The notes beneath the pieces are model-generated. The model ran no database searches and was not told the DNA's origin. It was given only the letters and a program-made list of their open reading frames with translations. Source: Aspidiotus rigidus (taxonomy: Eukaryota > Arthropoda > Insecta > Hemiptera > Diaspididae). From it: 64,000 bases of DNA. The stretch covers positions 2,480,001-2,544,000 of the forward strand of contig JAVHKY010000038.1 of NCBI GenBank assembly GCA_035079385.1. The letters are read 5' to 3'. The translations under genes and the position numbers were made by a program. Shown here piece after piece: positions 1 through 64,000 of the stretch. Each line of letters starts with the position of its first letter. Position 1 is the stretch's first letter.

Positions 1-961
1 GAAATAATCCTACAACATCAAAGGAGCATAAGGTCGTTTCCAGAGGAAGGTTAACATCCTTCAACCTATCCACCAAGGAACCCGGGTTCTTTACTGAATT
101 GGGGGAGGTACAATCTACTCGTGATTTAAACCATCATAAATTTAGCTAGTTGGTGACGAGACAAACGACACGACCGGCCGCATTGGAACATCTTTTTTAT
201 GTACTTTGGGCAACCCGTTGAGGAGGGGGGTACCGTGTTAGGTTCCAAAATGGCTTTCTTTGTGAGTGGACTCTTGATAATGAATTCACTTGTGTTGATG
301 ATTTTCCTCTTTAACAAACTGAAGGAAACAGAAAGGGCTATTTTCCTTGGCCCCATATTGTTGGAGCACATCATAAACACCAGAAACATAGGAGGACTTT
401 TCCATAATTACTACAGTGTTACTTTTATCTGCCTTTGTAAGGATTAATCCTTCCTCCCTGACCTTCCTCTTCAAGCCTTTTATCACCTCAATACAGGTAT
501 TACCCATGTAAGGAGGGGGGTACTGCCTACCATTTTTGGATGTTCACGCCAAGTCCTACCTTGATTGTCAAGTCAGCCACAACATTGGCAAGAGTCTCTT
601 GGTTCTTAAGAGGGGGAGGCTCAATTTCAACCGTTTCTCCAACAGGTTCACCTAGGGTATCATAGAGGGGGTATGGCAATACGCCATTTAGTGTCTAACG
701 TACGAATGCGTATCGCACAGCATGGTGAGCAAACGAACGTGACCGATGTTGCCCGGCCCTACCGAATATTCCGCGACACTGCGCGAACGCGTTAGTGCTT
801 GAGAGCCTTCTTTTTGCTGCCAAAATGGCGTATTGCCATGCCCCTTTCTATAGTACCCTAGTTCTCATCAGAATTAAGCTCAACTTTACTATCATTGATG
901 ATTCGCGCCTGGAACTGCTGGATTATTTTATCTCTAGCACAGTCTTTTTTCTCAACCAACT
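1..961 (-). pseudogene. Penelope-like retroelement fragment (copy C), split by a MITE
   Basis: Reading the minus strand, this is a decayed relative of the near full-length Penelope-like ORF at 3288-5627. Recognisable stretches correspond to residues ~110-350 of that ORF: the region before the RT, the KADKS-N-VV-M-KSSYVS block (DKG motif changed to DKS), the second-Lys/LEPN-VPP-LPK block and the beginning of the palm. Reading frames are broken repeatedly and the fragment runs off the left edge, so the catalytic YVDD part is outside the window. A 202-bp MITE (656-857) interrupts it; bases 1-651 and 862-961 are continuous with one another in the homologous copy. Its 5' end at about 961 abuts a short inverted piece of a Penelope 3' end. 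Certainly non-functional. Confidence 0.8.
656..857. mobile_element. 202-bp MITE with long inverted termini, inserted in a Penelope fragment
   Basis: Both ends carry the same inverted sequence: the left end holds ATGGCAATACGCCATTT and the right end its reverse complement, within an imperfect terminal inverted repeat of about 35 bp that begins GGTA. The element is flanked on both sides by CTAG (652-655 and 858-861), so the target duplication is CTAG or only the central TA. Comparison with the uninterrupted Penelope copy near 5200-5260 shows that removing this block restores continuous homology. It has no coding capacity and a GC-richer core than its surroundings. TA-type duplication would suit a Tc1/mariner-like source, but the family is not identified. 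Confidence 0.8.
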
Positions 962-1010
962 CTGATTCGCACTTCGATGACTCGCTGGTTCAATCATGAT
1001 CCTCAAGTTG
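962..1010 (+). repeat. Inverted piece of a Penelope 3' end
   Basis: The sequence around GATGACTCGCTGGTTCAATC matches the 3' terminal region of the plus-strand Penelope copy near 33747-33795, but here it is in the opposite orientation to the fragment it adjoins (1-961, minus). This is the 'inverted pseudo-LTR' arrangement known for Penelope-like elements. Short and diverged, so the boundaries are approximate. Confidence 0.5.
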
Positions 1011-1097
1011 GTTTCTCTGCCTTTGTTGTTGGATTAGTGGCTTTGATTAGTGTGGTTTTAATATTTCGATACTCTCTTGTGAAGTACACCTTTTGTA

Positions 1098-1330
1098 TCA
1101 AAGCGAATGTTTTTAGATGGATTTAGAGCTTCGAACCTCCGATGGACTTATATGAAGAGATCTCTAGTCTGCTAGTCTAATATGCAAGGTAGAGGAGAAA
1201 CTCTCTATTTCAAATGTTCGTTTTCGGTCGTAGAGCTTGACATCTTCGATGGGATTATACAAAGGAGATTTTGAGTCCAAAGGTCTTATATTCAGGGTGG
1301 AAAAGATGTGACGTGAGGTCCTGGAACAAT
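1098..1330 (+). repeat. Two ~108-bp repeat units flanking the Penelope array (left)
   Basis: Two diverged units start with a CAAAnnGnATGTT-like stretch followed by TAGAGCTT, at 1123 and 1231 (period 108). A third unit lies beyond the other side of the Penelope array at about 5680-5800 (CAAATGTTCGTTGTCG then GTAGAGCTTGGAACC). The Penelope tandem pair therefore seems to sit within, or to have duplicated, a local repeat family. No coding potential. Confidence 0.5.
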
Positions 1331-3100
1331 GTAGAATAATAGAATCAATGCGGTTTCTCAATTTATGGCCAGAAATATTAGACGAAGTCATACTCAAGCG
1401 AGTAATACGAACGGAGTAATTTACAATTTTAGCCACAGAAATTAAACGACGCCGGAGCGCTTTCGATTAAACAATCATTGTCAACGGGGACTGGAAAGCG
1501 ACTGAACCAACTCCGGCTGTAAACTAGAAACATACGAGGAAATCAGGATTGAACCAGCGAGTCATCACGACGTGAATCATACTCGTAAACTAGTTCAATC
1601 AACCCCTCATCAGGTATGTACCAGTTGAGCACATTAGGGTCGTCGTTATTTAAAGACGGATTATTTCGATGTGTTCTAACGCTTTCCGCTTCGAATACGC
1701 GTTTTCTCTATAGAGGAGGACCTCGGACCCCTCTTTAATGCTATGGCCGCTAGTGATTAGATGGTCCGCAAACGTCGATTCACCTATATTCTTCTTTTCC
1801 CACGCCTTCCTTTGTTCAGCGATTCTAATTTTCAACTGACGGCCTGTCTCGCCGATATAAATTCCATTACAATCCTTACACTCAACTTTATACACACCAC
1901 TCCTCTCGGCCAGTTGGATAGGGTCTTTTAGCCTAACCAATAAACTTTTTATGGTATTGGGGTTGTAATACACAGGCCGAAATCCGAAGGGGCGTAGGAC
2001 ACGACTCAATTGAGATGAAAACTGCCCCAAGGACGGAAGCCTTATCCAACGCTCTCTACTGTTCAGGGCCGTATTGCGGGGGAGGGAGGTGGTAGAATCG
2101 AGGCATTTTCGAGTAACTTTCCTTTGGATCGTAAGGGCAATGTCCAAGTTCACTTCGTTCACTCTTGCCAAGTGCTTTATAGTTAATACCTCCTTGTGGA
2201 AGGCTGACTGATTGAGAGGAATACTAGTCAGTCGATGGATTAAGCTGTTAAATCTAGCATATTTATGGGCTACAGGGCAAAAAGATATTCCGTGGACAGT
2301 AATATCGGTCGCAGTATCTTTCCTGTATACGCCGAATTCATGGATACCGTCTCTATTACAGATCGTCAAATCCAAGTAATTAATAATGCGCCACCGATTT
2401 CCAAAGTAAATTTTATAGAAGGATATTGATTATTTAGATACTGGAGAAACTCCAAAAGGAGCTCTCGGGGACCAGTCCACGCACACAACACATCGTCGAC
2501 ATACCTGTGCCAATAATAAATCTGATCTAAATACGCACTGCCAGAGGGGAACAAATCGAGCTCAAACTTAGACATAAAGACCTCCGAAATGAGAGAACCC
2601 AAAGGAGAACCGATGGGTATTCCAACCTCTTCAGGAAACTCAAAAAACTTGTTATCGAATTTGCAATAATTGGGAGACCAACAAATATTAAGGAGATTGA
2701 AAAATTCACCCAATTCTTCTTGGCGAACATTTGTTTGAATCAAAAGGTCTCCCATATGTTGCATGGCGGTTGCTCTGGGGATATTGGGGAACAGGCCGAC
2801 CACATCAAATGAACACAGGGTCGATCCCAGTGGAAGAATATTATCCTTAAGCCTATGAGCCAAGGAGACCGAGTTTTTCACCGAGTAAGGTGACTCATGG
2901 TCAACTCTCGATTTAAACCATCGGTCCAAAAATTTCGCCAGAGCGTACGTGGGGGAGGACACAAAGGATACGACCGGACGCATCGGGTTATCTTTTTTAT
3001 GGACTTTTGGTAGCCCGTACAAGAGGGGAGGCACAGGGTTGGGCTCCAGGAGCAATCTTTTTAGCGAGGGAGTTTTAATAATAAATTCACACTCCCTCGC
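1331..3100 (-). pseudogene. Penelope-like retroelement, 5'-truncated tandem copy (copy A)
   Basis: Encodes the second half of the Penelope polyprotein: LEPNPVPPLLYGLPKVHK, the RT palm with CSFDVVGLFPNIPRATA, GIPIGSPLGSL, the catalytic HRYVDD block (around 2480-2510), then the linker and a GIY-YIG endonuclease with VYKVECKDCNGIYIGETGRQ intact in its YIG. One missing base near 2385 shifts the frame between the RT part (3055-2366) and the endonuclease part (2375-1650), and a small deletion near 1650 truncates the C terminus. The 5' end, at about 3100, falls inside the region before the RT and abuts the 3' end of copy B, giving a direct head-to-tail tandem on the minus strand. Non-coding 3' sequence continues to about 1331. 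Confidence 0.88.
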
Positions 3101-5640
3101 TTGAGTATTACTTCGTCTAATAATGTAGAATAACTCCCTTTAACGACGACATACTCAACGACTAAAACGTACGGAGTAATTTGAATAGAGCCACAGAAAT
3201 GAAAAAACACCGGAGCGCTTTCGATTAAAAAACCATTGTCAACGGGGACGTGAAAGCAACTGAGCCAACTCCGGCCGGCAACAAGAACTACCGAGGAGGA
3301 CATGACTGAACTAGCGAGTCATCACAATGTGAATCATACTCGTAAACTAATTCAATCGAACCCTCATCAGGTATGTACCCGTTAAGCACATTTAGGTTAT
3401 CGTTATTCAGATGGCGAATAATTTCGATGTGTTCTAGCGCGGTACGTTTGAAAGCCGAGGACTCTCTATGGAGGAGGGACTTGGATCCCTCTATGAAACC
3501 ATGGTGAGTGGTAATAAGATGGTCCGCAAAAGCCGAATCACCCAATTTCTTCTTTTCCCACGCCTTCCTATGCTCATCTATTATAATTTTGAGCTGACGT
3601 CCAGTCTCTCATATATAAATTCCATTACAATCATTACACTTAATTTTGTAAACCCCGCTTCTTTCGACCAGTGGGATGGGGTCCTTTAACTCAACGAACA
3701 AGCTTTTTACAGTGTTCAGATTGTAAAACATTGGCCGAAACCCAAATGGGCGGAGGACACGACCTAATTGGGAAGAAAATTTCCCCAAAAACGGAAGCCT
3801 AATCCAACGTTTTCTACTATCTGACGCTGGATTACGGGGGAGGGAGGTAGTGGAATCAAGGCATTTCCGAGTCAATTTCTTATGGACCATCAAGTCAATA
3901 TCCAAGCTGATCTCGTTCACTCTGGCCAAGTGCTTTATAGTCAAGAGCTCCTGTTGAAAGGCGAGCTGACCTAATGGAATACTCGTCAACTGGTGGATAT
4001 AACTATTAAAACCGGCATATTTGTGAGCAATCGGGCAGAAAGATCTGCCGTGGACAGTAATATCGGTCAAGGTATCTTTTCTATATATGGCGAATTCGTG
4101 GGCACCTTCTCTATTAGAGATAGTAAGGTCCAAAAAATTTATAGATGAACCGCCTACTTCTAACGTGAATTTGATGGATGGGTATAAACTGTTGAGATAC
4201 CTGAGAAACTCCAAAAGGAGATCCCGTTGACCGGTCCACGAACACAACATATCGTCGACGTACCTGTGCCAATAATATATATGACCCAAAAACCCCTGAC
4301 CAGAGGAAAACAGATCAAGCTCAAATTTAGACATGAAAACCTCCGAAATGAGGGAACCCAGAGGAGAGCCAATAGGGATACCTACCTCCTCAGGAAATTC
4401 GAAAAATTTGCCTTCAAATTTGCAAAAGTTGGGAGACCAACAAATATTGAGTAAATTAAAAAATTCTGTCAATTCTTCGTGACAGATATTAGATTGGATC
4501 AAAAGGTCTCCCATATGTTGCATGGCAGTAGCTCTAGGGATACTCGGAAATAAGCCGACAACGTCAAAGGAGCATAGAGTTGAATCAGGCGGAAGAATGT
4601 CATCCTTAAGCTTATTAGCCAAAGAGACAGAATTCTTTACAGAGTAGGATGACTCAAATTCCACTCTAGATTTGAACCAACGGTCCAAAAATTTCGCCAG
4701 GAAGTACGTGGGGGAAGACACAAAAGAAACGACCGGCCGCATCGGGGTGTCCCTCTTATGAACCTTAGGTAGCCCGTACAAGAGGGCCGGCACTGGATTG
4801 GGCTCAAGAAGCATTCTTTTAAGCTTAGCGGTCTTAATAATAAATTCACAAGTGTTTATAACACGTCTAACTTCTTTGACGTGATTTGGAAAATTGAAAT
4901 CCGCATTTTCCTTGGCGCCACACTGGTCGAGGACGTCATAGACCTTGGAGACGTAAGAGGACTTATCCATAACGACAATGGCATTCCCTTTATCAGCCTT
5001 AGCAATGGTTAAGCCCTCCTCTCTGACCTTCCTCTTGATCCTCTTAATCACCTCAAAGGCCAGATCATTCATACGAGGGAGGGGGGTATCGCGGACAAAG
5101 GCGGCACACGCTTTCTGAGTATTGACCCCAGGCCCAATTTTTATTTCGAGGTCCGCAACAACATTGGCCAAAGTGTTAGCATTATTAAGAGGGGGTAGCC
5201 CGAATTTTAACCCCTTCTCCAAGAGATACAACTCGTCACTCTCAAACTCAACATTACTACAATTTATAATCCGCGGTTGAAACTTTTGGATAACGCTGAC
5301 GTCAGTACTCAATTCCTGGACAGCGAAGGCATTCAAATTTAGGAGGGAGCTAAGCTTCTCATTTTTCTTACGTTTCAATTTAGCCTCAAAAGACCGACAT
5401 TTAAGGTTAACCGACTTGATAAACAGATCCAACTCACCCGGCGAAAGTAAAGCAGAAAGCTTAGAATGGACCAACAAGTTCAACCTTGTGGTGATATTCA
5501 GCTTCCCATGCCACCTCCGCAACTCGGTACGGATCCATTTTTCTATCAAAAATTTTTCCAGTTTCCTAGTGGTCTGAACACAATTGGAGAACAGCCGAAA
5601 TTTGATAAACTTGGGTTTCACATGCAATTTTAGACACTTA
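3101..5640 (-). mobile_element. Penelope-like retroelement, near full length (copy B)
   Basis: Whole element containing the ORF at 3288-5627 plus about 190 bp of 3' non-coding sequence (3101-3287). That tail is shared, with ~80% similarity by eye, with 1370-1640, 31470-31710, 33690-33950 and 41890-42130. It ends against the truncated 5' end of copy A, so copies B and A are a direct tandem. No LTRs of the retroviral kind, poly-A tail or clear target duplication was seen. The 5' end at ~5640 is approximate; it is followed by a unit of the 108-bp repeat. Confidence 0.8.
3288..5627 (-). pseudogene. Penelope-like element polyprotein (RT + GIY-YIG endonuclease), one in-frame stop
   Basis: Near full-length Penelope-like ORF, open for 672 codons from the start at 5627, then interrupted by TGA at 3609-3611 and open again to 3288. 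Penelope RTs prime on target DNA and are related to telomerase; the C-terminal GIY-YIG nuclease nicks the target. Visible motifs: N-terminal basic region; KADKGN (D212), the DKG block typical of the family; LPKVHK 286-291; CSFDVVGLF (catalytic Asp ~354); GIPIGSPLGS 417-426; HRYVDD with Y456-D459; SINFLDLTI; then VY-K-C-DC with C664 and C667 and GIYI. The stop replaces the Gly of the YIG part of GIY-YIG, so a single codon change disables the nuclease while the RT stays open. Start chosen as the first Met of the long frame. Confidence 0.9.
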
Positions 5641-5674
5641 AGAACCGAATTAATTGAATGTAGAATAACTTGAA

Positions 5675-5800
5675 CAATGCAAATGTTCGTTGTCGAATGT
5701 AGAGCTTGGAACCTCCGATGGTCTTATATGAAAGAGATCTTCGCTCCCATGTTCCTGTATTCAGATCGGAGGTGATGCGATATGAGGTGTATTTTCATTG
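5675..5800 (+). repeat. ~108-bp repeat unit flanking the Penelope array (right)
   Basis: Shares CAAATGTTCGTT, TAGAGCTT and CCTCCGATGG with the two units at 1098-1330, on the same strand, so the Penelope pair is bracketed by direct repeats of this family. Divergence is too high for a target-site duplication made by the last insertion. Confidence 0.45.
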
Positions 5801-8800
5801 GGATTTTATTTCTGTACGAAAGGGGGCCTCCCCTCTTGGACGCTACGAGCATATTCCAAGCACCAGTCTAAAAGTAATTCAAAGACGGGTGTATGAACAT
5901 CGCTCTTCTCCCACAGTTGGAGTTTCCGATTACAAAAGAACTTCGTCTGCTGTGATGCTTGATTATATTTTTAATTGCCATTCAAAACGTTCAACGGTGG
6001 GACATAAGGCCATTCTTGTCAGAAATTTTGCCTTCACCATTATTCCCAAGCTCTCGACAACGCTTGTATGAGGGTGGAGGAGTTCCCGATGGGAACTGGG
6101 AATCGCGTGGTACTCCTGCAGACGAAAATGTACGTCTGGACTGTCCACGTCTTCTAAACACACTGAAAGTAAAGTCGCACTAGACATCACGAAAATGAAG
6201 ACTATTAGTAAGTCGGGACAGCTCAGCCAGCCGAAATAGCGGCCACATCTAGAGACCCTACACACTCTGACGCGCTTCTATGACGACCAACAGTCATTGT
6301 AATCGATGATAGCTGGACTTTTTCCGATTTTCAATTTCAAACGATGTGAATTCAATGCAATACAAGTATCAATGACCGTTACGATCGTTTCCGTCACAAA
6401 AAAACTGGTTTACAAAACTGCAGGGTAAGAGTTCTGCCTCTACTTCATTCGTGGTGAGAATTGTGCACGCGAATTTATTTTTGCGACTTCCTTCACGCTA
6501 CTGTGGAGAATGTAACCCTGCGGAAATTCAACACCATTTATCCGTAAGAAGGAGTCGGAGAACCTTTCACCGTAATATTATTCGTCCAGCGGTGGAAATT
6601 TATTTCTTAATGCGCTAACGTATCGGTAATTTCCAACTTCGTCGCTCACGCGATATACAATATTACGAAAAACAACGTCGGTCGTATGGGGACGCGCTTA
6701 TAACGTGATAATATTATTTATAATTCACGGTGAAACATTATCCCTTCATAAAAGCAGAAGAGAGGATATAATATTATCAGACAAGGTAAACTAAACAGTC
6801 GACTGGTGTAATATACGCTAAAGAAATCGTAACCAACTTTGTAAGTTGTTGGTGAACATGTCAATGATGGCGTTCGTACCCATATCCACAGGTTTGAACT
6901 AAATATATTAGATTATAATTTCTTCGCTCCCTCGTTCACGCGCGTTCGCCGCGTCGCTCTTATTTAAGCGGCCCGGTAATAAGCGTAAAGCGCAAACCCG
7001 ATCCGCTGCATCTTCGTATCTCATCGACGCAACGGCCGTTTCACATGACTCGTGATAAACACTGTATCGAGGTATACTGGTAGTCTACCATCAGATCGGT
7101 CGTCACGTTTGAGAACTAATCAAAGCATCTGATGCGGAAAAGTTTTAATTACGTCGAAAATGTCGTGGAGTATCGTCGAGTCGGAAAAATTCGAACTGAG
7201 ACTACGAGTATTGCCAGAAGCATCGTGAGTGAGTGAATAACCTAAAAATCTTTTTTCCCCGAAGGTTATTAGTGAGGTTTTTTGTACACATACTTTATAA
7301 AATAATTATATTGTTTTATTTCCGCCGTTGCGACTTCGCTACCTATCTATAATAAAGTCTTGGCTCAATTAATTAACATTTCACAGAGTAGGAGGAGGTT
7401 GGAAGCGAGGAAAATAAAAAGGGACCAAAGAAAGAAGGGAAAAGGAACCTCATTAATACAACGTTTTTTCGCCGCACGTAGAACGACGACGAGCGACGAA
7501 AAATATAAAATATTCAGATTTTTCAGCTTTTTAAAACAAACTACACATAAATCAGTCGAGAAATTTTACCAACTTTTTTTTTTTTTTTCTTTTCGATTTC
7601 CTGCTCGAGATATTTTTTTTTTCTTTTTAATTTCGTTATACGCGCGAGTATTATGGGAAAATAAAAAAGTTCGTCGAAAGTTTTTTTTCTTTTTTTAACG
7701 TGACATTTTATTATGCCCAGTAATAGGCTGTGTCAAACTTCGATTCTATGATTGAATAACTCGGAAATAACGTACATAAATCCTCGGTCTACGAGATACA
7801 CGAAACACGACCCTTCAGGACAAGCCAATGACATAGAAAAGGGGTGGCCTTCGGTCCTGTACCGAAAATCGTGCACTAGCGTGGATAAACTTTCTTCGAC
7901 GAATGTCGTATTTGCCCAAATTGAAATTCGTAGACGAGTTTACAGCCTATCGTATTAAATACGAGTTACGTTGTAATGCTGCGAGACTTTCTTTTTCTCT
8001 TTTTCTTCCTCTTCTCTCTTTTCGAAGGGACGAATGTCATATCGAAGAAATATTTACGACTTCGTATCCCAAGAGTCTTTGAATTCGACGTCGGATGAGC
8101 GCACTTGACACGCGAGTTGTATACCTGTTGTATATTTGCGAAATGCGAAGACAAACAACGATTAGGACTAAGTAAAATTGAATAAACGGTATCCTCCTCG
8201 AGTATAGGGTTCTGCGAGTATTTGATAGGCCAGTATATTATAGATACCGAAAATTTGGATCGAAGGGATGGACATGTCCGTTATCTACGACATGAAAAAG
8301 TCGAAATCCCACGGGTCGTGGAAATGTTTCATTTTATCGACACTTGCAAGTGAGTTCTTATGCTTCCAATATGGAAACTAGACCTACCGTTTTGAGGCTT
8401 GATAGCCAATTATTCGAATTGAAGTCTTTGTCTCGTCCACAGCGAGAAAAGATGGGTTTTTTCCACCCTCCCTCCTAGGCAAGATTTTGGAGATTTTCGG
8501 AATGGCAAAATAGTCGCTGTAATAACTACCGGTTGACTGAATTGAAGTCTCCATCCGTGTTTGTCAACCGTGGAAATGATGAACTGATTTTTTGTTTTGT
8601 CGGAGTAAAACTGTGCTACTGGTAGTAATTTCAAAGGTTTTCAAAATTTGATGACCGAGTGCTTGGTCTGCCTCCGTCATCTTTAGTATGGCTGCAGTAC
8701 TAGCTCTCTTAAGTTTTTATAATTTGATTGTCATTCATCTGAGTTCAAGAATCTGTCTCTGAGATCTGCCCATCAGTTCCTCGATCTAAGCCTTGTAATG

Positions 8801-8870
8801 ATCTGGTATACATCAATCACCCACGTTGTGTAACTTGCAAGCCGTGTACTCTCAATTTTCTCGAAACCAG
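5801..8870. other. Non-coding / unassigned region
   Basis: No domain-bearing ORF was recognised here. The open frames at 5706-6071 and 7360-7698 have repeat-derived or homopolymer-driven composition. 6.3-8.2 kb is AT-rich with many CpGs and poly-T/poly-A tracts (for example 7573-7588, 7615-7625, 7681-7695), as expected for unique intergenic or regulatory DNA. A stretch at 6185-6280 resembles 62200-62275 (AGCCAGCCG, CCCTACACnCTCTGAC), a diverged dispersed repeat. Confidence 0.5.
6961..7224 (+). promoter_or_regulatory. Possible host promoter and first exon
   Basis: TATTTAAG at 6961-6968 is TATA-like. Downstream, ATG at 7160 opens a 21-codon stretch that reaches a good 5' splice site, TC|GTGAGT, with GT at 7225-7226; read through, the frame meets TGA immediately after the junction. 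The arrangement would suit a short first coding exon, but no second exon was found and nothing else supports transcription. Speculative. Confidence 0.18.
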
Positions 8871-9176
8871 TTATCTGATTTGAGATCTTCCCATAGAGAT
8901 ATGGAACCATCTCATATTCTTTTGCTCCAATTTTGAAATAAAATAGTGACGGGCACGTATAGAATTAATGTTGTCTTCATATTCCTTCAATTTTCTTTTT
9001 GTACTGTTTAATTGAACTCTTACAAACGCCAATTTCTTTTTCATTTCTTTCATTTCAGTTTTGATTCTTATCAGTTCAGCACTCGATTCTCCCATCCCTA
9101 CTGTTGCTACTACCTTTTCAAGTGTATTGAATATTTTTGCATGTCGCTCAATAGCTTTAATATGATCCGTTTTCAA
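8871..9176 (-). CDS. Hypothetical coiled-coil ORF or exon
   Basis: A 101-codon frame with protein-like, strongly charged composition. Residues ~35-75 are rich in Lys/Glu with heptad spacing (KTEMKEMKKKLAF, STKRKLKEYEDNI), indicating a coiled coil. The frame is open from about 9218 but has no ATG at its upstream end; the listed start is a TTG, so it is better regarded as an exon or a fragment of a longer protein than as a complete gene. It ends at a stop at 8871. No family was recognised and there are no transposon motifs. It could be a host exon or a decayed mobile-element ORF. Confidence 0.3.
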   Translation of the reverse strand: MKTDHIKAIERHAKIFNTLEKVVATVGMGESSAELIRIKTEMKEMKKKLAFVRVQLNSTKRKLKEYEDNINSIRARHYFISKLEQKNMRWFHISMGRSQIR

Positions 9177-9289
9177 AGACTCGTTTTGTGAGTCGACTAT
9201 CGTTGTACCAAAACGCCATTATTCAAGTCACACCATTTACTGTAATATTCTTATTTTTCATCTTGTAGAGGAAAACTCTTGTTTTTCTG

Positions 9290-9545
9290 GCGCGGATGCG
9301 CTTGTGGAGCTAAACTAGACTGGCTCACAGTATGCAGCATATCAGTGTAGAAATGATGTTGGAGAGCGTTAAACTAGGCTGGTCCTATAATACTGTTGGA
9401 AACGGCTAAACTAAGCAAGGTGGGTTGCTGGATATCAAAGATGTAGATAATTATATTAGGTTCAACTAGACTGAATGTGTAGCCTAACATTAGCCTGGCT
9501 CAACTAGACTGAATATGTACCCTAACACTAGGCTAAGAAATGCTA
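9290..9545 (+). repeat. Degenerate short repeats with a CTAAACTAGACTGG-like core
   Basis: The motif (T)CAACTAGACTGAATnTGTA followed by CCTAACA recurs at about 9461 and 9504, and related AAACTAGACTGG, AAACTAGGCTGG and AAACTAAGC copies lie at 9310-9420. Two adjacent units of about 43 bp are clear; the rest are degenerate. Non-coding. Confidence 0.5.
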
Positions 9546-9627
9546 CTGGAGGTGTATCTGTATTTTGCTTATTGGCTGTTTGGGAAATCAATTCACTTCA
9601 AAAGTGCACGTCTATGTCTTACGGTTA

Positions 9628-9715
9628 AAGGTGACGATGACGTCACAGAGGTTGAAAGTGATGACGTCAAAAAAGTGACAAATGTTGGAAGGATTATTGT
9701 GGGTTCATGACGTCA
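9628..9715 (+). promoter_or_regulatory. Cluster of three TGACGTCA (CRE-like) palindromes
   Basis: GATGACGTCACA, GATGACGTCAAA and CATGACGTCATT occur within about 80 bp. TGACGTCA is the palindromic binding site of CREB/ATF-type bZIP proteins. The cluster is not next to a recognised gene; it could be regulatory or simply a decayed repeat, since related GTGACGTCATCAAT motifs recur at 16061 and 16211. Confidence 0.3.
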
Positions 9716-9999
9716 TTCAGTGTTTGGGATTCAAAGGTTTTAAGGGTTCAGTGGATTTAAAATAAGAAAGAATTTGTGTTACAACATATTATAATTTGAA
9801 TATTTTGTAAACAGAGAAAAAGACAATAATGCGTCTGCAGCGTCTGCAGCATAACGTAATATAAATTGCTAGGTAAATGTTTGGAGATGATATCTGTCGC
9901 ACCGATGGTTTGTCAACATCCTCTTATTGTTATGTCAACGTATTAAATTCAACTTTTGTTGAGCAGGATTTGGAGCAGTCGACCAAAACGCGTCTTCTA

Positions 10000-10082
10000 A
10001 ACTTTATTGGCACTAATGAAGCAACGCAGTTTTTGCCTACCTGCTACATTAATTTTGATATCTGTGAGTACCCTCAGAAACA
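10000..10082 (+). repeat. Direct repeat bracketing the AT-rich array (left copy)
   Basis: GCACTAATnAAGCnACGCAG-like sequence followed by TTGCCTACCTGCTACAT and CCCTCnGAAAC is repeated in the same orientation at 12476-12552. The pair brackets the 10.1-11.8 kb tandem array and adjoins a dead BEL/Pao fragment; it may be part of that element's LTR, which is inference. Confidence 0.5.
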
Positions 10083-11760
10083 GAAATCAATAAAAAAATT
10101 TTTAACAAAAAAATATAAAAAATTTCATTTAACTTATTCAATATATTCGACCCATTAAATAAAAATTTAAGAATTAATTATTCATCAATTATAATAATTT
10201 TAATTATTAACTGGAAAAGAAGAAACTTTATGTTGATTTGATCCACATTAAGTTTAATTGGGTGCGCCTCATAAGAATACATGTGGCCAACTACTGAAAT
10301 TTCCCTTAAAACAAAATAATTATTGTTAACTTTTGCCTTTCCCTTTCTTCTTATACATGAATATAAATTGAAAATAATTCTTAATTTATAGGGCCAATTT
10401 TTTTTTTTTTTTCAAATTTTATAATTGGCAACAGAACAATGTAATATAGCTTACATTGCACGTGGATTAATTATTAAATATTTCTTAAAATAAAATTATC
10501 TTTGTTGATAATTAATAAAAGAAATTTTGAAAATTCTAGTAAATTCTGAACTTGAAAGATGTAAGTATTTTATGACTAAATAATGTCATTTAGTCTCGGA
10601 TTTCTTTATAATTTAATTAATATTATAATTTTGATAATATTTTTTGAATTGAAATCAATAAAAAAAATATAAAAAATTTCATTCAACTTATTTAACATAT
10701 TCGACCCATTAAATAAAAATTTAAGAATGAATTATTTATCAATTATGATAATTTTAATTATTAACGAGAAAAGAAGAAACTTTATGTTGATTTGATCCAC
10801 ATTAAGTTTAATTGGGTGCGCCTCATAAGAATACATGTGGCCAACTACTGAAATTTCCCTTAAAACAAAATAATTATTGTTAACTTTTGCCTTTCTCCTT
10901 CTTCTTATACATGAATATAAATTGAAAATAATTCTTCATTTATAGGGCCAATTTTTTTTTTTTCAAATTTTATAATTGGCAACTGAACAATGTAATACAG
11001 CTTACATTGCACGTGAATTAATTATTAAATATTTCTTAAAATAAAATTATCTTTGTTGATAATTAATAAAAGAAATTTTGAAAATTCTAGTAAATTCTGA
11101 ACTTGAAAGATATAAGTATTTTATTACTAAATAATGTCATTTAGTCTCGGATTTATTTATAATTTAATTAATATTATAATTTTGATAATATTTTTTGAAT
11201 TGAAATCAATAAAAAAAATATAAAAAATTTCATTCAACTTATTTAATATATTCGACCCATTAAATAAAAATTTAAGAATTAATTATTTATCAATTATAAT
11301 AATTTTAATTATTAACTGGAAAAGAAGAAACTTTATGTTTATTTGATCCACATAGACGTCACCTTGCAAGAATACAATTAAGTTTAATTAGGTGCGCTTC
11401 ATAACAATATATGTGGTGGACTACTGAACTTTCCCTTAGAACAAAATAATTATTGTTCACTTTTCCCTTTTTCTTTTTTCTTATACATGAATATAAATTG
11501 AAGATGATTCTTCATTTATAGCACCCAATTTTTTTTTCCTAAAATATAATAACTGGCAAGAGAACAATATAATGGAGCTTACATCGAACGTGAATTAATT
11601 AATTTAATTAAAATTATCTTCATTGATGATAAATTTTGAAAATTCTCGCAAATTCTGAACTTGAAAAATATAGGTATGTCATTTAGTCTCGGAAATAAAA
11701 AACTTAATGTTTATTTGATCCACGTAGACGTAGCCTTGCAAGAATACAATTAAGTTTAAT
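10083..11760 (+). repeat. AT-rich tandem array, three units of ~555 bp
   Basis: Units begin with GAAATCAATAAAAAA at 10083, 10651 and 11202 (spacings 568 and 551) and contain matching landmarks: TTCGACCCATTAAATAAA, a TTTGATCCACAT stretch, GGTGCGC-TCATAA and TTACATnGnACGTG. Units 1 and 2 are about 95% alike by eye; unit 3 has diverged and carries a short internal insertion with GACGTCACCTTGCAAG, repeated again near 11725. No ORF. The structure is satellite-like. Confidence 0.8.
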
Positions 11761-12475
11761 TATAAATTGTTTTCTCAAACTTCAATTTTCTAACTTTTTT
11801 TTGAATACCCTTTTTTTCTTCCTCAATCTCTGACAGTCTTTTTTCTAAGGCACCTAACTTCTTCTCCGTCAATTCTTTATAATATTGTTATTTTTCTCCT
11901 TCTTCTAGATTATCTTTGTTTATTTCTTTCATCATCTTTGACATATCTATTCCTTCATCATTAGATATTGTTTGGATCAATCTAAGAAATTATAAGGATA
12001 TCAAATTTCCAAATTTTCCTTTTTCTTTTTTTTTTTTAAATATTGTAACTCATAATCTTACTCTTCTGCCGACAATATATTAACTTGTTCTATCTCAATT
12101 TTGGTCACTTCCTTGGAGAGCATTATTCCAAACTTCAAATTTTACATTTAAAGACCGTGTCTTTGATCCCTCTATAAACTCTGTGTTTGTGCGTTATTTA
12201 GTTCCTATTTGTACTCCTGTAATTAATTAAACGTAACTATTGTTGAAATTTATTTTTATTTTAACTCGCTGTCATATTATGACTTACCTTTTTCGTCTTT
12301 TATAACGCAGATTTTATTTTTATTGGCTCCAAATTCGGAGTATTGCAGGCAAATGCCCTCTATATTACACTGGATTTTCTCTGTGATATCTTTTGTCAGC
12401 ACCGTTGTTACATTTCGAGGGAATCCGTCTGATTTCTTCAATGCGTATATCGCTGATGAATCATTAAGTAAAACC
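11761..12475. other. Unassigned AT-rich non-coding DNA
   Basis: No supportable ORF. Low-complexity T/A-rich sequence with one possible degenerate coiled-coil-like antisense stretch near 11810-11950; nothing recognisable. Confidence 0.4.
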
Positions 12476-12552
12476 TCCAGGCACTAATAAAGCGAGGCAG
12501 TTCTTGCCTACCTGCTACATCAATTTTGATACCTGAGAATGCCCTCGGAAAC
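12476..12552 (+). repeat. Direct repeat bracketing the AT-rich array (right copy)
   Basis: Partner of 10000-10082, sharing TTGCCTACCTGCTACAT and AATTTTGATA. About 80% alike by eye. Confidence 0.5.
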
Positions 12553-12879
12553 AACTTGGATAATTGAATTTTGACTGGTACCAGATTTATTACAATGGAA
12601 GCACGAAAATTTAGAATTTATAATATTCATTAAGAATTTAGAGTCGACTGATTTAGATTTGTCGCAGAATCGCCTTTGGCATCTGAAATAGGAAGAAATT
12701 CATCATATAATAGATAAGTGTATCTTATATTGTTCTTATTGATGTGGTTGGGATAGGTCAATTTAATGATGATTGGTTTCATCGGTTGGTAAATAAACGA
12801 GTCTGCAGACGGGTCTTTTAAATTCACTCATTGGAATGGTGTTAGATTTTGAAGCCTTGATCTTGTCATTGTTTCCGCT

Positions 12880-13560
12880 GCGTATTTGACCACACAAACA
12901 ATTCCATCGGATCCTTGATGAACGTCAAGGCCAATGACCTACAGGACTTTTATCATCCTTTACGAGCACAATGTCTCCCTTCTTGAATCCAATCCTTTAA
13001 ATTCTCTATTTAGATCTTTGCTGAAGTGTATTGAGGTATGCGCTGCTCCATTTTTTCCAGAATTTCTGTGTTTTTTGTTGTACTAATTCTCAGCATTTCA
13101 ATTTACTGGCAGGCATTATTGTAGTTAGATCTGGATAGCGCGTTTCCCTCATTAGGATCTGTAGATTCAATAATAAGAGGTCGTGAATTTAAGATGGCTT
13201 CGACTTGTGTGAGAAGAGTATTGGTATTGCACTTAGGTGAATAAAGTATTGCCGATCACTGGTTTCAGAGAATTTTTAATAGCTTTTATTCCAACTTCCC
13301 AGAGTCCTCCAAAGTGGGGTGCTTTGGGCGGGTTTAATCTCTAAAATTGGATCGCCTTTTTCAGAAAAGAATTCTTCTTGCTGCCTAATTTTGGATCTTG
13401 CGCCAATGAATGTTGTGCCTTGGTCAGGATGCATAGTTGTAGGTATGCCTTGTTGGCTAATAAAACTGGTCAGTGCAGCTATGAAATCTTCAGTGGTTAA
13501 GTTAGAAACTAGCTCTAAATGAATAACTTTTGTAGTAAAGCATAAAAATCAGTACTAAAT
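12880..13560 (-). pseudogene. BEL/Pao retrotransposon integrase remnant
   Basis: Read on the minus strand, the sequence gives KVIHLELVSNLTTEDFIAAL, then HPDQGTTFIGA and, after a frameshift near 13325, PPKAPHFGGLWEVGIKA and a match to the NTLLTQVEAILNSRPL block of BEL/Pao integrases. These are the hallmark segments of the integrase catalytic core: the second catalytic Asp within DnGTnF, and the PHFGGLWE block carrying the Glu. The D of the usual S-D-N-G is present, but the Asn is Gln. Several stops and frameshifts follow; further downstream a KKGD-like C-terminal stretch is barely visible. Gag, protease and RT are not present nearby. Dead fragment. Confidence 0.75.
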
Positions 13561-15041
13561 ACTGAACGCGCAGGAATAAGTCTTCATCGTTTCTATGTGT
13601 GTACGTTTGTACTGACGAACATCGAAGTGACCTTGCTCTTCTTTATTCAGGATAGAAGTATGAAGCTTTTGGTATGTCGGCATCTGTATGAGTTGGCTCA
13701 GGGTGTTTTGTATTCTCGCTACCCTTGAGAATCTTAACATACTCGTAGTTCTCAACGTAGAGTAACAGTGATATTGGGTTGGTTCAACGAGAATCTCTTA
13801 TTCAATTTTCAATTTAAAGAGGATCATGGACTCCGTTCGATGCACGAAAATATTTAATAATTTTGTGAATATGTATCGTCCTGTGTCGAAACAATTTCTC
13901 ATTCATATAGTATGGAAACTCTTCCACGATTCAACTTTCTATTTTTTTTTTTTTTTACTCGCAGAATGTCTTGTCCGACCGAGATGAAAAAATTCCTTTC
14001 AAACAAGGAAAATTACTTCAAAGTTCTACTGTACATGGTTCTGCAGTTTTTTCTGGAATGTTATGTCATCTTTCAATACACGTGGAATTTCTGTTGACGA
14101 GTTCGTAAATGGTAAAAGATGACATGAGTCATGCGTAGGCGGGAAAATCTTCTGATCTTATGCAAAAATGAAAGTACAGTTTCCGTATGTTGGTAAGAAG
14201 CGGTTAGGTCTCGCATACATATTTGAAGATTGTTCAAAGTTTTCTAAACAAATCTTGTTTTCCTGCCGTTTTCTTCCATCTCAAATACTCTTCGGTCTGC
14301 GTTTGCGAATGCCAAAAGCACCTGAAACAAATAATTCATTCAAATTCGAGTCTAGTCTAATGAAAATTTACTCACCGATTCTACTCCTGGAAACTCGAAC
14401 GAGTAGGTCAAAAAAAAGCAATACCCTATAGCGAAGTTTTCGTTTCCTTATTTCTTCTCCCTCGCTCACTGTTTTACCTCACAATTTTCGTACGGTCCCG
14501 TTTTTTTTTTTCTTCTTCTTTTCTCTCCTTAACACTTCGGGGCGAGAATTTTTAAACTTTAATTTCTATAAACCGTGTAGTAGTATGATGAAAAACCTTA
14601 GCAACTTCTGGATGTATACATTTCTTTCAAACTATACGTTTCCGTACTAAGCCTTTTTCTTTTCACCTCTTGAAATTTACTCTGCGGGCAAGTTTTCAAC
14701 GTTCGCGATGTTGTTTGTTTACCATCACTGCTATACACACTTTATGGTAGAAGAAGCCTATTTCAAATTTATTTATAAAGTTTTTTTTTCACTTCATCAC
14801 ATCTATCGTACCTGTGCCAGTGAATTTCTGTACATCATTATCCGCGAAGCTTTCGTAATTCTGTTGACGACAACTCTCGACTTTCGCCTCTTCAAGACAT
14901 CAATATCTCCACGTATACCACGTTCAAAGTATTAGGAAGTACTTCAAGGAGAGTAAACATCAGAAGCGAACGTGAAAAAGGGAAGAAAGGAAGAGACAAA
15001 CAAACGGATGTTATCTACATTATTATGCACAGACGTTGAAA
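13561..15041. other. Unassigned region
   Basis: No recognisable gene. Short open frames (for example 14168-14431 and 14708-14935) show no domain or clear coding bias. Contains poly-T tracts at 13933-13950 and 14501-14520. Confidence 0.4.
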
Positions 15042-15212
15042 ATGGAAGCTGCAAAAAAATTTTCCGAAGAACGTGGTGAGATTTTCCATAATGTGGTTGT
15101 GGAAAAGGTTATCAAAGATGATTTTACGAAAATTGTCGATAAAGAGACTCGGGAATCGCTCGAGAGGACGAGAATTCTCTTAGAGCGAGTAGAGAAGCAT
15201 GTGAAGAAATGA
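15042..15212 (+). CDS. Hypothetical 56-aa highly charged ORF
   Basis: ATG at 15042 opens 56 codons ending at TGA 15210-15212; the frame is open upstream to about 14976. The predicted peptide is Lys/Glu-rich and looks helical (MEAAKKFSEERGEIF...ESLERTRILLERVEKHVKK), with no low-complexity run. Composition is more protein-like than that of neighbouring frames. It may be an exon, a remnant or a small gene. No family recognised. Confidence 0.3.
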   Translation: MEAAKKFSEERGEIFHNVVVEKVIKDDFTKIVDKETRESLERTRILLERVEKHVKK

Positions 15213-16020
15213 TTGATGTTGAAAAATGAAAATCACTCAACATTTTGAAGACACGAATCTGAGGCATGGGAGGAGAGATTTACATACTTGGATGAGTATT
15301 CTAGTGATAATTTTTCGAGAAATTTACTGTTGGACGCAACGTACCGTGATTTTCGGGAACATTTATTGCTTTTCTGTGTTACGCGTCTCGTCTCTCGTCA
15401 GAGTTCCCTTCTTATCGACTACATTATAATAGTCGTATGAAAAGAAGGTGTGTGGAACTGGGTACCACCTTATTCCCGGCACTGGTGTCATGCATACAAA
15501 GAACGAATCGAGCTTCGTTGCAGTGGATGTTGAGGATGTGTTTCTTCATGTGCCCCTTATGTGAGGTTAGATTTGCGCCTAGTTTTGGTGGTCTGATCCG
15601 TGTTCGCTCCATGTGTGAAATATTTTGGAAGGCTGCTCAGAATGGAAACCTCGTGCTTGAAATTCCAGCATATTGCACCGATACCTCGAGCTAAAAGCTT
15701 CTTACCAGTTGAGGCTACTAAACAATTATTCAGCGACTAGGAATATTGGAATTGTTAATTTGCAAGGTACGCGATTGTTTTTTTAACATGACGCGACGTT
15801 TCTTTCGGCTCTGATTTTGCTTCATAGAATGCTACAGTGGCGTAGATAGGATTCTGCAATGTGGGGAGGGGGATATTTTTCCCCAGGGAAGAAAGAAAGA
15901 AAAAAGAACAACTAATTTCGATGACCTGTTTGCGCACAAGACATGTTCCCGTTTGCGAACAACTCATGTATACGTTTGCGCAAATATAGATGTAACTCTT
16001 CTGGTGGGTGCATCTTTGAG
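15213..16020. other. Unassigned region
   Basis: Short overlapping frames on both strands near 15424-15694 have no recognisable motif. No repeats were recognised apart from a G-rich tract near 15860. Confidence 0.35.
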
Positions 16021-16400
16021 AGAATGTCCGTGTCCGCTTTCATATCCGCGTCCGACTTTGGTGACGTCATCAATGTAAGTTAGAGTGAATATGTCGTATC
16101 GAAGCACTTGTGTAGACTAGATTATAGAAAAACTTGAGTTCGCTCAAACCTGTTTCACCCCTTTGTTCAGCTTGCGTTTCCAACTATCTGTACGTCCGCG
16201 TATGAATTTTGTGATGTCATCAATCTGAGGGTACATAACTGTAGACTAGCTCTTTTTCACCGGTCTATGGAACTTGCGAGTTCCCCGCTGCCATTTGCAA
16301 AGCTTGCAATTGTTGAGATTAGTTCCGAACTCGGGGGGGGGGGGGTTACATTTTCAGGAAACGTCAGGCCGACTTTCGTGACGACATCAATGGCCTCGAC
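16021..16400 (+). repeat. Degenerate ~150-bp repeat units with a GTGACGTCATCAAT motif
   Basis: GTGACGTCATCAAT (16061), GTGATGTCATCAAT (16211) and GTGACGACATCAAT (16378) are each preceded by a CGTCCG/CAGGCCGA-nTTT stretch and separated by 150 and 167 bp. Two units also share a TGTAGACTAG stretch. Consistent with an old tandem repeat; no coding potential. A 13-base G run lies at 16333-16345. Confidence 0.45.
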
Positions 16401-16479
16401 TCAATATAAGAATTTGGAAAAATTCGTACTTCTATAGGTCTCAGTCGATTACACCCCGAACGGCAAATTCCTTCTTTGT

Positions 16480-16855
16480 TAACGCTTCAAAATACAATAC
16501 GGCTTTATTGGCTTTATCACATTTCACACTAGTACAAAGATAGGTTAGGTAACGCAATGACATAACAACGGCTTAACGGCTTTACAGTGTTACCAACACT
16601 CTTCTTATCGACTCTTTTTCTTTCTTCATTACACTCCCTTACAGACTCATACATGATACAACTCTAACCCAATCATACAACGCATCCCTCTCACATTTGA
16701 CAATCCAGACTCAATTAGCACGCAAATAATTTTCTAATGGATCCCCAGGCACGTTGACCTCTTCGAACATGACGTTGTTGATCAAGCCGCCAATCAAGGT
16801 ACTTCCTTCCCCGAACAACTGATGATTCCACTGTCCTATCTCTAGACTACAAAAA
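16480..16855 (+). pseudogene. LINE RNase H-domain fragment
   Basis: Nucleotide similarity to the antisense of 43300-43620: ATGGATCCCCAGGCAC (the IWIPGH motif), GTTGATCAAGCCGC (VDQAA) and GACTACAAAAAT (DYKNY) are all present in order. The aspartate-containing start of the RNase H domain is scarcely recognisable and stops occur in all frames. Old relic of the RNase H-bearing LINE family found at 42680-45077. Confidence 0.7.
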
Positions 16856-17099
16856 TATTTTCATTCAGTAATTATTTGAGTGGGGGGGGGGATGTTTTGT
16901 ATCCATAATGATGTGAGTAACTATTTTTGTTTACATAGGAAATTCTTGAACCAAGAATATGATTTTTTTAATAATACTACAAATAGCATACGTGTACCAA
17001 AAATTCGCCTTTTTTCAACCTACCATTAGATGTACACAATCACCTCAAGTTAGTACTGAGGAAGTTTTCTTCAGTGAAATTATTTTCTTAATTAATGGA

Positions 17100-17445
17100 A
17101 AAATTACAAGAAATGCGAAAATTGAACCAAAACTGTTACTACAATCCGGTACATATAACGTAAAAAATGGCTCGTAAGAACAAAATGAGGTCCTTGAATG
17201 GCAATTTTCAGACCAACAAATGAACGTAGGGTAACAAATAAATAGTGAATCTTGTAGGAAATTTTAGGAGGAACAACTTTTGTTTGAAATATTTTTCTCT
17301 AAAATGCTTAGAAAATTGCGAAAAACTGAATTTTTGGGGTAAAGGGGGGCCATGGGGGACGGCGCGCGTGGGACTCATCGGTATCTTAATCAGGGGGTTA
17401 TTTTGAGTACCTTACAAAAAAGAAACCTTCCGTCACATCTATGTC
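17100..17445 (+). repeat. Dispersed repeat R (plus copy)
   Basis: About 80% alike by eye to the reverse complement of 25135-25455; shared landmarks are ATGGCTCGTAAGAACAAAAT, CAACTTTTGTTTGAAA, TCTCTAAAATGCTTAG and GGACTCATCGGTAT. The small frame at 16959-17177 is not convincingly coding. Family unknown. Confidence 0.65.
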
Positions 17446-18069
17446 CTAATTGTCATTTTTTCATCTTTATTAACTGGACTCAGGCACGGCTGAAACGTGT
17501 TAAATGAAGAAAAAGTGAAGTTCGGAGATTTTTCTTTGGATCTTCACTTTTTGGATGGAGAATAATGAGAACCATGAAATCAAGCCACGAGGAGAGGATG
17601 AGGGAGGAGTAATAGAATTTGAGATCATACGAAGGGGAGGGATCAGTTATGAAAGGTGAATGCAGTGACTGCTTTACAGTACGGCCTACTCTGCGTCATA
17701 TTCCTTGAAGTCGATGTCTCGATATCTATACAAAAGAGATGGAAGTTGAGTAAAAACGAGAATTCGTTGAACGATAGCATTGGTATAATGTGGGTTTTGG
17801 ATTACATGTATAAGGATGAGAGAGCATCAGGAATTGGCGGGAGGCGAGAAGTGGGTGAGAAGATGGAGGCAGGTGAATTTAGCAGTGAATTCCGATGAAT
17901 ATGGAGACGGATGAGATCTCGAGCCAGACCCTTATTAAACCGAATGGATCCGATTCTGAATCCCGATTTGGACCGGAAGATGGGAGGGAGAGTTCTAAAA
18001 AAATGATTCTCTTGATGTATTTTCTGTGTATCAAGTTCGCTATTCTGGAAATTTTAGCAAGATCGAAGG
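17446..18069. other. Unassigned region
   Basis: Frames at 17656-17898 and 17895-18080 lack domains and start contexts; probably non-coding. Some of the right part may be eroded LINE. Confidence 0.3.
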
Positions 18070-18800
18070 GTAGGAATTGACTAAAGAGGGCCCAAGTTGG
18101 AGATGAGTGCTCTCAGAGCACTCCTGAGAGAAGAGGTTTGGATGGGGTCGAGTAAATCGAGTACAGTTTGGTGTGCTGAGTAAAACATTGGGAACCCATG
18201 ATCTAATTTTGAAGGGATGAGGCTTTTCTATAGCTGGAGGAGTAATTTTCTGTTATATCCTTTCGAGGCGTGGGATATAAATTTCAGAATGTTTGAAGCG
18301 CGTGCGCGTTTGCATTTCAGGGATTAGCCAATGAAAGTTTTTAATCAAAGTGTAGGCCGAGGAGTTTGCCATAATTACGTGATGGAATTTCGAAATTTTG
18401 TGAAGTTAATGGAGGGATAGGGGTTCTTTTTTTGAAAATAATTGAATAGGTTTTTGAGGAAGAATATCTGAATCTGTGGAATGATTGATTTGAGGGTTTT
18501 CTGGAGGATTCGGTGGTCTCTTAGGGGAGCTAGCCGAGGAGATAGAGATGTTATAACGACGCTGGATGAGGGAAGGGTCGACACGTATGGTGATATCATT
18601 GATAGCTATCAAGAAAAGTAAAGCGCTAAAAATTTAGCCTTGAGGGACACTGTTCTGGACCGAGAGAAGGGAGGATCTTATATTATGGATTAGAAATTTT
18701 CATGATACTTGGGACGTGGCATTGGAGACAAATTTCGTGGAGTTTGGAAACCCGAGGGAAGACTGTCTGGAAGTCGAAGAAGATGGAGCGGTAGCATCGT
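18070..18800 (-). pseudogene. LINE fragment (RT thumb/linker), related to the 42.7-45.1 kb element
   Basis: Nucleotide similarity to 44060-44890 (same strand): TGAGAGAAGA-GT-TGGATGGGGTCGAGTAA, CATGATCTAATTTTnAnG, GGAGTAA-TTTCTGTT and the RT block around IAIND-T-V-PS--QR. The YADD-like core (FADDYNI in the better copy) has become unreadable and stops are frequent. It is cut sharply at 18800 by the left arm of the large inverted repeat. Confidence 0.75.
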
Positions 18801-19538
18801 AAAGAGTATGAATCATTAAGAATGTCAAAATTGCCCCCGAGCCGAATTTTGAAAATATTTATTTAGGACGTTATCTTGGGGTAAATGAAACATACCCTCA
18901 AGTTTTTGGGCCCCCACCCCTCTCCAAACGCTCAATATGGCCAAATATTTGAATTTTAAAGAATTATTTTTTTACATTTTTTCTATCGAATGAAAAATTC
19001 CATACTTTTCTGGAAAAATAGTGTTAAACAGAAGCAACTTTCTGTAATTTTTTCAGAACCTCAGATGAAAATATCGATCTCGATATATCGATTTCAAAAT
19101 TTTAAAGTTCATATTTATTGGGATAATCAAGAGGTGCGACAACAAAAATCATATATAATTATGTTATAAATCACACCTACCTTTATAACATATATTTGCC
19201 CCAAAATTGTCGGAGTGGGGGAACATGGTTTTATAATCAATAATATGATCGGCGCCATACCCATAGCTGGCTCGCGCGCCTTACCGAACGCAGAACAAGA
19301 AGTACGCGCTTCGTTCACAATCCAACGCGCGCGTTGTAACACTCGTTTACGTAGCGTGGCGTTGCAGTTGCTTTCGGATGTTGCGTGTTCATCGGGTTCG
19401 GGTATCGTAGCGATGCGGACATCGAATACCCGGTACGCACCCGCGGCCGCGTCGCTATAACAAACTCGATGCCACGCTGCTTAATTTTATTTAGAACCTC
19501 TTTAAACAATCTATTAATTACGTTTACTTTTGACCAAG
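18801..19538 (+). repeat. Left 738-bp inverted arm
   Basis: Reverse complement of 21950-22687. Begins AAAGAG and ends TTTTGACCAAG. Contains an AT-rich outer half with ATCGATCTCGATATATCG-type palindromes and a GC-rich inner part rich in GCGCG and CGCGG. Any ORF here (for example 81 codons at 19215-19460) is duplicated in the other arm simply because the DNA is. Confidence 0.85.
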
Positions 19539-19844
19539 GATGATGGTGATGATTAAATATTATATAATTTTTATTTACCATACTCTATCGAAGAATTTTA
19601 CAAATGAAATGCGCCATTTTATTGCGAAAGAAATTCAATTTTCTTCAATCAAATACAAGATAACAGGTTGGTTATCATTTATTACTATTTATACGGTACG
19701 TACTGTGTGAGTTGGCGACTTGGATATTATTTAATTGAGTGGATTTGATTTGACAAATATTTACAGATGGTTAGACGAAATATTGAAATGAATTCATGTA
19801 TGAAATTCCAAAAATGCAATCACCTTACTACTTCCACGGTTTAA

Positions 19845-20700
19845 TCAGTAGAGAAGTGAGAAAATCCACTTTTCACCTTGGAGGATCGTGAGTTTTAATA
19901 TTTCATTCACCAATTAGGTCGGTTATAATGTAAACACGTCAACCAAGTTCGAAAAAAATGGTCCAAAAATTCTCCAGTCGGTGGAACGTTCTGGAAGTGA
20001 CAAATAATCGAGCAGATCCATTTTTTCAGCCTGGAGGACCGTGAGTTTTTGTATTTTGTTCATCAATTAGGTTGATTATAGTGTAAACACGTCCACCGAG
20101 TTTGAAAAAAGTAGTTTAAAAAATTCTCCAGGCGCTGGAACGTTCTGAAAATGACAAATAATCGAGATACTTAACTTTTTCACCCTGGAGGACCGTGAGT
20201 TTTGGTATTTTGTCCCCAATTACGTTAATTATAATGTAAGCATATCCGTCGAGTTTGAAAAAAAATGTTCAAAAAATTCTCTAGTCGCTGGAACAGTCTG
20301 GAAAAAGTGGAAAATCAAGGAAGTTCACTTTTTCAACGTGTAGAGCCGTGACTTTTGATGTTTTGTTTATCAATTAGGTCAAATCTTATGTTAATACGTC
20401 TTACAGGTTCAAAAAAAAATAGTTAATAAATTCTCCAGTCACTGGAACGGTCTAGAAATAATAGAAAATCGAGAAAATCCACTTTTCCATCCTGGACAAC
20501 CTTGATTCTTGGTATTTTGTTTATCAATTAAGTCAATTTTCATGTAAACATATCCGCCAAGTTTGAAAACAATATTCAACAAATTCTCTAGTGGCTGAAA
20601 CAGCCTGGAAATAGTAGAAAATGAAGGAAATCCACCTTTTCAACCTTGAGAACCATTTCTTGCAATTCATCCATTGATTTGGTCAATTCTTTTGACAACT
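19845..20700 (+). repeat. Tandem array of ~153-bp units, left inner arm
   Basis: Five to six diverged units marked by CTGGAGGACCGTGAGTTTT-like starts near 19889, 20041, 20195, 20348 and 20501, followed by a CAATTAGGT, a TGTAAACACGTCC and an AAATTCTCCAG block. Spacings are 152-154 bp. Similarity between units about 75-80% by eye. AT-rich, non-coding. Confidence 0.8.
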
Positions 20701-20799
20701 CGTACGCCAAGTTTTAGAAAAATTGAAAAAAATCATAGATTCACACCCACCCCTAAGATTCATTTCCTTTACTTTGAAATGTTGAATGTTTATTTTTGT

Positions 20800-21010
20800 T
20801 CCCCTGAAGTCGTAGTGGTACCAACTGTGTTACCAGAAGCTGGGCATTTGCATGAAGTGGAGGAATCTCCTCTCGAGTTGAGATGACAATGCTTCAAACA
20901 TTGTGGTAATACAAGGAGATGATTGTCTTCTATTGTGTCTCGGGAGGGGATTTCTCCACATCATGCGAGTGCACAGCTACCAGTAACACAATTTGTACCG
21001 CGGTGACTCG
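20800..21010. repeat. Central diverged palindrome
   Basis: GGTACCAACTGTGTTACCAG...GCATGAAGTGGAGGAATCTCC (20816-20876) matches the reverse complement of 20940-21001 (GGTACAAATTGTGTTACTGG...GCATGATGTGGAGAAATCCCC) with about 80% identity. The fold centre is near 20907. Confidence 0.7.
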
Positions 21011-21059
21011 AGGGGGAAAAAGTAACTAATGAATCATAGTGGCGGGTGTGTACCTTCAA

Positions 21060-21640
21060 TTTTTTAATATTTCCAGAACTAGAGAATATTTTTCAATTTT
21101 TTTAAAACTCGATGTAAGTGTTACTATAAGAATCGACCATACCAATGAACAAACAGCCTAAAATTACGGTCGTCCAGGTTGAAAATGTGGCCTTCCTCAA
21201 TTTTCTACGATTTCGAGACCGTTCCAGGGACTGGAGAATTTATTGACTACCTATTTTTTTCCAGCTTAGCGGACGTGTTTACATAAAAATTCCCCTTATT
21301 GATAAAAAGAGGTATAAAAAATCACGGTTCTCCTGGTTGAAAAAGTGGATATAATTATTCAATTTTTCACTATTTTCAGACTGTTCCAGCGGCTGGAGAA
21401 TTTTTTGACCATTTTTTTCGAACTTGGTAAACGCGTTTACATTATAATTATCGACCTAATTGATGAATGAAATACCAAAACTCACGGTCCTCCAGGGGCA
21501 AAAATTGGATTTTCTCACTTCTCTACTGTTTTCAGACTGTTCCAACGACTGGAGAGTTTTTCAACAATTTTTCTGAATCTAACGCACTTCATTTAATCCG
21601 TGGATGTGTTTACATAAGAATTGACCAAATCGATAAACGA
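21060..21640 (-). repeat. Tandem array of ~155-bp units, right inner arm (inverted)
   Basis: Four units in the opposite orientation to 19845-20700, marked by CTGGAGAAT-like sites at 21079, 21231, 21393 and 21549 (spacings 152, 162 and 156). Confidence 0.78.
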
Positions 21641-21949
21641 GATACTGGAAATATATTTTTGGTCTATCTACATTTCCACTTCATCCCACGGAGGAGGGCC
21701 TATTTTTCAGCTCGAACATTTACTATTGATTTCACGCAGGCTATTGCGATATCAATCATATAGCTCACCCCACTATTCATGGAAAAATCACAGAAATTCA
21801 TTAAAACTATTGATTTTTTGGGGAATGTTCCACCTCACCGAGGACTATGGTACTAATGTATGTTGTAATAGAGGGTATGGCGCTTAACCAGGTACCTCCC
21901 TCCCGCTTTTTTTTAATATTCGAGCTCGAAGTTTTGTTATTGCTAGAAA

Positions 21950-22687
21950 CTTGGTCAAAAGTAAACGTAATTAATAGATTGTTTAAAGAGGTTCTAAATA
22001 AAATTAAGCAGCGTGGCATCGAGTTTGTTATAGCGACGCGGCCGCGGGTGCGTACCGGGTATTCGATGTCCGCATCGCTACGATACCCGAACCCGATGAA
22101 CACGCAACATCCGAAAGCAACTGCAACGCCACGCTACGTAAACGAGTGTTACAACGCGCGCGTTGGATTGTGAACGAAGCGCGTACTTCTTGTTCTGCGT
22201 TCGGTAAGGCGCGCGAGCCAGCTATGGGTATGGCGCCGATCATATTATTGATTATAAAACCATGTTCCCCCACTCCGACAATTTTGGGGCAAATATATGT
22301 TATAAAGGTAGGTGTGATTTATAACATAATTATATATGATTTTTGTTGTCGCACCTCTTGATTATCCCAATAAATATGAACTTTAAAATTTTGAAATCGA
22401 TATATCGAGATCGATATTTTCATCTGAGGTTCTGAAAAAATTACAGAAAGTTGCTTCTGTTTAACACTATTTTTCCAGAAAAGTATGGAATTTTTCATTC
22501 GATAGAAAAAATGTAAAAAAATAATTCTTTAAAATTCAAATATTTGGCCATATTGAGCGTTTGGAGAGGGGTGGGGGCCCAAAAACTTGAGGGTATGTTT
22601 CATTTACCCCAAGGTAACGTCCTAAATAAATATTTTCAAAATTCGGCTCGGGGGCAATTTTGACATTCTTAATGATTCATGCTCTTT
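21950..22687 (-). repeat. Right 738-bp inverted arm
   Basis: Reverse complement of 18801-19538, same length. One clear difference is GTTATCTTGGG in the left arm versus GTTACCTTGGG here, and another lies near the outer end (AAAGAGTATG versus AAAGAGCATG). Near-identity contrasts with the inner arms. Confidence 0.85.
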
Positions 22688-24735
22688 GGTATGTATCCAC
22701 TCATGATAGTTTTTCAGCCGGCATCGCCTTTTCGATTGTGCGACCTTTCAGTGAAATCCATCTGATAAAAAATTAATCATCATCATTTTTGCAATTACAT
22801 TAGCTAGCTAGAGATACCGACAGTCAAGAAGAGAAAGGGATAGAGATTCGACGAAGTATCGAATTTTACGTTCAGCAAAATACGTGTTTCGATAAACCAT
22901 CGTGTGTCGGTCCTGAGAATAAAGTTTTTCGCGTTTTGATCATCCAATTTCGCACACATGTATAAAAGCGAAACGAGATCCATATTATTCAGGAACGGAA
23001 ATGAAAAAGGGCCGAAAGCTAAAGTACATTTACACTCTGTGCGACGCGGTGTCAATGACTTTATCGTAATTCTTTCAGATCAACGAGCGAAAAATATATA
23101 ACTTTCATACTATACAGTATACGTTTACGTAGTGTACAATCGCGTACACAGGCTGTATGTGTACAACGAACGTGTATCGCATCTTCAGCCCGTATAAATT
23201 ATTCAAGATTAATTAGACCTTGTGCTCGTTGCCAAAATTCAGCATTCGGCTGATTCAAACAGATAGAGACAGAGCGAGAGGGCGTTTACGCGTGCGAGAA
23301 AGAGAGAGATACAGAGAGTAGTTTATAAATTTACGCGCATTTTCGAGAGTCCTAACCCAAAAGCCTACGCTTTCAACTTATATGATACATATACCCAATC
23401 TATAGATACGCTAATATAGTGTGTACACGACTGCCCTACACTAAAAAATGCATGTACCGGTACCGGCAGTCACTGCACCACCGCGTGATGTGTACAGCAC
23501 GAAATTTATACAATAACGTAGTAACTAACGACCCAAATTTATTTTCGAAAAACGAGCTTCCGCGAGTATATATTTTATAATTGAGAATATCGTGGAAAAA
23601 TTAACTATAATTTTATTTGAGTAGTATAACGCGCGAGCCTCGCGAACCGCCTCCGTACGCGTTGAAAAGTTTACATATTATCGCTGTGTACGCGAACTGC
23701 CTCTCTTGAATATTTATTTGCGCGGACACGATACACTAATACGATCTATCCGGTAGATAATATGGGTTTGAAAATGATAGAATTCGTGAAACAAAGTTTC
23801 TAAACTGCATACATATTACACCCGACAGCGCCAACTAATATCGAGGAAGAGCAAAAATCGGTTTCTACAAGTACCTATATATCGGTGAGAACCGAACACG
23901 TTTTCATAATGATCGGCTGCGGTTGAATTTTACATCTGTACGGGTATATTTATTGTAATCTTACATTATACGCCTATTAGTCCGATTTTTTCGCAGCGAC
24001 CAAGGTTTCGCTCTTGTTCTCTTTTCACAATACAGTATCATAAATTACTCTTCGATCGATGAATCTTCATTCGGCGAAACGTAGATCCTTGTAGCCTTCA
24101 CCGAGTAATCGAGAACTTGACCCTGAACTGTAGACCTATGGAGCTAATCCATATCTTGAAGTTGAATGCTGGAAAATCAACCTTCGAATTGCTAACCTTA
24201 ACCCAAATTCGGGTTGCACTGCTAAGCTTCTTCGACACAAAGGAGAGTTTCGCAGCTCAAGTAGATATCTAGTCCAGGCCTTCTCAATTCGCGGCGTTGG
24301 TAGGTACGTATTTCACCTGAGGACTGTTATAGGGATTATTTTATTGCGCAAAAATGCAACGCTCTCCTTTTCAAACAATCAACGTAGCTGAGAAATGTAA
24401 TCACGCTACTGAGCATACTCCACCGAACACTAACGTCAGGAGCCAAATAGGCCAGTCGTGATAAGCGGTGGGCAATAGTCAACATCCATCGATAATTTTT
24501 GAAAATCCAACGATACTATCGATAATGATATCAAAATTTCATTCGGATAATTTTGGCTTCCAAAACAAAAATTGTTCTCATTTCTTAATCCCCATTACCC
24601 GGGAGCAATTTAAAGCTAGAAATTGAAAACAGGGCGTAATCGAAGAGTGGAAGTAGAATCCGGAAGAATAACTATGTGAACCAATATCTATCTGCTAACT
24701 TGTGTCACGACAAAAACGGAAGTCCGCAATTTCAA
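22688..24735. other. Unassigned region
   Basis: AT-rich unique-looking DNA with many CpGs; contains a GA-rich microsatellite-like stretch at 23262-23318 and CGATA-type short repeats at 24487-24530. No domain-bearing ORF. Possibly host intergenic or intronic sequence. Confidence 0.45.
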
Positions 24736-24739
24736 CCAG

Positions 24740-25110
24740 TCGCCTTCAGTCGTGATGAGTGACCCTCCAGGAAAAAGGTTTGAAGGAGCTAATCCTCTTA
24801 AAGATGAAGAGACCCTGGCGAATGTTGTATCTGATCTGGCGGTGAAGACAGTGCCCAGCGTAAATATCAAAAGAAGTGCGTTGGAATGGTTTGTAACATC
24901 TTCCTCTCTCGCATAAGTAACGCGAGAAGTCTTCCTACGTCTTCGAAGTTTACGACATGCTCGACCATGGACCAAGGAAAACGACCTCTTCTGTTTTCTG
25001 GCAAAGAGGTTAGAAATCTCAATAATAAGAGTAAGTCACCATGAAACAAGAAAGATACGCAGAAATGATCGAGATAATAAAAATTTCAAGTTACTTGATA
25101 GAGGCCGACA
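24740..25110 (+). pseudogene. Penelope-like fragment (plus strand)
   Basis: Plus-strand reading gives DEETLANVVSDLAVKT-PSVN, matching the NANTLANVVADLEIKIGPGVN block of the 3288-5627 ORF. Further on, SSYV--VYD-LDQ/KEND-F--AKRLEI matches the SSYVSKVYDVLDQCGAKEN block. The DKG-bearing stretch between them is partly deleted and the frame shifts. Covers only the region N-terminal to the RT palm. Confidence 0.7.
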
Positions 25111-25134
25111 GGTAGTCCAGTCAATAAAGAATTT

Positions 25135-25455
25135 TCATGTGACATACATGTGATGGAAGGTCTTTTTTTGCAATGTGCTCAGGATAACCCCCTGATTAAA
25201 ATACCGATGAGTCCTACGCGCTCCGCCCCCAAAAAGCCCTCCCACGGCCCCCTTCATCCACAAAATTCGGTTCTTTGCAATTTTCTCGAAAACTAAGCAT
25301 TTTAGAGAAAAAAGTTTCAAACAAAAGTTGTTCTTCGTAAAATTTTTCATTTGTTACCCTAGGTTAATTGGTTGGTCCGAAAATTGCCAAATAAGTACCT
25401 CATTTTGTTCTTACGAGCCATTTTTTGCGTTATATCGGATTTTTTCAATTTTGTC
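25135..25455 (-). repeat. Dispersed repeat R (minus copy)
   Basis: Inverted partner of 17100-17445. It lies next to the Penelope fragment. The two R copies flank the 18.8-22.7 kb inverted-repeat block at unequal distances. Confidence 0.65.
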
Positions 25456-26030
25456 CCTAACGCATTTGGTGAATCCATGTCCCTGTAGACCCTCTGGCGC
25501 ACCCGATTTCATCAGGTCGAGCCAAGAATGCAAACAGACGGTTCTTGTACAAGAGTATAATATCAGAACCGTCTCACAGATATTAATTCGAATGCGATTG
25601 TTTCAATTGTGTTCTTCGTCCCATAGCTTAAGACTTTGTCAAACAAATTCACATTCAAAGTGCTAGGTCTTTCATCTTTGTGTCGGCGTAATTGAGAAAT
25701 TTCCTGGGGGGGGTGTTAAAAATTTCAAAAAGGGACGAACGATGAAAATAAATATATGCATGAATGCACGTATTTACAACAGAGTTGCCACTTTTCTGGA
25801 AGTCAGAGAAAAGTCAGGGATTTTTTTGTTCCTGGAAAAGTCAGGGAATTTTGAGAAATTTCCCAAAAGTCGGGAAAATCCTTACTTTTGATTCATTTTC
25901 CGCGCGATTTGCGATAAAGAAAAAAAAGAAAAGTTTATTCATAAGAACGAGCAAATGAAGTTGCAAAAAAAGTCATGGAAAAATATTAAAAATAGCAACC
26001 CTGTACAAGTGAACAGGAGATTAGTTAATC
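25456..26030. other. Unassigned region with a short dispersed-repeat signature
   Basis: 25790-25985 holds repeated AAAGTCAGGGAnTTTT and GGAAAATCC-like motifs, with a (GA)AAAAAAAG stretch, resembling short non-autonomous repeats common in arthropods. No ORF supported. Confidence 0.35.
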
Positions 26031-26031
26031 A

Positions 26032-26435
26032 TTAATATTCGAATTTTCTCGGTTCTGTAGCAAGCTGATTGATCACCTCTGAAGCTGTAATATCTATTTC
26101 CCCGTGCACATTAAGAATTGCGAGGCCATTTAAGCGGGTTTCAGCATTTGTGTTCCGGAAGAACGTCTTTAATATTTTTAGACATGAATAGCTGCTTTCT
26201 GCCTCCGCAGTTGTGGCACTTAGTTGGGAAATTCGGCTGGGCAGTTATTGAGCGCCTCAACTGCAGTTTTGGGATTGTCCAATCGCTCTAAATACCTACT
26301 CCACACTCTCGATTCACTACAACATTGCAATTGTGAAAATCCAAGAAAGGGTAAAAGGTGGAGACACGATAATACCGCTCTATGGTTTCTACACTCATAA
26401 ACTTTGGAAGCTTCGTATTTACGCCACTGGCTCAC
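26032..26435 (-). pseudogene. hAT-family transposase C-terminal (dimerisation) remnant
   Basis: On the minus strand, SATTAEAESSYSCLKILKTF, then ETRLNGLAILNVH and a short Glu/Ile tail ending at the TAA 26032-26034 match the C-terminal hAT dimerisation region. The hallmark in family members is a TTA-AERSFS-LK-IKT stretch followed by a R-L-GLA-L--H motif. Here ESSYS replaces the usual ERSFS. The upstream part is in another frame (KTAVEALNNCPAEFPN) and the catalytic part is missing. It could belong to a transposon or to a domesticated TTF/ZMYM-type zinc-finger gene; the frameshift favours a dead copy. Confidence 0.6.
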
Positions 26436-27335
26436 GCTCTTTCAGCACGTGTGCTGGAGTTTGACCTGCAAGATAACAGTGGCTACAGGCGTTTCTCTTT
26501 TCTTCATTTTGTGGAAATATAGCTTCCAAAAGTACCACGCCCTCTTAAACCCTGATTAAATCGAAAAAGCAAGATGGGATTTCTACACCTGATTTTCCCA
26601 GGAGTTACTTTGTCCATTTTCTGTGTGGACAATACTCCCACTCGCTTGACCACTTCCTCATTGCTTCCTTGCATAGGCTAGACCCTAACTCGTTTATGCT
26701 TTCCACCTTGCCTGGGGACGTCAACAGGCTTTTGCCTATAAGGGAACTGCTTTTTTTTTTTTTTTTGCAGGACAATGTCTCGCGCTGCAAGTTCATATTT
26801 TGCTGGAATGCAATTGCATATGACAGTTGCGGATAAATATGACGATATACTCTGTGTTCTGTCACGGAGTAGACACGCACCTGAAACTCTCGAAGGACGA
26901 TATTTGTCCAGGAGTTGACAATTTTCGTCAAGGACCCAACGATATTCGTTAGGGGACAAGATTCGCCCAAATTTACAATATTTGCAAAAAGGAGAGACGT
27001 TGGAACGATATTCGATCTGTAGTTCAAAAGCCTAGACCCAACGATATTCGCCCAAAATTACGATATTCACAAAGAGAGAGAGAGAAAGAAAGAGAACTGC
27101 GCAAGAAAGGACAACTACGCATGCGGTTCGTGACAATGGTGTTTTTCGGTAGGCAGTGCACCTGCTTTCAAAGGCTAAGCTTTACAGTTTTGATTTGGTA
27201 ATCAGTAATGTTTTACATCCTAAGATACTGTATTATTTGGTGCCCAGGAATATTAGTAACATCTGTCAATATACTTAGCTACACTTAGTAACTTTGATCG
27301 GTGAGTAAACACTAGGTAGGCTCCTGTGATACCCT
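26436..27335. other. Unassigned region with ACGATATTCG repeats and a GA tract
   Basis: CCAACGATATTCG or variants occur at about 26935, 27011 and 27038 and in less exact forms nearby; 27067-27096 is a GA-rich microsatellite. The 140-codon frame at 26605-27027 crosses these repeats and a poly-T run and is not credible as a gene. Confidence 0.4.
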
Positions 27336-27339
27336 GTCG

Positions 27340-28150
27340 CATTGTTCTTCTGCCAGTGGAATTATAGCCATAGGTTTTCCTGCGTAGCATCATTGGTTTG
27401 GGTCACATCCTCATTCTTAGCATGAGGCTCCGAGCCAAGTCTGTTGTCGATCCAGACTCCCGAGTACTTTATCAGTGCCTCTTGGAATATTCGTACTACC
27501 GAAATCTTGATGGGAGGACCAATATCATGTATATTCCTATTCAGCACTACGAGCTCAGTTTTCCGCACATTCAACCATATCCTCTTCAATTTTAACAATA
27601 TTCGACATTACTTTTTCATATAATTCTCCCACACTCTCCCTTGTGATTAGGAGTATAAAGTGTCATCAGCGTAGACAAAGGTATAGGTCCATCTCTTCTT
27701 CAGATTCTTCATAATGTAGTTGTACCCAATATTCCAAAGTAGACAGTCAACCACCCTACCCTTTGGACAGCCTCGTTCGAGGTTTATACTGCTTTCTCTG
27801 AGTATCACCCTTCTGCCTTTGAAGTAGCTCTTCATTATTTCAATAAGGCATCCTGGGATGGAATATCCTTGAAGCTCATCCATGATTCAATGCCCGTAGA
27901 GATGGTCAAAGGCACCGCACCGCGTATATCGAGTGAAACCACCGCCGGTACCTTGCTGGCTTTCTTTATTTTCTCCGGCCTCTTTGTTATGGTCAATATG
28001 CAGTCTTTGCAGCTTCTGTTCTTTCTGAAACCATACTGGCTTTCAGATAGTTTCCAATCCATTGCCGTGTACATTGCTCTAGTAGCTTTCCCAATGTGGG
28101 TAACATTGGCAAGGGCCGGTATGTTCCCTTCACTCTTTGGCACCAAGAAA
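27340..28150 (-). pseudogene. R1/jockey-type LINE reverse transcriptase fragment
   Basis: Minus-strand blocks in RT order: GK--E-CT-QWI, SESQYGFRKNRSCKDCILTI (RT motif 0/1), KVPAVVSLDIRGA (the catalytic FD-- motif decayed to DIRGA), RRVILRESSINLERGCPKGRVVDCLLWNI (the GCPQGSVLGPLLWNI motif, altered) and TYTFVYADDT (catalytic YADD intact, about 27657-27690). Beyond it come KTELVVLNR and IKYSGVWIDNRL, the usual thumb region of R1-clade LINEs. Frames shift several times and both the endonuclease and the C-terminal part are missing. Confidence 0.75.
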
Positions 28151-28155
28151 TTAGT

Positions 28156-28505
28156 CCTGAACTTAGCCCAAGCCCAGAGTTCTCAGAACCTCTTTCCACT
28201 TTCGTACACTCGCCCTTACCACCAACTTTTTATCCTCTTGTCTTCCAGTTCCCACAACTTCCAATTATAAACGAATCTGTCTCCTTCATAACGACCAACC
28301 TCCCTCGAAACATGTTCCTCTCCAATTCTAGCCCTGAACTTAGCCCAAGCCCAGAGTTCAGAACCTCTTTCCACTTTCGTACACTCGCCCTTACCACCAA
28401 CATTTTATCCTCTCGTCTTCCAGCTCCCACAACTTCCAATTATAAACGAATCTGTCTCCTTCATAACGACCAACCTCCCTCGAAACATTTTCCTCTCCAA
28501 TTCAA
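28156..28505 (+). repeat. 177-bp tandem duplication inside the LINE fragment
   Basis: CCTGAACTTAGCCCAAGCCC starts both units (28156 and 28333). They differ by a few substitutions and a 2-bp gap after CCCAGAGTT. The better LINE copy at 43.9-44.1 kb has the segment only once. Confidence 0.8.
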
Positions 28506-28975
28506 TCACCTCCTTAATAAATCGTTCATAGCCAATTCCCTCTCATCTCTCCCCTTGGACTCCCCCTCAACCTAAAATACGTCTCGATTGCACAGAAATT
28601 CCCCAAATTCGACAAAATTGTTTATACTCCAAGAATATCATCACTACACACTTAGCCTCTCCGACGGGTCTAAAACATCCAATGAAGCATTTCAGGCATA
28701 CTCGATCTACGGGAAAGAAAATAGTTTTATAATACATCCGCAGAATAGCTTCCATATTTGCAGCCGAACTTAATATGGTCATATTCACCTGCCTCTCCCA
28801 TGGCAAATTCCTTTTCATCGACTCCCTTTTCACTTCGCTCTTTTACAGACCCATACAACTATACAACGCATTCTTCTCACTTTTCTCGCCTTAGACTCAA
28901 TGAACACCCAAATAATATTTTCATATGGATCCCCGGGCACATCGACCCTCTCAGAATATGACTAACTCATAATCG
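28156..28975 (+). pseudogene. LINE fragment (linker to RNase H), plus strand, with internal duplication
   Basis: Nucleotide similarity to the antisense of 43400-44110: AAACTTAGC-CA..., TTCCCACAACTTCCAAT, AATTCAATCACCT and, near 28916-28952, TATGGATCCCCGGGCACAT (IWIPGH). A 177-bp segment is duplicated in tandem (28156-28332 and 28333-28505, about 95% alike). The fragment abuts the R1-like fragment at 28150 in opposite orientation. No intact frame across it. Confidence 0.72.
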
Positions 28976-29039
28976 ATGATGATTAGCTCACTAGATTCAG
29001 AAGTCATCAACCCTACATGCGCCGATCCAGACGATCACT

Positions 29040-29172
29040 TTGGGGGGGGGGCATAATCCAAAAAAAGTCTGAAGGGCCTTTTTTTTACATTTCCTTCGAA
29101 ACCACAGATTTTTTTTTTTTTTTTTTGGGGGGGGAGGGGGAACATGGTCTCTTACCCCCCCCCCCCCCCCGT
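29040..29172. repeat. Cluster of long homopolymer runs
   Basis: Within about 130 bp: a G run at 29041, T7 near 29080, an 18-T run at ~29109, G8AG5 at ~29127 and a C run of about 18 at 29154-29171. Likely low-complexity expansion; also a place where assembly error is probable. Confidence 0.6.
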
Positions 29173-29339
29173 AGATCCGCGCTGACCCTAGTCCAGTTCA
29201 AGGAAATTGGAAGTCTTACACAAAACTGTACCAAAAGTTGCAAGATCGCGTGCAAAAAATGTTTAGTCGGTATTGAAATCAATAAACACTCAAACTTATT
29301 TCGTCATTATTCTGACATGCAGACAGCGAAGTGATTAAG

Positions 29340-31190
29340 GAAAATAAACAAGTTCTGCTCCATTGATCACATCTAGCATGGGAAAAGACTCAAGAGATCA
29401 AATAAACACTTCTTCAACGCGGCCAACACCGATACAATCTTGAATAGTAGCAAGCGAAATTATGAATTCTGTGGGTTCAAACCGAAACGAAACTCAAATG
29501 ACATCCTTTTCTCCTAGATCTGAACCTGGGGCTTTCAGTGGCAACAAGGAAAGCTAAATATACTAGAAAAACGACTGTGATACAACCATATGTCTGGTAG
29601 GATGTAGCTGACTCGTTGATCTCAAGCCTTGCAGCCAACCGTAAGTCGTAAGCTAGCTTGTTATCGAGTCACTACTACCTTAGTAACTCTCAGAGCCCAA
29701 GTTAGGTAGAATTCATAAAGATCAGACAAGAGACAGTTTCCTCGGGGAAGGGGACAAACTGATGATATTGGCGTCTCCCGAAGAGGACAGACTTCACCTC
29801 ACGTCCATAAATACGAGTGAGCCTACACCCAGCGAGTACGTGTATCAAGAATAAATTAAGGCTTACCTGATCTGCAAGCTCACATTTACTTGCGGATTCA
29901 CCATACCAGCGAGAGTTTCTTAAATAGAAAAGGCCACGCGTACGCAGTCCAATAGCGAGATGAACGTAGCGTCAATAGTTGTAACAGAACGTCTAACACG
30001 TATCGCAAAAAATTCGAATACTTGCAGAGCGCACAGATACAGTCAACATCACAACACGCACATCAAGATACAACTGACTAGACTGACACTTAGCCAGCAT
30101 TCTTTACGAGCGTTCAGGTAGAATCATGCAGAAGATAAGCGACTTCGATAGAGTCCTTATCTCTTACCCATTTTCAATCCCAACTCGTAGATACCTGCTA
30201 TGTATAATTTTGACACTGATCAGAAAGCTTTACACGATGCGCGGCTGGTGCCAAGAATAGACACGTGAGACACATCGTCGTCTCCGCCATGCAATTTACC
30301 TCCAGCTTCTTCCAGTCAGCAGTCAACTAGAAAACTTGCGGGTTGAGGAATTTCCTAATAAAATACAAATCATAAAGCTCAAACATCAGTATAGTAGGAA
30401 GTTGTTGTCCTGAAGGGCAAAATTATCAACATTAAGGAACTACGCAATACGATTAATTTATCCAGATTGGACAGGCAGTCCGCAGGATTGACAGAATGCG
30501 CTATCAAAAATTGATTTCAATATCAATCACCAAGAAGACAAAATAACGCTTAAACTATAAAGGTGGGGTTTCCTTCTTCTGGTAATAATTTACAGAAACG
30601 ATAGATTTCAAATCCAAGTTTCTTCAAAATCTCTAACACCAATTACTACTCGGGGAATGTCTGAAGGGAGCAGCCCTACCATGGAAAAATCATTCTTAGG
30701 TCGTTCAAAGTCATGAAAAGAAAAATTTGGCATTGATCAAAAATTGGCAAGCCATTCTTATACAAAACTGGAAAACTTACAAAGGGCGAATGGTTCGTCC
30801 CAAAGGTTGGTATGCGACGAAATTTTTGAAATTCTTCCTGAACCACCGTATCTAGGAGTAGGAGCCAACGATAAATATAGCAGTACCTTGAAGTAGGTTT
30901 GGTTTACGCTCAGAACGGAGCTCTTCAATACCCCCATTCCAGAGTCTCATTAGAAAACTTCATCGAAATTAATATCAAAACGACTTCTCTCCAGTTAAAT
31001 AAACATTTACAATTCATTAGGACTGGCGCATATTACAATGGACCATGGCACTAGATTTCGGTCGCTATCCGGTCATGCCCTAAATACACTGATGGCTGTG
31101 TCTCCTCGAGGGTCATAATGAGCATGCTTCTCGATAGCTAGCTCCTTGCTGTGCCTTAGTCGTAGAGTAACCGTAGATTCTTTCATCTAC
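29340..31190. other. Unassigned region without long ORFs
   Basis: About 1.85 kb in which no frame of 60 codons or more is open on either strand and no transposon motif was recognised. Base composition is unremarkable (more balanced than 10-12 kb). Could be an old, fully eroded element. Confidence 0.4.
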
Positions 31191-31199
31191 TCGCCCACA

Positions 31200-31450
31200 C
31201 CTTACGTCAGTCTTATCTCTTGCATCATATATCAAGATGTAATTAAGAGCTGCATTCAGATGTAGACCAAGGAGAAGATTCACACATATCCTGGTGGATA
31301 ATGGAGGAATTTAGCAATTTTCCTACTCGTAGACATTCCAACTAACCGGCCCCTACATCTGTCTCATTTCTTGTATCACGGTCCCCATCTTATTCAAGAT
31401 ATGATAGAGAGCTGTGCGCAGATGTGGGCCAGAGAGGAGATCCACACGTC
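31200..31450 (+). repeat. Diverged direct duplication next to a Penelope copy
   Basis: CAGTCTTATCTCTTGCATCA...GAGCTGCATTCAGATGTAGACC (31208-31270) and CTGTCTCATTTCTTGTATCA...GAGCTGTGCGCAGATGTGGGCC (31361-31430) align with about 75% identity. Old duplication, non-coding. Confidence 0.45.
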
Positions 31451-31459
31451 AACACCCTA

Positions 31460-31712
31460 CGGGACCGGAAGAAGACATACTCAAACGAGTATTAAAAACG
31501 GAGTAATTTACTATAGCCACAGAAATTTAACGACACCGAAGCCCTTTCGATTAAACAATCATAGTCAACGGAGACTTGAAAGCGACTGAACCAACTCCGG
31601 CTGTAAACTAGAAACATAAGAGGAAATTAGGATTGAACCAGCGAGCCATCACGATGTGAATCATACTCGTAAACTAGTTCAATCAACGCCTTATCAGGAA
31701 TGTACCAGGTGT
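31460..31712 (-). repeat. Inverted copy of a Penelope 3' end (pseudo-LTR)
   Basis: Matches 1370-1640 in direct orientation and the reverse complement of 33690-33955: CATACTCAAACGAGTA, GCCACAGAAATTTAACGACA, TTTCGATTAAACAATCAT and ATCATACTCGTAAACTAGTT. It directly adjoins the 5' end of the plus-strand copy 31713-33960, so that copy has inverted termini. This structure is described for Penelope-like elements. Confidence 0.8.
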
Positions 31713-33960
31713 TGAAACTAGGTAAATTGAAAAGGAAGAAAAATAAGAAAATTTGTTCTCTTCAGAAAAAGAAAGAAAATTTGAATAACCCCGCTGTCCA
31801 GGAAGTGAGACCTGAGGTCAGTGTTATCCAAAACTTCCAGCCGCGCATTATAAACTGCAGTCGGGTTGAGTTCAATAGCGATGAGGTGAAGAAAGGGTTG
31901 AAGTTCGGGTTACCCCCTCTTAATAATAGTAATGCTTCGGCTAATGTTGTTGCCGACTCGATGTGAGAATCAGATCTGGGGTTAATGCTCAAAAAAATTG
32001 TGCTGCTCTTGTCCGCAATACCCCCTCTCTCGCAGAAACAATTACGCGATGGAAGTGATTAAGGGAATAAAGAGGAGGGTCAGGGAGGAGGGCTTAATCA
32101 TCACGAAGGCTGACAAAAGTAAAAACATTGTCGTGATGGAGAAGTCCTCCTACGTCTCCAAGGTCTATGACGTTCTCGGCCAGTGTGGTGCTAAGGAAAA
32201 CGACAGTTCCAAATTTCCTAAACACGTAAAAGAAGTTAGACGTGTGATAAACGAGTGTGAATTTATTGTCAAAACTCCCTCGCTAAAAAGATTGCTCCTG
32301 GAGCCCAACCCTGTGCCTCCCCTCTTGTACGGGCTACCAAAAGTCCATAAAAAAGATAACCCGATGCGTCCGGCCGTATCCTTTGTGTCCTCCCCCACGT
32401 ACGCACTGGCAAAATTTTTGAACCGATGGTTTAAATCGAGAGTTGACCATGAGTCACCTTACTCGATGAAAAATTCGGTCTCCTTGGCTGATAGGCTTAA
32501 GGATAATATTCTTCCGCTGGGATCGACCCTGTGTTCATTTGATGTGGTCGGCCTGTTCCCCAATATTCCCAGAGCAACCGCCATGCAACATATGGGAGAC
32601 CTTTTGATTCAAACAAATGTTCGCCGAGAAGAATTGGGTGAATTTTTCAATCTCCTCAATATTGTTGGTCTCCCAATTATTGCAAATTCGATAACAAGTT
32701 TTTTGAGTTTCCTGAAGAGGTTGGAATACCCATCGGTTCTCCTTTGGGTTCTCTCATTTCGGAGGTCTTTATGTCTAAGTTTGAGCTCGATTTGTTCTCC
32801 TCTGGCAGTGCGTATTTAGATCAGATTTTTTTATTGGCACAGGTATGTCGACGATGTGTTGTGTACGTGGACTGGTCCCCGAGAGCTCCTTTTGAGTTTC
32901 TCCAGTATCTAAATAATCAATATCCTTATATAAAATTTACTTTAGAAATCGGTGGCGCATCTATTAATTACTTGGATTTGACGATCTGTAATAGAGACGG
33001 TATCCATGAATTCGCCATACACAGGAAAGATACTGCGACCGATATTACTGTCCACGGAAAATCTTTTTGCCCTGTAGCCCATAAATAAGCTGGATTTAAC
33101 AGCTTAATCCATCGACTGACTAGTATTCCTCTCAATCAGTCAGCCTTCCAAAAAGAGTTATTAACTATAAAGCACTTGGCCAGAGTGAATGAAGTGAACT
33201 TAGACATCGACCTTATGATCCACAGGAAAGTTACTCGAAAATGCCTCGATTTCACCACCTCCCTCCCCCGCGATCTGACCCTAAACAGTAGAGGGCGTTG
33301 GATAAGGCTTCCGTTCTTGGGGCAGTTTTCATCTCAATTGAGTCGTGTCCTACGCCCCTTCGGATTTCGGCCTGTGTATTACAACCCCAATACCATAAAA
33401 AGTTCATTGGTTAGGCTAAAAGACCCCATCCAACTGGCCGAGAGGAGTGGTGTGTATGAAGTTGAGTGTAAGGATTGTAACGGAATTTACATCGGCGAGA
33501 CAGGCAATTAGAATCGCTGAACATAGGAAGGCTTGGGAAAAGAAGAATATGGGTGAATCCGTGTTGGCGGACCATCTAATCACTAGCGGCCATAGCATTA
33601 AAGAGGGGTCGTCCGAGATCCTCCTCTATAGAGAAAACGCGTGCTCGAAGCGTAAAGCGCTGGAACACATCGAAAAATAACGACGACCTTAATGTGCTCA
33701 ACAGGTACATACCTGATGAGGGGTTGATTGAACTAGTTCACAAGTATGATTCACATCTTGATGACTCGCTGGTTGAATCCTGATTTCCTCAAATGTTTCT
33801 AGTTTATAGCCGGAGTTGGTTCAGTCTCTTTCAAGTCTCCGCTGACAATGATCGTTTAATCGAAAGCGCTTCGGTGTCGTTAAATTTCTGTGGCTATAGT
33901 AAATTAGGTACTCCATTTGTATTACTCGTTTGAGTATGTCTTCTTCCGGTATATCTGGCC
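31713..33960 (+). pseudogene. Penelope-like retroelement copy D (RT + GIY-YIG), frameshifted
   Basis: 5'-truncated at a position equivalent to residue ~80 of the 3288-5627 ORF. The plus-strand frames 31998-32819, 32744-33088, 33176-33511 and 33447-33680 carry, in order: a KADKSKNIVVMEKSSYVSKVYDVL block, LLEPNPVPPLLYGLPKVHK, CSFDVVGLFPNIPRATA, IGSPLGSL (with frame shift near 32660-32745), a damaged catalytic block near 32845 (the YVDD codons are out of frame), INYLDLTI, and GIY-YIG with EVECKDCNGIYIGETG. A small deletion removes GRQLK after the YIG, and a stop interrupts at 33086. The 3' non-coding tail runs to about 33960 and mirrors 31460-31712. Confidence 0.85.
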
Positions 33961-36900
33961 ATAAATTGAGAAACCGCATTGGTTCTACCCTACTGGACAT
34001 TGAAGGAATTGGACAATCTACCCACTAGTTCGATTCTTTGCTAGCTCTGTTACTTTCTCCCAACTATTCTGGACACGCCTCTGCGGCATTGGTGCACGTT
34101 TGCATCAGCCTCCATATCCTTTATACATTTTTTTTCTAGGGCCAAGTCTGCGATGTTATGAGTAAGTTTGAACCATTGCGGTATCCAACCGAAATATGAA
34201 ATCATCACAAATGAAAGGATGCTGGAGGTTGAATCGAGAGTCTTCTGTAATCATCGCAACAAGAAGAGGCATGAATGAGAGTGTGATTGGAAAACAAAGA
34301 GGAAAATAAAGTGGGCTGAGGATTATTATGCAAGAGTGAGTGGTTGAGAAAGCGTCATTAGATTGAAGACACCTTGAGAAAGGACTTGCGCGGTAGGCCG
34401 CATGCCACAGAGCGTGTTTACGAACCAAAATTCATGATGGGGAAATTCACGCAGTATGATTGGACTAATGTCCAATGAAAGAAGTCAATTGTGCTGCTCC
34501 GATATTGACGTTCGAATCATCAGTAAAGTAAAGGTGGATATGAATTCCTCTTCTTGTACCCTTGACAAACTTTCGACCTCTTACTCTACTGATTTAAATA
34601 ACTTCAAAATGACGTGTTGTAATGCAACTGTACAATCATTTCTGTTCAAACAACAAAAATAGCTCTCGTAGGCAATACTTCATTTACGCTTTCGAAATCG
34701 TGGCGGAGGTTCAATCCACAATTACTTCTAACCGACAAGAAATATACTCAGTTTTGATTGATGATGTGGTGATACCTGAAAAATAATTCAAAAATGAAAA
34801 ACCTTAATCGAAATTATCTCCTAATCCCAGCACAATGCTCTATAATTTTGCCTAGCTCGGTTGTTGGGTTCACTTAACTGTGTTACAACACACATAGCCG
34901 GTATACGAACCTGATAGCGTACACTATTTAGCCGTCGTAATATTCGTGAAACTTGTGGGTATTATTAGTGGTCTTCGATTTCCGAAAGTAGTCGTCGCCG
35001 TAGACGTTGTATTGCATTAATTGATTTTCCACTAATTCTAATCTTTATTTATACGCCGGCAGTCGGCACGCACATCAGATCGTGATCGTCCGACATGTCG
35101 TTGACCAAACACATCATTTAAATAAAAAGAAATGAAAATTTTTCAACAGAGGAAGCATTTAAATAACGATTCGTATATACCGTGCGGTACCTACCGATAC
35201 CGCAATATTGTCGATTGTATCCTATCATTATTTTGGGACCGGTTATTTAGCAAAGCTATAAGTACGAGTACAAGATGCCAAGGGAGGAGAAAGAAACAAA
35301 AAATCGAAATGCTCCATTTTATTGTCGGTGCCCTTGGGCAGGGTCCGGTTCGACGAGTTATTAAGCGATTGTTTCATTGAGGATGGTCTTCGGTTTCCTG
35401 AACAATATGAGCGGCCTGGAATGTAAAACAAAACTTTCATTCTTAAATTATTATATTACGTAAAGTTATCGCGCATCTCTTTTTCTTTCTTTTCGGTAAT
35501 AAAGTTTTTAGAACTGGTTTACTCGTACATACGGTAATGCATAGAGCGCGTACAAACGTGCTACCCACAGTATGAGAAAGGGAGAGCCGAAAATATTTTC
35601 GTCGTGAAAAGTGAGATGTGTAATACAATACTGTGTACTTTAGATCCGAATACTTTGATATTCCATTAAAGGATATGAAGACCGATGCGATGTAGACTAC
35701 GTGAGCCGATTTCGACTGATTTTACGAATGATATATTTTTCGTCGTCCTACAAACGTTCATCCGGTGTGGACGCGTCTTCAGCATTGAAAAGAATGCAGG
35801 TACGAAGTACGGAACCATTGTATCTTCATTCTAATGAGACAGTTGCTGCGGGCGCGGAGATGAATGACTTTTTTTGAAATCGGATAATAAGACAGGTCGG
35901 TGACAACAAGTTTCAATAGCGCACATCAAAAATATGCGAGAACGCCTAATCTGACGTCAAAGTGAACTTGAGATGATAACGTCTGAATTGCATTTCTGTA
36001 AACTTCAGCCTACGTAGGAGATTTGGCGAGTGAATTATCCAGTTAACGGAAACGATGCGGTACCATGACCCTACAATGACCTTCAAAGGATGTTGTATGA
36101 TTCCACAAGCGGGAGATGAAGTAAGTGACACGAAAATACGCGATGCAGTATATTATAATTGCTTAGCAGCTCAATCAATGGCGTCACTCGAGCCTCAGAA
36201 CATTGACCACCGCTTAAATCTTTGAATATATTTTACTCGATCTGTAGAAGCCAATTTAAAAATTTTTTAGGAAATGGCTTACATTTTACTCCAACTTCAA
36301 GACGGCTATTGCTTCTCACTTCCTACAAGATTACGAAAAATTGAATTATTTACAGTCATTATTAAAAGGATCAACTCGTGCATCTTCAAGTGTTCAAATC
36401 ATGCAAGAAGATATGCTATGAAAAAGGCATAGATATCCTTGAAAAATTATACGGCAACATAAATTTGATCATTTAAGCGAAGCCGGTAGGAAATTACATA
36501 ACATTTTTTCTGTCGCCTAAGTAAATAAGCTCGACTGTCGATGCTGACGTCGACCTATTTGTATGTATCAAAAACGGACGGATGTCGATATGATATCCTA
36601 AGTCAATCATGCTGCCTGAGGATATCAGTCAGAATAATTCCCAAGTTCAACATTTTAGAAAACAAGTTGTGGATGAAATTTTCGTCTGAATTGTCGAAAT
36701 CGACAGCATATCGACTGTGCTACAAGGGGAGGGTTTCAAAAAATGGAAGAACTAAAAAAACTTAAATTTATTCTTCAAAATTTTTAAATTTTGCGTTGTA
36801 GTTCCTACTGCGAAAATTAGCCGAAGCGGACCGACGAAATGATGGTGCTGACCCGATCAGAGGACGAGATCGAGGGCCGTGGAAATGCCGCGATGAAGAA

Positions 36901-37500
36901 AGTTCATCGTACCATTATTCGAAGTAATATACCTAATTAATCTCAAACTCAAATATATTCCATTCTCACAATAACCCACAAATTGTAATAATTTGCACAA
37001 TAATTTCAACAGGTAGCCGTGGGATTGCTCACCAAGAGATAAGAACGATTTTTAGAAGAGTGATTCACATGGAGTGGGTGGGAGATGACCTCCTGATTGA
37101 TGTTGAAACACAAGTAAATAATTTGATTGATTTGATGATTAAATTGATCCATTTTGTTTTTAAAATGAGAGTTTTCTCGGAACAGATCAAATTAAAATAA
37201 ATAAAATTATGATGGACAAACTGAACAATTGAATGTAGAACTGGAAACAATTTAATAGCTGTACACCATCTTAACGACAAATTCAATCATTTTCTAACAT
37301 GTCCCTGCACCAATTTGTCTATTTAATTACAGAGGAGTGCTGAATGGGCTGTTTCAAGGAGCCCGCATCGAATAAACGGCAATGAACTTACAGTTCAACA
37401 TTTTGTCGAAGTAAGTTTATTCAATAATGAAATTAGTTTGGAGAGGGGGGGGGGGGAGAGTTTGATATGTTTTAGGGTCAAATAAAATATCGAAAAAAGG
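33961..37500. other. Unassigned region, probably host intergenic or intronic
   Basis: Unique-looking sequence without recognisable domains. 34.9-36.2 kb is CpG-bearing with a TTTATTTATAC TATA-like stretch at 35044-35054; the short frames in it lack coding signatures. A G run lies at ~37446. Nothing here can be called a gene. Confidence 0.4.
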
Positions 37501-37559
37501 TCAACTATTTCCAATTTTCAATTCTGGTAGACACCCTGGAGTCAGAATGATTGTTTGAT

Positions 37560-38430
37560 CCTTCTTGTAAATTTGATCATAAATTCTTCGAGTTTCTTGA
37601 AGAGGAGGTATCCCTGGTTTCCCTCGAAGTTCCCTCATTTCGGAAGTATTCATGTCCAAAAATTCAATCTTGATTTTTGTCTCTCGGGTCACGAGTCGTT
37701 GAGTGATGTTTATCATTGGTACGGGTAAGTACACGACGTTGTGTACGTGGACTAGTCCTCAAGATCTCCTTGGTCAGCTTCTCGCGTATCTGAATGTCCA
37801 ATACCCCCTCCATAAAATTGAATTTCGAAGTCGGAAGTCCCACAGTTGGATTCAACGATATCGGCATCGTAGTCCACGGGTCGTGATTTTATCCTGATGT
37901 CCGCAAGGTTGCTAGCTTGATCCGTAGACTGAGATAGTCTGCTCCCCGCAAGGAATTGATGATCGTAAAAAATTTAGCCCGAGCACATGAGATCGTTTTG
38001 TACATCGATATAATGATTCTCAGGAAGATCACGAAAAGATTCTTCAATTTCACTACCTCCCTCTTGAACTGGAAGAAGCACTGGATCAGGCTCTCATTGC
38101 TTGGAAATTTTTCCCTACTCTTATGTCGTGTGTCCTTCGCCCTTCAATTTTCGTTCAGTATTTTATAATCCTGTCACTGTACAGGGATTGATTTTTCGAG
38201 TTGGAGGGTCTTATCCCACTTGTTGAGACGTGTTGGGGTAAGTGTGTGTATGTGATGATGCAGATTGTATGGGAAGAGTTGAGTTCCCACCAAACTGCGT
38301 GCAAGTCAGCACATCAACGAGCCACGGCGTCTTCGAATCGAGTAATGCATACCGGTCCCACAACCCGACGTATCTGATCAAAGAAGGCTCCCCTAATTTT
38401 TACCACAGGTTATTCGCTTCCAAATAACCT
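37560..38430 (+). pseudogene. Heavily decayed Penelope-like fragment (copy E)
   Basis: Landmarks in order on the plus strand: TTCTTCGAGTTTCTTGAAGAGG (FFEFLEEVG), TCCCTCATTTCGGAAGTATT (SLISEVF), TTTATCATTGGTACGGGTAAGTAC (the catalytic W-RYVD region), GTGTACGTGGACTAGTCC, TGAATGTCCAATACCCC, GGATTCAACGATATC and TGATTTCACTACCTCCCTC (F-TTSL). Older than the other copies, with stops in all frames; the GIY-YIG region is scarcely visible after 38170. Confidence 0.7.
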
Positions 38431-38817
38431 AGACCTCGGCTAGCTCGTCCAAGGGACAAATCCAGAGACAGCTGCCTCGAACAAGACAATAAGGTTAATC
38501 CTGTAGTATCGTTAGTTTTCACTCCGGGGCCGGAACAAATTGCAACATAAACAAAGCTTTCACTCTCTCAACATTCTACAAACACACTCCCCTAAGATTA
38601 ATCTTGGTGTGACCGCAACGGTCAGCGAGGAATTTTTCAACCTACACCTGTCATTCCCCCCCCCCCCCCCTAGCTGACAAAACCAGATCACATCATCATT
38701 GTCTCAACAAAGGATGGGTATACGAATTTCGTACAATCCACTCCGGCTATCCCGATCTTAAGAAAGAAAGAGAAAAAGAGGTACGTTACCAAGGTATCGG
38801 TGCTAATCTTCAGCTTA
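38431..38817. other. Unassigned region
   Basis: No ORF supported; contains a C run of about 14 at 38657 and a purine-rich AAAGAAAGAGAAAAAGAG stretch at 38762. Confidence 0.35.
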
Positions 38818-39545
38818 CGAGGGGCGGTCAATGAGTAAGTTTTGTACAATTCTACAGACCGAAGAAATGAAGCTAGGACCGTGGGAAATGATTTATTCGA
38901 AAGCTTATTTTTCCACGTAATCACCGTGAACATTTAAACATTTTGTCGAATCGTACCACCAGCTTTTCGATACCTGAACGGTAGAATGTACCGTCCAAGT
39001 TTGCGAGGTACCCATGGACTGCGTTCGTCACCTCGTCATCGTTCGAAAATCGGCGTCCACCGAGCCAGTGATGGAGGTGTCTGATGCAGCCAGGTCGGGA
39101 GAAGAAGGGGGATTGGGGAAGACATCCCACTTAGAATCGCGCAAGAGGTTCTCGCAAAGACGCGATGAATGCGCGGGCGCATTGTCATGCAGCAGGACGA
39201 CTTTCTTGGCCAATTTCCCCGGTCGTTTTGACTTAATGGCGGTACGCAGGTCTGCTGTGCGGTTGTACTATCTTCAGGGGTGTCTTCTGATCCCAGAAAG
39301 CGGTGAGCATCACCTTTCCAGTTGACCTTTCAATCTTCGCCTTTTTCGGAGCCTTCTCATCCTTTTCAACCCACTGCTTACTGACTTTCTTTATTTCCGG
39401 AGTGTAGTGGGGAACCCACTTTTCATCCCCCGTCACAATTTGGTCAAGGAACTCTCGTCCTTCGGCGTTGTAGCGCGAGAGAAAGTTGATCGCCGCGGCC
39501 ATGCGCTTCGTCTTGTATTTTCTGCGATATTTGCAACTCAGATTT
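38818..39545 (-). pseudogene. mariner transposase, 5'-truncated and frameshifted
   Basis: The minus strand carries the C-terminal two thirds of a mariner transposase in three frames: NFLSRYNAEGREFLDQIVTGDEKWV (first catalytic Asp in TGDE), VVLLHDNAPAHSS (second Asp, LHDNA-H), PPSSPDLAASD (third Asp in SPDLA-SD), then HHWLGGRRFSNDDEV and LDGTFYRSGIEKLVVRFDK. Frameshifts lie near 39220 and 39060. The 3' end has the terminal sequence CGAGGGGCGGTCAATGAGTA from 38818, preceded by TA (38816-38817), as expected for mariner. The N-terminal DNA-binding part and the other inverted repeat are missing beyond ~39545. Dead copy. Confidence 0.85.
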
Positions 39546-41520
39546 ACTCTTCAGTGTATCTCTCCCTTGATTACAAATATGTTTAGTTCAGCGGAAATCA
39601 CGCTAGTCTTCATAGGTTTAGATTAGAAAAGAGTATCTTCCGAAGGTGTTGAGCTGAAACACAAGAAGAGAAAAATAAAGGTAGTTGCAGCCATAGAACT
39701 TGAACGGCTCGGGTGTATTATACTGTAGAAAGGAATGAAAATGTATCGTGTGTAAAAGATATGTGTCGTCGTAACCGGAGTCGTTCTAGACGCTTCTCAC
39801 TGAAACTCGAAAAATTTACAAACATCGGATTCGCAGATGTATGGGCGCGAAGCAGTATATACAATAAGCAACAAGTATACTAGAGTCTTTTTTTTTTCTA
39901 TGTGAAACATTCAAAAGCCGCCCGTACTCTCGTTTATTTCTTCCGCGGGAATACGGTCGACTGGCGACGAAACGAAGTACAAAGTTGGCATCGCTCATCG
40001 TAAGCCGCGTAACATTTATGAACTTGAACTCTGTAAACCTTCAAACCAGTCTGTCTTCAGACGTTAGAAAGATCGATTTGTATCTCAAACATTACTGTAA
40101 CCATCGGGTAACCTATGTAATGAGTCCGACTATTTACCATTATCGCGATCGAATGCGAAATGACTAACGCACGAGTACCGAGCATAACGACGTGTAAGCT
40201 GCAGTCTCGTACTTGCTGCGTACTTACGCAATTGCAGAAAAAAAAAAATGATAATAATAATAGTAATGAGTAAACAAAAAATAAAAAGTGGTTGACGGTT
40301 TACAGACGTTAAGTATAGATAACGATTCCGAGGATCACGAAATGGTGTGAGCACCGTTTCTGTAGACATTTTTCAAATCTCTTGACCAAAATTTCATATA
40401 AGCTCTTATCAATCGGCGCGTCGATTTGGGACAATTTTCGCGTGATACTTTTGATGTTACAAGTTGTGCCGCGTTTCATAAGTCACTTTTCAAAGGGATC
40501 TTGGTCCCAAAGCTCATTATACGCGTTAGGGAAAAAACTTCTCCAACGCACTACAAACGCAATAATCGACGTGTTTTTTTTTTTTCTCGTATTTTTTTAA
40601 AATATTAAAAACGACGACGACGGTTTACGGGTGTGTGCCATATCTGCTGGAGTCGTTTCTTTTCTCTTACGACCGCGCGCGTACGTATGTCATTTCAATG
40701 TCACGATCGACTCCGCATTGTGCACGATTATCGTGACCACGCTGCCGCGGATACGTACCGGTACGCTCTCGGTCTGCTATAAAATAATTTTATCCTTCAT
40801 CTTAGTAAATAGACGTGTTTCTGGCCCAACATACCGACGCTAATTTAAACATACGGTTCGGTTTAATTGAAAATACGGCACGTATGTTTTATATTGTGAG
40901 TATATAAAAATAGACCTGTTATGTGTGCGGTTCGATTATGACGTTGACTTGAGAAATTTGGTAAAACAATTTAGAAATGAACACGAATGTATCACATAAA
41001 ATATTCATCAGTGTTGGAATGGGAAATGAGTGTTACATTGAGAATGATGTCAAACACAAGCTACAGATCTCGAAATAGTTATAACAATAATTTAAATGGT
41101 AACAGTCGAAGAATGATCTGGTCATAGTTCTTTCTAGCTCCGGCTTCCATTTTTTTTTTTTTTTAATTTTACAAGCTTTTAACTGCACTTGGGTTGTGAG
41201 CTTAATGGTGAATCGATTTTAGATACGTAGGATCTAATTTGCTGCTTTTAGATAAAAGATGATGTTTTGGATAGATGGAAAGTCATCGGCGAAAGTTGTT
41301 TCGATGGATGGTGAAATTGGGTAGATTTGTCATAGAGAACCTAAATGTGAGGTGGGAGTCACGGTTACTGTCGAAAATTCACGTAATCGATGTTATCTCA
41401 CGATTGTATTTCTAGAGGTTTGCCGATGGACTAGGCTGAATCTTCTGAGTTTGACAGATTATAGTACTTTCTACATAAATTAAAATAAGCTTCCTCGAAT
41501 GAACTAAAATTTATGAATTA
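39546..41520. other. Unassigned region, probably host intergenic
   Basis: CpG-rich and AT-rich by turns, with poly-T/A runs (39888-39899, 40221-40235, 40574-40586, 41151-41164). No frame with recognisable domains; the 60-72 codon frames in 39.8-40.9 kb look fortuitous. Confidence 0.4.
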
Positions 41521-41526
41521 TTAAGT

Positions 41527-41690
41527 ACAGTAAAAGCCGCTTATTGTAATTACGCTTAATAGAATAAATCGGTTATTGTCGTAAAATATGCTCTGTACAA
41601 ACCTCCCGTAACTCAGTATACAGTAATTTCCTGTGATCAGAACTTCGCTTAAAGGAATCAAGTCATACATAATTAAGCATTCATTCATAC
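41527..41690 (+). mobile_element. Possible pogo/Tigger-like terminal sequence
   Basis: TACAGTAAAAGCCGCTTATT at 41527 followed by TTACGCTTAATAGAATAA, and the partly similar TACAGTAATTTCCTG near 41619, resemble the CAGTAnAnCCnCnnTTAT-type inverted termini of pogo-like elements. No transposase and no matching opposite terminus were found. Confidence 0.3.
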
Positions 41691-41889
41691 AAAAAATCTT
41701 CCTGAAAAAACTGAAATTGAAATTAGCAAATTAACGGACCTTCTCACTGTCATCCATCTCTTGGAACAGTCTTGGCAAAAAGTGACTGAAACAACGATTC
41801 AAAATTTTTTTTGAAAAGGCGGATTTGTGCAAGGTGTCAGCATGGAATCAATACGTTTTTGTATGAAATTATGGTTATCCATAATGACG

Positions 41890-42240
41890 AGGATACTCGA
41901 AAGAGTAACACAGAAGAAAAATGCAAAAGACCGCACGATAATAGAAAACACGAGCGCTTTCGGCTAATCAGCCATTCTCGAAGTGTGGAAAGCGACTAAA
42001 CCCAGCACCAACAAGAACAGGCGACTTCAAACGAAATCATGACCAAAGCTACGAGTCATCGAAATGTGAATCATTCCCGTAGACTAATTCGATCAATCCT
42101 TCTTCAAGAATGTACCTGTTCAAAACGGTAACGCTACTGTCGGAGAATTTCTATTTCCTCACGGGCCAGACGCTTGAAGTAAGTGTTTTCCCTATGAAGG
42201 AGGACTTCGGACCCCCTCTTGAAAATTGTGACCACTTTCG
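41890..42240 (-). pseudogene. Penelope 3'-end fragment
   Basis: Minus-strand piece matching 3200-3500: GAGCGCTTTCGGCTAAT, GGAAAGCGACTAAACC, CGAGTCATCGAAATGTGAATCAT, CCGTAGACTAATTCGATCAA, a GTACCTGTT stretch and the endonuclease C-terminal codons (LHRENT-FKR-A-EE-EIL). Ends at about 42240, where the Gypsy fragment begins. Confidence 0.7.
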
Positions 42241-42269
42241 ATCAAACGATCATTGGAGCTGTCCTGATT

Positions 42270-42671
42270 CAGATTAATGATCCATTGTTGAATAAATTAT
42301 CGGAATGTAAGCATGAACCATGGTATGTGGCAGGATTTAATGCCGCCGAATGGTATCTAATGACATGATATCAAAGGGTTTTGAAGCAGGGCCCAAGTGG
42401 CCCAATAAACCCCTTCTTCTACTAAAACGTATTTTCTTTTTTTATGCGAATGGTGCACTCAGACGTGATTCTTTTAATTATTTTGTAAATGCTTTTGGCA
42501 TAATATAAGGGTTGTATCATGGCGAGCATATGAGCAGAACCAATGTGGCCAAAATTCTCATGGATGCGAGATGCTAAGAGAACACAAGCTGCGTCAGAAA
42601 TAACGACCTTTTTCCTACCGTTTGTTGTAATATAACGTATTAAATTGGCATCTACAAATTCATTTGTGAAG
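42270..42671 (-). pseudogene. Ty3/Gypsy integrase fragment (left part of split element)
   Basis: Minus-strand translation: DANLIRYITTNGRKKVVI, then RIHENFGHIGSAHMLAMI with the paired His, IKRITSECTI with one Cys of the zinc-binding HHCC domain (second Cys changed), then a GLLGHLGPASKPFDIMSLDTI stretch that matches the start of the integrase core (first catalytic Asp of MS-DTIGG). The rest of the core is gone. It continues the Gypsy element at 45078-48030, from which it is separated by the inserted LINE. Confidence 0.72.
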
Positions 42672-42921
42672 ATAGGAAGATGGGTTTTTTTTTATTTTTT
42701 ATTTTTACGAGCACTAGAGCTGCACGAGGGCTATTGGCTCGGCGTTACAAAAGTTATGAAAGTAATATTATAAATAACACATAAGAAAGGGAGGTTTTAA
42801 GGAAGTTGGTAGAGTAAGGAAAAGTGAGGAAGGATAAGAGGATGGAATATAATGTCGAGTGTAACTGCTTCAGATAATGGTGTGTTGTAGAAGGTTGTAG
42901 AGGTATAGTCGATGTATGTGT

Positions 42922-43734
42922 TCAGATGTGAGCGTAAAAGTCAGTTTGTCTTAGGTAATGTAGGGTATTCGAAATGATGTCCTGGTTGTTTTTGAGTGCT
43001 TGGGTGAGTGAAGAGGGGGTATCCGAAGAAGAGCGAAGGGGTAAAAGTCTGGGGCATGAAAAAAAGTGTTCCACTGTTAATTTGTCTTTTTGACAATGGG
43101 GACATGAGGGAGGGGTTAGGATGTAGGGACTGATGAGGTGGGTGTGAGTAATTTTTGTGTGACCAATTCTGAGACGAGAGAGAATTACTTCTTCTCTTCT
43201 TGTGTTTTGAATGGAGGATACCCAAGGAACCGGTTTTTTTTTGATACTGAGAAGTTTATTATTTGTTTGATTTTCCCAAAGAGTGTTCCATGATCGTGTG
43301 ATGAGAGAACGATAGTAATTTTTGTAATCTAGGGTAGGTAGGGGTGAATTATCAGTTATTTGACTGAGGGAGGTAGCTTGTTTAGCGGCTTGATCAACTG
43401 CGTCGTGGTCGGGGAAATTGGTGTGTCCAGGGATCCATATGAAGATAATTTGAGTGTTGATTGTTTCCAAAGTGTGTAGTGTGAGAAAGATGCGTTGGAT
43501 TATAGGGTTAGAGTTGTATGCGTCTGTAAGGGAGTGGAGTGAAGAAAGTGAGTCAGTGAGAATAATGAATTTACCGTTTGGGGGTAGTTGAGAGAGGTGG
43601 GAAAGGCAGGAAGAAATGGCCATCAGTTCGGCTGTAAAAATAGAGGCTATATTTCGGATGCGATGAGAAGATATTTCCCCGTCGATGGAGTATGCGTAAG
43701 CTGCTTTAGTATTTTCGACCCATCGGTGAGGCAA
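42922..43734 (-). pseudogene. LINE RNase H domain and C-terminal zinc-knuckle-like region
   Basis: Open frame of 270 codons. RNase H type I motifs: IFTAELMAISSCL (catalytic Glu in the TAEL motif), IILTDSLSSLHSL (catalytic Asp in TDS) and IFIWIPGHTNFPDHDAVDQAAK (IWIPGH and the final Asp of the D-VDQ-A motif). The first catalytic Asp (usually in the TDGS motif) lies upstream in another frame around 43740, where a frameshift separates it. The C terminus has CPHCQ-----VEHFFSCP, a CCHC motif usual in LINE ORF2 proteins. Recently inserted judging by the long frames, but truncated. Confidence 0.85.
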
Positions 43735-44219
43735 AGTGAATGGTCAGGGTATTCTTGAAGTAGTTTGTTGATATGTTGGGTAAAACCAGGTTTGTCAGAT
43801 TTTGGGATTTCTGTGAGATCTAGGCGAATTTTAGGTTGAGGGAAGGTCCAAGGTGGGAAGGTTGTGTATATGGATTCTAGGAGATGTGCTATGAATGGTT
43901 TGTTGATCAGGTGATTGAATTGAAGGCGAATATGTTTGGTGGAGGATTGGTTGTAATTGTGGTGAAAGATTCGGTTAAAGATTGGAAGTTGTGGGAATTG
44001 TGCTACAGAGGGTAAAAAGTTGAAGGTTAGGATGAGCCTTCGACAGTGAAGGGGAGGATCTGGGGCTTCTGTACATAAGCTAAGTTTGGGGCTGGTGCGA
44101 TAAGCTCCCAGGGCAATACTGAGAGAAGATGTCTGGATGGGGTCGAGTAAGGCAAGGACGGTTTTTTTCGCTGTGTTGTAGTTCGGGGAACCATAATCTA
44201 ATTTTAAGCGAATAAGACT

Positions 44220-45011
44220 TTAGTATAGAAGAAGGAGTAACTTTCTGTTGCAGCCTTTAGATGGATGAGATATGTATTTTATTATGTTTAGAGCGCGTGT
44301 GCATTTGGCTTTGAGGGTTTTGATGTGGGGGGTCCAGGTAAGTTTTTGGTCAAAATGTAAGCCGAGAAGTTTGCCGTAGTTACGAAATGGGATTTGGAAG
44401 TTTTGTAGAATTAGAGGAGGTAAGGAGGGTATAGGATTTCTTTTTTTAAAAATAACTGAGTAGGTTTTCGAGGAAGAAAATCTGAATCCTCTTTTTGATG
44501 TCCATGTAGTGATTGAGTTAAGGGTATCCTGTAGGAGTCTGTGGGCTCTTTGCGGATTTGCTGAACGGATAGTGATGTTATAGTCATCAGCGAAAAGACG
44601 CTGGGTGAGGGGGGGGGGGGGGTTTACACATTTGGTGATATCATTTATTGCTATTAGAAAAAGTAAGACACTGAAGACTTCTCCTTGAGGGACTCCATTT
44701 TGGACCGAAAGGGGAGGGGAAGTTATGTTATTGATTCTTACTAGAAGGGTTTTGTCGTTGAGAAAACTTTGTAGGATGTTAGGGAGGTGGCCTCGGAGAC
44801 CAATTTCGTAAAGTTCGGTAGAGATGAGGTGTCTCCATACTCGGGGAAAGGCCTCTTGGAGATCAAAGAAGATAGAGTATAGGGAGGATTTGTTATTGGT
44901 GACATCGTTGATTTGAGATTGGAGATCATAAAGGGGTTGTATAGTGTTCCGTCCTTTTCTGAAGCCATATTGGAAGGGAGAGAGGATATTATTGGATTCT
45001 AGATACCACAA
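44220..45011 (-). pseudogene. LINE reverse transcriptase (5'-truncated)
   Basis: A 263-codon open frame with LINE RT motifs: LSPFQYGFRKGRNTI, YSIFFDLQEAFPRVW (catalytic FDLQEAF, usually FD--KAFD), NGVPQGEVFSVLLFLIAIND (PQG motif with S-L replaced by EVFS) and RLFADDYNI (catalytic FADD). RT activity would copy the element's RNA at a nicked target. The upstream endonuclease domain is missing because the insertion is 5'-truncated. The frame closes at TAG 44220, and the downstream linker and RNase H follow in other frames. The GVPQGSVLSPLL consensus appears changed at two places. Confidence 0.85.
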
Positions 45012-45077
45012 GAGTCTTTTGTTCAGAATTTTTTGAAATAATTTGCCAAGAACGCTAGAAAGAGCTATGGGGCGATA

Positions 45078-46700
45078 ATAGGCAGGGATTGATCAGCCTT
45101 AATTTTACTAATTGAGAGTGTATTCACTGTTTTGATAACATCGCTGTTCTCAATTGATTCCGATTGCAGTACCGGATTGCGGGATAAACAATCCGCTTCC
45201 TTGTTTAATGCCCCCGGCCGGTAAACGGGATTAAAGTCAAACTGCGAAATGAAGTTGACCATGTCACCTACCTCTTCGTCAGGGCGAACACTAACATTAA
45301 AGTTCTCTAAAGGCTTTTGGTCGGTGAACACCGTGAAATGAATGCCCAAAAGCAGATATTGCCAATACCTCAATGACTCTTTGACAGCGATACATTCTAA
45401 AAAGACTGCCTTTTTTTCTTTTTAGGAGGGCTAAGTTTCCTAGAAAAATAAGCCACTGGTTTTTCTTCGCCAGAGTCTTGTACTGGCTTCAAGACTGCGG
45501 CAATGCCTTCCAAATTAACGTCTGAATAAATGTGAGTTTCGTTGTTCTGTCAAACACCGCTAAAAGGGGGGAAGCAAGGAGAAGCTTTTTAATGTCATCA
45601 AAGGCGGATTGAGCTTCGGTAGACGAGATGAAAGGTACATTATTCCTTAATAGATTATGGAGGGGCTCCAATAAAATGGCAGAGTTCGAGATGTATTTGT
45701 GGTAGAAGTTTACTTTGCCCAAAAACTGCCTAATTTTTTTTTTTTGTATTTGGTATAGGAAAATCGCGGATGGCGCAGACATTGTCTGTCAGGGGAGAGA
45801 TTTGTTCCTTTTCTAACCAATGACCCAGATATTTGATTTTTTTTTAGCAAACCTATCATTTTGAAAATTTTAAGCGGAAATCTTCAGAGGCAATGGCTTG
45901 GAATACCGCTTGAAGGTGTTCAATCCGCTCCTTGAAGGTGCGGGAAAAGACCAAAATATCGTCAATATAATTGACGCAAAATTCAATAAGTTTATGTTTT
46001 TTTATTATACTCGAAAAAATTCGTTGAAAGACGGGTGAGGCTATTTTTACTCCAAATGGGAGGCATTTCTATTGGAAATAGCCATCCTGGGTGACGAACC
46101 CAGTTTTGTATTGATCCCAGAAGGCTGAGTTATCATCCAAACTGGAAAACGAGATACATCCCTTAGTTTTTACAACAATATCCTCAATTGAGGGAAAGGG
46201 AAAGGTTTCAGGTATGACTAATTTATTAAGCTCGCGATAGTCCACACACATCCTATTTTTTGTGTTTTCCGCTTTGCGAAATTGAAGGGTAACTGGAGAA
46301 GCAAAGGGAGAGGCTGATTCCTCTATTAAACCGGCCTGTAAAAGACCCCCAATTTGGCGACAAAATTCTTCCTGATCTTGGTTAGAACATTATTTATAGG
46401 GCTCGCGAGCAACAAATTTGTTTTCGGATAACCGAATTCGGGCGGATTGGCCGGAAAAATTGCCTACGTCGTATTTATCTTTTGCGAAAAGAATCTTGTA
46501 TTTATCAACAAGATTAATTAAATGACTTTTAGAATCATTATCAAGGTGATTTAATGTGGAAAACAATTTTTTATAGCACATAGACATATGGTTGCCCCAA
46601 TCAACTTCATGGACTTTTGCCCGCTCGGTATTTTTAATATGGCTAATACAATTTATAGAATTTGTCACGGTATGATAAGAAGCTCAACTTTTTTGCGACG
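45078..46700 (-). pseudogene. Ty3/Gypsy reverse transcriptase-RNase H remnant
   Basis: Minus-strand motifs in pol order: CVDYRELNKLVIPETFPFPSIED (46251-46180), FSSLDDNSAFW (first catalytic RT Asp; a Val is replaced by Asp), FVTQDGYFQ, then LPFGV-IASPVFQRIF and NYIDDILVF (catalytic YIDD near 45965), then KKNVPFISSTEAQSAFDDIKKLL (connection) and HFTVFTDQKPLENF with PVYRPGALNKEADCLSRNP (RNase H; D-SR end). Multiple stops and frameshifts, including near 46070, 45830 and 45410. The RNase H/integrase junction is interrupted at 45077 by the LINE. Confidence 0.8.
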
Positions 46701-47135
46701 TTTCCGTGATTGCAGCAGTCACTGCACCTGCAGCTGGTTTAGACTCGCGCCGTCGTGAAAAATTTTTGATTCATCAAGAATAATATTTTGTGAAATTTTC
46801 AAATTGTGTGGTCCTGGGAAAGGCGAAATTTTTTTATCAAATCCAGACCTACGACAATATCATATTCACAAGTATTAACTACAAAAATCCAGACTGGATA
46901 ATCTAGGTTAAAGATTTTGAAATTAATTTTTGCTAAACCTAGCAAAGAGAGCTTCCCCCCCCCCCCCCCATCGTTTTACAAGATTGTAAATCAGCGTTAC
47001 TGAATGGGAAAATGGTCGCGTTTATATTGCGGATCGTATCAAACGATGTGATGGTGATGTTCGCTCCTGGATCGTAAAGACCGGATTGCGAAATACCATT
47101 AGCAACGACTGGAATTTTAATGAGCGGGGAGAGAA

Positions 47136-48011
47136 TTAGTTTTTCACATCCGGAACAGACTCGTTGAGGACATTCTCCAAAAGTAGATTATTGGCCACTT
47201 TAATAGGCTTCTTTTCGAAATTCTTAGTTTCTTTTTCATTTTCTGGATTAAGAAAGCAAGCGGAATCTTTATGATTCCAATGAATCCTGTTAGCTTTCTT
47301 GCAAAAGGAGCACGAGATCTTATTTTTAGCCGGTTCGACCGGCCTGTAAGTACGTAATTGACGGGAGTTAGAAGGTTGCACAGTAAGGTGCTCTAAGGCT
47401 TGAAGCTCAGAAAGAAGACAAGATTGAGAGACGATATCCGCCTTGTTTAGCTTATTTCGCACGTTTTCGGGTAGCCCTACCACCACTAAATTAATGAGAG
47501 ATTGAACAGTGAGTTCAGGATCCGCGTCGATTAATAAACGAATCATTTTGAGCGCGAAGTTAGCGAGGGAACCACCAATATATCGATAGTTGAACGCGGT
47601 AACAATTCCGGACCAACCTTTGGGCGAGAAAACCTTGACAAAGATGGCTCTCCATTGAGTCCATGATGTTTGCAATCCTATCTGCTGCAGTTGAATAGCA
47701 AACCATGGATTCGAGGAACAAACGAAAAGTTTTGGTATATTGAGTTTGCTTAACCGTTAAGCGAATGCGCTTGGATTCGAACTGCTTCAGCCAGGCTTCT
47801 GGGTTTTTCCATTAAATTTTTCGAGCACGAAATCTTTAGCCAACGATCTCGATGTAGACTTCACGACAGCACTGGGTGTAAGATTGGTAACCGACGGAGA
47901 CAACACCACAGAATCCAAAAAGGTATCTTTAAAACGGGCATCACCAAGTTCCGAATTAAAATATCCAATCCGAAAGTTCCGAGAAATGAGTTCCAAAACT
48001 GAAATGTTCAA
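47136..48011 (-). pseudogene. Ty3/Gypsy Gag remnant
   Basis: Two frames (48011-47787 and 47675-47136) separated by a stop/frameshift. The second carries a capsid-like region (W---FV-VFSPKGWSGIVTAFNYRYIGGSLANFALKMIRLLIDADPELT) and a partial zinc knuckle (ISCSFCKKANRIHWNHKDSAC, i.e. C-x2-C-x7-H-x5-C). Between 46700 and 47136 the protease is unrecognisable apart from a possible D-GAN block near 47060. It heads the same minus-strand element as 45078-46700; no LTR was found on either side. Confidence 0.6.
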
Positions 48012-48080
48012 AAACTTATAATTCCAATCTATGCTTAGGGGGCAATATTGTCATTTTATTTCCCGTGTCTTGGTGAATAA

Positions 48081-48281
48081 CATCGGGATCTAAAGTACCC
48101 CTGTCATGCTCCGCTTTATCACGGGACCAAAAAAACGCTGTGAGACAGCATCTACACTTTTCTTCTGCACTCGGAACTTGAACGTAGTATTTACAAGCAT
48201 AAATCCTGACAGGATTACTATCTATACCTTTGACGGGTTTTTCATTTTTGACATGTTCCATGTAAATATGTTTCTAAAGAA
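48081..48281 (-). repeat. 201-bp in-frame tandem duplication, unit 1 (exon-like)
   Basis: CATCGGGATCTAAAGTAC recurs at 48081 and 48282. The 201-bp period equals 67 codons, and both units encode the same Cys-containing peptide (MEHVKNEKPVKGIDSNPV; CRCC/CRRC; FFWSRDKAEHDR) on the minus strand. In this unit the frame runs on for 21 codons (to a stop near 48016). Amino-acid conservation between units suggests former coding function; identity about 93% by eye. Confidence 0.75.
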
Positions 48282-48470
48282 CATCGGGATCTAAAGTACT
48301 CCTGTCATGCTCCGCTTTATCACGGGACCAAAAAAACGCTGTGGGACAGCGTCTACACTTTTCTTCTGCACTCGAAACAGGAACGTAGTATTTACAAGTA
48401 TAAATCCGGACAGGATTACTATCTATACCTTTGACGGGTTTTTCATTTTTAACATGCTCCATGTAAATAT

Positions 48471-48851
48471 TGTGACGTTCTACCAGTCACCGAATATCTC
48501 TTGACGCCAATAATAAAGAACAATTACGAAAACCGAGCTTTATTACTGGTACCGCAAGTACAACACTTCTAAACACCGTTAAACTGTAACACAATCGCGT
48601 TAAAGAACGAGAACACGTTAACTATCGCTTTAAGATTACAACTGAATCGCTTTATCGGGTTGCTGCCGGCTATTTATAGTCTCACCCTTATTTCCGGAAT
48701 TCTCGAGATTTCTTCTAGAACGGCAAACAGGTTATGCAAGAGCCCTTACAATCAATCGAGCACGTTCTAGGTTGTTCAAGCGTATTCGGCGAAGTAGTTA
48801 AGCGATAAGTACGCTTCCTTGCGGTGTCTGCTATTATAGCAGAACGCCACA
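48471..48851 (-). repeat. 3' LTR of the RT-less Gypsy element
   Basis: 381 bp, TG...CA ends (TGTGACG...GCCACA on the plus strand). On the minus strand it has a TATA-like CTATAAATAG (plus 48670-48679) and downstream an AATAAA signal (plus 48539-48544), so U3, R and U5 can be ordered. No difference from the partner LTR was seen. Confidence 0.93.
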
Positions 48852-48862
48852 CTTTCCCCTCC
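48852..48862 (-). other. Polypurine tract of the RT-less Gypsy element
   Basis: GGAGGGGAAAG on the minus strand, directly before the 3' LTR and immediately after the ORF stop codon (48863-48865). It primes plus-strand DNA synthesis in LTR elements. Confidence 0.85.
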
Positions 48863-51800
48863 TCAGTTTTGAACGTCCCGTTCAAACGCCGGACTCCATA
48901 CAGCTAGTCTATTTCGGTGGACTACTTTGAACTTTCTGTCCTGTTGGATGCGATAGATGACATCGTTGATTCTCTTCACGACTGTCCAAGGTCCTTCCCA
49001 ATTGCACTGTAATTTTGGGTTCTTCCCTTTCTTTCTCTGTGGGTTGTAGAACCACACCCTATCCTGAGGTTCAAACTTGGTTTCATCTGCACAGATGTCA
49101 TAGCGTGCCTTCATCCGGTCGCTAGCAACTTCTAAATTTTCCCTGACCAGCTCATGTACCTGCTTAAGTCGGTTCTTCAGTTCTTGTGTGAATGGCTTGA
49201 CTTCTTGAGGTGGCTGAGGAGGGGTGCCCAGCTCTAAATCACACGGTAATCGAAGTTCTCTTCCAAAAATGATTTTTGCAGGTGTTTCCTTGGTGCTCTC
49301 ATGGATTGAAGACCGATAGGCTAGCAGGAACAATGGAAGTAGCTTGTCCCAATTCCGCTGGTCACTATCAATTACTTTGGATAGGAATTGGTCTATTGTT
49401 TTGTTGAACCTCTCGACCATACCATCAGATTGTGGGTGGAGTGGTGTTGTACGAGTTTTCCTCAATCCCATCAGCTTAGCCACTTCTCCAAATACCTGGG
49501 ATTCAAAGTTTCTTCCCTGGTCTGAGTGTAACTCCAGAGGTACTCCAAACCTTGAAATCCAGTTTTCCACCAGCGCTGTTGCAACAGTGACGGCTTCACA
49601 ATTTGGCAGTGGGTAAGCATCCATCCATTTGCTGAAGTAATCTCCTACTACTAGAATATAACGATTACCTTGGTCAGTTTCTGGAAATGGTCCTGAGATA
49701 TCTGCCGCAATCCGTTCAAAAGGGTATCCCACATTGTAGATTTGCATCTTAGCTCGGCCCCTAGTATTGGGCCCCTTACTGGCATTACATGTTCTGCAAC
49801 ATTGAATCCAATCCTCTATATCACTTCTACAGGCTGGCCAGTAAAACCGTTCCCGAATCTTGGCCAATGTTTTTGTTATTCCAAGATGACTACCAGATGC
49901 GTCATCATGAACACTCTTCAAGACATCCGGAACAAGTGCTTCAGGTATCAGTAGTTGACGCCGGTCTGATCTGCCATCTGTTGTTTCCCAGATCCGGTAA
50001 ACAATTCCATTTTCTACTTGAAGCGAGTCCCATTGTGACCATAAAATCTTTAAATTTACTGACTGCGAGCTGATATCCTGCCAGACTGGTCGTTCACCTT
50101 TCTCCTTCCAGGCTAAGATGACCGAAATATCTTTATCCAGTTGTTGAGCATTTCTCATATCCACATTGGAATCTAGTTGTATGGATTTCACTGAGACTTC
50201 TTTCTTCACGTCATTGACTACAGTGCTTAGTTCTTCTTCAACTTTGGTCTGGAGGAGACAATCCTTGGCTTCCAACTCATAAAGTGGTATATCTCCACAG
50301 GGACTTCTTAAAAGGTCATGTTTCAGATCAATAATCAACCCATACTTTCGCATTAAATCCAGCCCCAGAATACAGTCATCTTCGATATCAGCAAGGATGA
50401 ATTTTCCAGTTATTACCATTGAGGAAATCTTGATAGATAGCTCAACAGTGCCCTTGGTCCAAGCTTGTTCACCCATGGCAGTCCTGAGGCGGTATTTTTC
50501 TCTCCAATTAATGGATAAGCCTGGGATGTCCTTGACCAATTGTGTCTTGATAACTGAACCAGTAGCAGCGCAGTCCATGCACATGTCTATATTGCGTCCA
50601 ATACTATCATTCCATCCCGATACATAAACGTTCTCACCTGAAGTACGCATTTTGGAAATTCTTATTTCTTGGGCCCTTCTCCTTGGCCCTAGAGTTGGTT
50701 GGCCCCTGGCAACTCCAGGTTGGAGTTTTCCACCTTGCAGTGATCTCCACTTAGGGCAACTGAGCTTGATGTGACCCTCTTCATCACAGTGGTAGCATCG
50801 ACGTTTGTCTCCAGTTGGTCTGACCTTTGTTTGCTTCAAATTTGTGGAACCTCGTCTACAAGACGCCTTTCTTGCAGCTTCTACTTCCAGGGCAAAGGAT
50901 AATGCTTCTTTCAAGGTTTTGCAACGCGCAATGCGAACTTGACTCTGAACCTCCCAGTCAAATATTCCATCAATGAATGCCTCAAGCGCAGTTTGTTCAA
51001 TGGCTGACATAGTAGCTTCTGGGTAAGCTTGGTGAGTTAATTTTAGGATTTCACTTGAAAACGCTTGAAGACTTTCTCCATGGTTCTGTCGACGGTATTT
51101 CAGTTCTCTTCTCCTGATGGGAGCCAAGTGAGCTTGACCAAAGCGTTGTTCAAGGACCTCAACCAACTTCTGGTAATTCTTCTTATCACCCTCAGTAATG
51201 TTGGACAGCAGCTGTAGTGCAGCTCCTCTCAAGCTGACAATCAAATTACCAGCCTTGGCTTTGTCATCCCATCCATTGAGTTGAGCTGCAATTTCAAACT
51301 GTGATTTGTACAGTTCCCAAGAGATCTCGCCATCAAATGTTGGTATTTTGACTTTGGCCTTTGATGGTTCCGTAACTGGTATGTTTCCTTCATTAGATCC
51401 AGAACTGAAAAAAGTAACGCCTGGCGGATCCACAACCATGCTTACTGTTGGATTTCCTTCCAGTCTTTGAAGTCGTTCCTCTATAATTTTCCATTGTTGC
51501 CCAAATTCCTGTTGGATTCCCTCAACCTGATGTTGGATTGGTTCAATTTGGCGTTTAACCTCAACATCGATAGTCTCTCTGAGCCCATCAAAGATTTCTG
51601 CCTTATTCCGTTCGAGCTTCTCCTCCATCGCGTTCTTGTTCCGTTCGAGTTTCTCCTCCACTGCGTTCTTGTTCCGTTCGAGTTTCTCCTCCACTGCGTT
51701 CTTGTTCCGTTCAAATTTCTCCTCCATTGCAGTAAACCCAGTCTTCAGATCTTCTGAATTTTTAGCCATTGTATCGGTCAACATTTGCAGCATTGCACTC

Positions 51801-52024
51801 AAATCTATGGCTGGAGACTGCTTTGTTGGCGTACCAGTCCCAAGGTTTCCAGTAGCCTCGTCAACCTCAAATTCAAAATTGGCCACGTCCAAACCCGAGT
51901 CTTCGAATGCTTTTTCCAGACGATCGGCTAATTCATTTTTGGTTCCGCTAACAGAGAGGTTACGATTCCGGAGTTCCTCGCGGAGTTGATCCCGAGTAAG
52001 TTCATGAAACTTCTTCTTCACCAT
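48863..52024 (-). CDS. Gag-protease-integrase polyprotein without RT/RNase H
   Basis: Intact 1,053-aa ORF. Residues ~6-40 form a SAP-like DNA-binding helix pair (LTRDQLREELRNRNLSVSGTK-ELADRL). Residues ~101-141 are four tandem 12-residue EEKLERNKNA-type repeats in a coiled coil (100-190). Gag capsid ~225-400 (IPTFDGEISWELYKSQFE), zinc knuckle C-x2-C-x4-H-x4-C at 410-423. Protease ~470-565: Asp484 lies in MDCAATGS where D-T/S-G is usual, with ILGLDLMRKYG following. Then about 50 residues and a direct jump to the pre-integrase segment (ILWSQWDSLQVENGIVYRIWE). Integrase: HHCC (H706, H713, C743, C746), catalytic D775, D835, E871 (DD35E intact) and a C-terminal chromo-like/SH3 region. RT and RNase H, normally ~450 residues between protease and integrase, are missing with the frame preserved; the junction is near 50150-50260. 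Start is the first Met, 65 bp after the 5' LTR. Confidence 0.95.
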   Translation of the reverse strand: MVKKKFHELTRDQLREELRNRNLSVSGTKNELADRLEKAFEDSGLDVANFEFEVDEATGNLGTGTPTKQSPAIDLSAMLQMLTDTMAKNSEDLKTGFTAMEEKFERNKNAVEEKLERNKNAVEEKLERNKNAMEEKLERNKAEIFDGLRETIDVEVKRQIEPIQHQVEGIQQEFGQQWKIIEERLQRLEGNPTVSMVVDPPGVTFFSSGSNEGNIPVTEPSKAKVKIPTFDGEISWELYKSQFEIAAQLNGWDDKAKAGNLIVSLRGAALQLLSNITEGDKKNYQKLVEVLEQRFGQAHLAPIRRRELKYRRQNHGESLQAFSSEILKLTHQAYPEATMSAIEQTALEAFIDGIFDWEVQSQVRIARCKTLKEALSFALEVEAARKASCRRGSTNLKQTKVRPTGDKRRCYHCDEEGHIKLSCPKWRSLQGGKLQPGVARGQPTLGPRRRAQEIRISKMRTSGENVYVSGWNDSIGRNIDMCMDCAATGSVIKTQLVKDIPGLSINWREKYRLRTAMGEQAWTKGTVELSIKISSMVITGKFILADIEDDCILGLDLMRKYGLIIDLKHDLLRSPCGDIPLYELEAKDCLLQTKVEEELSTVVNDVKKEVSVKSIQLDSNVDMRNAQQLDKDISVILAWKEKGERPVWQDISSQSVNLKILWSQWDSLQVENGIVYRIWETTDGRSDRRQLLIPEALVPDVLKSVHDDASGSHLGITKTLAKIRERFYWPACRSDIEDWIQCCRTCNASKGPNTRGRAKMQIYNVGYPFERIAADISGPFPETDQGNRYILVVGDYFSKWMDAYPLPNCEAVTVATALVENWISRFGVPLELHSDQGRNFESQVFGEVAKLMGLRKTRTTPLHPQSDGMVERFNKTIDQFLSKVIDSDQRNWDKLLPLFLLAYRSSIHESTKETPAKIIFGRELRLPCDLELGTPPQPPQEVKPFTQELKNRLKQVHELVRENLEVASDRMKARYDICADETKFEPQDRVWFYNPQRKKGKNPKLQCNWEGPWTVVKRINDVIYRIQQDRKFKVVHRNRLAVWSPAFERDVQN

Positions 52025-52068
52025 CTTGAATCACCACCAGTTTCAAACGCACAAAGTAGGCTTACGCA

Positions 52069-52086
52069 ATCCCACTTCTGACACCA
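52069..52086 (-). other. tRNA-Leu primer-binding site
   Basis: The plus strand reads ATCCCACTTCTGACACCA, the 3' end of insect tRNA-Leu including CCA. On the minus strand it is the primer-binding site, two bases after the 5' LTR. Match to tRNA-Leu is from memory of the GTCAG...CTGACACCA acceptor stem. Confidence 0.8.
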
Positions 52087-52088
52087 GT

Positions 52089-52469
52089 TGTGACGTTCTA
52101 CCAGTCACCGAATATCTCTTGACGCCAATAATAAAGAACAATTACGAAAACCGAGCTTTATTACTGGTACCGCAAGTACAACACTTCTAAACACCGTTAA
52201 ACTGTAACACAATCGCGTTAAAGAACGAGAACACGTTAACTATCGCTTTAAGATTACAACTGAATCGCTTTATCGGGTTGCTGCCGGCTATTTATAGTCT
52301 CACCCTTATTTCCGGAATTCTCGAGATTTCTTCTAGAACGGCAAACAGGTTATGCAAGAGCCCTTACAATCAATCGAGCACGTTCTAGGTTGTTCAAGCG
52401 TATTCGGCGAAGTAGTTAAGCGATAAGTACGCTTCCTTGCGGTGTCTGCTATTATAGCAGAACGCCACA
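52089..52469 (-). repeat. 5' LTR of the RT-less Gypsy element
   Basis: 381 bp, identical by eye to 48471-48851 (offset 3,618). TATA-like CTATAAATAG on the minus strand at plus 52288-52297 should drive the genomic RNA. Identity of both LTRs indicates a recent insertion. Confidence 0.93.
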
Positions 52470-52550
52470 ATATGTTTCCAGAGTTCCAGGCGGGGCCAAT
52501 CGTCGTAAACGCGAAAGCTTTCATCCGTTGCTGGACACTTTCTGAAATGA

Positions 52551-54515
52551 ATTACAATTTTTTTTTATTCATTTAAAACATTTTTAATGAATACTCAAAT
52601 AATATTTCTCTTTGAAGGGTCTAGCCGGTCAAGAATGGTCATCTGGCCCCCAGCACTGATTTCAAAACTGATGTTGGAATAATGTTTGGGGTCATTTAAT
52701 GATAATATTCTCCAATTCTGGTGCCCCCAGCCCTCTTCTACGCTGAGACAAAGCTAATAATAGATTAAAAAATACTTCACAATTTTTATCTCTCTTTCTA
52801 GTGGACAGATCCTCTTGAAACATTGGGTGTTGTTGGCTACATATGTGAACTACCTAGAAAAATTTTGATGCACATGTATGGGAGGCTTTGGAAAGAATTT
52901 AAATACCTTTTTGTCGTGATTTTGGCTGAAGGTGCCAGACTTTCCTCTGCAGTTTTATGTTCACCTACTCTAAAATGGTGACATATATTTTTTCCCGAAT
53001 TTTCGGTCCATGGGAACATTGTTAAAAAATATTAAAAAGTATGAAGTCCAAAAAAGTCCCAAAAAAGTATAAATGTTTGAATATGAAATGGTAGATAACG
53101 AAAAGAGAATGAACAAACTTTATTCTCTACAAAAATGCTCCGAGAACTAGAATATTATAAAATAATAAAGAGAGACTTTGAGAATTGCCTTATAATTAAA
53201 AAAAAATCACTCGTTATAAAAATTTTCCTAATATTATAACAAGTAATTATATCAAAATTCTGATTTAAAAAAATCATTTTAAAAATAATTCTACTCGATC
53301 ATGAGATAAAAGTTCTGAATCTATATTGTCAAATAATTAAACCTAAGTATCGGCAAAAAAATACATAGGTAGGTAATTGTAATCGTAATTTAAAAATACA
53401 TTTCGAGATATAGTTGTGAATACAATACTGGACCTTTTTTCAAAACGGATTCTGGAGGATTTCTCTCTCGAAATACAGCCTGCATTTCATACATCCTCAA
53501 AAACTTATTATTACACTTTGGCAGGACATCGATGGAACAGCTCCCAAACATGGGCGGCTCGAACAGTTTATTAATTGATGGGAGGCGATATAATTGGAGT
53601 ATTAAGGTTAGAAGTGAAGAGTAGTCGTTCTAACAATTTTCCTAACAACGATGCTTTTCATCATCTTTCCTTCTAGTTTTGTATAGACTGTATTTTCCAA
53701 AGCAACTGTGACCGGTGGTGGCTTGGGCCAAATAGAAATTCTGACTGATTATTTCATCTTTTCTATGTTTAGCCATTTGTTTCCCATCTTTTCACCATTC
53801 TTACATATGTTCGCACAGACATTTTAGTACTTCTTTCTTATCATTTAGAGCATTCTTGATCTAGCGCCACCTCGTAAATGGCCAGTGGTTGTATGGGTGG
53901 CACTTCAATATTTCAAAAAAAAATCAAAGAACTCATCTTCTATACGAGAACGAGAATGCGAGATGAAAGACCCACATTTTCATCTGTTTGGCTCAACAAT
54001 TTTATAGAGGGGTAAAATTTTACTTTTTCACAGGATTTTCCTCTTGCTTCTCAAAGCTCTTCAAACGTATGAAAATTGTCGCGTCGACTCAGCGCTGCAT
54101 ATATCGTATTATTTGACTGAAATCTCAAAGTTACCAGAAAAAAAAAAAAGGAAGGGAAAAGTTTCTTTCGCACGAGATACATTTATTATTTTGAATGATG
54201 TTTAATTCTCCGCCCAGGTGTACGAGTAAGAGCACAAAAAGGTTGACAAAACAGAAAATTCAACTTGGAAAAATACTCTTTTCAAATCGTCTGGTGGCGT
54301 GTCACTTCTGTTTTCGTCACTCGTATATGCGGTAAACACGAGTTGTGAAAAATTTGTTGACTTTTTTCCATTCTTCTCGTTCACCGTTATACTATTGAGA
54401 AATATTCCACAAAGCGTACGAAATAGGTATTATTAATTATGATTAAAAATTTAATCCACTTTATAAAATAGGTGAAGAAGTTTTTTTTTTTTTTTTTTAT
54501 TATTTACTTATTAGC
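52551..54515. other. Unassigned region
   Basis: Upstream (minus sense) of the exon-like segment. An 18-codon minus-strand stretch around 52735 (LSQRRRGLGAPELENIII) looks peptide-like but ends in a stop. 53.0-53.5 kb is AT-rich and non-coding; poly-A/T runs occur at 54138-54150 and 54481-54500 (20 T). No gene supported. Confidence 0.4.
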
Positions 54516-54519
54516 TATA

Positions 54520-55229
54520 GAAGTACTCCATGAAGAAATATTGGAGTTGAATGAATTTGTAAAAGTACGTTGACCGGAGGTAGTTTGGAGTATTTATAAC
54601 GGATTCTGAATTGTCAGAGAGGGTAAGAGGAGGCTTGAGAGAGAAACAGAAAATGATTTTCTGGAAGAGGGAGTAAAGTAGGAATAGATGGCAGATTAGC
54701 AAAATATTGGAAGTCGAGTTTTTCATTTGGAAGAGCGAGACTTTCTGGCCAACCGACTTCTCCATCGGTAGAGAGAGTGCAGCCAGCTTTGGAACTCCAT
54801 TTGGATCTATGATTGTGAGAGGGAAAATCATTAGCTATAATGGTTTTGATGAGTCTAATGTAGATTATGTTGGGCGGTTTCTGTAACAGGTTAATCAGGT
54901 TGAGGTGAATGTGAGGCGTCAGGGATGCCCTGAGAAAGATGAATGGATAGATAGGTAGCCAGAGCTTCAATGAAGCTCTGAGTCTCAGCAGTCGAAAAAT
55001 AGGAGGGAGAGAGGGAAAAGAAGGAACTGAATTGTAGATGCAAGAGAGTCAGCTCTAAGCGATACTGAGGGGAATTTTAAACAAAGAATACCAGCCCTGG
55101 CGCATAGGCTGAGCGTAGGGCCAGTGCAGAGAGCACCTAGAACTAAATGTAGAGCAGCAAGTTTTAATGCATTCAGTGATGTTGAGAAGGATTTGTTATC
55201 CTGTCTGTAGGTTGGGCAGCTATAATCCT
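54520..55229 (-). pseudogene. LINE fragment (linker between RT and RNase H), target of the BEL element
   Basis: Minus-strand similarity to 43700-44170. Motifs include a VLGALCTGPTLSLCARA stretch that corresponds to VLGAYRTSPKLSLCTEA and AFPH/AN--SI-T-F-P blocks; a terminal CTLSTDGE may be the beginning of the RNase H (TDGS). Frames are interrupted. After the BEL element the same reading resumes for at least 30 bp (60361-60395: ATCCTAATTGGAGAA, versus ATAATCTAATTTTAAGCGAA in the better copy), confirming that BEL landed in a LINE. Confidence 0.68.
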
Positions 55230-55459
55230 TGTCGCGGCAGTGAAGAGAAAAGATTATTTGTAATGGATAAATATTTCACAATAAAATTGGAATACATTCA
55301 ATTCGATTCATACAATTCGTCATTATTATTGTCTTTGTTACAAGATTTTGAATTTATTGGTTATAAGTATTTTGTTGATACAGGAATCTTTTCCCGCTCA
55401 TCAGCTGATTCTGACCTTCTGACGGCAGGTGCCGCCCTCTGTCGCTCGCATCCGCGACA
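55230..55459 (-). repeat. 3' LTR of the BEL element
   Basis: 230 bp. Differs from 60131-60360 at two places (GTTGATACAGG versus GTTGAGACAGG; CTGACCTTCTG versus CTGCCCTTCTG), about 0.9% divergence, so older than the Gypsy insertion at 48.5 kb but still young. Confidence 0.9.
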
Positions 55460-55633
55460 CTCGGGAGCAAGCAAAAGCAAAAAAAAAAAAAAAAAATTAT
55501 TTTACAATGTTTGTTCTGTTGAAACTGAAAGTTATTTACAAATTTCTTCTAGATTATGATTTTAAGGTGCTCCTTCCCTTATTGAGAGGATTCCTGTATT
55601 TCTTCTTCAACTTCTACAATATCGTAGTCGTCG

Positions 55634-56485
55634 TCATTTTGGATTGATTGAGGTTGTGATTGCGATTCTTCCTGGTATATACCGATAGGATGGAGATGCT
55701 TTAGCGGGCGTTCTAAAGTAGCACCGCATGCTACCTTTAACTTGCGCCGACCGTATTTTCCCATCCTGGCTTTCATTGAGCGCTATGATGATCGCAAGCG
55801 GCCAGGTGTTTCTTTTCTTGAGTGCAGTGAACGGAAGTGTTTTCGGACAAAGGCGAAACTCAGGTAACTCGGATTCTTTTGGTTGTTGATACGGACGAGA
55901 TACAAATCGTGCGCATTGAGTGCATTTGCGTATTGTATTGTAAACAGATCGTCTTCCTTGAAGTAACCAATAACGTCGTCGGATAGCGGTCAACGTCTGA
56001 TCTGTTCCTGTGTGAAAATTTAGATGGTGATAGTGTAGGATGAGCAAATAGACAAACTTACTTTCGCTCGCTTTGGGTAGAAGGATGGGTAATCTTTCTT
56101 GAAATGAAATTTTTGCAAACTGGAATCTGCCATGAGATCTCAGGATTCCTTCTGAGTCCAATCGAATATGTAGACCATCAATTATCGTATTTTTCTTGTT
56201 GTTCTGTAAATCCTTGTAGATATTCGAAAAATGCTGTCGTTGGATTCTTCTTATCCAGAATCGTAGAGCTGTGTAATACGGATCGCTTCTTATCGTTTCG
56301 AAAAAATTCGTCATTTGTGGCACTCGCTCTGCAATAAAACGGAGTACGTATGATGTCGTTTTTATTAATTTATTGAAGTCCGAAAATTTTTCTAGAAGCA
56401 TAGACCAAATGTCAGTTTGTTCTTGAACTTGTACAGGTAATGCTGTGATGATTTCTGGTTCCACATTGTCGTCTTGTGTGTTCAA
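55634..56485 (-). pseudogene. BEL/Pao integrase zinc domain fused to C-terminal domain, catalytic core deleted
   Basis: Open frame of 283 codons. Residues ~1-110 are the region between RNase H and integrase. Residues ~150-195 form the integrase HHCC zinc-binding region (LILHYHHLNFHTGTDQTLTAIRRRYW and IRKCTQCARF). At residue ~215-222 (about plus 55825) the reading passes straight from a PEFRLCP stretch into KKRNTWPLAIIIALNESQDGKIRSAQVK, the C-terminal domain that normally follows about 250 residues later. The D-D-E catalytic core is therefore deleted in frame. Such a protein could still bind DNA but could not integrate. The stop at 55634 is the natural-looking end. Confidence 0.85.
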
Positions 56486-56882
56486 ATCGTGTTTTGCGTA
56501 CTGGGAGGGTTCATGCTTTGGCCATTGATTTGGAGATCCGCTGAGAAATTTCGGACCAGTGAACCAAGAAGATTTCTCGAAGTCCTGGAAGGTTTGGCCT
56601 CGAGAAGCTGGATCGGCTACGTTAAATTCTGCGGGTACATATCGACATGCTACTTTTGTGGTACGTATTTCACGAACACGATTTTCTTCATATGTAGGTA
56701 GAATTTTGGATGTGTAAATGCGTGCTGATGTACACTTGCTGTCGGTCCATAGGATTGCTGGATTTTCAGCGTCTAGATGGAGAGATTTTCTAACAAAACG
56801 TAATGCACGCGCGCCAAGTGTGGCGGCAAGTAGCTCGAGTTTTGGTATTGTTAGGCTTCGTGCTGGTGCTACTTTAGCTTTT

Positions 56883-57928
56883 TCAAAGATGAACTCCGTG
56901 TTTCTCGTAAGAGGATCCCGTACGTAGATGACGAAACCATAGGTAACCTCTTTTACTTGCGTCAGTAAAACAGTGAAATTCAGTGCTTTCTGTTATAGGA
57001 GTTAGTCGTAACTGCAGTGTAGAGGTACTACGAAGATCATTGAGATTTTCTCTCCAGATTGTTGCTAAGTTCTCTGGTAACTTTTCATCATAACTCAGTT
57101 TAAATTCACGAATGGATTGGAGGAAGATTTTTGCTTTTAGAGTTATTGGTGCAAAAATTCCAAGCGGATCGTACGATCTTGCGATGTTTTGTAATACAAC
57201 CCGAAATGTTGGCTCAACTTCGATGAATTTTGGAAGAGCCAGAAATATTTTATCGGTTTGTGTGTTCCATTTTAGTCCTAAGACTGTAACGGGATTTTCT
57301 GTCGCTCTTTTGATTTCAGGAATAGTTTGAAGTACTTCCTGGGATGATGACGACCATCTCCTGAGGTTCATGGAGCATTTTTCGAACATTGCAATTGAAT
57401 CCGATGCAATTTTGATCGCGTGTTCTTCGGAATGCGCTCCTGTAATCAGATTATCAGCATAGAAGTCGTGTGCTAGCAGTGGATACTGTGTTGCATATTT
57501 CTGTAAGTGGTAACGAATGGTTGCCTGCAGAATGAAAGAAGACGCAATAATACCGAAGGCTATGCGCGTAAAGTGTAAGCACAGTATATTTTCGGTCTCA
57601 GGTGGCTTCGATATATCTTTGAGCCATAAACATTTTACGTATTTTCTATCTTCTTGTTTTAACCCTATGCGAAGGTAAGCCTTTTCGAAATCTCCTATGA
57701 TCGTTACTTTGTGTTTTCTAAATCTGAGAATTATCCCCAGCTGGTCTTCAAGCAATTGTCGACCTTTGTATATCGCTTCATTGATCGAAAGAGTATTTTT
57801 CGACTGTTTGGCTTTACCAGCAAATACTATTCGTATCGGCGTTGATTTCTCAGGTTGATATACACCGTGGTGAGGTAAGTAAGAACCTTCATCATATTTG
57901 TGATGTGCGTTTTCAAGGATTCCAGCTT
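56883..57928 (-). pseudogene. BEL/Pao reverse transcriptase domain, frameshifted at both ends
   Basis: The frame holds ENAHHKYDEGSYLPHHGVYQ, FAGKAKQSKNTLSINEAIY, VTIIGDFEKAYLRIGLKQEDRKY (catalytic Asp in IGDFEKAY), FTRIAFGIIASSFILQATIRYHL and FYADNLITGAHSEEHA, the BEL-type catalytic box (YADN; YVDD or YVDN is usual). Then RRWSSSSQEVL, VLGLKWNTQTD and FTDASKRG (first RNase H Asp). One frameshift near 57950 separates it from the Gag-protease ORF, and another near 56945 (at the start of RNase H; GFVIYVRD follows in another frame) separates it from the integrase part. Confidence 0.85.
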
Positions 57929-60034
57929 CTATTTGCTCTCTGAATACATGTTATCGTATGCCTTTAATAATTCAGGTTTATTTTGTAGATTTTTATACAA
58001 GGATCTCAGTCGACCGATGGAAATGCCATAATTGCTTGGAAGAGTTTCCGGATTTATTTTCCATGGCCAACCAACGTGATAACGGTTATCAATAAGTTCA
58101 ATTTTTTCGTAGAATTGTTTTAATGCGTGTTCTTCTTCATCAGCTCGCGTAAGGTAAGCGTCTTTGATTCCAACAACATCAAGTGATACGAGTTGTTCAA
58201 TTGCTGCTGAGGTAGTGAGTAGGTACGATTGTTGTTCGATGTTGTTACCTTGAATTCCAGATATCATCCATCCGAATGAACTGGATACTAGATGAAGATC
58301 TTCTTCTACTGTGATTTTCGGTTCGTTGGCCATGAAAGTGAAGTAATAGTCTCCGCCTATCAACATAGTTGGTACCAATTCGTTACCTTCGTCTGCGAAG
58401 TTAATGTGTGAGTATTCTGGATATCTCTTCAAGAATTCGTGGTGGTCGATGCTGGATATATTTGTTGCAATCTCGGGTGCAGTTTGAACATTGATTGTTC
58501 TCTGTATTCCAGGCAATTCGATTGAGACTGTTGAGGTACGTAGTTTCTTTGGTTGGCTATCTAAAAATCCTTTAACAGGGATTTCTACTGTATTAGATCG
58601 TTTTAATTGCAATAAGTCCGCCATATCATCTTCCAGTAAGGTTCTAGGACAGCCACCGTCGAATACGAGGCGCACGTATTTTGAAGAACCTGTTTCCGGG
58701 TTTCGTATGCGCGTGCAGGCAGTTAGATGTGTTCCTGTTTTGCTCGGTTTTTCTACAAGTAAGGTTTGCGTTGTGGATGCCGTTGCTTTTGGTTCGTTGA
58801 TATTTTGATTTTCAGTTTGTTTCTCTGGAAATTTTATCGAGCACAAGCTGCTGCTATGATGATGTTGTTGGCAATGATAGCATTTCTTCGTTCTTCTGCA
58901 TTTACCTGACTCGTGTTTGTTGAGGCAATTAAAACAACTGCCGTTTATACGTGTTTTTCTGGCTGTTGCAGTAGGGTATGACGAACATTGATCTGAATAA
59001 TGCTCACCTTGACAAAATGCACAGTATGGTTGGTTTTGTCTGTGATACGAAGCTGACGGTACAGAAGCTTTCATCTCTGATGCGGACGCCGATTTCGGTT
59101 TGAAGGTATTTGTTTCAGGCTTTGGTGTTGAATTGTCGAATCTCGATGCTGGAATGGACTGACTGATGTTCGTAGACATAACAGAATATCGTTCCCGTAC
59201 CTTTATCAATTGGTCCATTTTCTTTCGAAAGGTTGGTAGAGTTAGTTCTTCTTCGGTTGAAAGACTAAAAATGATGCTCGTTGGAAATTTTTGAAAAATG
59301 ATGTTTTGCAGGTAGAAGTTGTTTTCAATTGATTCTCCATATTGTTCTAACGCCTTAAGCATGGCTTCGATCGAATTAAACGTCTGCCGGAGTTGCTGTG
59401 TATCTTGTTTCGATGGTTTTGTGGTGTGGATATCGCGGTATAGTTCGGCGATCAATGTTGTTCGGTCATCGTACTCATGATCCAAAGTGCTCCATGCTTC
59501 TTTGTAGCTGCTATCCAGGATGGGTAGGTGATTTATATAGTTTGCGGCTTCACCGGTTATATAATTTTGAAGACGTAGAAACCGTTGCTTATTCTCGATA
59601 GGTGCCCCGTCGAAGATGGATCTGAATGTTTCTTTGAATCTGGGATATAATCTCCGTTTTGTGCCGTCGAAGGATTGTAATTTTAGATGCGGAATCGATG
59701 TGTGTGGTTGGATCGCAATTGGTTGCACTACATTTTGTTGAGGAGCTGGTTGGTTCGCCGTATCCTTTGGTTCAATTTTCGAGTGTAGTTGCTCTAATTT
59801 AATTTGGGTTATGAACACGTTATCAAGAACTGGCACTGCGGTTGAAGCGAAAGAAACCTCCTCTTTCTTCTTTGTTCGAAATTGCTCAATTTTTGGTACG
59901 TACTTTTGGAAAAACGTAATGTGAAATTTGATTTCTTCCAGGTCTGGATTGTCAGATTTGAGAAGATCGTCAGCGGATCCGAGGTACTTTTCGGTCGTTT
60001 CAATATACCTTTGTAGTTCGATTTCAAGCGCCAT
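57929..60034 (-). CDS. BEL/Pao Gag-protease polyprotein
   Basis: Intact 701-aa frame. Gag: N-terminal helical region 1-60, then LKLQSFDGTKRRLYPRFKETF at ~117-138 and a DUF1759-like capsid core to ~280. Three zinc-finger-like stretches: C338-C341-H-C (AFCQGEHYSDQC), C367-C370 and C385-C388 (CFNCLNKHESGKCRRTKKCYHCQQHH). Protease: D459 in VFDGGCPRTLLEDD, where D-S/T-G is expected, and a second block (GGDYYFTFM). It ends in the connection to RT (VGWPWKINPETLPSNYGISIGRL), where a frameshift (near 57950) stops it. In a complete element Gag and Pol are one frame. Start is the first Met after the 5' LTR and primer site. Confidence 0.9.
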   Translation of the reverse strand: MALEIELQRYIETTEKYLGSADDLLKSDNPDLEEIKFHITFFQKYVPKIEQFRTKKKEEVSFASTAVPVLDNVFITQIKLEQLHSKIEPKDTANQPAPQQNVVQPIAIQPHTSIPHLKLQSFDGTKRRLYPRFKETFRSIFDGAPIENKQRFLRLQNYITGEAANYINHLPILDSSYKEAWSTLDHEYDDRTTLIAELYRDIHTTKPSKQDTQQLRQTFNSIEAMLKALEQYGESIENNFYLQNIIFQKFPTSIIFSLSTEEELTLPTFRKKMDQLIKVRERYSVMSTNISQSIPASRFDNSTPKPETNTFKPKSASASEMKASVPSASYHRQNQPYCAFCQGEHYSDQCSSYPTATARKTRINGSCFNCLNKHESGKCRRTKKCYHCQQHHHSSSLCSIKFPEKQTENQNINEPKATASTTQTLLVEKPSKTGTHLTACTRIRNPETGSSKYVRLVFDGGCPRTLLEDDMADLLQLKRSNTVEIPVKGFLDSQPKKLRTSTVSIELPGIQRTINVQTAPEIATNISSIDHHEFLKRYPEYSHINFADEGNELVPTMLIGGDYYFTFMANEPKITVEEDLHLVSSSFGWMISGIQGNNIEQQSYLLTTSAAIEQLVSLDVVGIKDAYLTRADEEEHALKQFYEKIELIDNRYHVGWPWKINPETLPSNYGISIGRLRSLYKNLQNKPELLKAYDNMYSESK

Positions 60035-60114
60035 AATGGTATTGATAATTGTTGGACTTGGAATCGTACTTAGATTTATTATTGATCGTGGAAGAGGTGG
60101 TGGATTAATACTTT

Positions 60115-60130
60115 ACACGCTCTGCTACCA
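60115..60130 (-). other. Initiator tRNA-Met primer-binding site of the BEL element
   Basis: The plus strand has CGCTCTGCTACCA directly before the LTR, the 3' end of initiator tRNA-Met with CCA (CTCTGCTACCA). On the minus strand this follows the 5' LTR with no gap. Confidence 0.7.
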
Positions 60131-60360
60131 TGTCGCGGCAGTGAAGAGAAAAGATTATTTGTAATGGATAAATATTTCACAATAAAATTGGAATACATTC
60201 AATTCGATTCATACAATTCGTCATTATTATTGTCTTTGTTACAAGATTTTGAATTTATTGGTTATAAGTATTTTGTTGAGACAGGAATCTTTTCCCGCTC
60301 ATCAGCTGATTCTGCCCTTCTGACGGCAGGTGCCGCCCTCTGTCGCTCGCATCCGCGACA
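60131..60360 (-). repeat. 5' LTR of the BEL element
   Basis: 230 bp, partner of 55230-55459. The target duplication ATCCT follows at 60361-60365. Confidence 0.9.
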
Positions 60361-60395
60361 ATCCTAATTGGAGAATTGTATAGCTGGTCGAACTC

Positions 60396-61195
60396 GAGTA
60401 ATTGGTTTTGGGTGACGTGAATGAACATCGTCTCCTCAACGTAGACTGCGAAACTTGAATTTTCTAGAACTTCTAAGTTCTATACAGAAACAGTTTTTTA
60501 CTATCTATAATTTTCAGCAGCCCAAGCTATTGCCTCTTCTTTGGAGAAATCATCACAGTCGTAAGATTTTTGCATCAGTTTTGATACATGTTTGCACCAA
60601 TTTTCCTTTATGGAGCAATGGGACCTGCTGTTGCTTGTTCATGGTGAAGCCGGGAAGATTTGAAATGGCCACATTTTTCTTGTAATTAACAGGCGGCGAA
60701 GCAATTGTATATGATGAAGGTAAATTTCCAAATTTTCTTGATCCTCTTGTGAACTTTGGTAAGGGTTGGTTCCTCCCAGTTTCAAATTCTCGTTGCTAAT
60801 GTTGATGAAAGGTCGTAGTGAACATTGACCACAGCAGTAGACAATAGACCTAGACCTGATCTGAAGATGGGGGGGGGGATTGCACCAGCAGAATTATAGT
60901 GCAATAATATGACAGTCTATAACGCGTGAATAAAGCAGCAGGACTTAGCTGGTGCAAGGTATTAACATAATCATCTTTTGACCTAGTTTTAAATTTAATG
61001 AATATTAGCAGTGGCGTTTCCTGACTTTGGGTATGTCTTGTCGTCTTGCATGATGTTTATCGCCCTATTGAAGGTAAGCAACTGGTTTATAATAGATCAG
61101 TCTCTGCAAGTTCTTGGACATTCCATATAGAATGAAGTGAACAAGGCGAAGAAGACAGTCGCTGTTACTGAATTTCGTTGACAATTCTTCTCATA
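60396..61195. other. Unassigned region
   Basis: No recognisable ORF. G9 run at 60870. Possibly eroded LINE upstream (RT) sequence at its left end, but I cannot align it. Confidence 0.35.
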
Positions 61196-61990
61196 TAATT
61201 CAATTCAATCCAATAGCTTTATTAGTGTAGATCAATTACATAATATACTAATAAGTAAATCTAGGCCCAATAGATTGAGCATAAGCCTCTCTCAGCCTTG
61301 TCCATTCTGTCCTGTCTGCTGCTACCCGGTGAAAAAGTTTATTATCCAGAAACCTTACAATGTCGTCCCTCCATCCCATTACTTTTGCTCCACGCTTCCT
61401 TCCCTCTCTTAGATACCAATTGTTTATTTTATAAGTCCATCTTTCATCCTTGAGTCTGTGAATATGACCATCCCAATCCCATTTTTTACGGCGAGCAGCA
61501 TGCACAATACAGTATTTATGTTTTTTCCAAATTTCTCCCTAATGAGCATCATTTTTATTTTGTCTTTCAACTTTATTCCTAACATGGATCTTTCCATAGC
61601 ATTTTGCATTGTTTCCAGTTTTCTGTAGTCTTTTTTGGTCATAGCCCAAGTTTGTGCTCCGTATGTTGCTGCCGGTACAATACAGCTATTAAAAACACTG
61701 CTTTTAAAATTTCTCCTAAAATTCCCTTTGAAGATTTTTGCCAAGGACCAATATTTTCCCCACCCTATTGCTATCCTTCTTTTTCTTTCTTTTTCCATAC
61801 CATTTTTTAAGGCTACTGTTTGGCCCAGGTATATCATTTCTTCCTCGTTTTTCAAAGCTTTACCATCAATTTTTATTACTTCCTGATTGTAGTCGCTAGC
61901 CATTATTTTTGTCTTTTTAATGCTTATTTTCATTCCCGCTTTTTCTCTTTCTTTTCTCAGTTCCTCTATCATCTGTCTCAGCTCTTGCAT
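61196..61990 (-). pseudogene. RTE-like LINE, 3' part of reverse transcriptase
   Basis: The frame 61990-61424 gives AGMKISIKKTKIM, YLGQTVALKNGMEKERKRRIAIGWGKYWSLAKIF, FNSCIVPAATYGAQTWAMTKKDYRKLETMQNAMERSMLGIKLKDKIK, the thumb/C-terminal region typical of RTE-like LINEs. A frameshift near 61490 leads to the frame 61505-61248 (WDGHIHRLKDERWTYKINNW, MGWRDDIVRF, EWTRLREAYAQSIG), the usual end of ORF2. The catalytic YADD part and endonuclease are missing (5'-truncated at ~61990). The 3' tail at 61196-61247 is AT-rich with CAATTCAATCCAATAG. Confidence 0.75.
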
Positions 61991-63048
61991 ATTTTTGCCT
62001 ATTCATATAATTCCAATAGAAGTTCTTGGTTCTGGATCAAAGCGTTCTCGTCTCACTGAGTTGGCTACCTTTTGTAACGTTCCAAATTCTTTATCAACAT
62101 CAAATTCTATTAGAGGGAGCTGATGGGCGCTCGGTAAGAACCGGGAGCGGTTCAATCCTAGCGTATGTGTATGCGGGAATCTACAGAAGCTGGCCGTCTC
62201 AGTTTTGAGAGTCAGGGACAGTTCAGCAAGCCGATGCAGTGGCCGTGGCTGAATACCCTACACCCTCTGACACTTCCCGCCTTTAGTTGGGGGGCTGAAA
62301 TTCCAGAGTTTGAATTAGGATCGTTAGACTTGGTTTATTTACTGAGATTTTTAGTTAGTTTTCTCAGAATTACTATTGAAAAGTTTAAGTATTTGAAAAT
62401 TGAGAATTTTTACTATGTCGTAGTCCCCGATTCTTCAACAGGTCGCAGTGGCGCTTGATGCCTTCTTGCGGAGAGCTGTTCATGATGTGGGCTGAGCCAA
62501 TTGGTGCTCGGTTGCAGTTCTTTAAGGCAAGTCATAAACTAAAATCTGTAGAATTGTTATTTCTGTTAGTCTTTGATTTATTCAATGATCTATTGTTAGC
62601 GGTGTTGCTGCGATCAAAAGTAACGGTAGAGTTCGATTGAAAATTCGAACTTGACCTACCCGACAGCTGTTGCTAAAAACGACTCCCGACTTTGTTTGTA
62701 CAGGACTACGAGTATCGTAAATAACACTTTGAGGGTGTGCGTGAACTGCGCGATTCCAGGAACATCTCGATAATAGACTAGTAGAACCTATTTGAAATGT
62801 CTTCGGAGACAAGTTTCTTCATTTCAGCGACTTTTCTTTCAAAAGAAACCTTTCTTGAGACGTATTGTATTCTCTTTAACTCCTGGTACTTTGTTTTGGT
62901 TTTGCCCGTGTGAGCAGGGCGTTTTAGTAGGGTCTTGCGCTACTTCGTTCAAATCTGCCGGCGCGGCTTAAGTCGCTGAGCACTGATCTCGTAAAATCGT
63001 GATTTGATGTAATGCTAAAATACCAGGGTCAGGGTCTAATATGTGAAG
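61991..63048. other. Unassigned region with a diverged dispersed repeat
   Basis: 62200-62275 resembles 6205-6280 (GGGACAG-TCAGC-AGCCG, CCCTACAC-CTCTGAC). Otherwise non-coding; the plus-strand frames at 62026-62640 have no domain. Confidence 0.35.
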
Positions 63049-63768
63049 TTACTCCGAAGCCTGCAAGACATAGCACAGATACTGTTTCCACATCTTGTAT
63101 TGAACTCCCCGGTATAAAACGATAGTGGTCGCCGGTTCATAAAATTTTAATATACTTAGGCGCTGACCACCTCGGTCACACTCATGAGGGGCTTTCATGG
63201 AAGGATCAGGAGCATTACTTGATCCGAGGATTGGTGCGACTAACGGTGCGAAGTGCCCACGCTTTGACGACGACGACTCTGCTTGCTCTGCCTCATCTTC
63301 GTCCGACGTGCAGTTCGGAGAAGCGGATCTGTGTTCAGGCGTGCGATGGCCGCGTATGTTCGTTTTCTCAGCTTCGATAATGGTTCCGAATAAACGGCAG
63401 TACGATGACCACTTTCCAATGTCATGTTCGTTGCAGACGGTGCTCGAATCGTGTAGTTCCCTAGCCGAGAAGGACGTACAAACGTCCGAGATGGAATCAG
63501 TTGGGATGGGTGGATAGAACGGTACAGAAAGCTTCATGGGGAAACCTAGAGGCGTATCGATAGTCGGAATTATATCCCGGATGATTCTGAGAAGTGGGTA
63601 TGACCTCAAAGCTATCGGTGGCTTCACACTCCCCGCCTCTTTGGCTTCAACAAGGAATTCTGCAGTATGATGATCTAAATTACTTTGTACGGCCAGTGTG
63701 CAATCATTGGGAATTTTGAGCTCGTGCTTCTCTATTTTTCCGTACAAAAAGTTATATATTCTTTTCAT
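63049..63768 (-). CDS. Hypothetical 239-aa protein
   Basis: The longest open frame in the window not assigned to a mobile element. It begins with ATG in an acceptable context (GAACAATGAAA) and ends at 63049. Composition is protein-like: N-terminal MKRIYNFLYGKIEKHELKIP, hydrophobic PLLRIIRDIIPTIDTPLGFPMKLSVPFYPPIP at ~78-110 (not a membrane helix), an acidic/Ser-rich segment (CTSDEDEAEQAESSSSKRG) at ~155-175 and a basic C-terminal part. No signal peptide, no catalytic motif known to me. A TTTATACGAC stretch (minus) lies about 40 bp upstream. It could be a host exon or an ORF from an unknown mobile element. Confidence 0.4.
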   Translation of the reverse strand: MKRIYNFLYGKIEKHELKIPNDCTLAVQSNLDHHTAEFLVEAKEAGSVKPPIALRSYPLLRIIRDIIPTIDTPLGFPMKLSVPFYPPIPTDSISDVCTSFSARELHDSSTVCNEHDIGKWSSYCRLFGTIIEAEKTNIRGHRTPEHRSASPNCTSDEDEAEQAESSSSKRGHFAPLVAPILGSSNAPDPSMKAPHECDRGGQRLSILKFYEPATTIVLYRGVQYKMWKQYLCYVLQASE

Positions 63769-64000
63769 TGTTCATCGAATCAAAGTTCCTGTCGTATAAA
63801 GGATACATCGAGTCCCATAAAATTGTCTAACGAGTCAAACAGTATTAACGGCAGCTCAGTGGGGTTATACTGCGTTTTACGAATTAAAAACTCACTTGTA
63901 AACTACATCAAACTTCCAAAACATCGGACGAATGAAATAAGTTGGAAAATAAAAGAAAGAAATGGAGACACGAAGAGAAAGGGAAAAAAAACAAAACGGA
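63769..64000. other. Unassigned region at the right edge
   Basis: AT-rich; nothing recognised. Confidence 0.3.

What the first reader, a model, noticed from the sequence alone, without database searches (positions are those of the whole stretch)
48471..52469. Recently inserted Gypsy element whose intact ORF lacks RT and RNase H
The element has every structural mark of a new, competent copy: identical 381-bp LTRs, an exact 4-bp target duplication, tRNA-Leu primer site, polypurine tract and an uninterrupted 1,053-codon ORF. But the ORF passes straight from protease to the pre-integrase segment. RT-RNase H (normally ~450 residues) is missing with the frame kept. It must have been copied by RT supplied in trans. 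Retaining Gag, protease and a DD35E integrase while losing only RT-RNase H is an unusual way to be non-autonomous, and may let it supply its own particle and integrase while parasitising a relative's RT.
Basis: partly seen in the sequence, partly recalled or inferred. Interest (0 to 1): 0.88.

Follow-up and report, generated by a model that had tools for sequence, protein, structure and literature searches.

The report
Gypsy retrotransposon family without reverse transcriptase
This is a young, multiplying jumping gene that has lost its own copying enzyme but keeps its shell, protease and integrase genes in working order, apparently borrowing the enzyme from a close relative in the same genome, which makes it an uncommon kind of genetic freeloader that may still do part of the work.

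Summary
The element at 48471-52469 has identical 381-bp LTRs, an ATAT duplication, a tRNA-Leu primer site, a polypurine tract and a 1,053-codon Gag-protease-integrase ORF without RT-RNase H. It belongs to a family: the deletion junction occurs at 127 places in the 441-Mb source genome; 19 of 19 LTR pairs read carry exact 4-bp duplications in different flanks; all 30 pairs with the window-type LTR start have RT-less length. An RT-bearing sister family (76 break-point matches; same LTR ends, primer site, polypurine tract) differs by 1,425 bp, lost between two GAAGAA[A/G]GA repeats. The window copy is a mosaic: its first 800 internal bp are 0.38% from an RT-bearing copy, the next 1.08 kb is RT-less-specific, as co-packaging and template switching would give. 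RT-less-private variants shared between copies are constrained (ratio to neutral 0.45 in Gag-protease, 0.19 in integrase); unshared ones are nearer neutral (0.91, 0.65). Best reading: a semi-autonomous satellite that supplies Gag and integrase and borrows RT. Recombination with the sister family could mimic part of the constraint. Mouse IAP 1-delta-1 is the nearest precedent. New variant of a known kind; possibly recurrent in arthropods.

The parts
48467..48470 (.). target-site duplication ATAT (left)
48471..48851 (-). 3' LTR (381 bp) in element orientation
   Evidence: identical to 52089-52469
48852..48864 (-). polypurine tract GAGGAGGGGAAAG next to the 3' LTR
48863..52024 (-). single 1,053-codon Gag-protease-integrase ORF
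51902..52006 (-). SAP domain at the N terminus of Gag (residues 7-41)
   Evidence: Pfam PF02037, E 1.4e-9
51602..51730 (-). 33-bp (11-residue) repeats in the Gag coiled-coil region
50756..50797 (-). CCHC zinc knuckle motif (residues 410-423)
   Evidence: motif; Pfam PF00098 below its cut-off
50348..50599 (-). retropepsin-like domain (residues 476-559); active-site motif reads DCA
   Evidence: Pfam PF13650/PF13975, E 1.1e-4 and 2.7e-4, below their cut-offs; motif
50198..50199 (-). deletion junction: 1,425 bp (475 codons) of RT-RNase H missing relative to RT-bearing copies, at an imperfect GAAGAA[A/G]GA repeat
49775..49948 (-). integrase H2C2 zinc-binding domain (residues 693-750)
   Evidence: Pfam PF17921, E 4.2e-21
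49433..49720 (-). integrase core, DD35E (residues 769-864)
   Evidence: Pfam PF00665; spacing
48905..48994 (-). integrase p58 C-terminal domain (residues 1011-1040)
   Evidence: Pfam PF22938
51289..52088 (-). 5' block 3/800 from RT-bearing copy L055; 2.8-10.9% from seven of eight RT-less copies compared, 3/800 from the eighth (L048): recombinant segment
50208..51288 (-). junction-linked block: 0.19-2.68% from the eight RT-less copies compared, 5.5-7.0% from the five RT-bearing copies compared
52067..52086 (-). primer-binding site, complementary to tRNA-Leu(CAG)
52089..52469 (-). 5' LTR (381 bp) in element orientation
52470..52473 (.). target-site duplication ATAT (right)

Best explanation
The window holds a recent insertion of an RT-less Ty3/Gypsy family derived from an RT-bearing family that still lives in the same genome. 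A 1,425-bp in-frame deletion between two short repeats removed RT and RNase H (junction shown; one common origin inferred). The RT-less RNA is transcribed from its own LTR and translated into one Gag-protease-integrase protein (inferred). It shares particles with RNA and Gag-Pol of the RT-bearing sister family, whose RT copies it from the same tRNA-Leu primer site (inferred from shared cis signals and mosaic exchange). Either partner's integrase inserts it with a 4-bp duplication (duplication shown, source of integrase inferred). Its own Gag, protease and integrase look to be under purifying selection, so they most likely help its own propagation: a semi-autonomous satellite rather than a passive passenger (inferred).
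For: Copies and age: 127 junction places, 37 exact; 19 of 19 LTR pairs read have exact 4-bp duplications in different flanks, 16 of 19 have LTRs scored identical, three besides the window copy are 100% identical to it over 3,999 bp. RT-less by rule: all 30 paired window-type LTR starts are 3,565-3,626 bp apart, against 4,686-5,092 bp in the six RT-bearing copies L051-L056. Helper present: 76 matches to the RT side of the left break point; 63 of 98 scored RT hits form one family at 51-60% identity to the query, and 32 of these 63 have a stop-free match in a frame of at least 1,105 aa; RVT_1 and RNase H found in both copies tested. PPT and LTR start agree in 13 of 13 copies, LTR end and PBS in 12 of 13, no pattern match in L063. 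Mosaic: window block 1 is 3/800 from RT-bearing L055 but 69/737 from RT-less L069, block 2 is 64/1081 from L055 but 3/1081 from L069. Constraint: RT-less-private shared variants 28N:21S (ratio 0.45, p 0.005) in Gag core-protease and 7N:12S (0.19, p 0.00045) in integrase, unshared 78:29 (0.91) and 94:48 (0.65); whole-ORF pN/pS 0.18-0.29 in 18 of 18 pairs of intact copies with 48 or more differences.
Against: No RNA, particle or integration data. Recombination with RT-bearing copies can refresh the ORF and imitate selection; filtering against up to nine RT-bearing copies reduces this but does not remove it. Shared versus unshared is only borderline in Gag core-protease (Fisher p 0.065) and not significant in zinc knuckle-protease alone (p 0.24); unshared integrase variants are themselves somewhat below neutral (0.65, p 0.01). 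The copies were chosen for intact ORFs, so their lack of stops shows only that diverged intact copies exist. Some pairs with older broken copies reach neutral or above (L033/L046 integrase 1.12, L058/L057 protease block 1.57). Of 33 RT-less copies read, 17 keep an ORF of at least 1,035 aa: 14 of 19 from the LTR search, L050, and 2 of 13 fetched by junction. 8 of 100 listed places carry TAG between protease and integrase. The protease motif is DCA. Gene conversion could also make mosaics.
Confidence: 0.77

Rival explanations
1. Passive passenger: the sister family supplies everything (Gag, protease, RT, integrase), and the RT-less ORF is intact only because copies are young and are refreshed by recombination with RT-bearing copies.
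For: Exchange with an RT-bearing copy in the 5' block; five of 19 LTR-matched copies have shortened ORFs, four of those five with LTRs differing by at most one base; some copies have a stop before integrase; weak Fisher contrasts in Gag-protease.
Against: Variants not seen in the RT-bearing copies but shared among RT-less copies are constrained in the non-exchanged Gag core-protease block and in integrase; intact ORFs persist in copies differing by 48-108 nt.
Confidence: 0.19
2. RT comes from an unrelated retroelement (another Gypsy clade or a LINE) rather than the sister family.
For: Other RT families at 39-43% identity to the query, many with open frames, make up 35 of the 98 scored RT hits.
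Against: LTR ends, PBS and PPT are shared with the sister family and sequence is exchanged with it; LINE-type copying would not give full LTR pairs with 4-bp duplications (established knowledge).
Confidence: 0.03
3. Assembly or collapse artefact at one locus.
For: None found.
Against: 127 junction places, 30 LTR pairs of RT-less length, different flanks.
Confidence: 0.005
4. The RT-less form arose by splicing of the genomic RNA followed by reverse transcription, rather than by template switching or slippage.
For: The deletion is clean and in frame.
Against: By inspection of the break points no alignment gives a GT..AG intron, and an imperfect 9-bp repeat spans them.
Confidence: 0.02

Closest known systems
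Mouse IAP 1-delta-1 elements (PMC6466679, passages seen)
   Different: The 1.9-kb IAP deletion removes part of gag and pol; here Gag and protease are kept and RT-RNase H is lost. Different host and superfamily (endogenous retrovirus versus Gypsy).
Wheat RLG_Cereba / RLG_Quinta pair (PMC11302176, passages seen)
   Same: Autonomous and non-autonomous Gypsy partners in one genome with shared LTR termini and PBS; the non-autonomous partner is thought to contribute Gag.
   [quoted passage not shown] here protease and integrase are kept.
Arabidopsis non-autonomous Athila families (PMC2410132, abstract and part 1 of 3 of Results seen)
   Same: Non-autonomous families with intact ORFs under purifying selection, and recombination among families.
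   Different: The non-autonomous Athila forms described keep gag, or gag and env, without pol.
TRIM and Cassandra-type non-autonomous LTR elements (search listings only)
   Same: Non-autonomous LTR elements that need enzymes from elsewhere.
   Different: TRIMs are small and mostly non-coding (recalled); this one keeps a 1,053-codon ORF.

Membership tests
Ty3/Gypsy LTR retrotransposon | two LTRs, PBS, PPT and short target duplication | tested here: met
Ty3/Gypsy LTR retrotransposon | protease followed by integrase of Gypsy type | tested here: met
   integrase domains above the Pfam cut-offs, protease below them; the 120 listed relatives are 43-60% identical over the best local alignment
Ty3/Gypsy LTR retrotransposon | RT and RNase H between protease and integrase | tested here: not met
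   absent in this element; present at that place in the sister family
IAP 1-delta-1-like semi-autonomous element (as a way of working) | internal deletion giving an intact Gag-Pol fusion ORF in many recent copies | tested here: met
   14 of 19 LTR-matched copies keep an ORF of at least 1,042 aa
IAP 1-delta-1-like semi-autonomous element (as a way of working) | full-length relatives present as possible helpers | tested here: met
IAP 1-delta-1-like semi-autonomous element (as a way of working) | fusion protein acts in cis | not testable with these tools
   only indirect: coding constraint
IAP endogenous retrovirus (as a family) | sequence membership in the mouse IAP group | tested here: not met
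   named relatives listed are mostly arthropod Gypsy Pol proteins, with a few bacterial or fungal labels that may be contamination; no direct IAP comparison was run
TRIM / LARD-type non-autonomous element | no coding capacity (recalled definition) | tested here: not met
   1,053-codon ORF
Domesticated host gene from a retrotransposon | single or few fixed copies without LTRs (recalled definition) | tested here: not met
   LTR pairs with target duplications in 19 of 19 copies from the LTR search

The most novel reading that the evidence does not exclude
Loss of RT-RNase H with retention of Gag and integrase is a recurrent, selectively maintained way of life in this arthropod Gypsy clade: long-lived satellite families that bring their own particle and integrase, evolve their own LTR, multiply at least as well as their helper and recombine with it, depending on it for little but the polymerase. 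Six relatives from other sources (flies Bactrocera, Lucilia and Haematobia, the beetle Aromia, and two database proteins without organism name) seem to have lost RT at different points, so the state would have arisen several times.
Probability: 0.38. Interest if true: 0.75.

Novelty: new variant of a known kind. Interest (0 to 1): 0.55.

Why it matters
It separates the functions of a retrotransposon in a natural experiment. If an element can drop only the polymerase and then multiply beside its parent, RT must be shareable between co-packaged genomes, while Gag, protease and integrase, which look constrained, may be used preferentially in cis. That makes the question of which proteins act in cis and which in trans testable from sequence and particle content. 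It also warns that surveys of LTR elements based on RT miss whole recently active families.

Tried and rejected
Rejected: single-copy or assembly artefact; RT elsewhere in the element (the ORF fills the interior); splicing origin (by inspection). P0113 looked RT-less, but integrase precedes Gag in it, so it was dropped. P0222, the only protein hit for Gag 1-430 (61%), runs from the zinc knuckle into an RT start without protease (by eye, Pfam found only SAP), so it is no example of RT loss. Scans of viral contigs with P0030 and P0156 found no relative. Literature: the listings showed no Gypsy element described as having lost only RT-RNase H; these are listings with the starts of abstracts from an open-licence library, so this does not show absence from print. 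Trees of Gag-protease and integrase pieces disagreed, so I used no tree for origin or selection. Structure prediction was not used. Selection tests: 14 or 18 RT-less copies were offered, L033 standing for the near-identical window-type copies; used per region: 9, 12 and 14 of 14, 17 of 18; seven or up to nine RT-bearing copies.
Full report
Observation. The element lies on the minus strand at 48471-52469. Its LTRs (48471-48851, 52089-52469) are identical, flanked by ATAT on both sides, with PBS 52067-52086 and PPT 48852-48864. The PBS is complementary to the 3' end of a tRNA-Leu(CAG) gene in the same genome. The ORF (1,053 codons) carries SAP, H2C2, integrase core with 35 residues between the second D and the E, and a p58 C-terminal domain above the Pfam cut-offs. 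The retropepsin-like domain (E 1.1e-4) and the zinc knuckle (E 0.021, full CCHC motif) lie below them. There is no RT or RNase H.

The family. The window is part of a 441-Mb, 102-contig genome. An LTR search scored 40 of 549 candidates. The 19 LTR pairs read from it have exact 4-bp target duplications in different flanks (19 of 19); 16 of 19 have LTRs scored identical; 14 of 19 keep an ORF of at least 1,042 aa; L031, L032 and L035 are 100% identical to the window copy over 3,999 bp. The junction pattern occurs at 127 places with up to 3 mismatches, 37 exact, none for the reversed pattern. The window-type LTR start occurs 64 times: 30 pairs, all 3,565-3,626 bp apart, and 4 unpaired. This LTR type was thus seen only at RT-less spacing. 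Not all RT-less copies have it: the other LTR start, next to the PPT, occurs at 131 places and is found on RT-bearing copies and on older RT-less copies such as L063.

The sister family. A search with an RT segment of a related protein scored 98 of 1,607 candidates; 63 of the 98 rows form one family at 51-60% identity, and the other 35 are at 39-43%. Of the 63, 32 have a stop-free match in a frame of at least 1,105 aa; one of these, read as L053, lacks part of integrase. The six copies L051-L056 match the window element at 90.6-96.5% up to the junction and at 91.9-97.7% after it. At the junction all six carry 1,425 bp that the RT-less form lacks: left side GTGAAGAAAGA-TTTGG, right side GAGAAGAAGGA-AGTCTC (one mismatch in the repeat), RT-less GTGAAGAAAGA-AGTCTC. 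An imperfect 9-bp repeat spans the break and I see no GT-AG option. Two of two copies tested have RVT_1 and RNase H. The RT side of the left break point occurs at 76 places with up to 3 mismatches; this and the 127 are not equally sensitive counts. In L051, L054 and L055 Gag and Pol lie in different frames; L052 and L053 have a single frame. The window-type ORF shares with L052 the shortened Gag-Pol boundary that joins the frames, whereas RT-less L057 has the longer, two-frame boundary.

Shared signals. In 13 copies (6 RT-less, 7 RT-bearing) the LTR start TGTGGCGTTCTGCTAT and the PPT agree in 13 of 13, and the LTR end with the PBS in 12 of 13; L063 gave no match to the search pattern. The LTRs of the six RT-bearing copies are 404-428 bp long; the window-type LTR is 381 bp with a changed U3 start.

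Mosaic. In 200-bp chunks and in three blocks the window copy changes partner. Block 1 (element nt 382-1181): 3/800 from RT-bearing L055, but 69/737 and 70/737 (plus 66 gap columns each) from RT-less L069 and L071. Block 2 (1182-2262, next to the junction): 3/1081 and 12/1081 from L069 and L071, but 64/1081 from L055; 2-29 differences over the eight RT-less copies compared, 59-76 over the five RT-bearing ones. Block 3 (2272-3618): 3-35 from RT-less copies, 21-30 from RT-bearing ones. The simplest reading is template switching between co-packaged RT-less and RT-bearing RNAs; its direction is not fixed, and gene conversion is not excluded. RT-bearing L052 carries a Gag N-terminal segment close to RT-less L058.

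Constraint. Among seven ORF-intact RT-less copies, 18 of 21 pairs have 48 or more differences (48-108), and their whole-ORF pN/pS is 0.18-0.29. These copies were chosen for intact ORFs and the pairs are not independent, so the absence of stops (about 2-5 expected under random placement) shows only that diverged intact copies exist. Of 33 RT-less copies read, 17 keep an ORF of at least 1,035 aa: 14 of 19 from the LTR search, L050, and 2 of 13 fetched by junction. To separate constraint from exchange I counted variants not seen in the RT-bearing copies (17 RT-less, up to nine RT-bearing). Shared by at least two RT-less copies: Gag core-protease 28N:21S (0.45 of neutral, p 0.005), zinc knuckle-protease alone 18N:13S (0.47, p 0.03), integrase 7N:12S (0.19, p 0.00045). 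In one copy only: 78:29 (0.91), 44:17 (0.87), 94:48 (0.65, p 0.01). Shared against unshared: Fisher p 0.065, 0.24 and 0.021. Before four copies were added the first and third were 0.033 and 0.020; the Gag N-terminal region gave no clear result (5N:3S, p 0.3). Without filtering, RT-less shared variants gave ratios of 0.27, 0.36 and 0.17 for Gag N terminus, Gag core-protease and integrase. Single pairs with older broken copies reach 1.12 (L033/L046 integrase) and 1.57 (L058/L057 protease block). So transmitted variants are clearly below neutral, moderately so against the unshared class, and unsampled RT-bearing alleles remain a possible confounder.

Wider distribution. Two protein searches with the protease-integrase part (120 rows listed of 3,162 and 1,237 hits) include proteins that keep integrase with Gag or protease but have no RT by Pfam. 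I examined six: P0156 Bactrocera dorsalis (no protease either), P0170 Lucilia sericata (protease kept, cut close to the place used here, H2C2 incomplete), P0204 Haematobia irritans (no protease), P0129 Aromia moschata, P0028 and P0030. By eye their cut points differ, so they look like separate losses. P0156, P0170, P0204 and P0129 are annotated genes that may be spliced models, and I could not see the DNA of any of the six. Other rows without RT were not examined; many are probably fragments.

Mechanism. Shown: RT-less structure, copy number, recent insertions, one common junction, sister family with RT, shared cis signals, mosaic exchange, coding ratios below neutral. Inferred: transcription, shared particles, RT in trans, use of its own Gag and integrase. 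Nearest known case by way of working: mouse IAP 1-delta-1. Within Gypsy: wheat Cereba/Quinta and Arabidopsis Athila, whose non-autonomous forms keep Gag, or Gag and Env, but not integrase.

Limits. No reads, RNA or proteins of the organism were available.

Noticed in passing
50558-50575 (minus), also in the Pol frame of RT-bearing copy L051: The protease motif reads DCA instead of D-T/S-G (canonical motif recalled). Whether this protease is active is open.
   Followed up: partly
protein P0222: The only protein hit for Gag 1-430 (61%) runs from the zinc knuckle into an RT start, so it seems to lack protease (by eye).
   Followed up: no
source genome, codon before DKDIS downstream of the junction: 8 of 100 listed places (121 in all; a few of them RT-bearing) carry TAG between protease and integrase; L058 and L063 are among them. 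The window type has CTG, most others CAG.
   Followed up: partly
51602-51730: 33-bp repeats encoding an 11-residue unit in Gag; ORF lengths of 1,035 to 1,053 among intact copies suggest that repeat number varies.
   Followed up: no
48076-48470: Two copies of a 194-bp tandem repeat (94% identical, 201-bp period) end at the insertion; no further copy was reported between 47000 and 54000.
   Followed up: no
1650-5627, 31998-32819, 42922-45011, 55634-60034: Other retroelement ORFs in the window, by eye Penelope-like, LINE-like and BEL/Pao-like (names recalled, not tested).
   Followed up: no
L051, L054, L055 versus L052, L053: RT-bearing copies come in two forms: Gag and Pol in different frames, or a single frame through small indels at the Gag-Pol boundary.
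   Followed up: partly
RT-bearing places with AATGAAGTG at the left break point; L066-L068: Another RT-bearing subfamily, broken in the three copies read, shares AATGAAGTG with some RT-less junctions and may be nearer their source than the other RT-bearing copies.
   Followed up: partly
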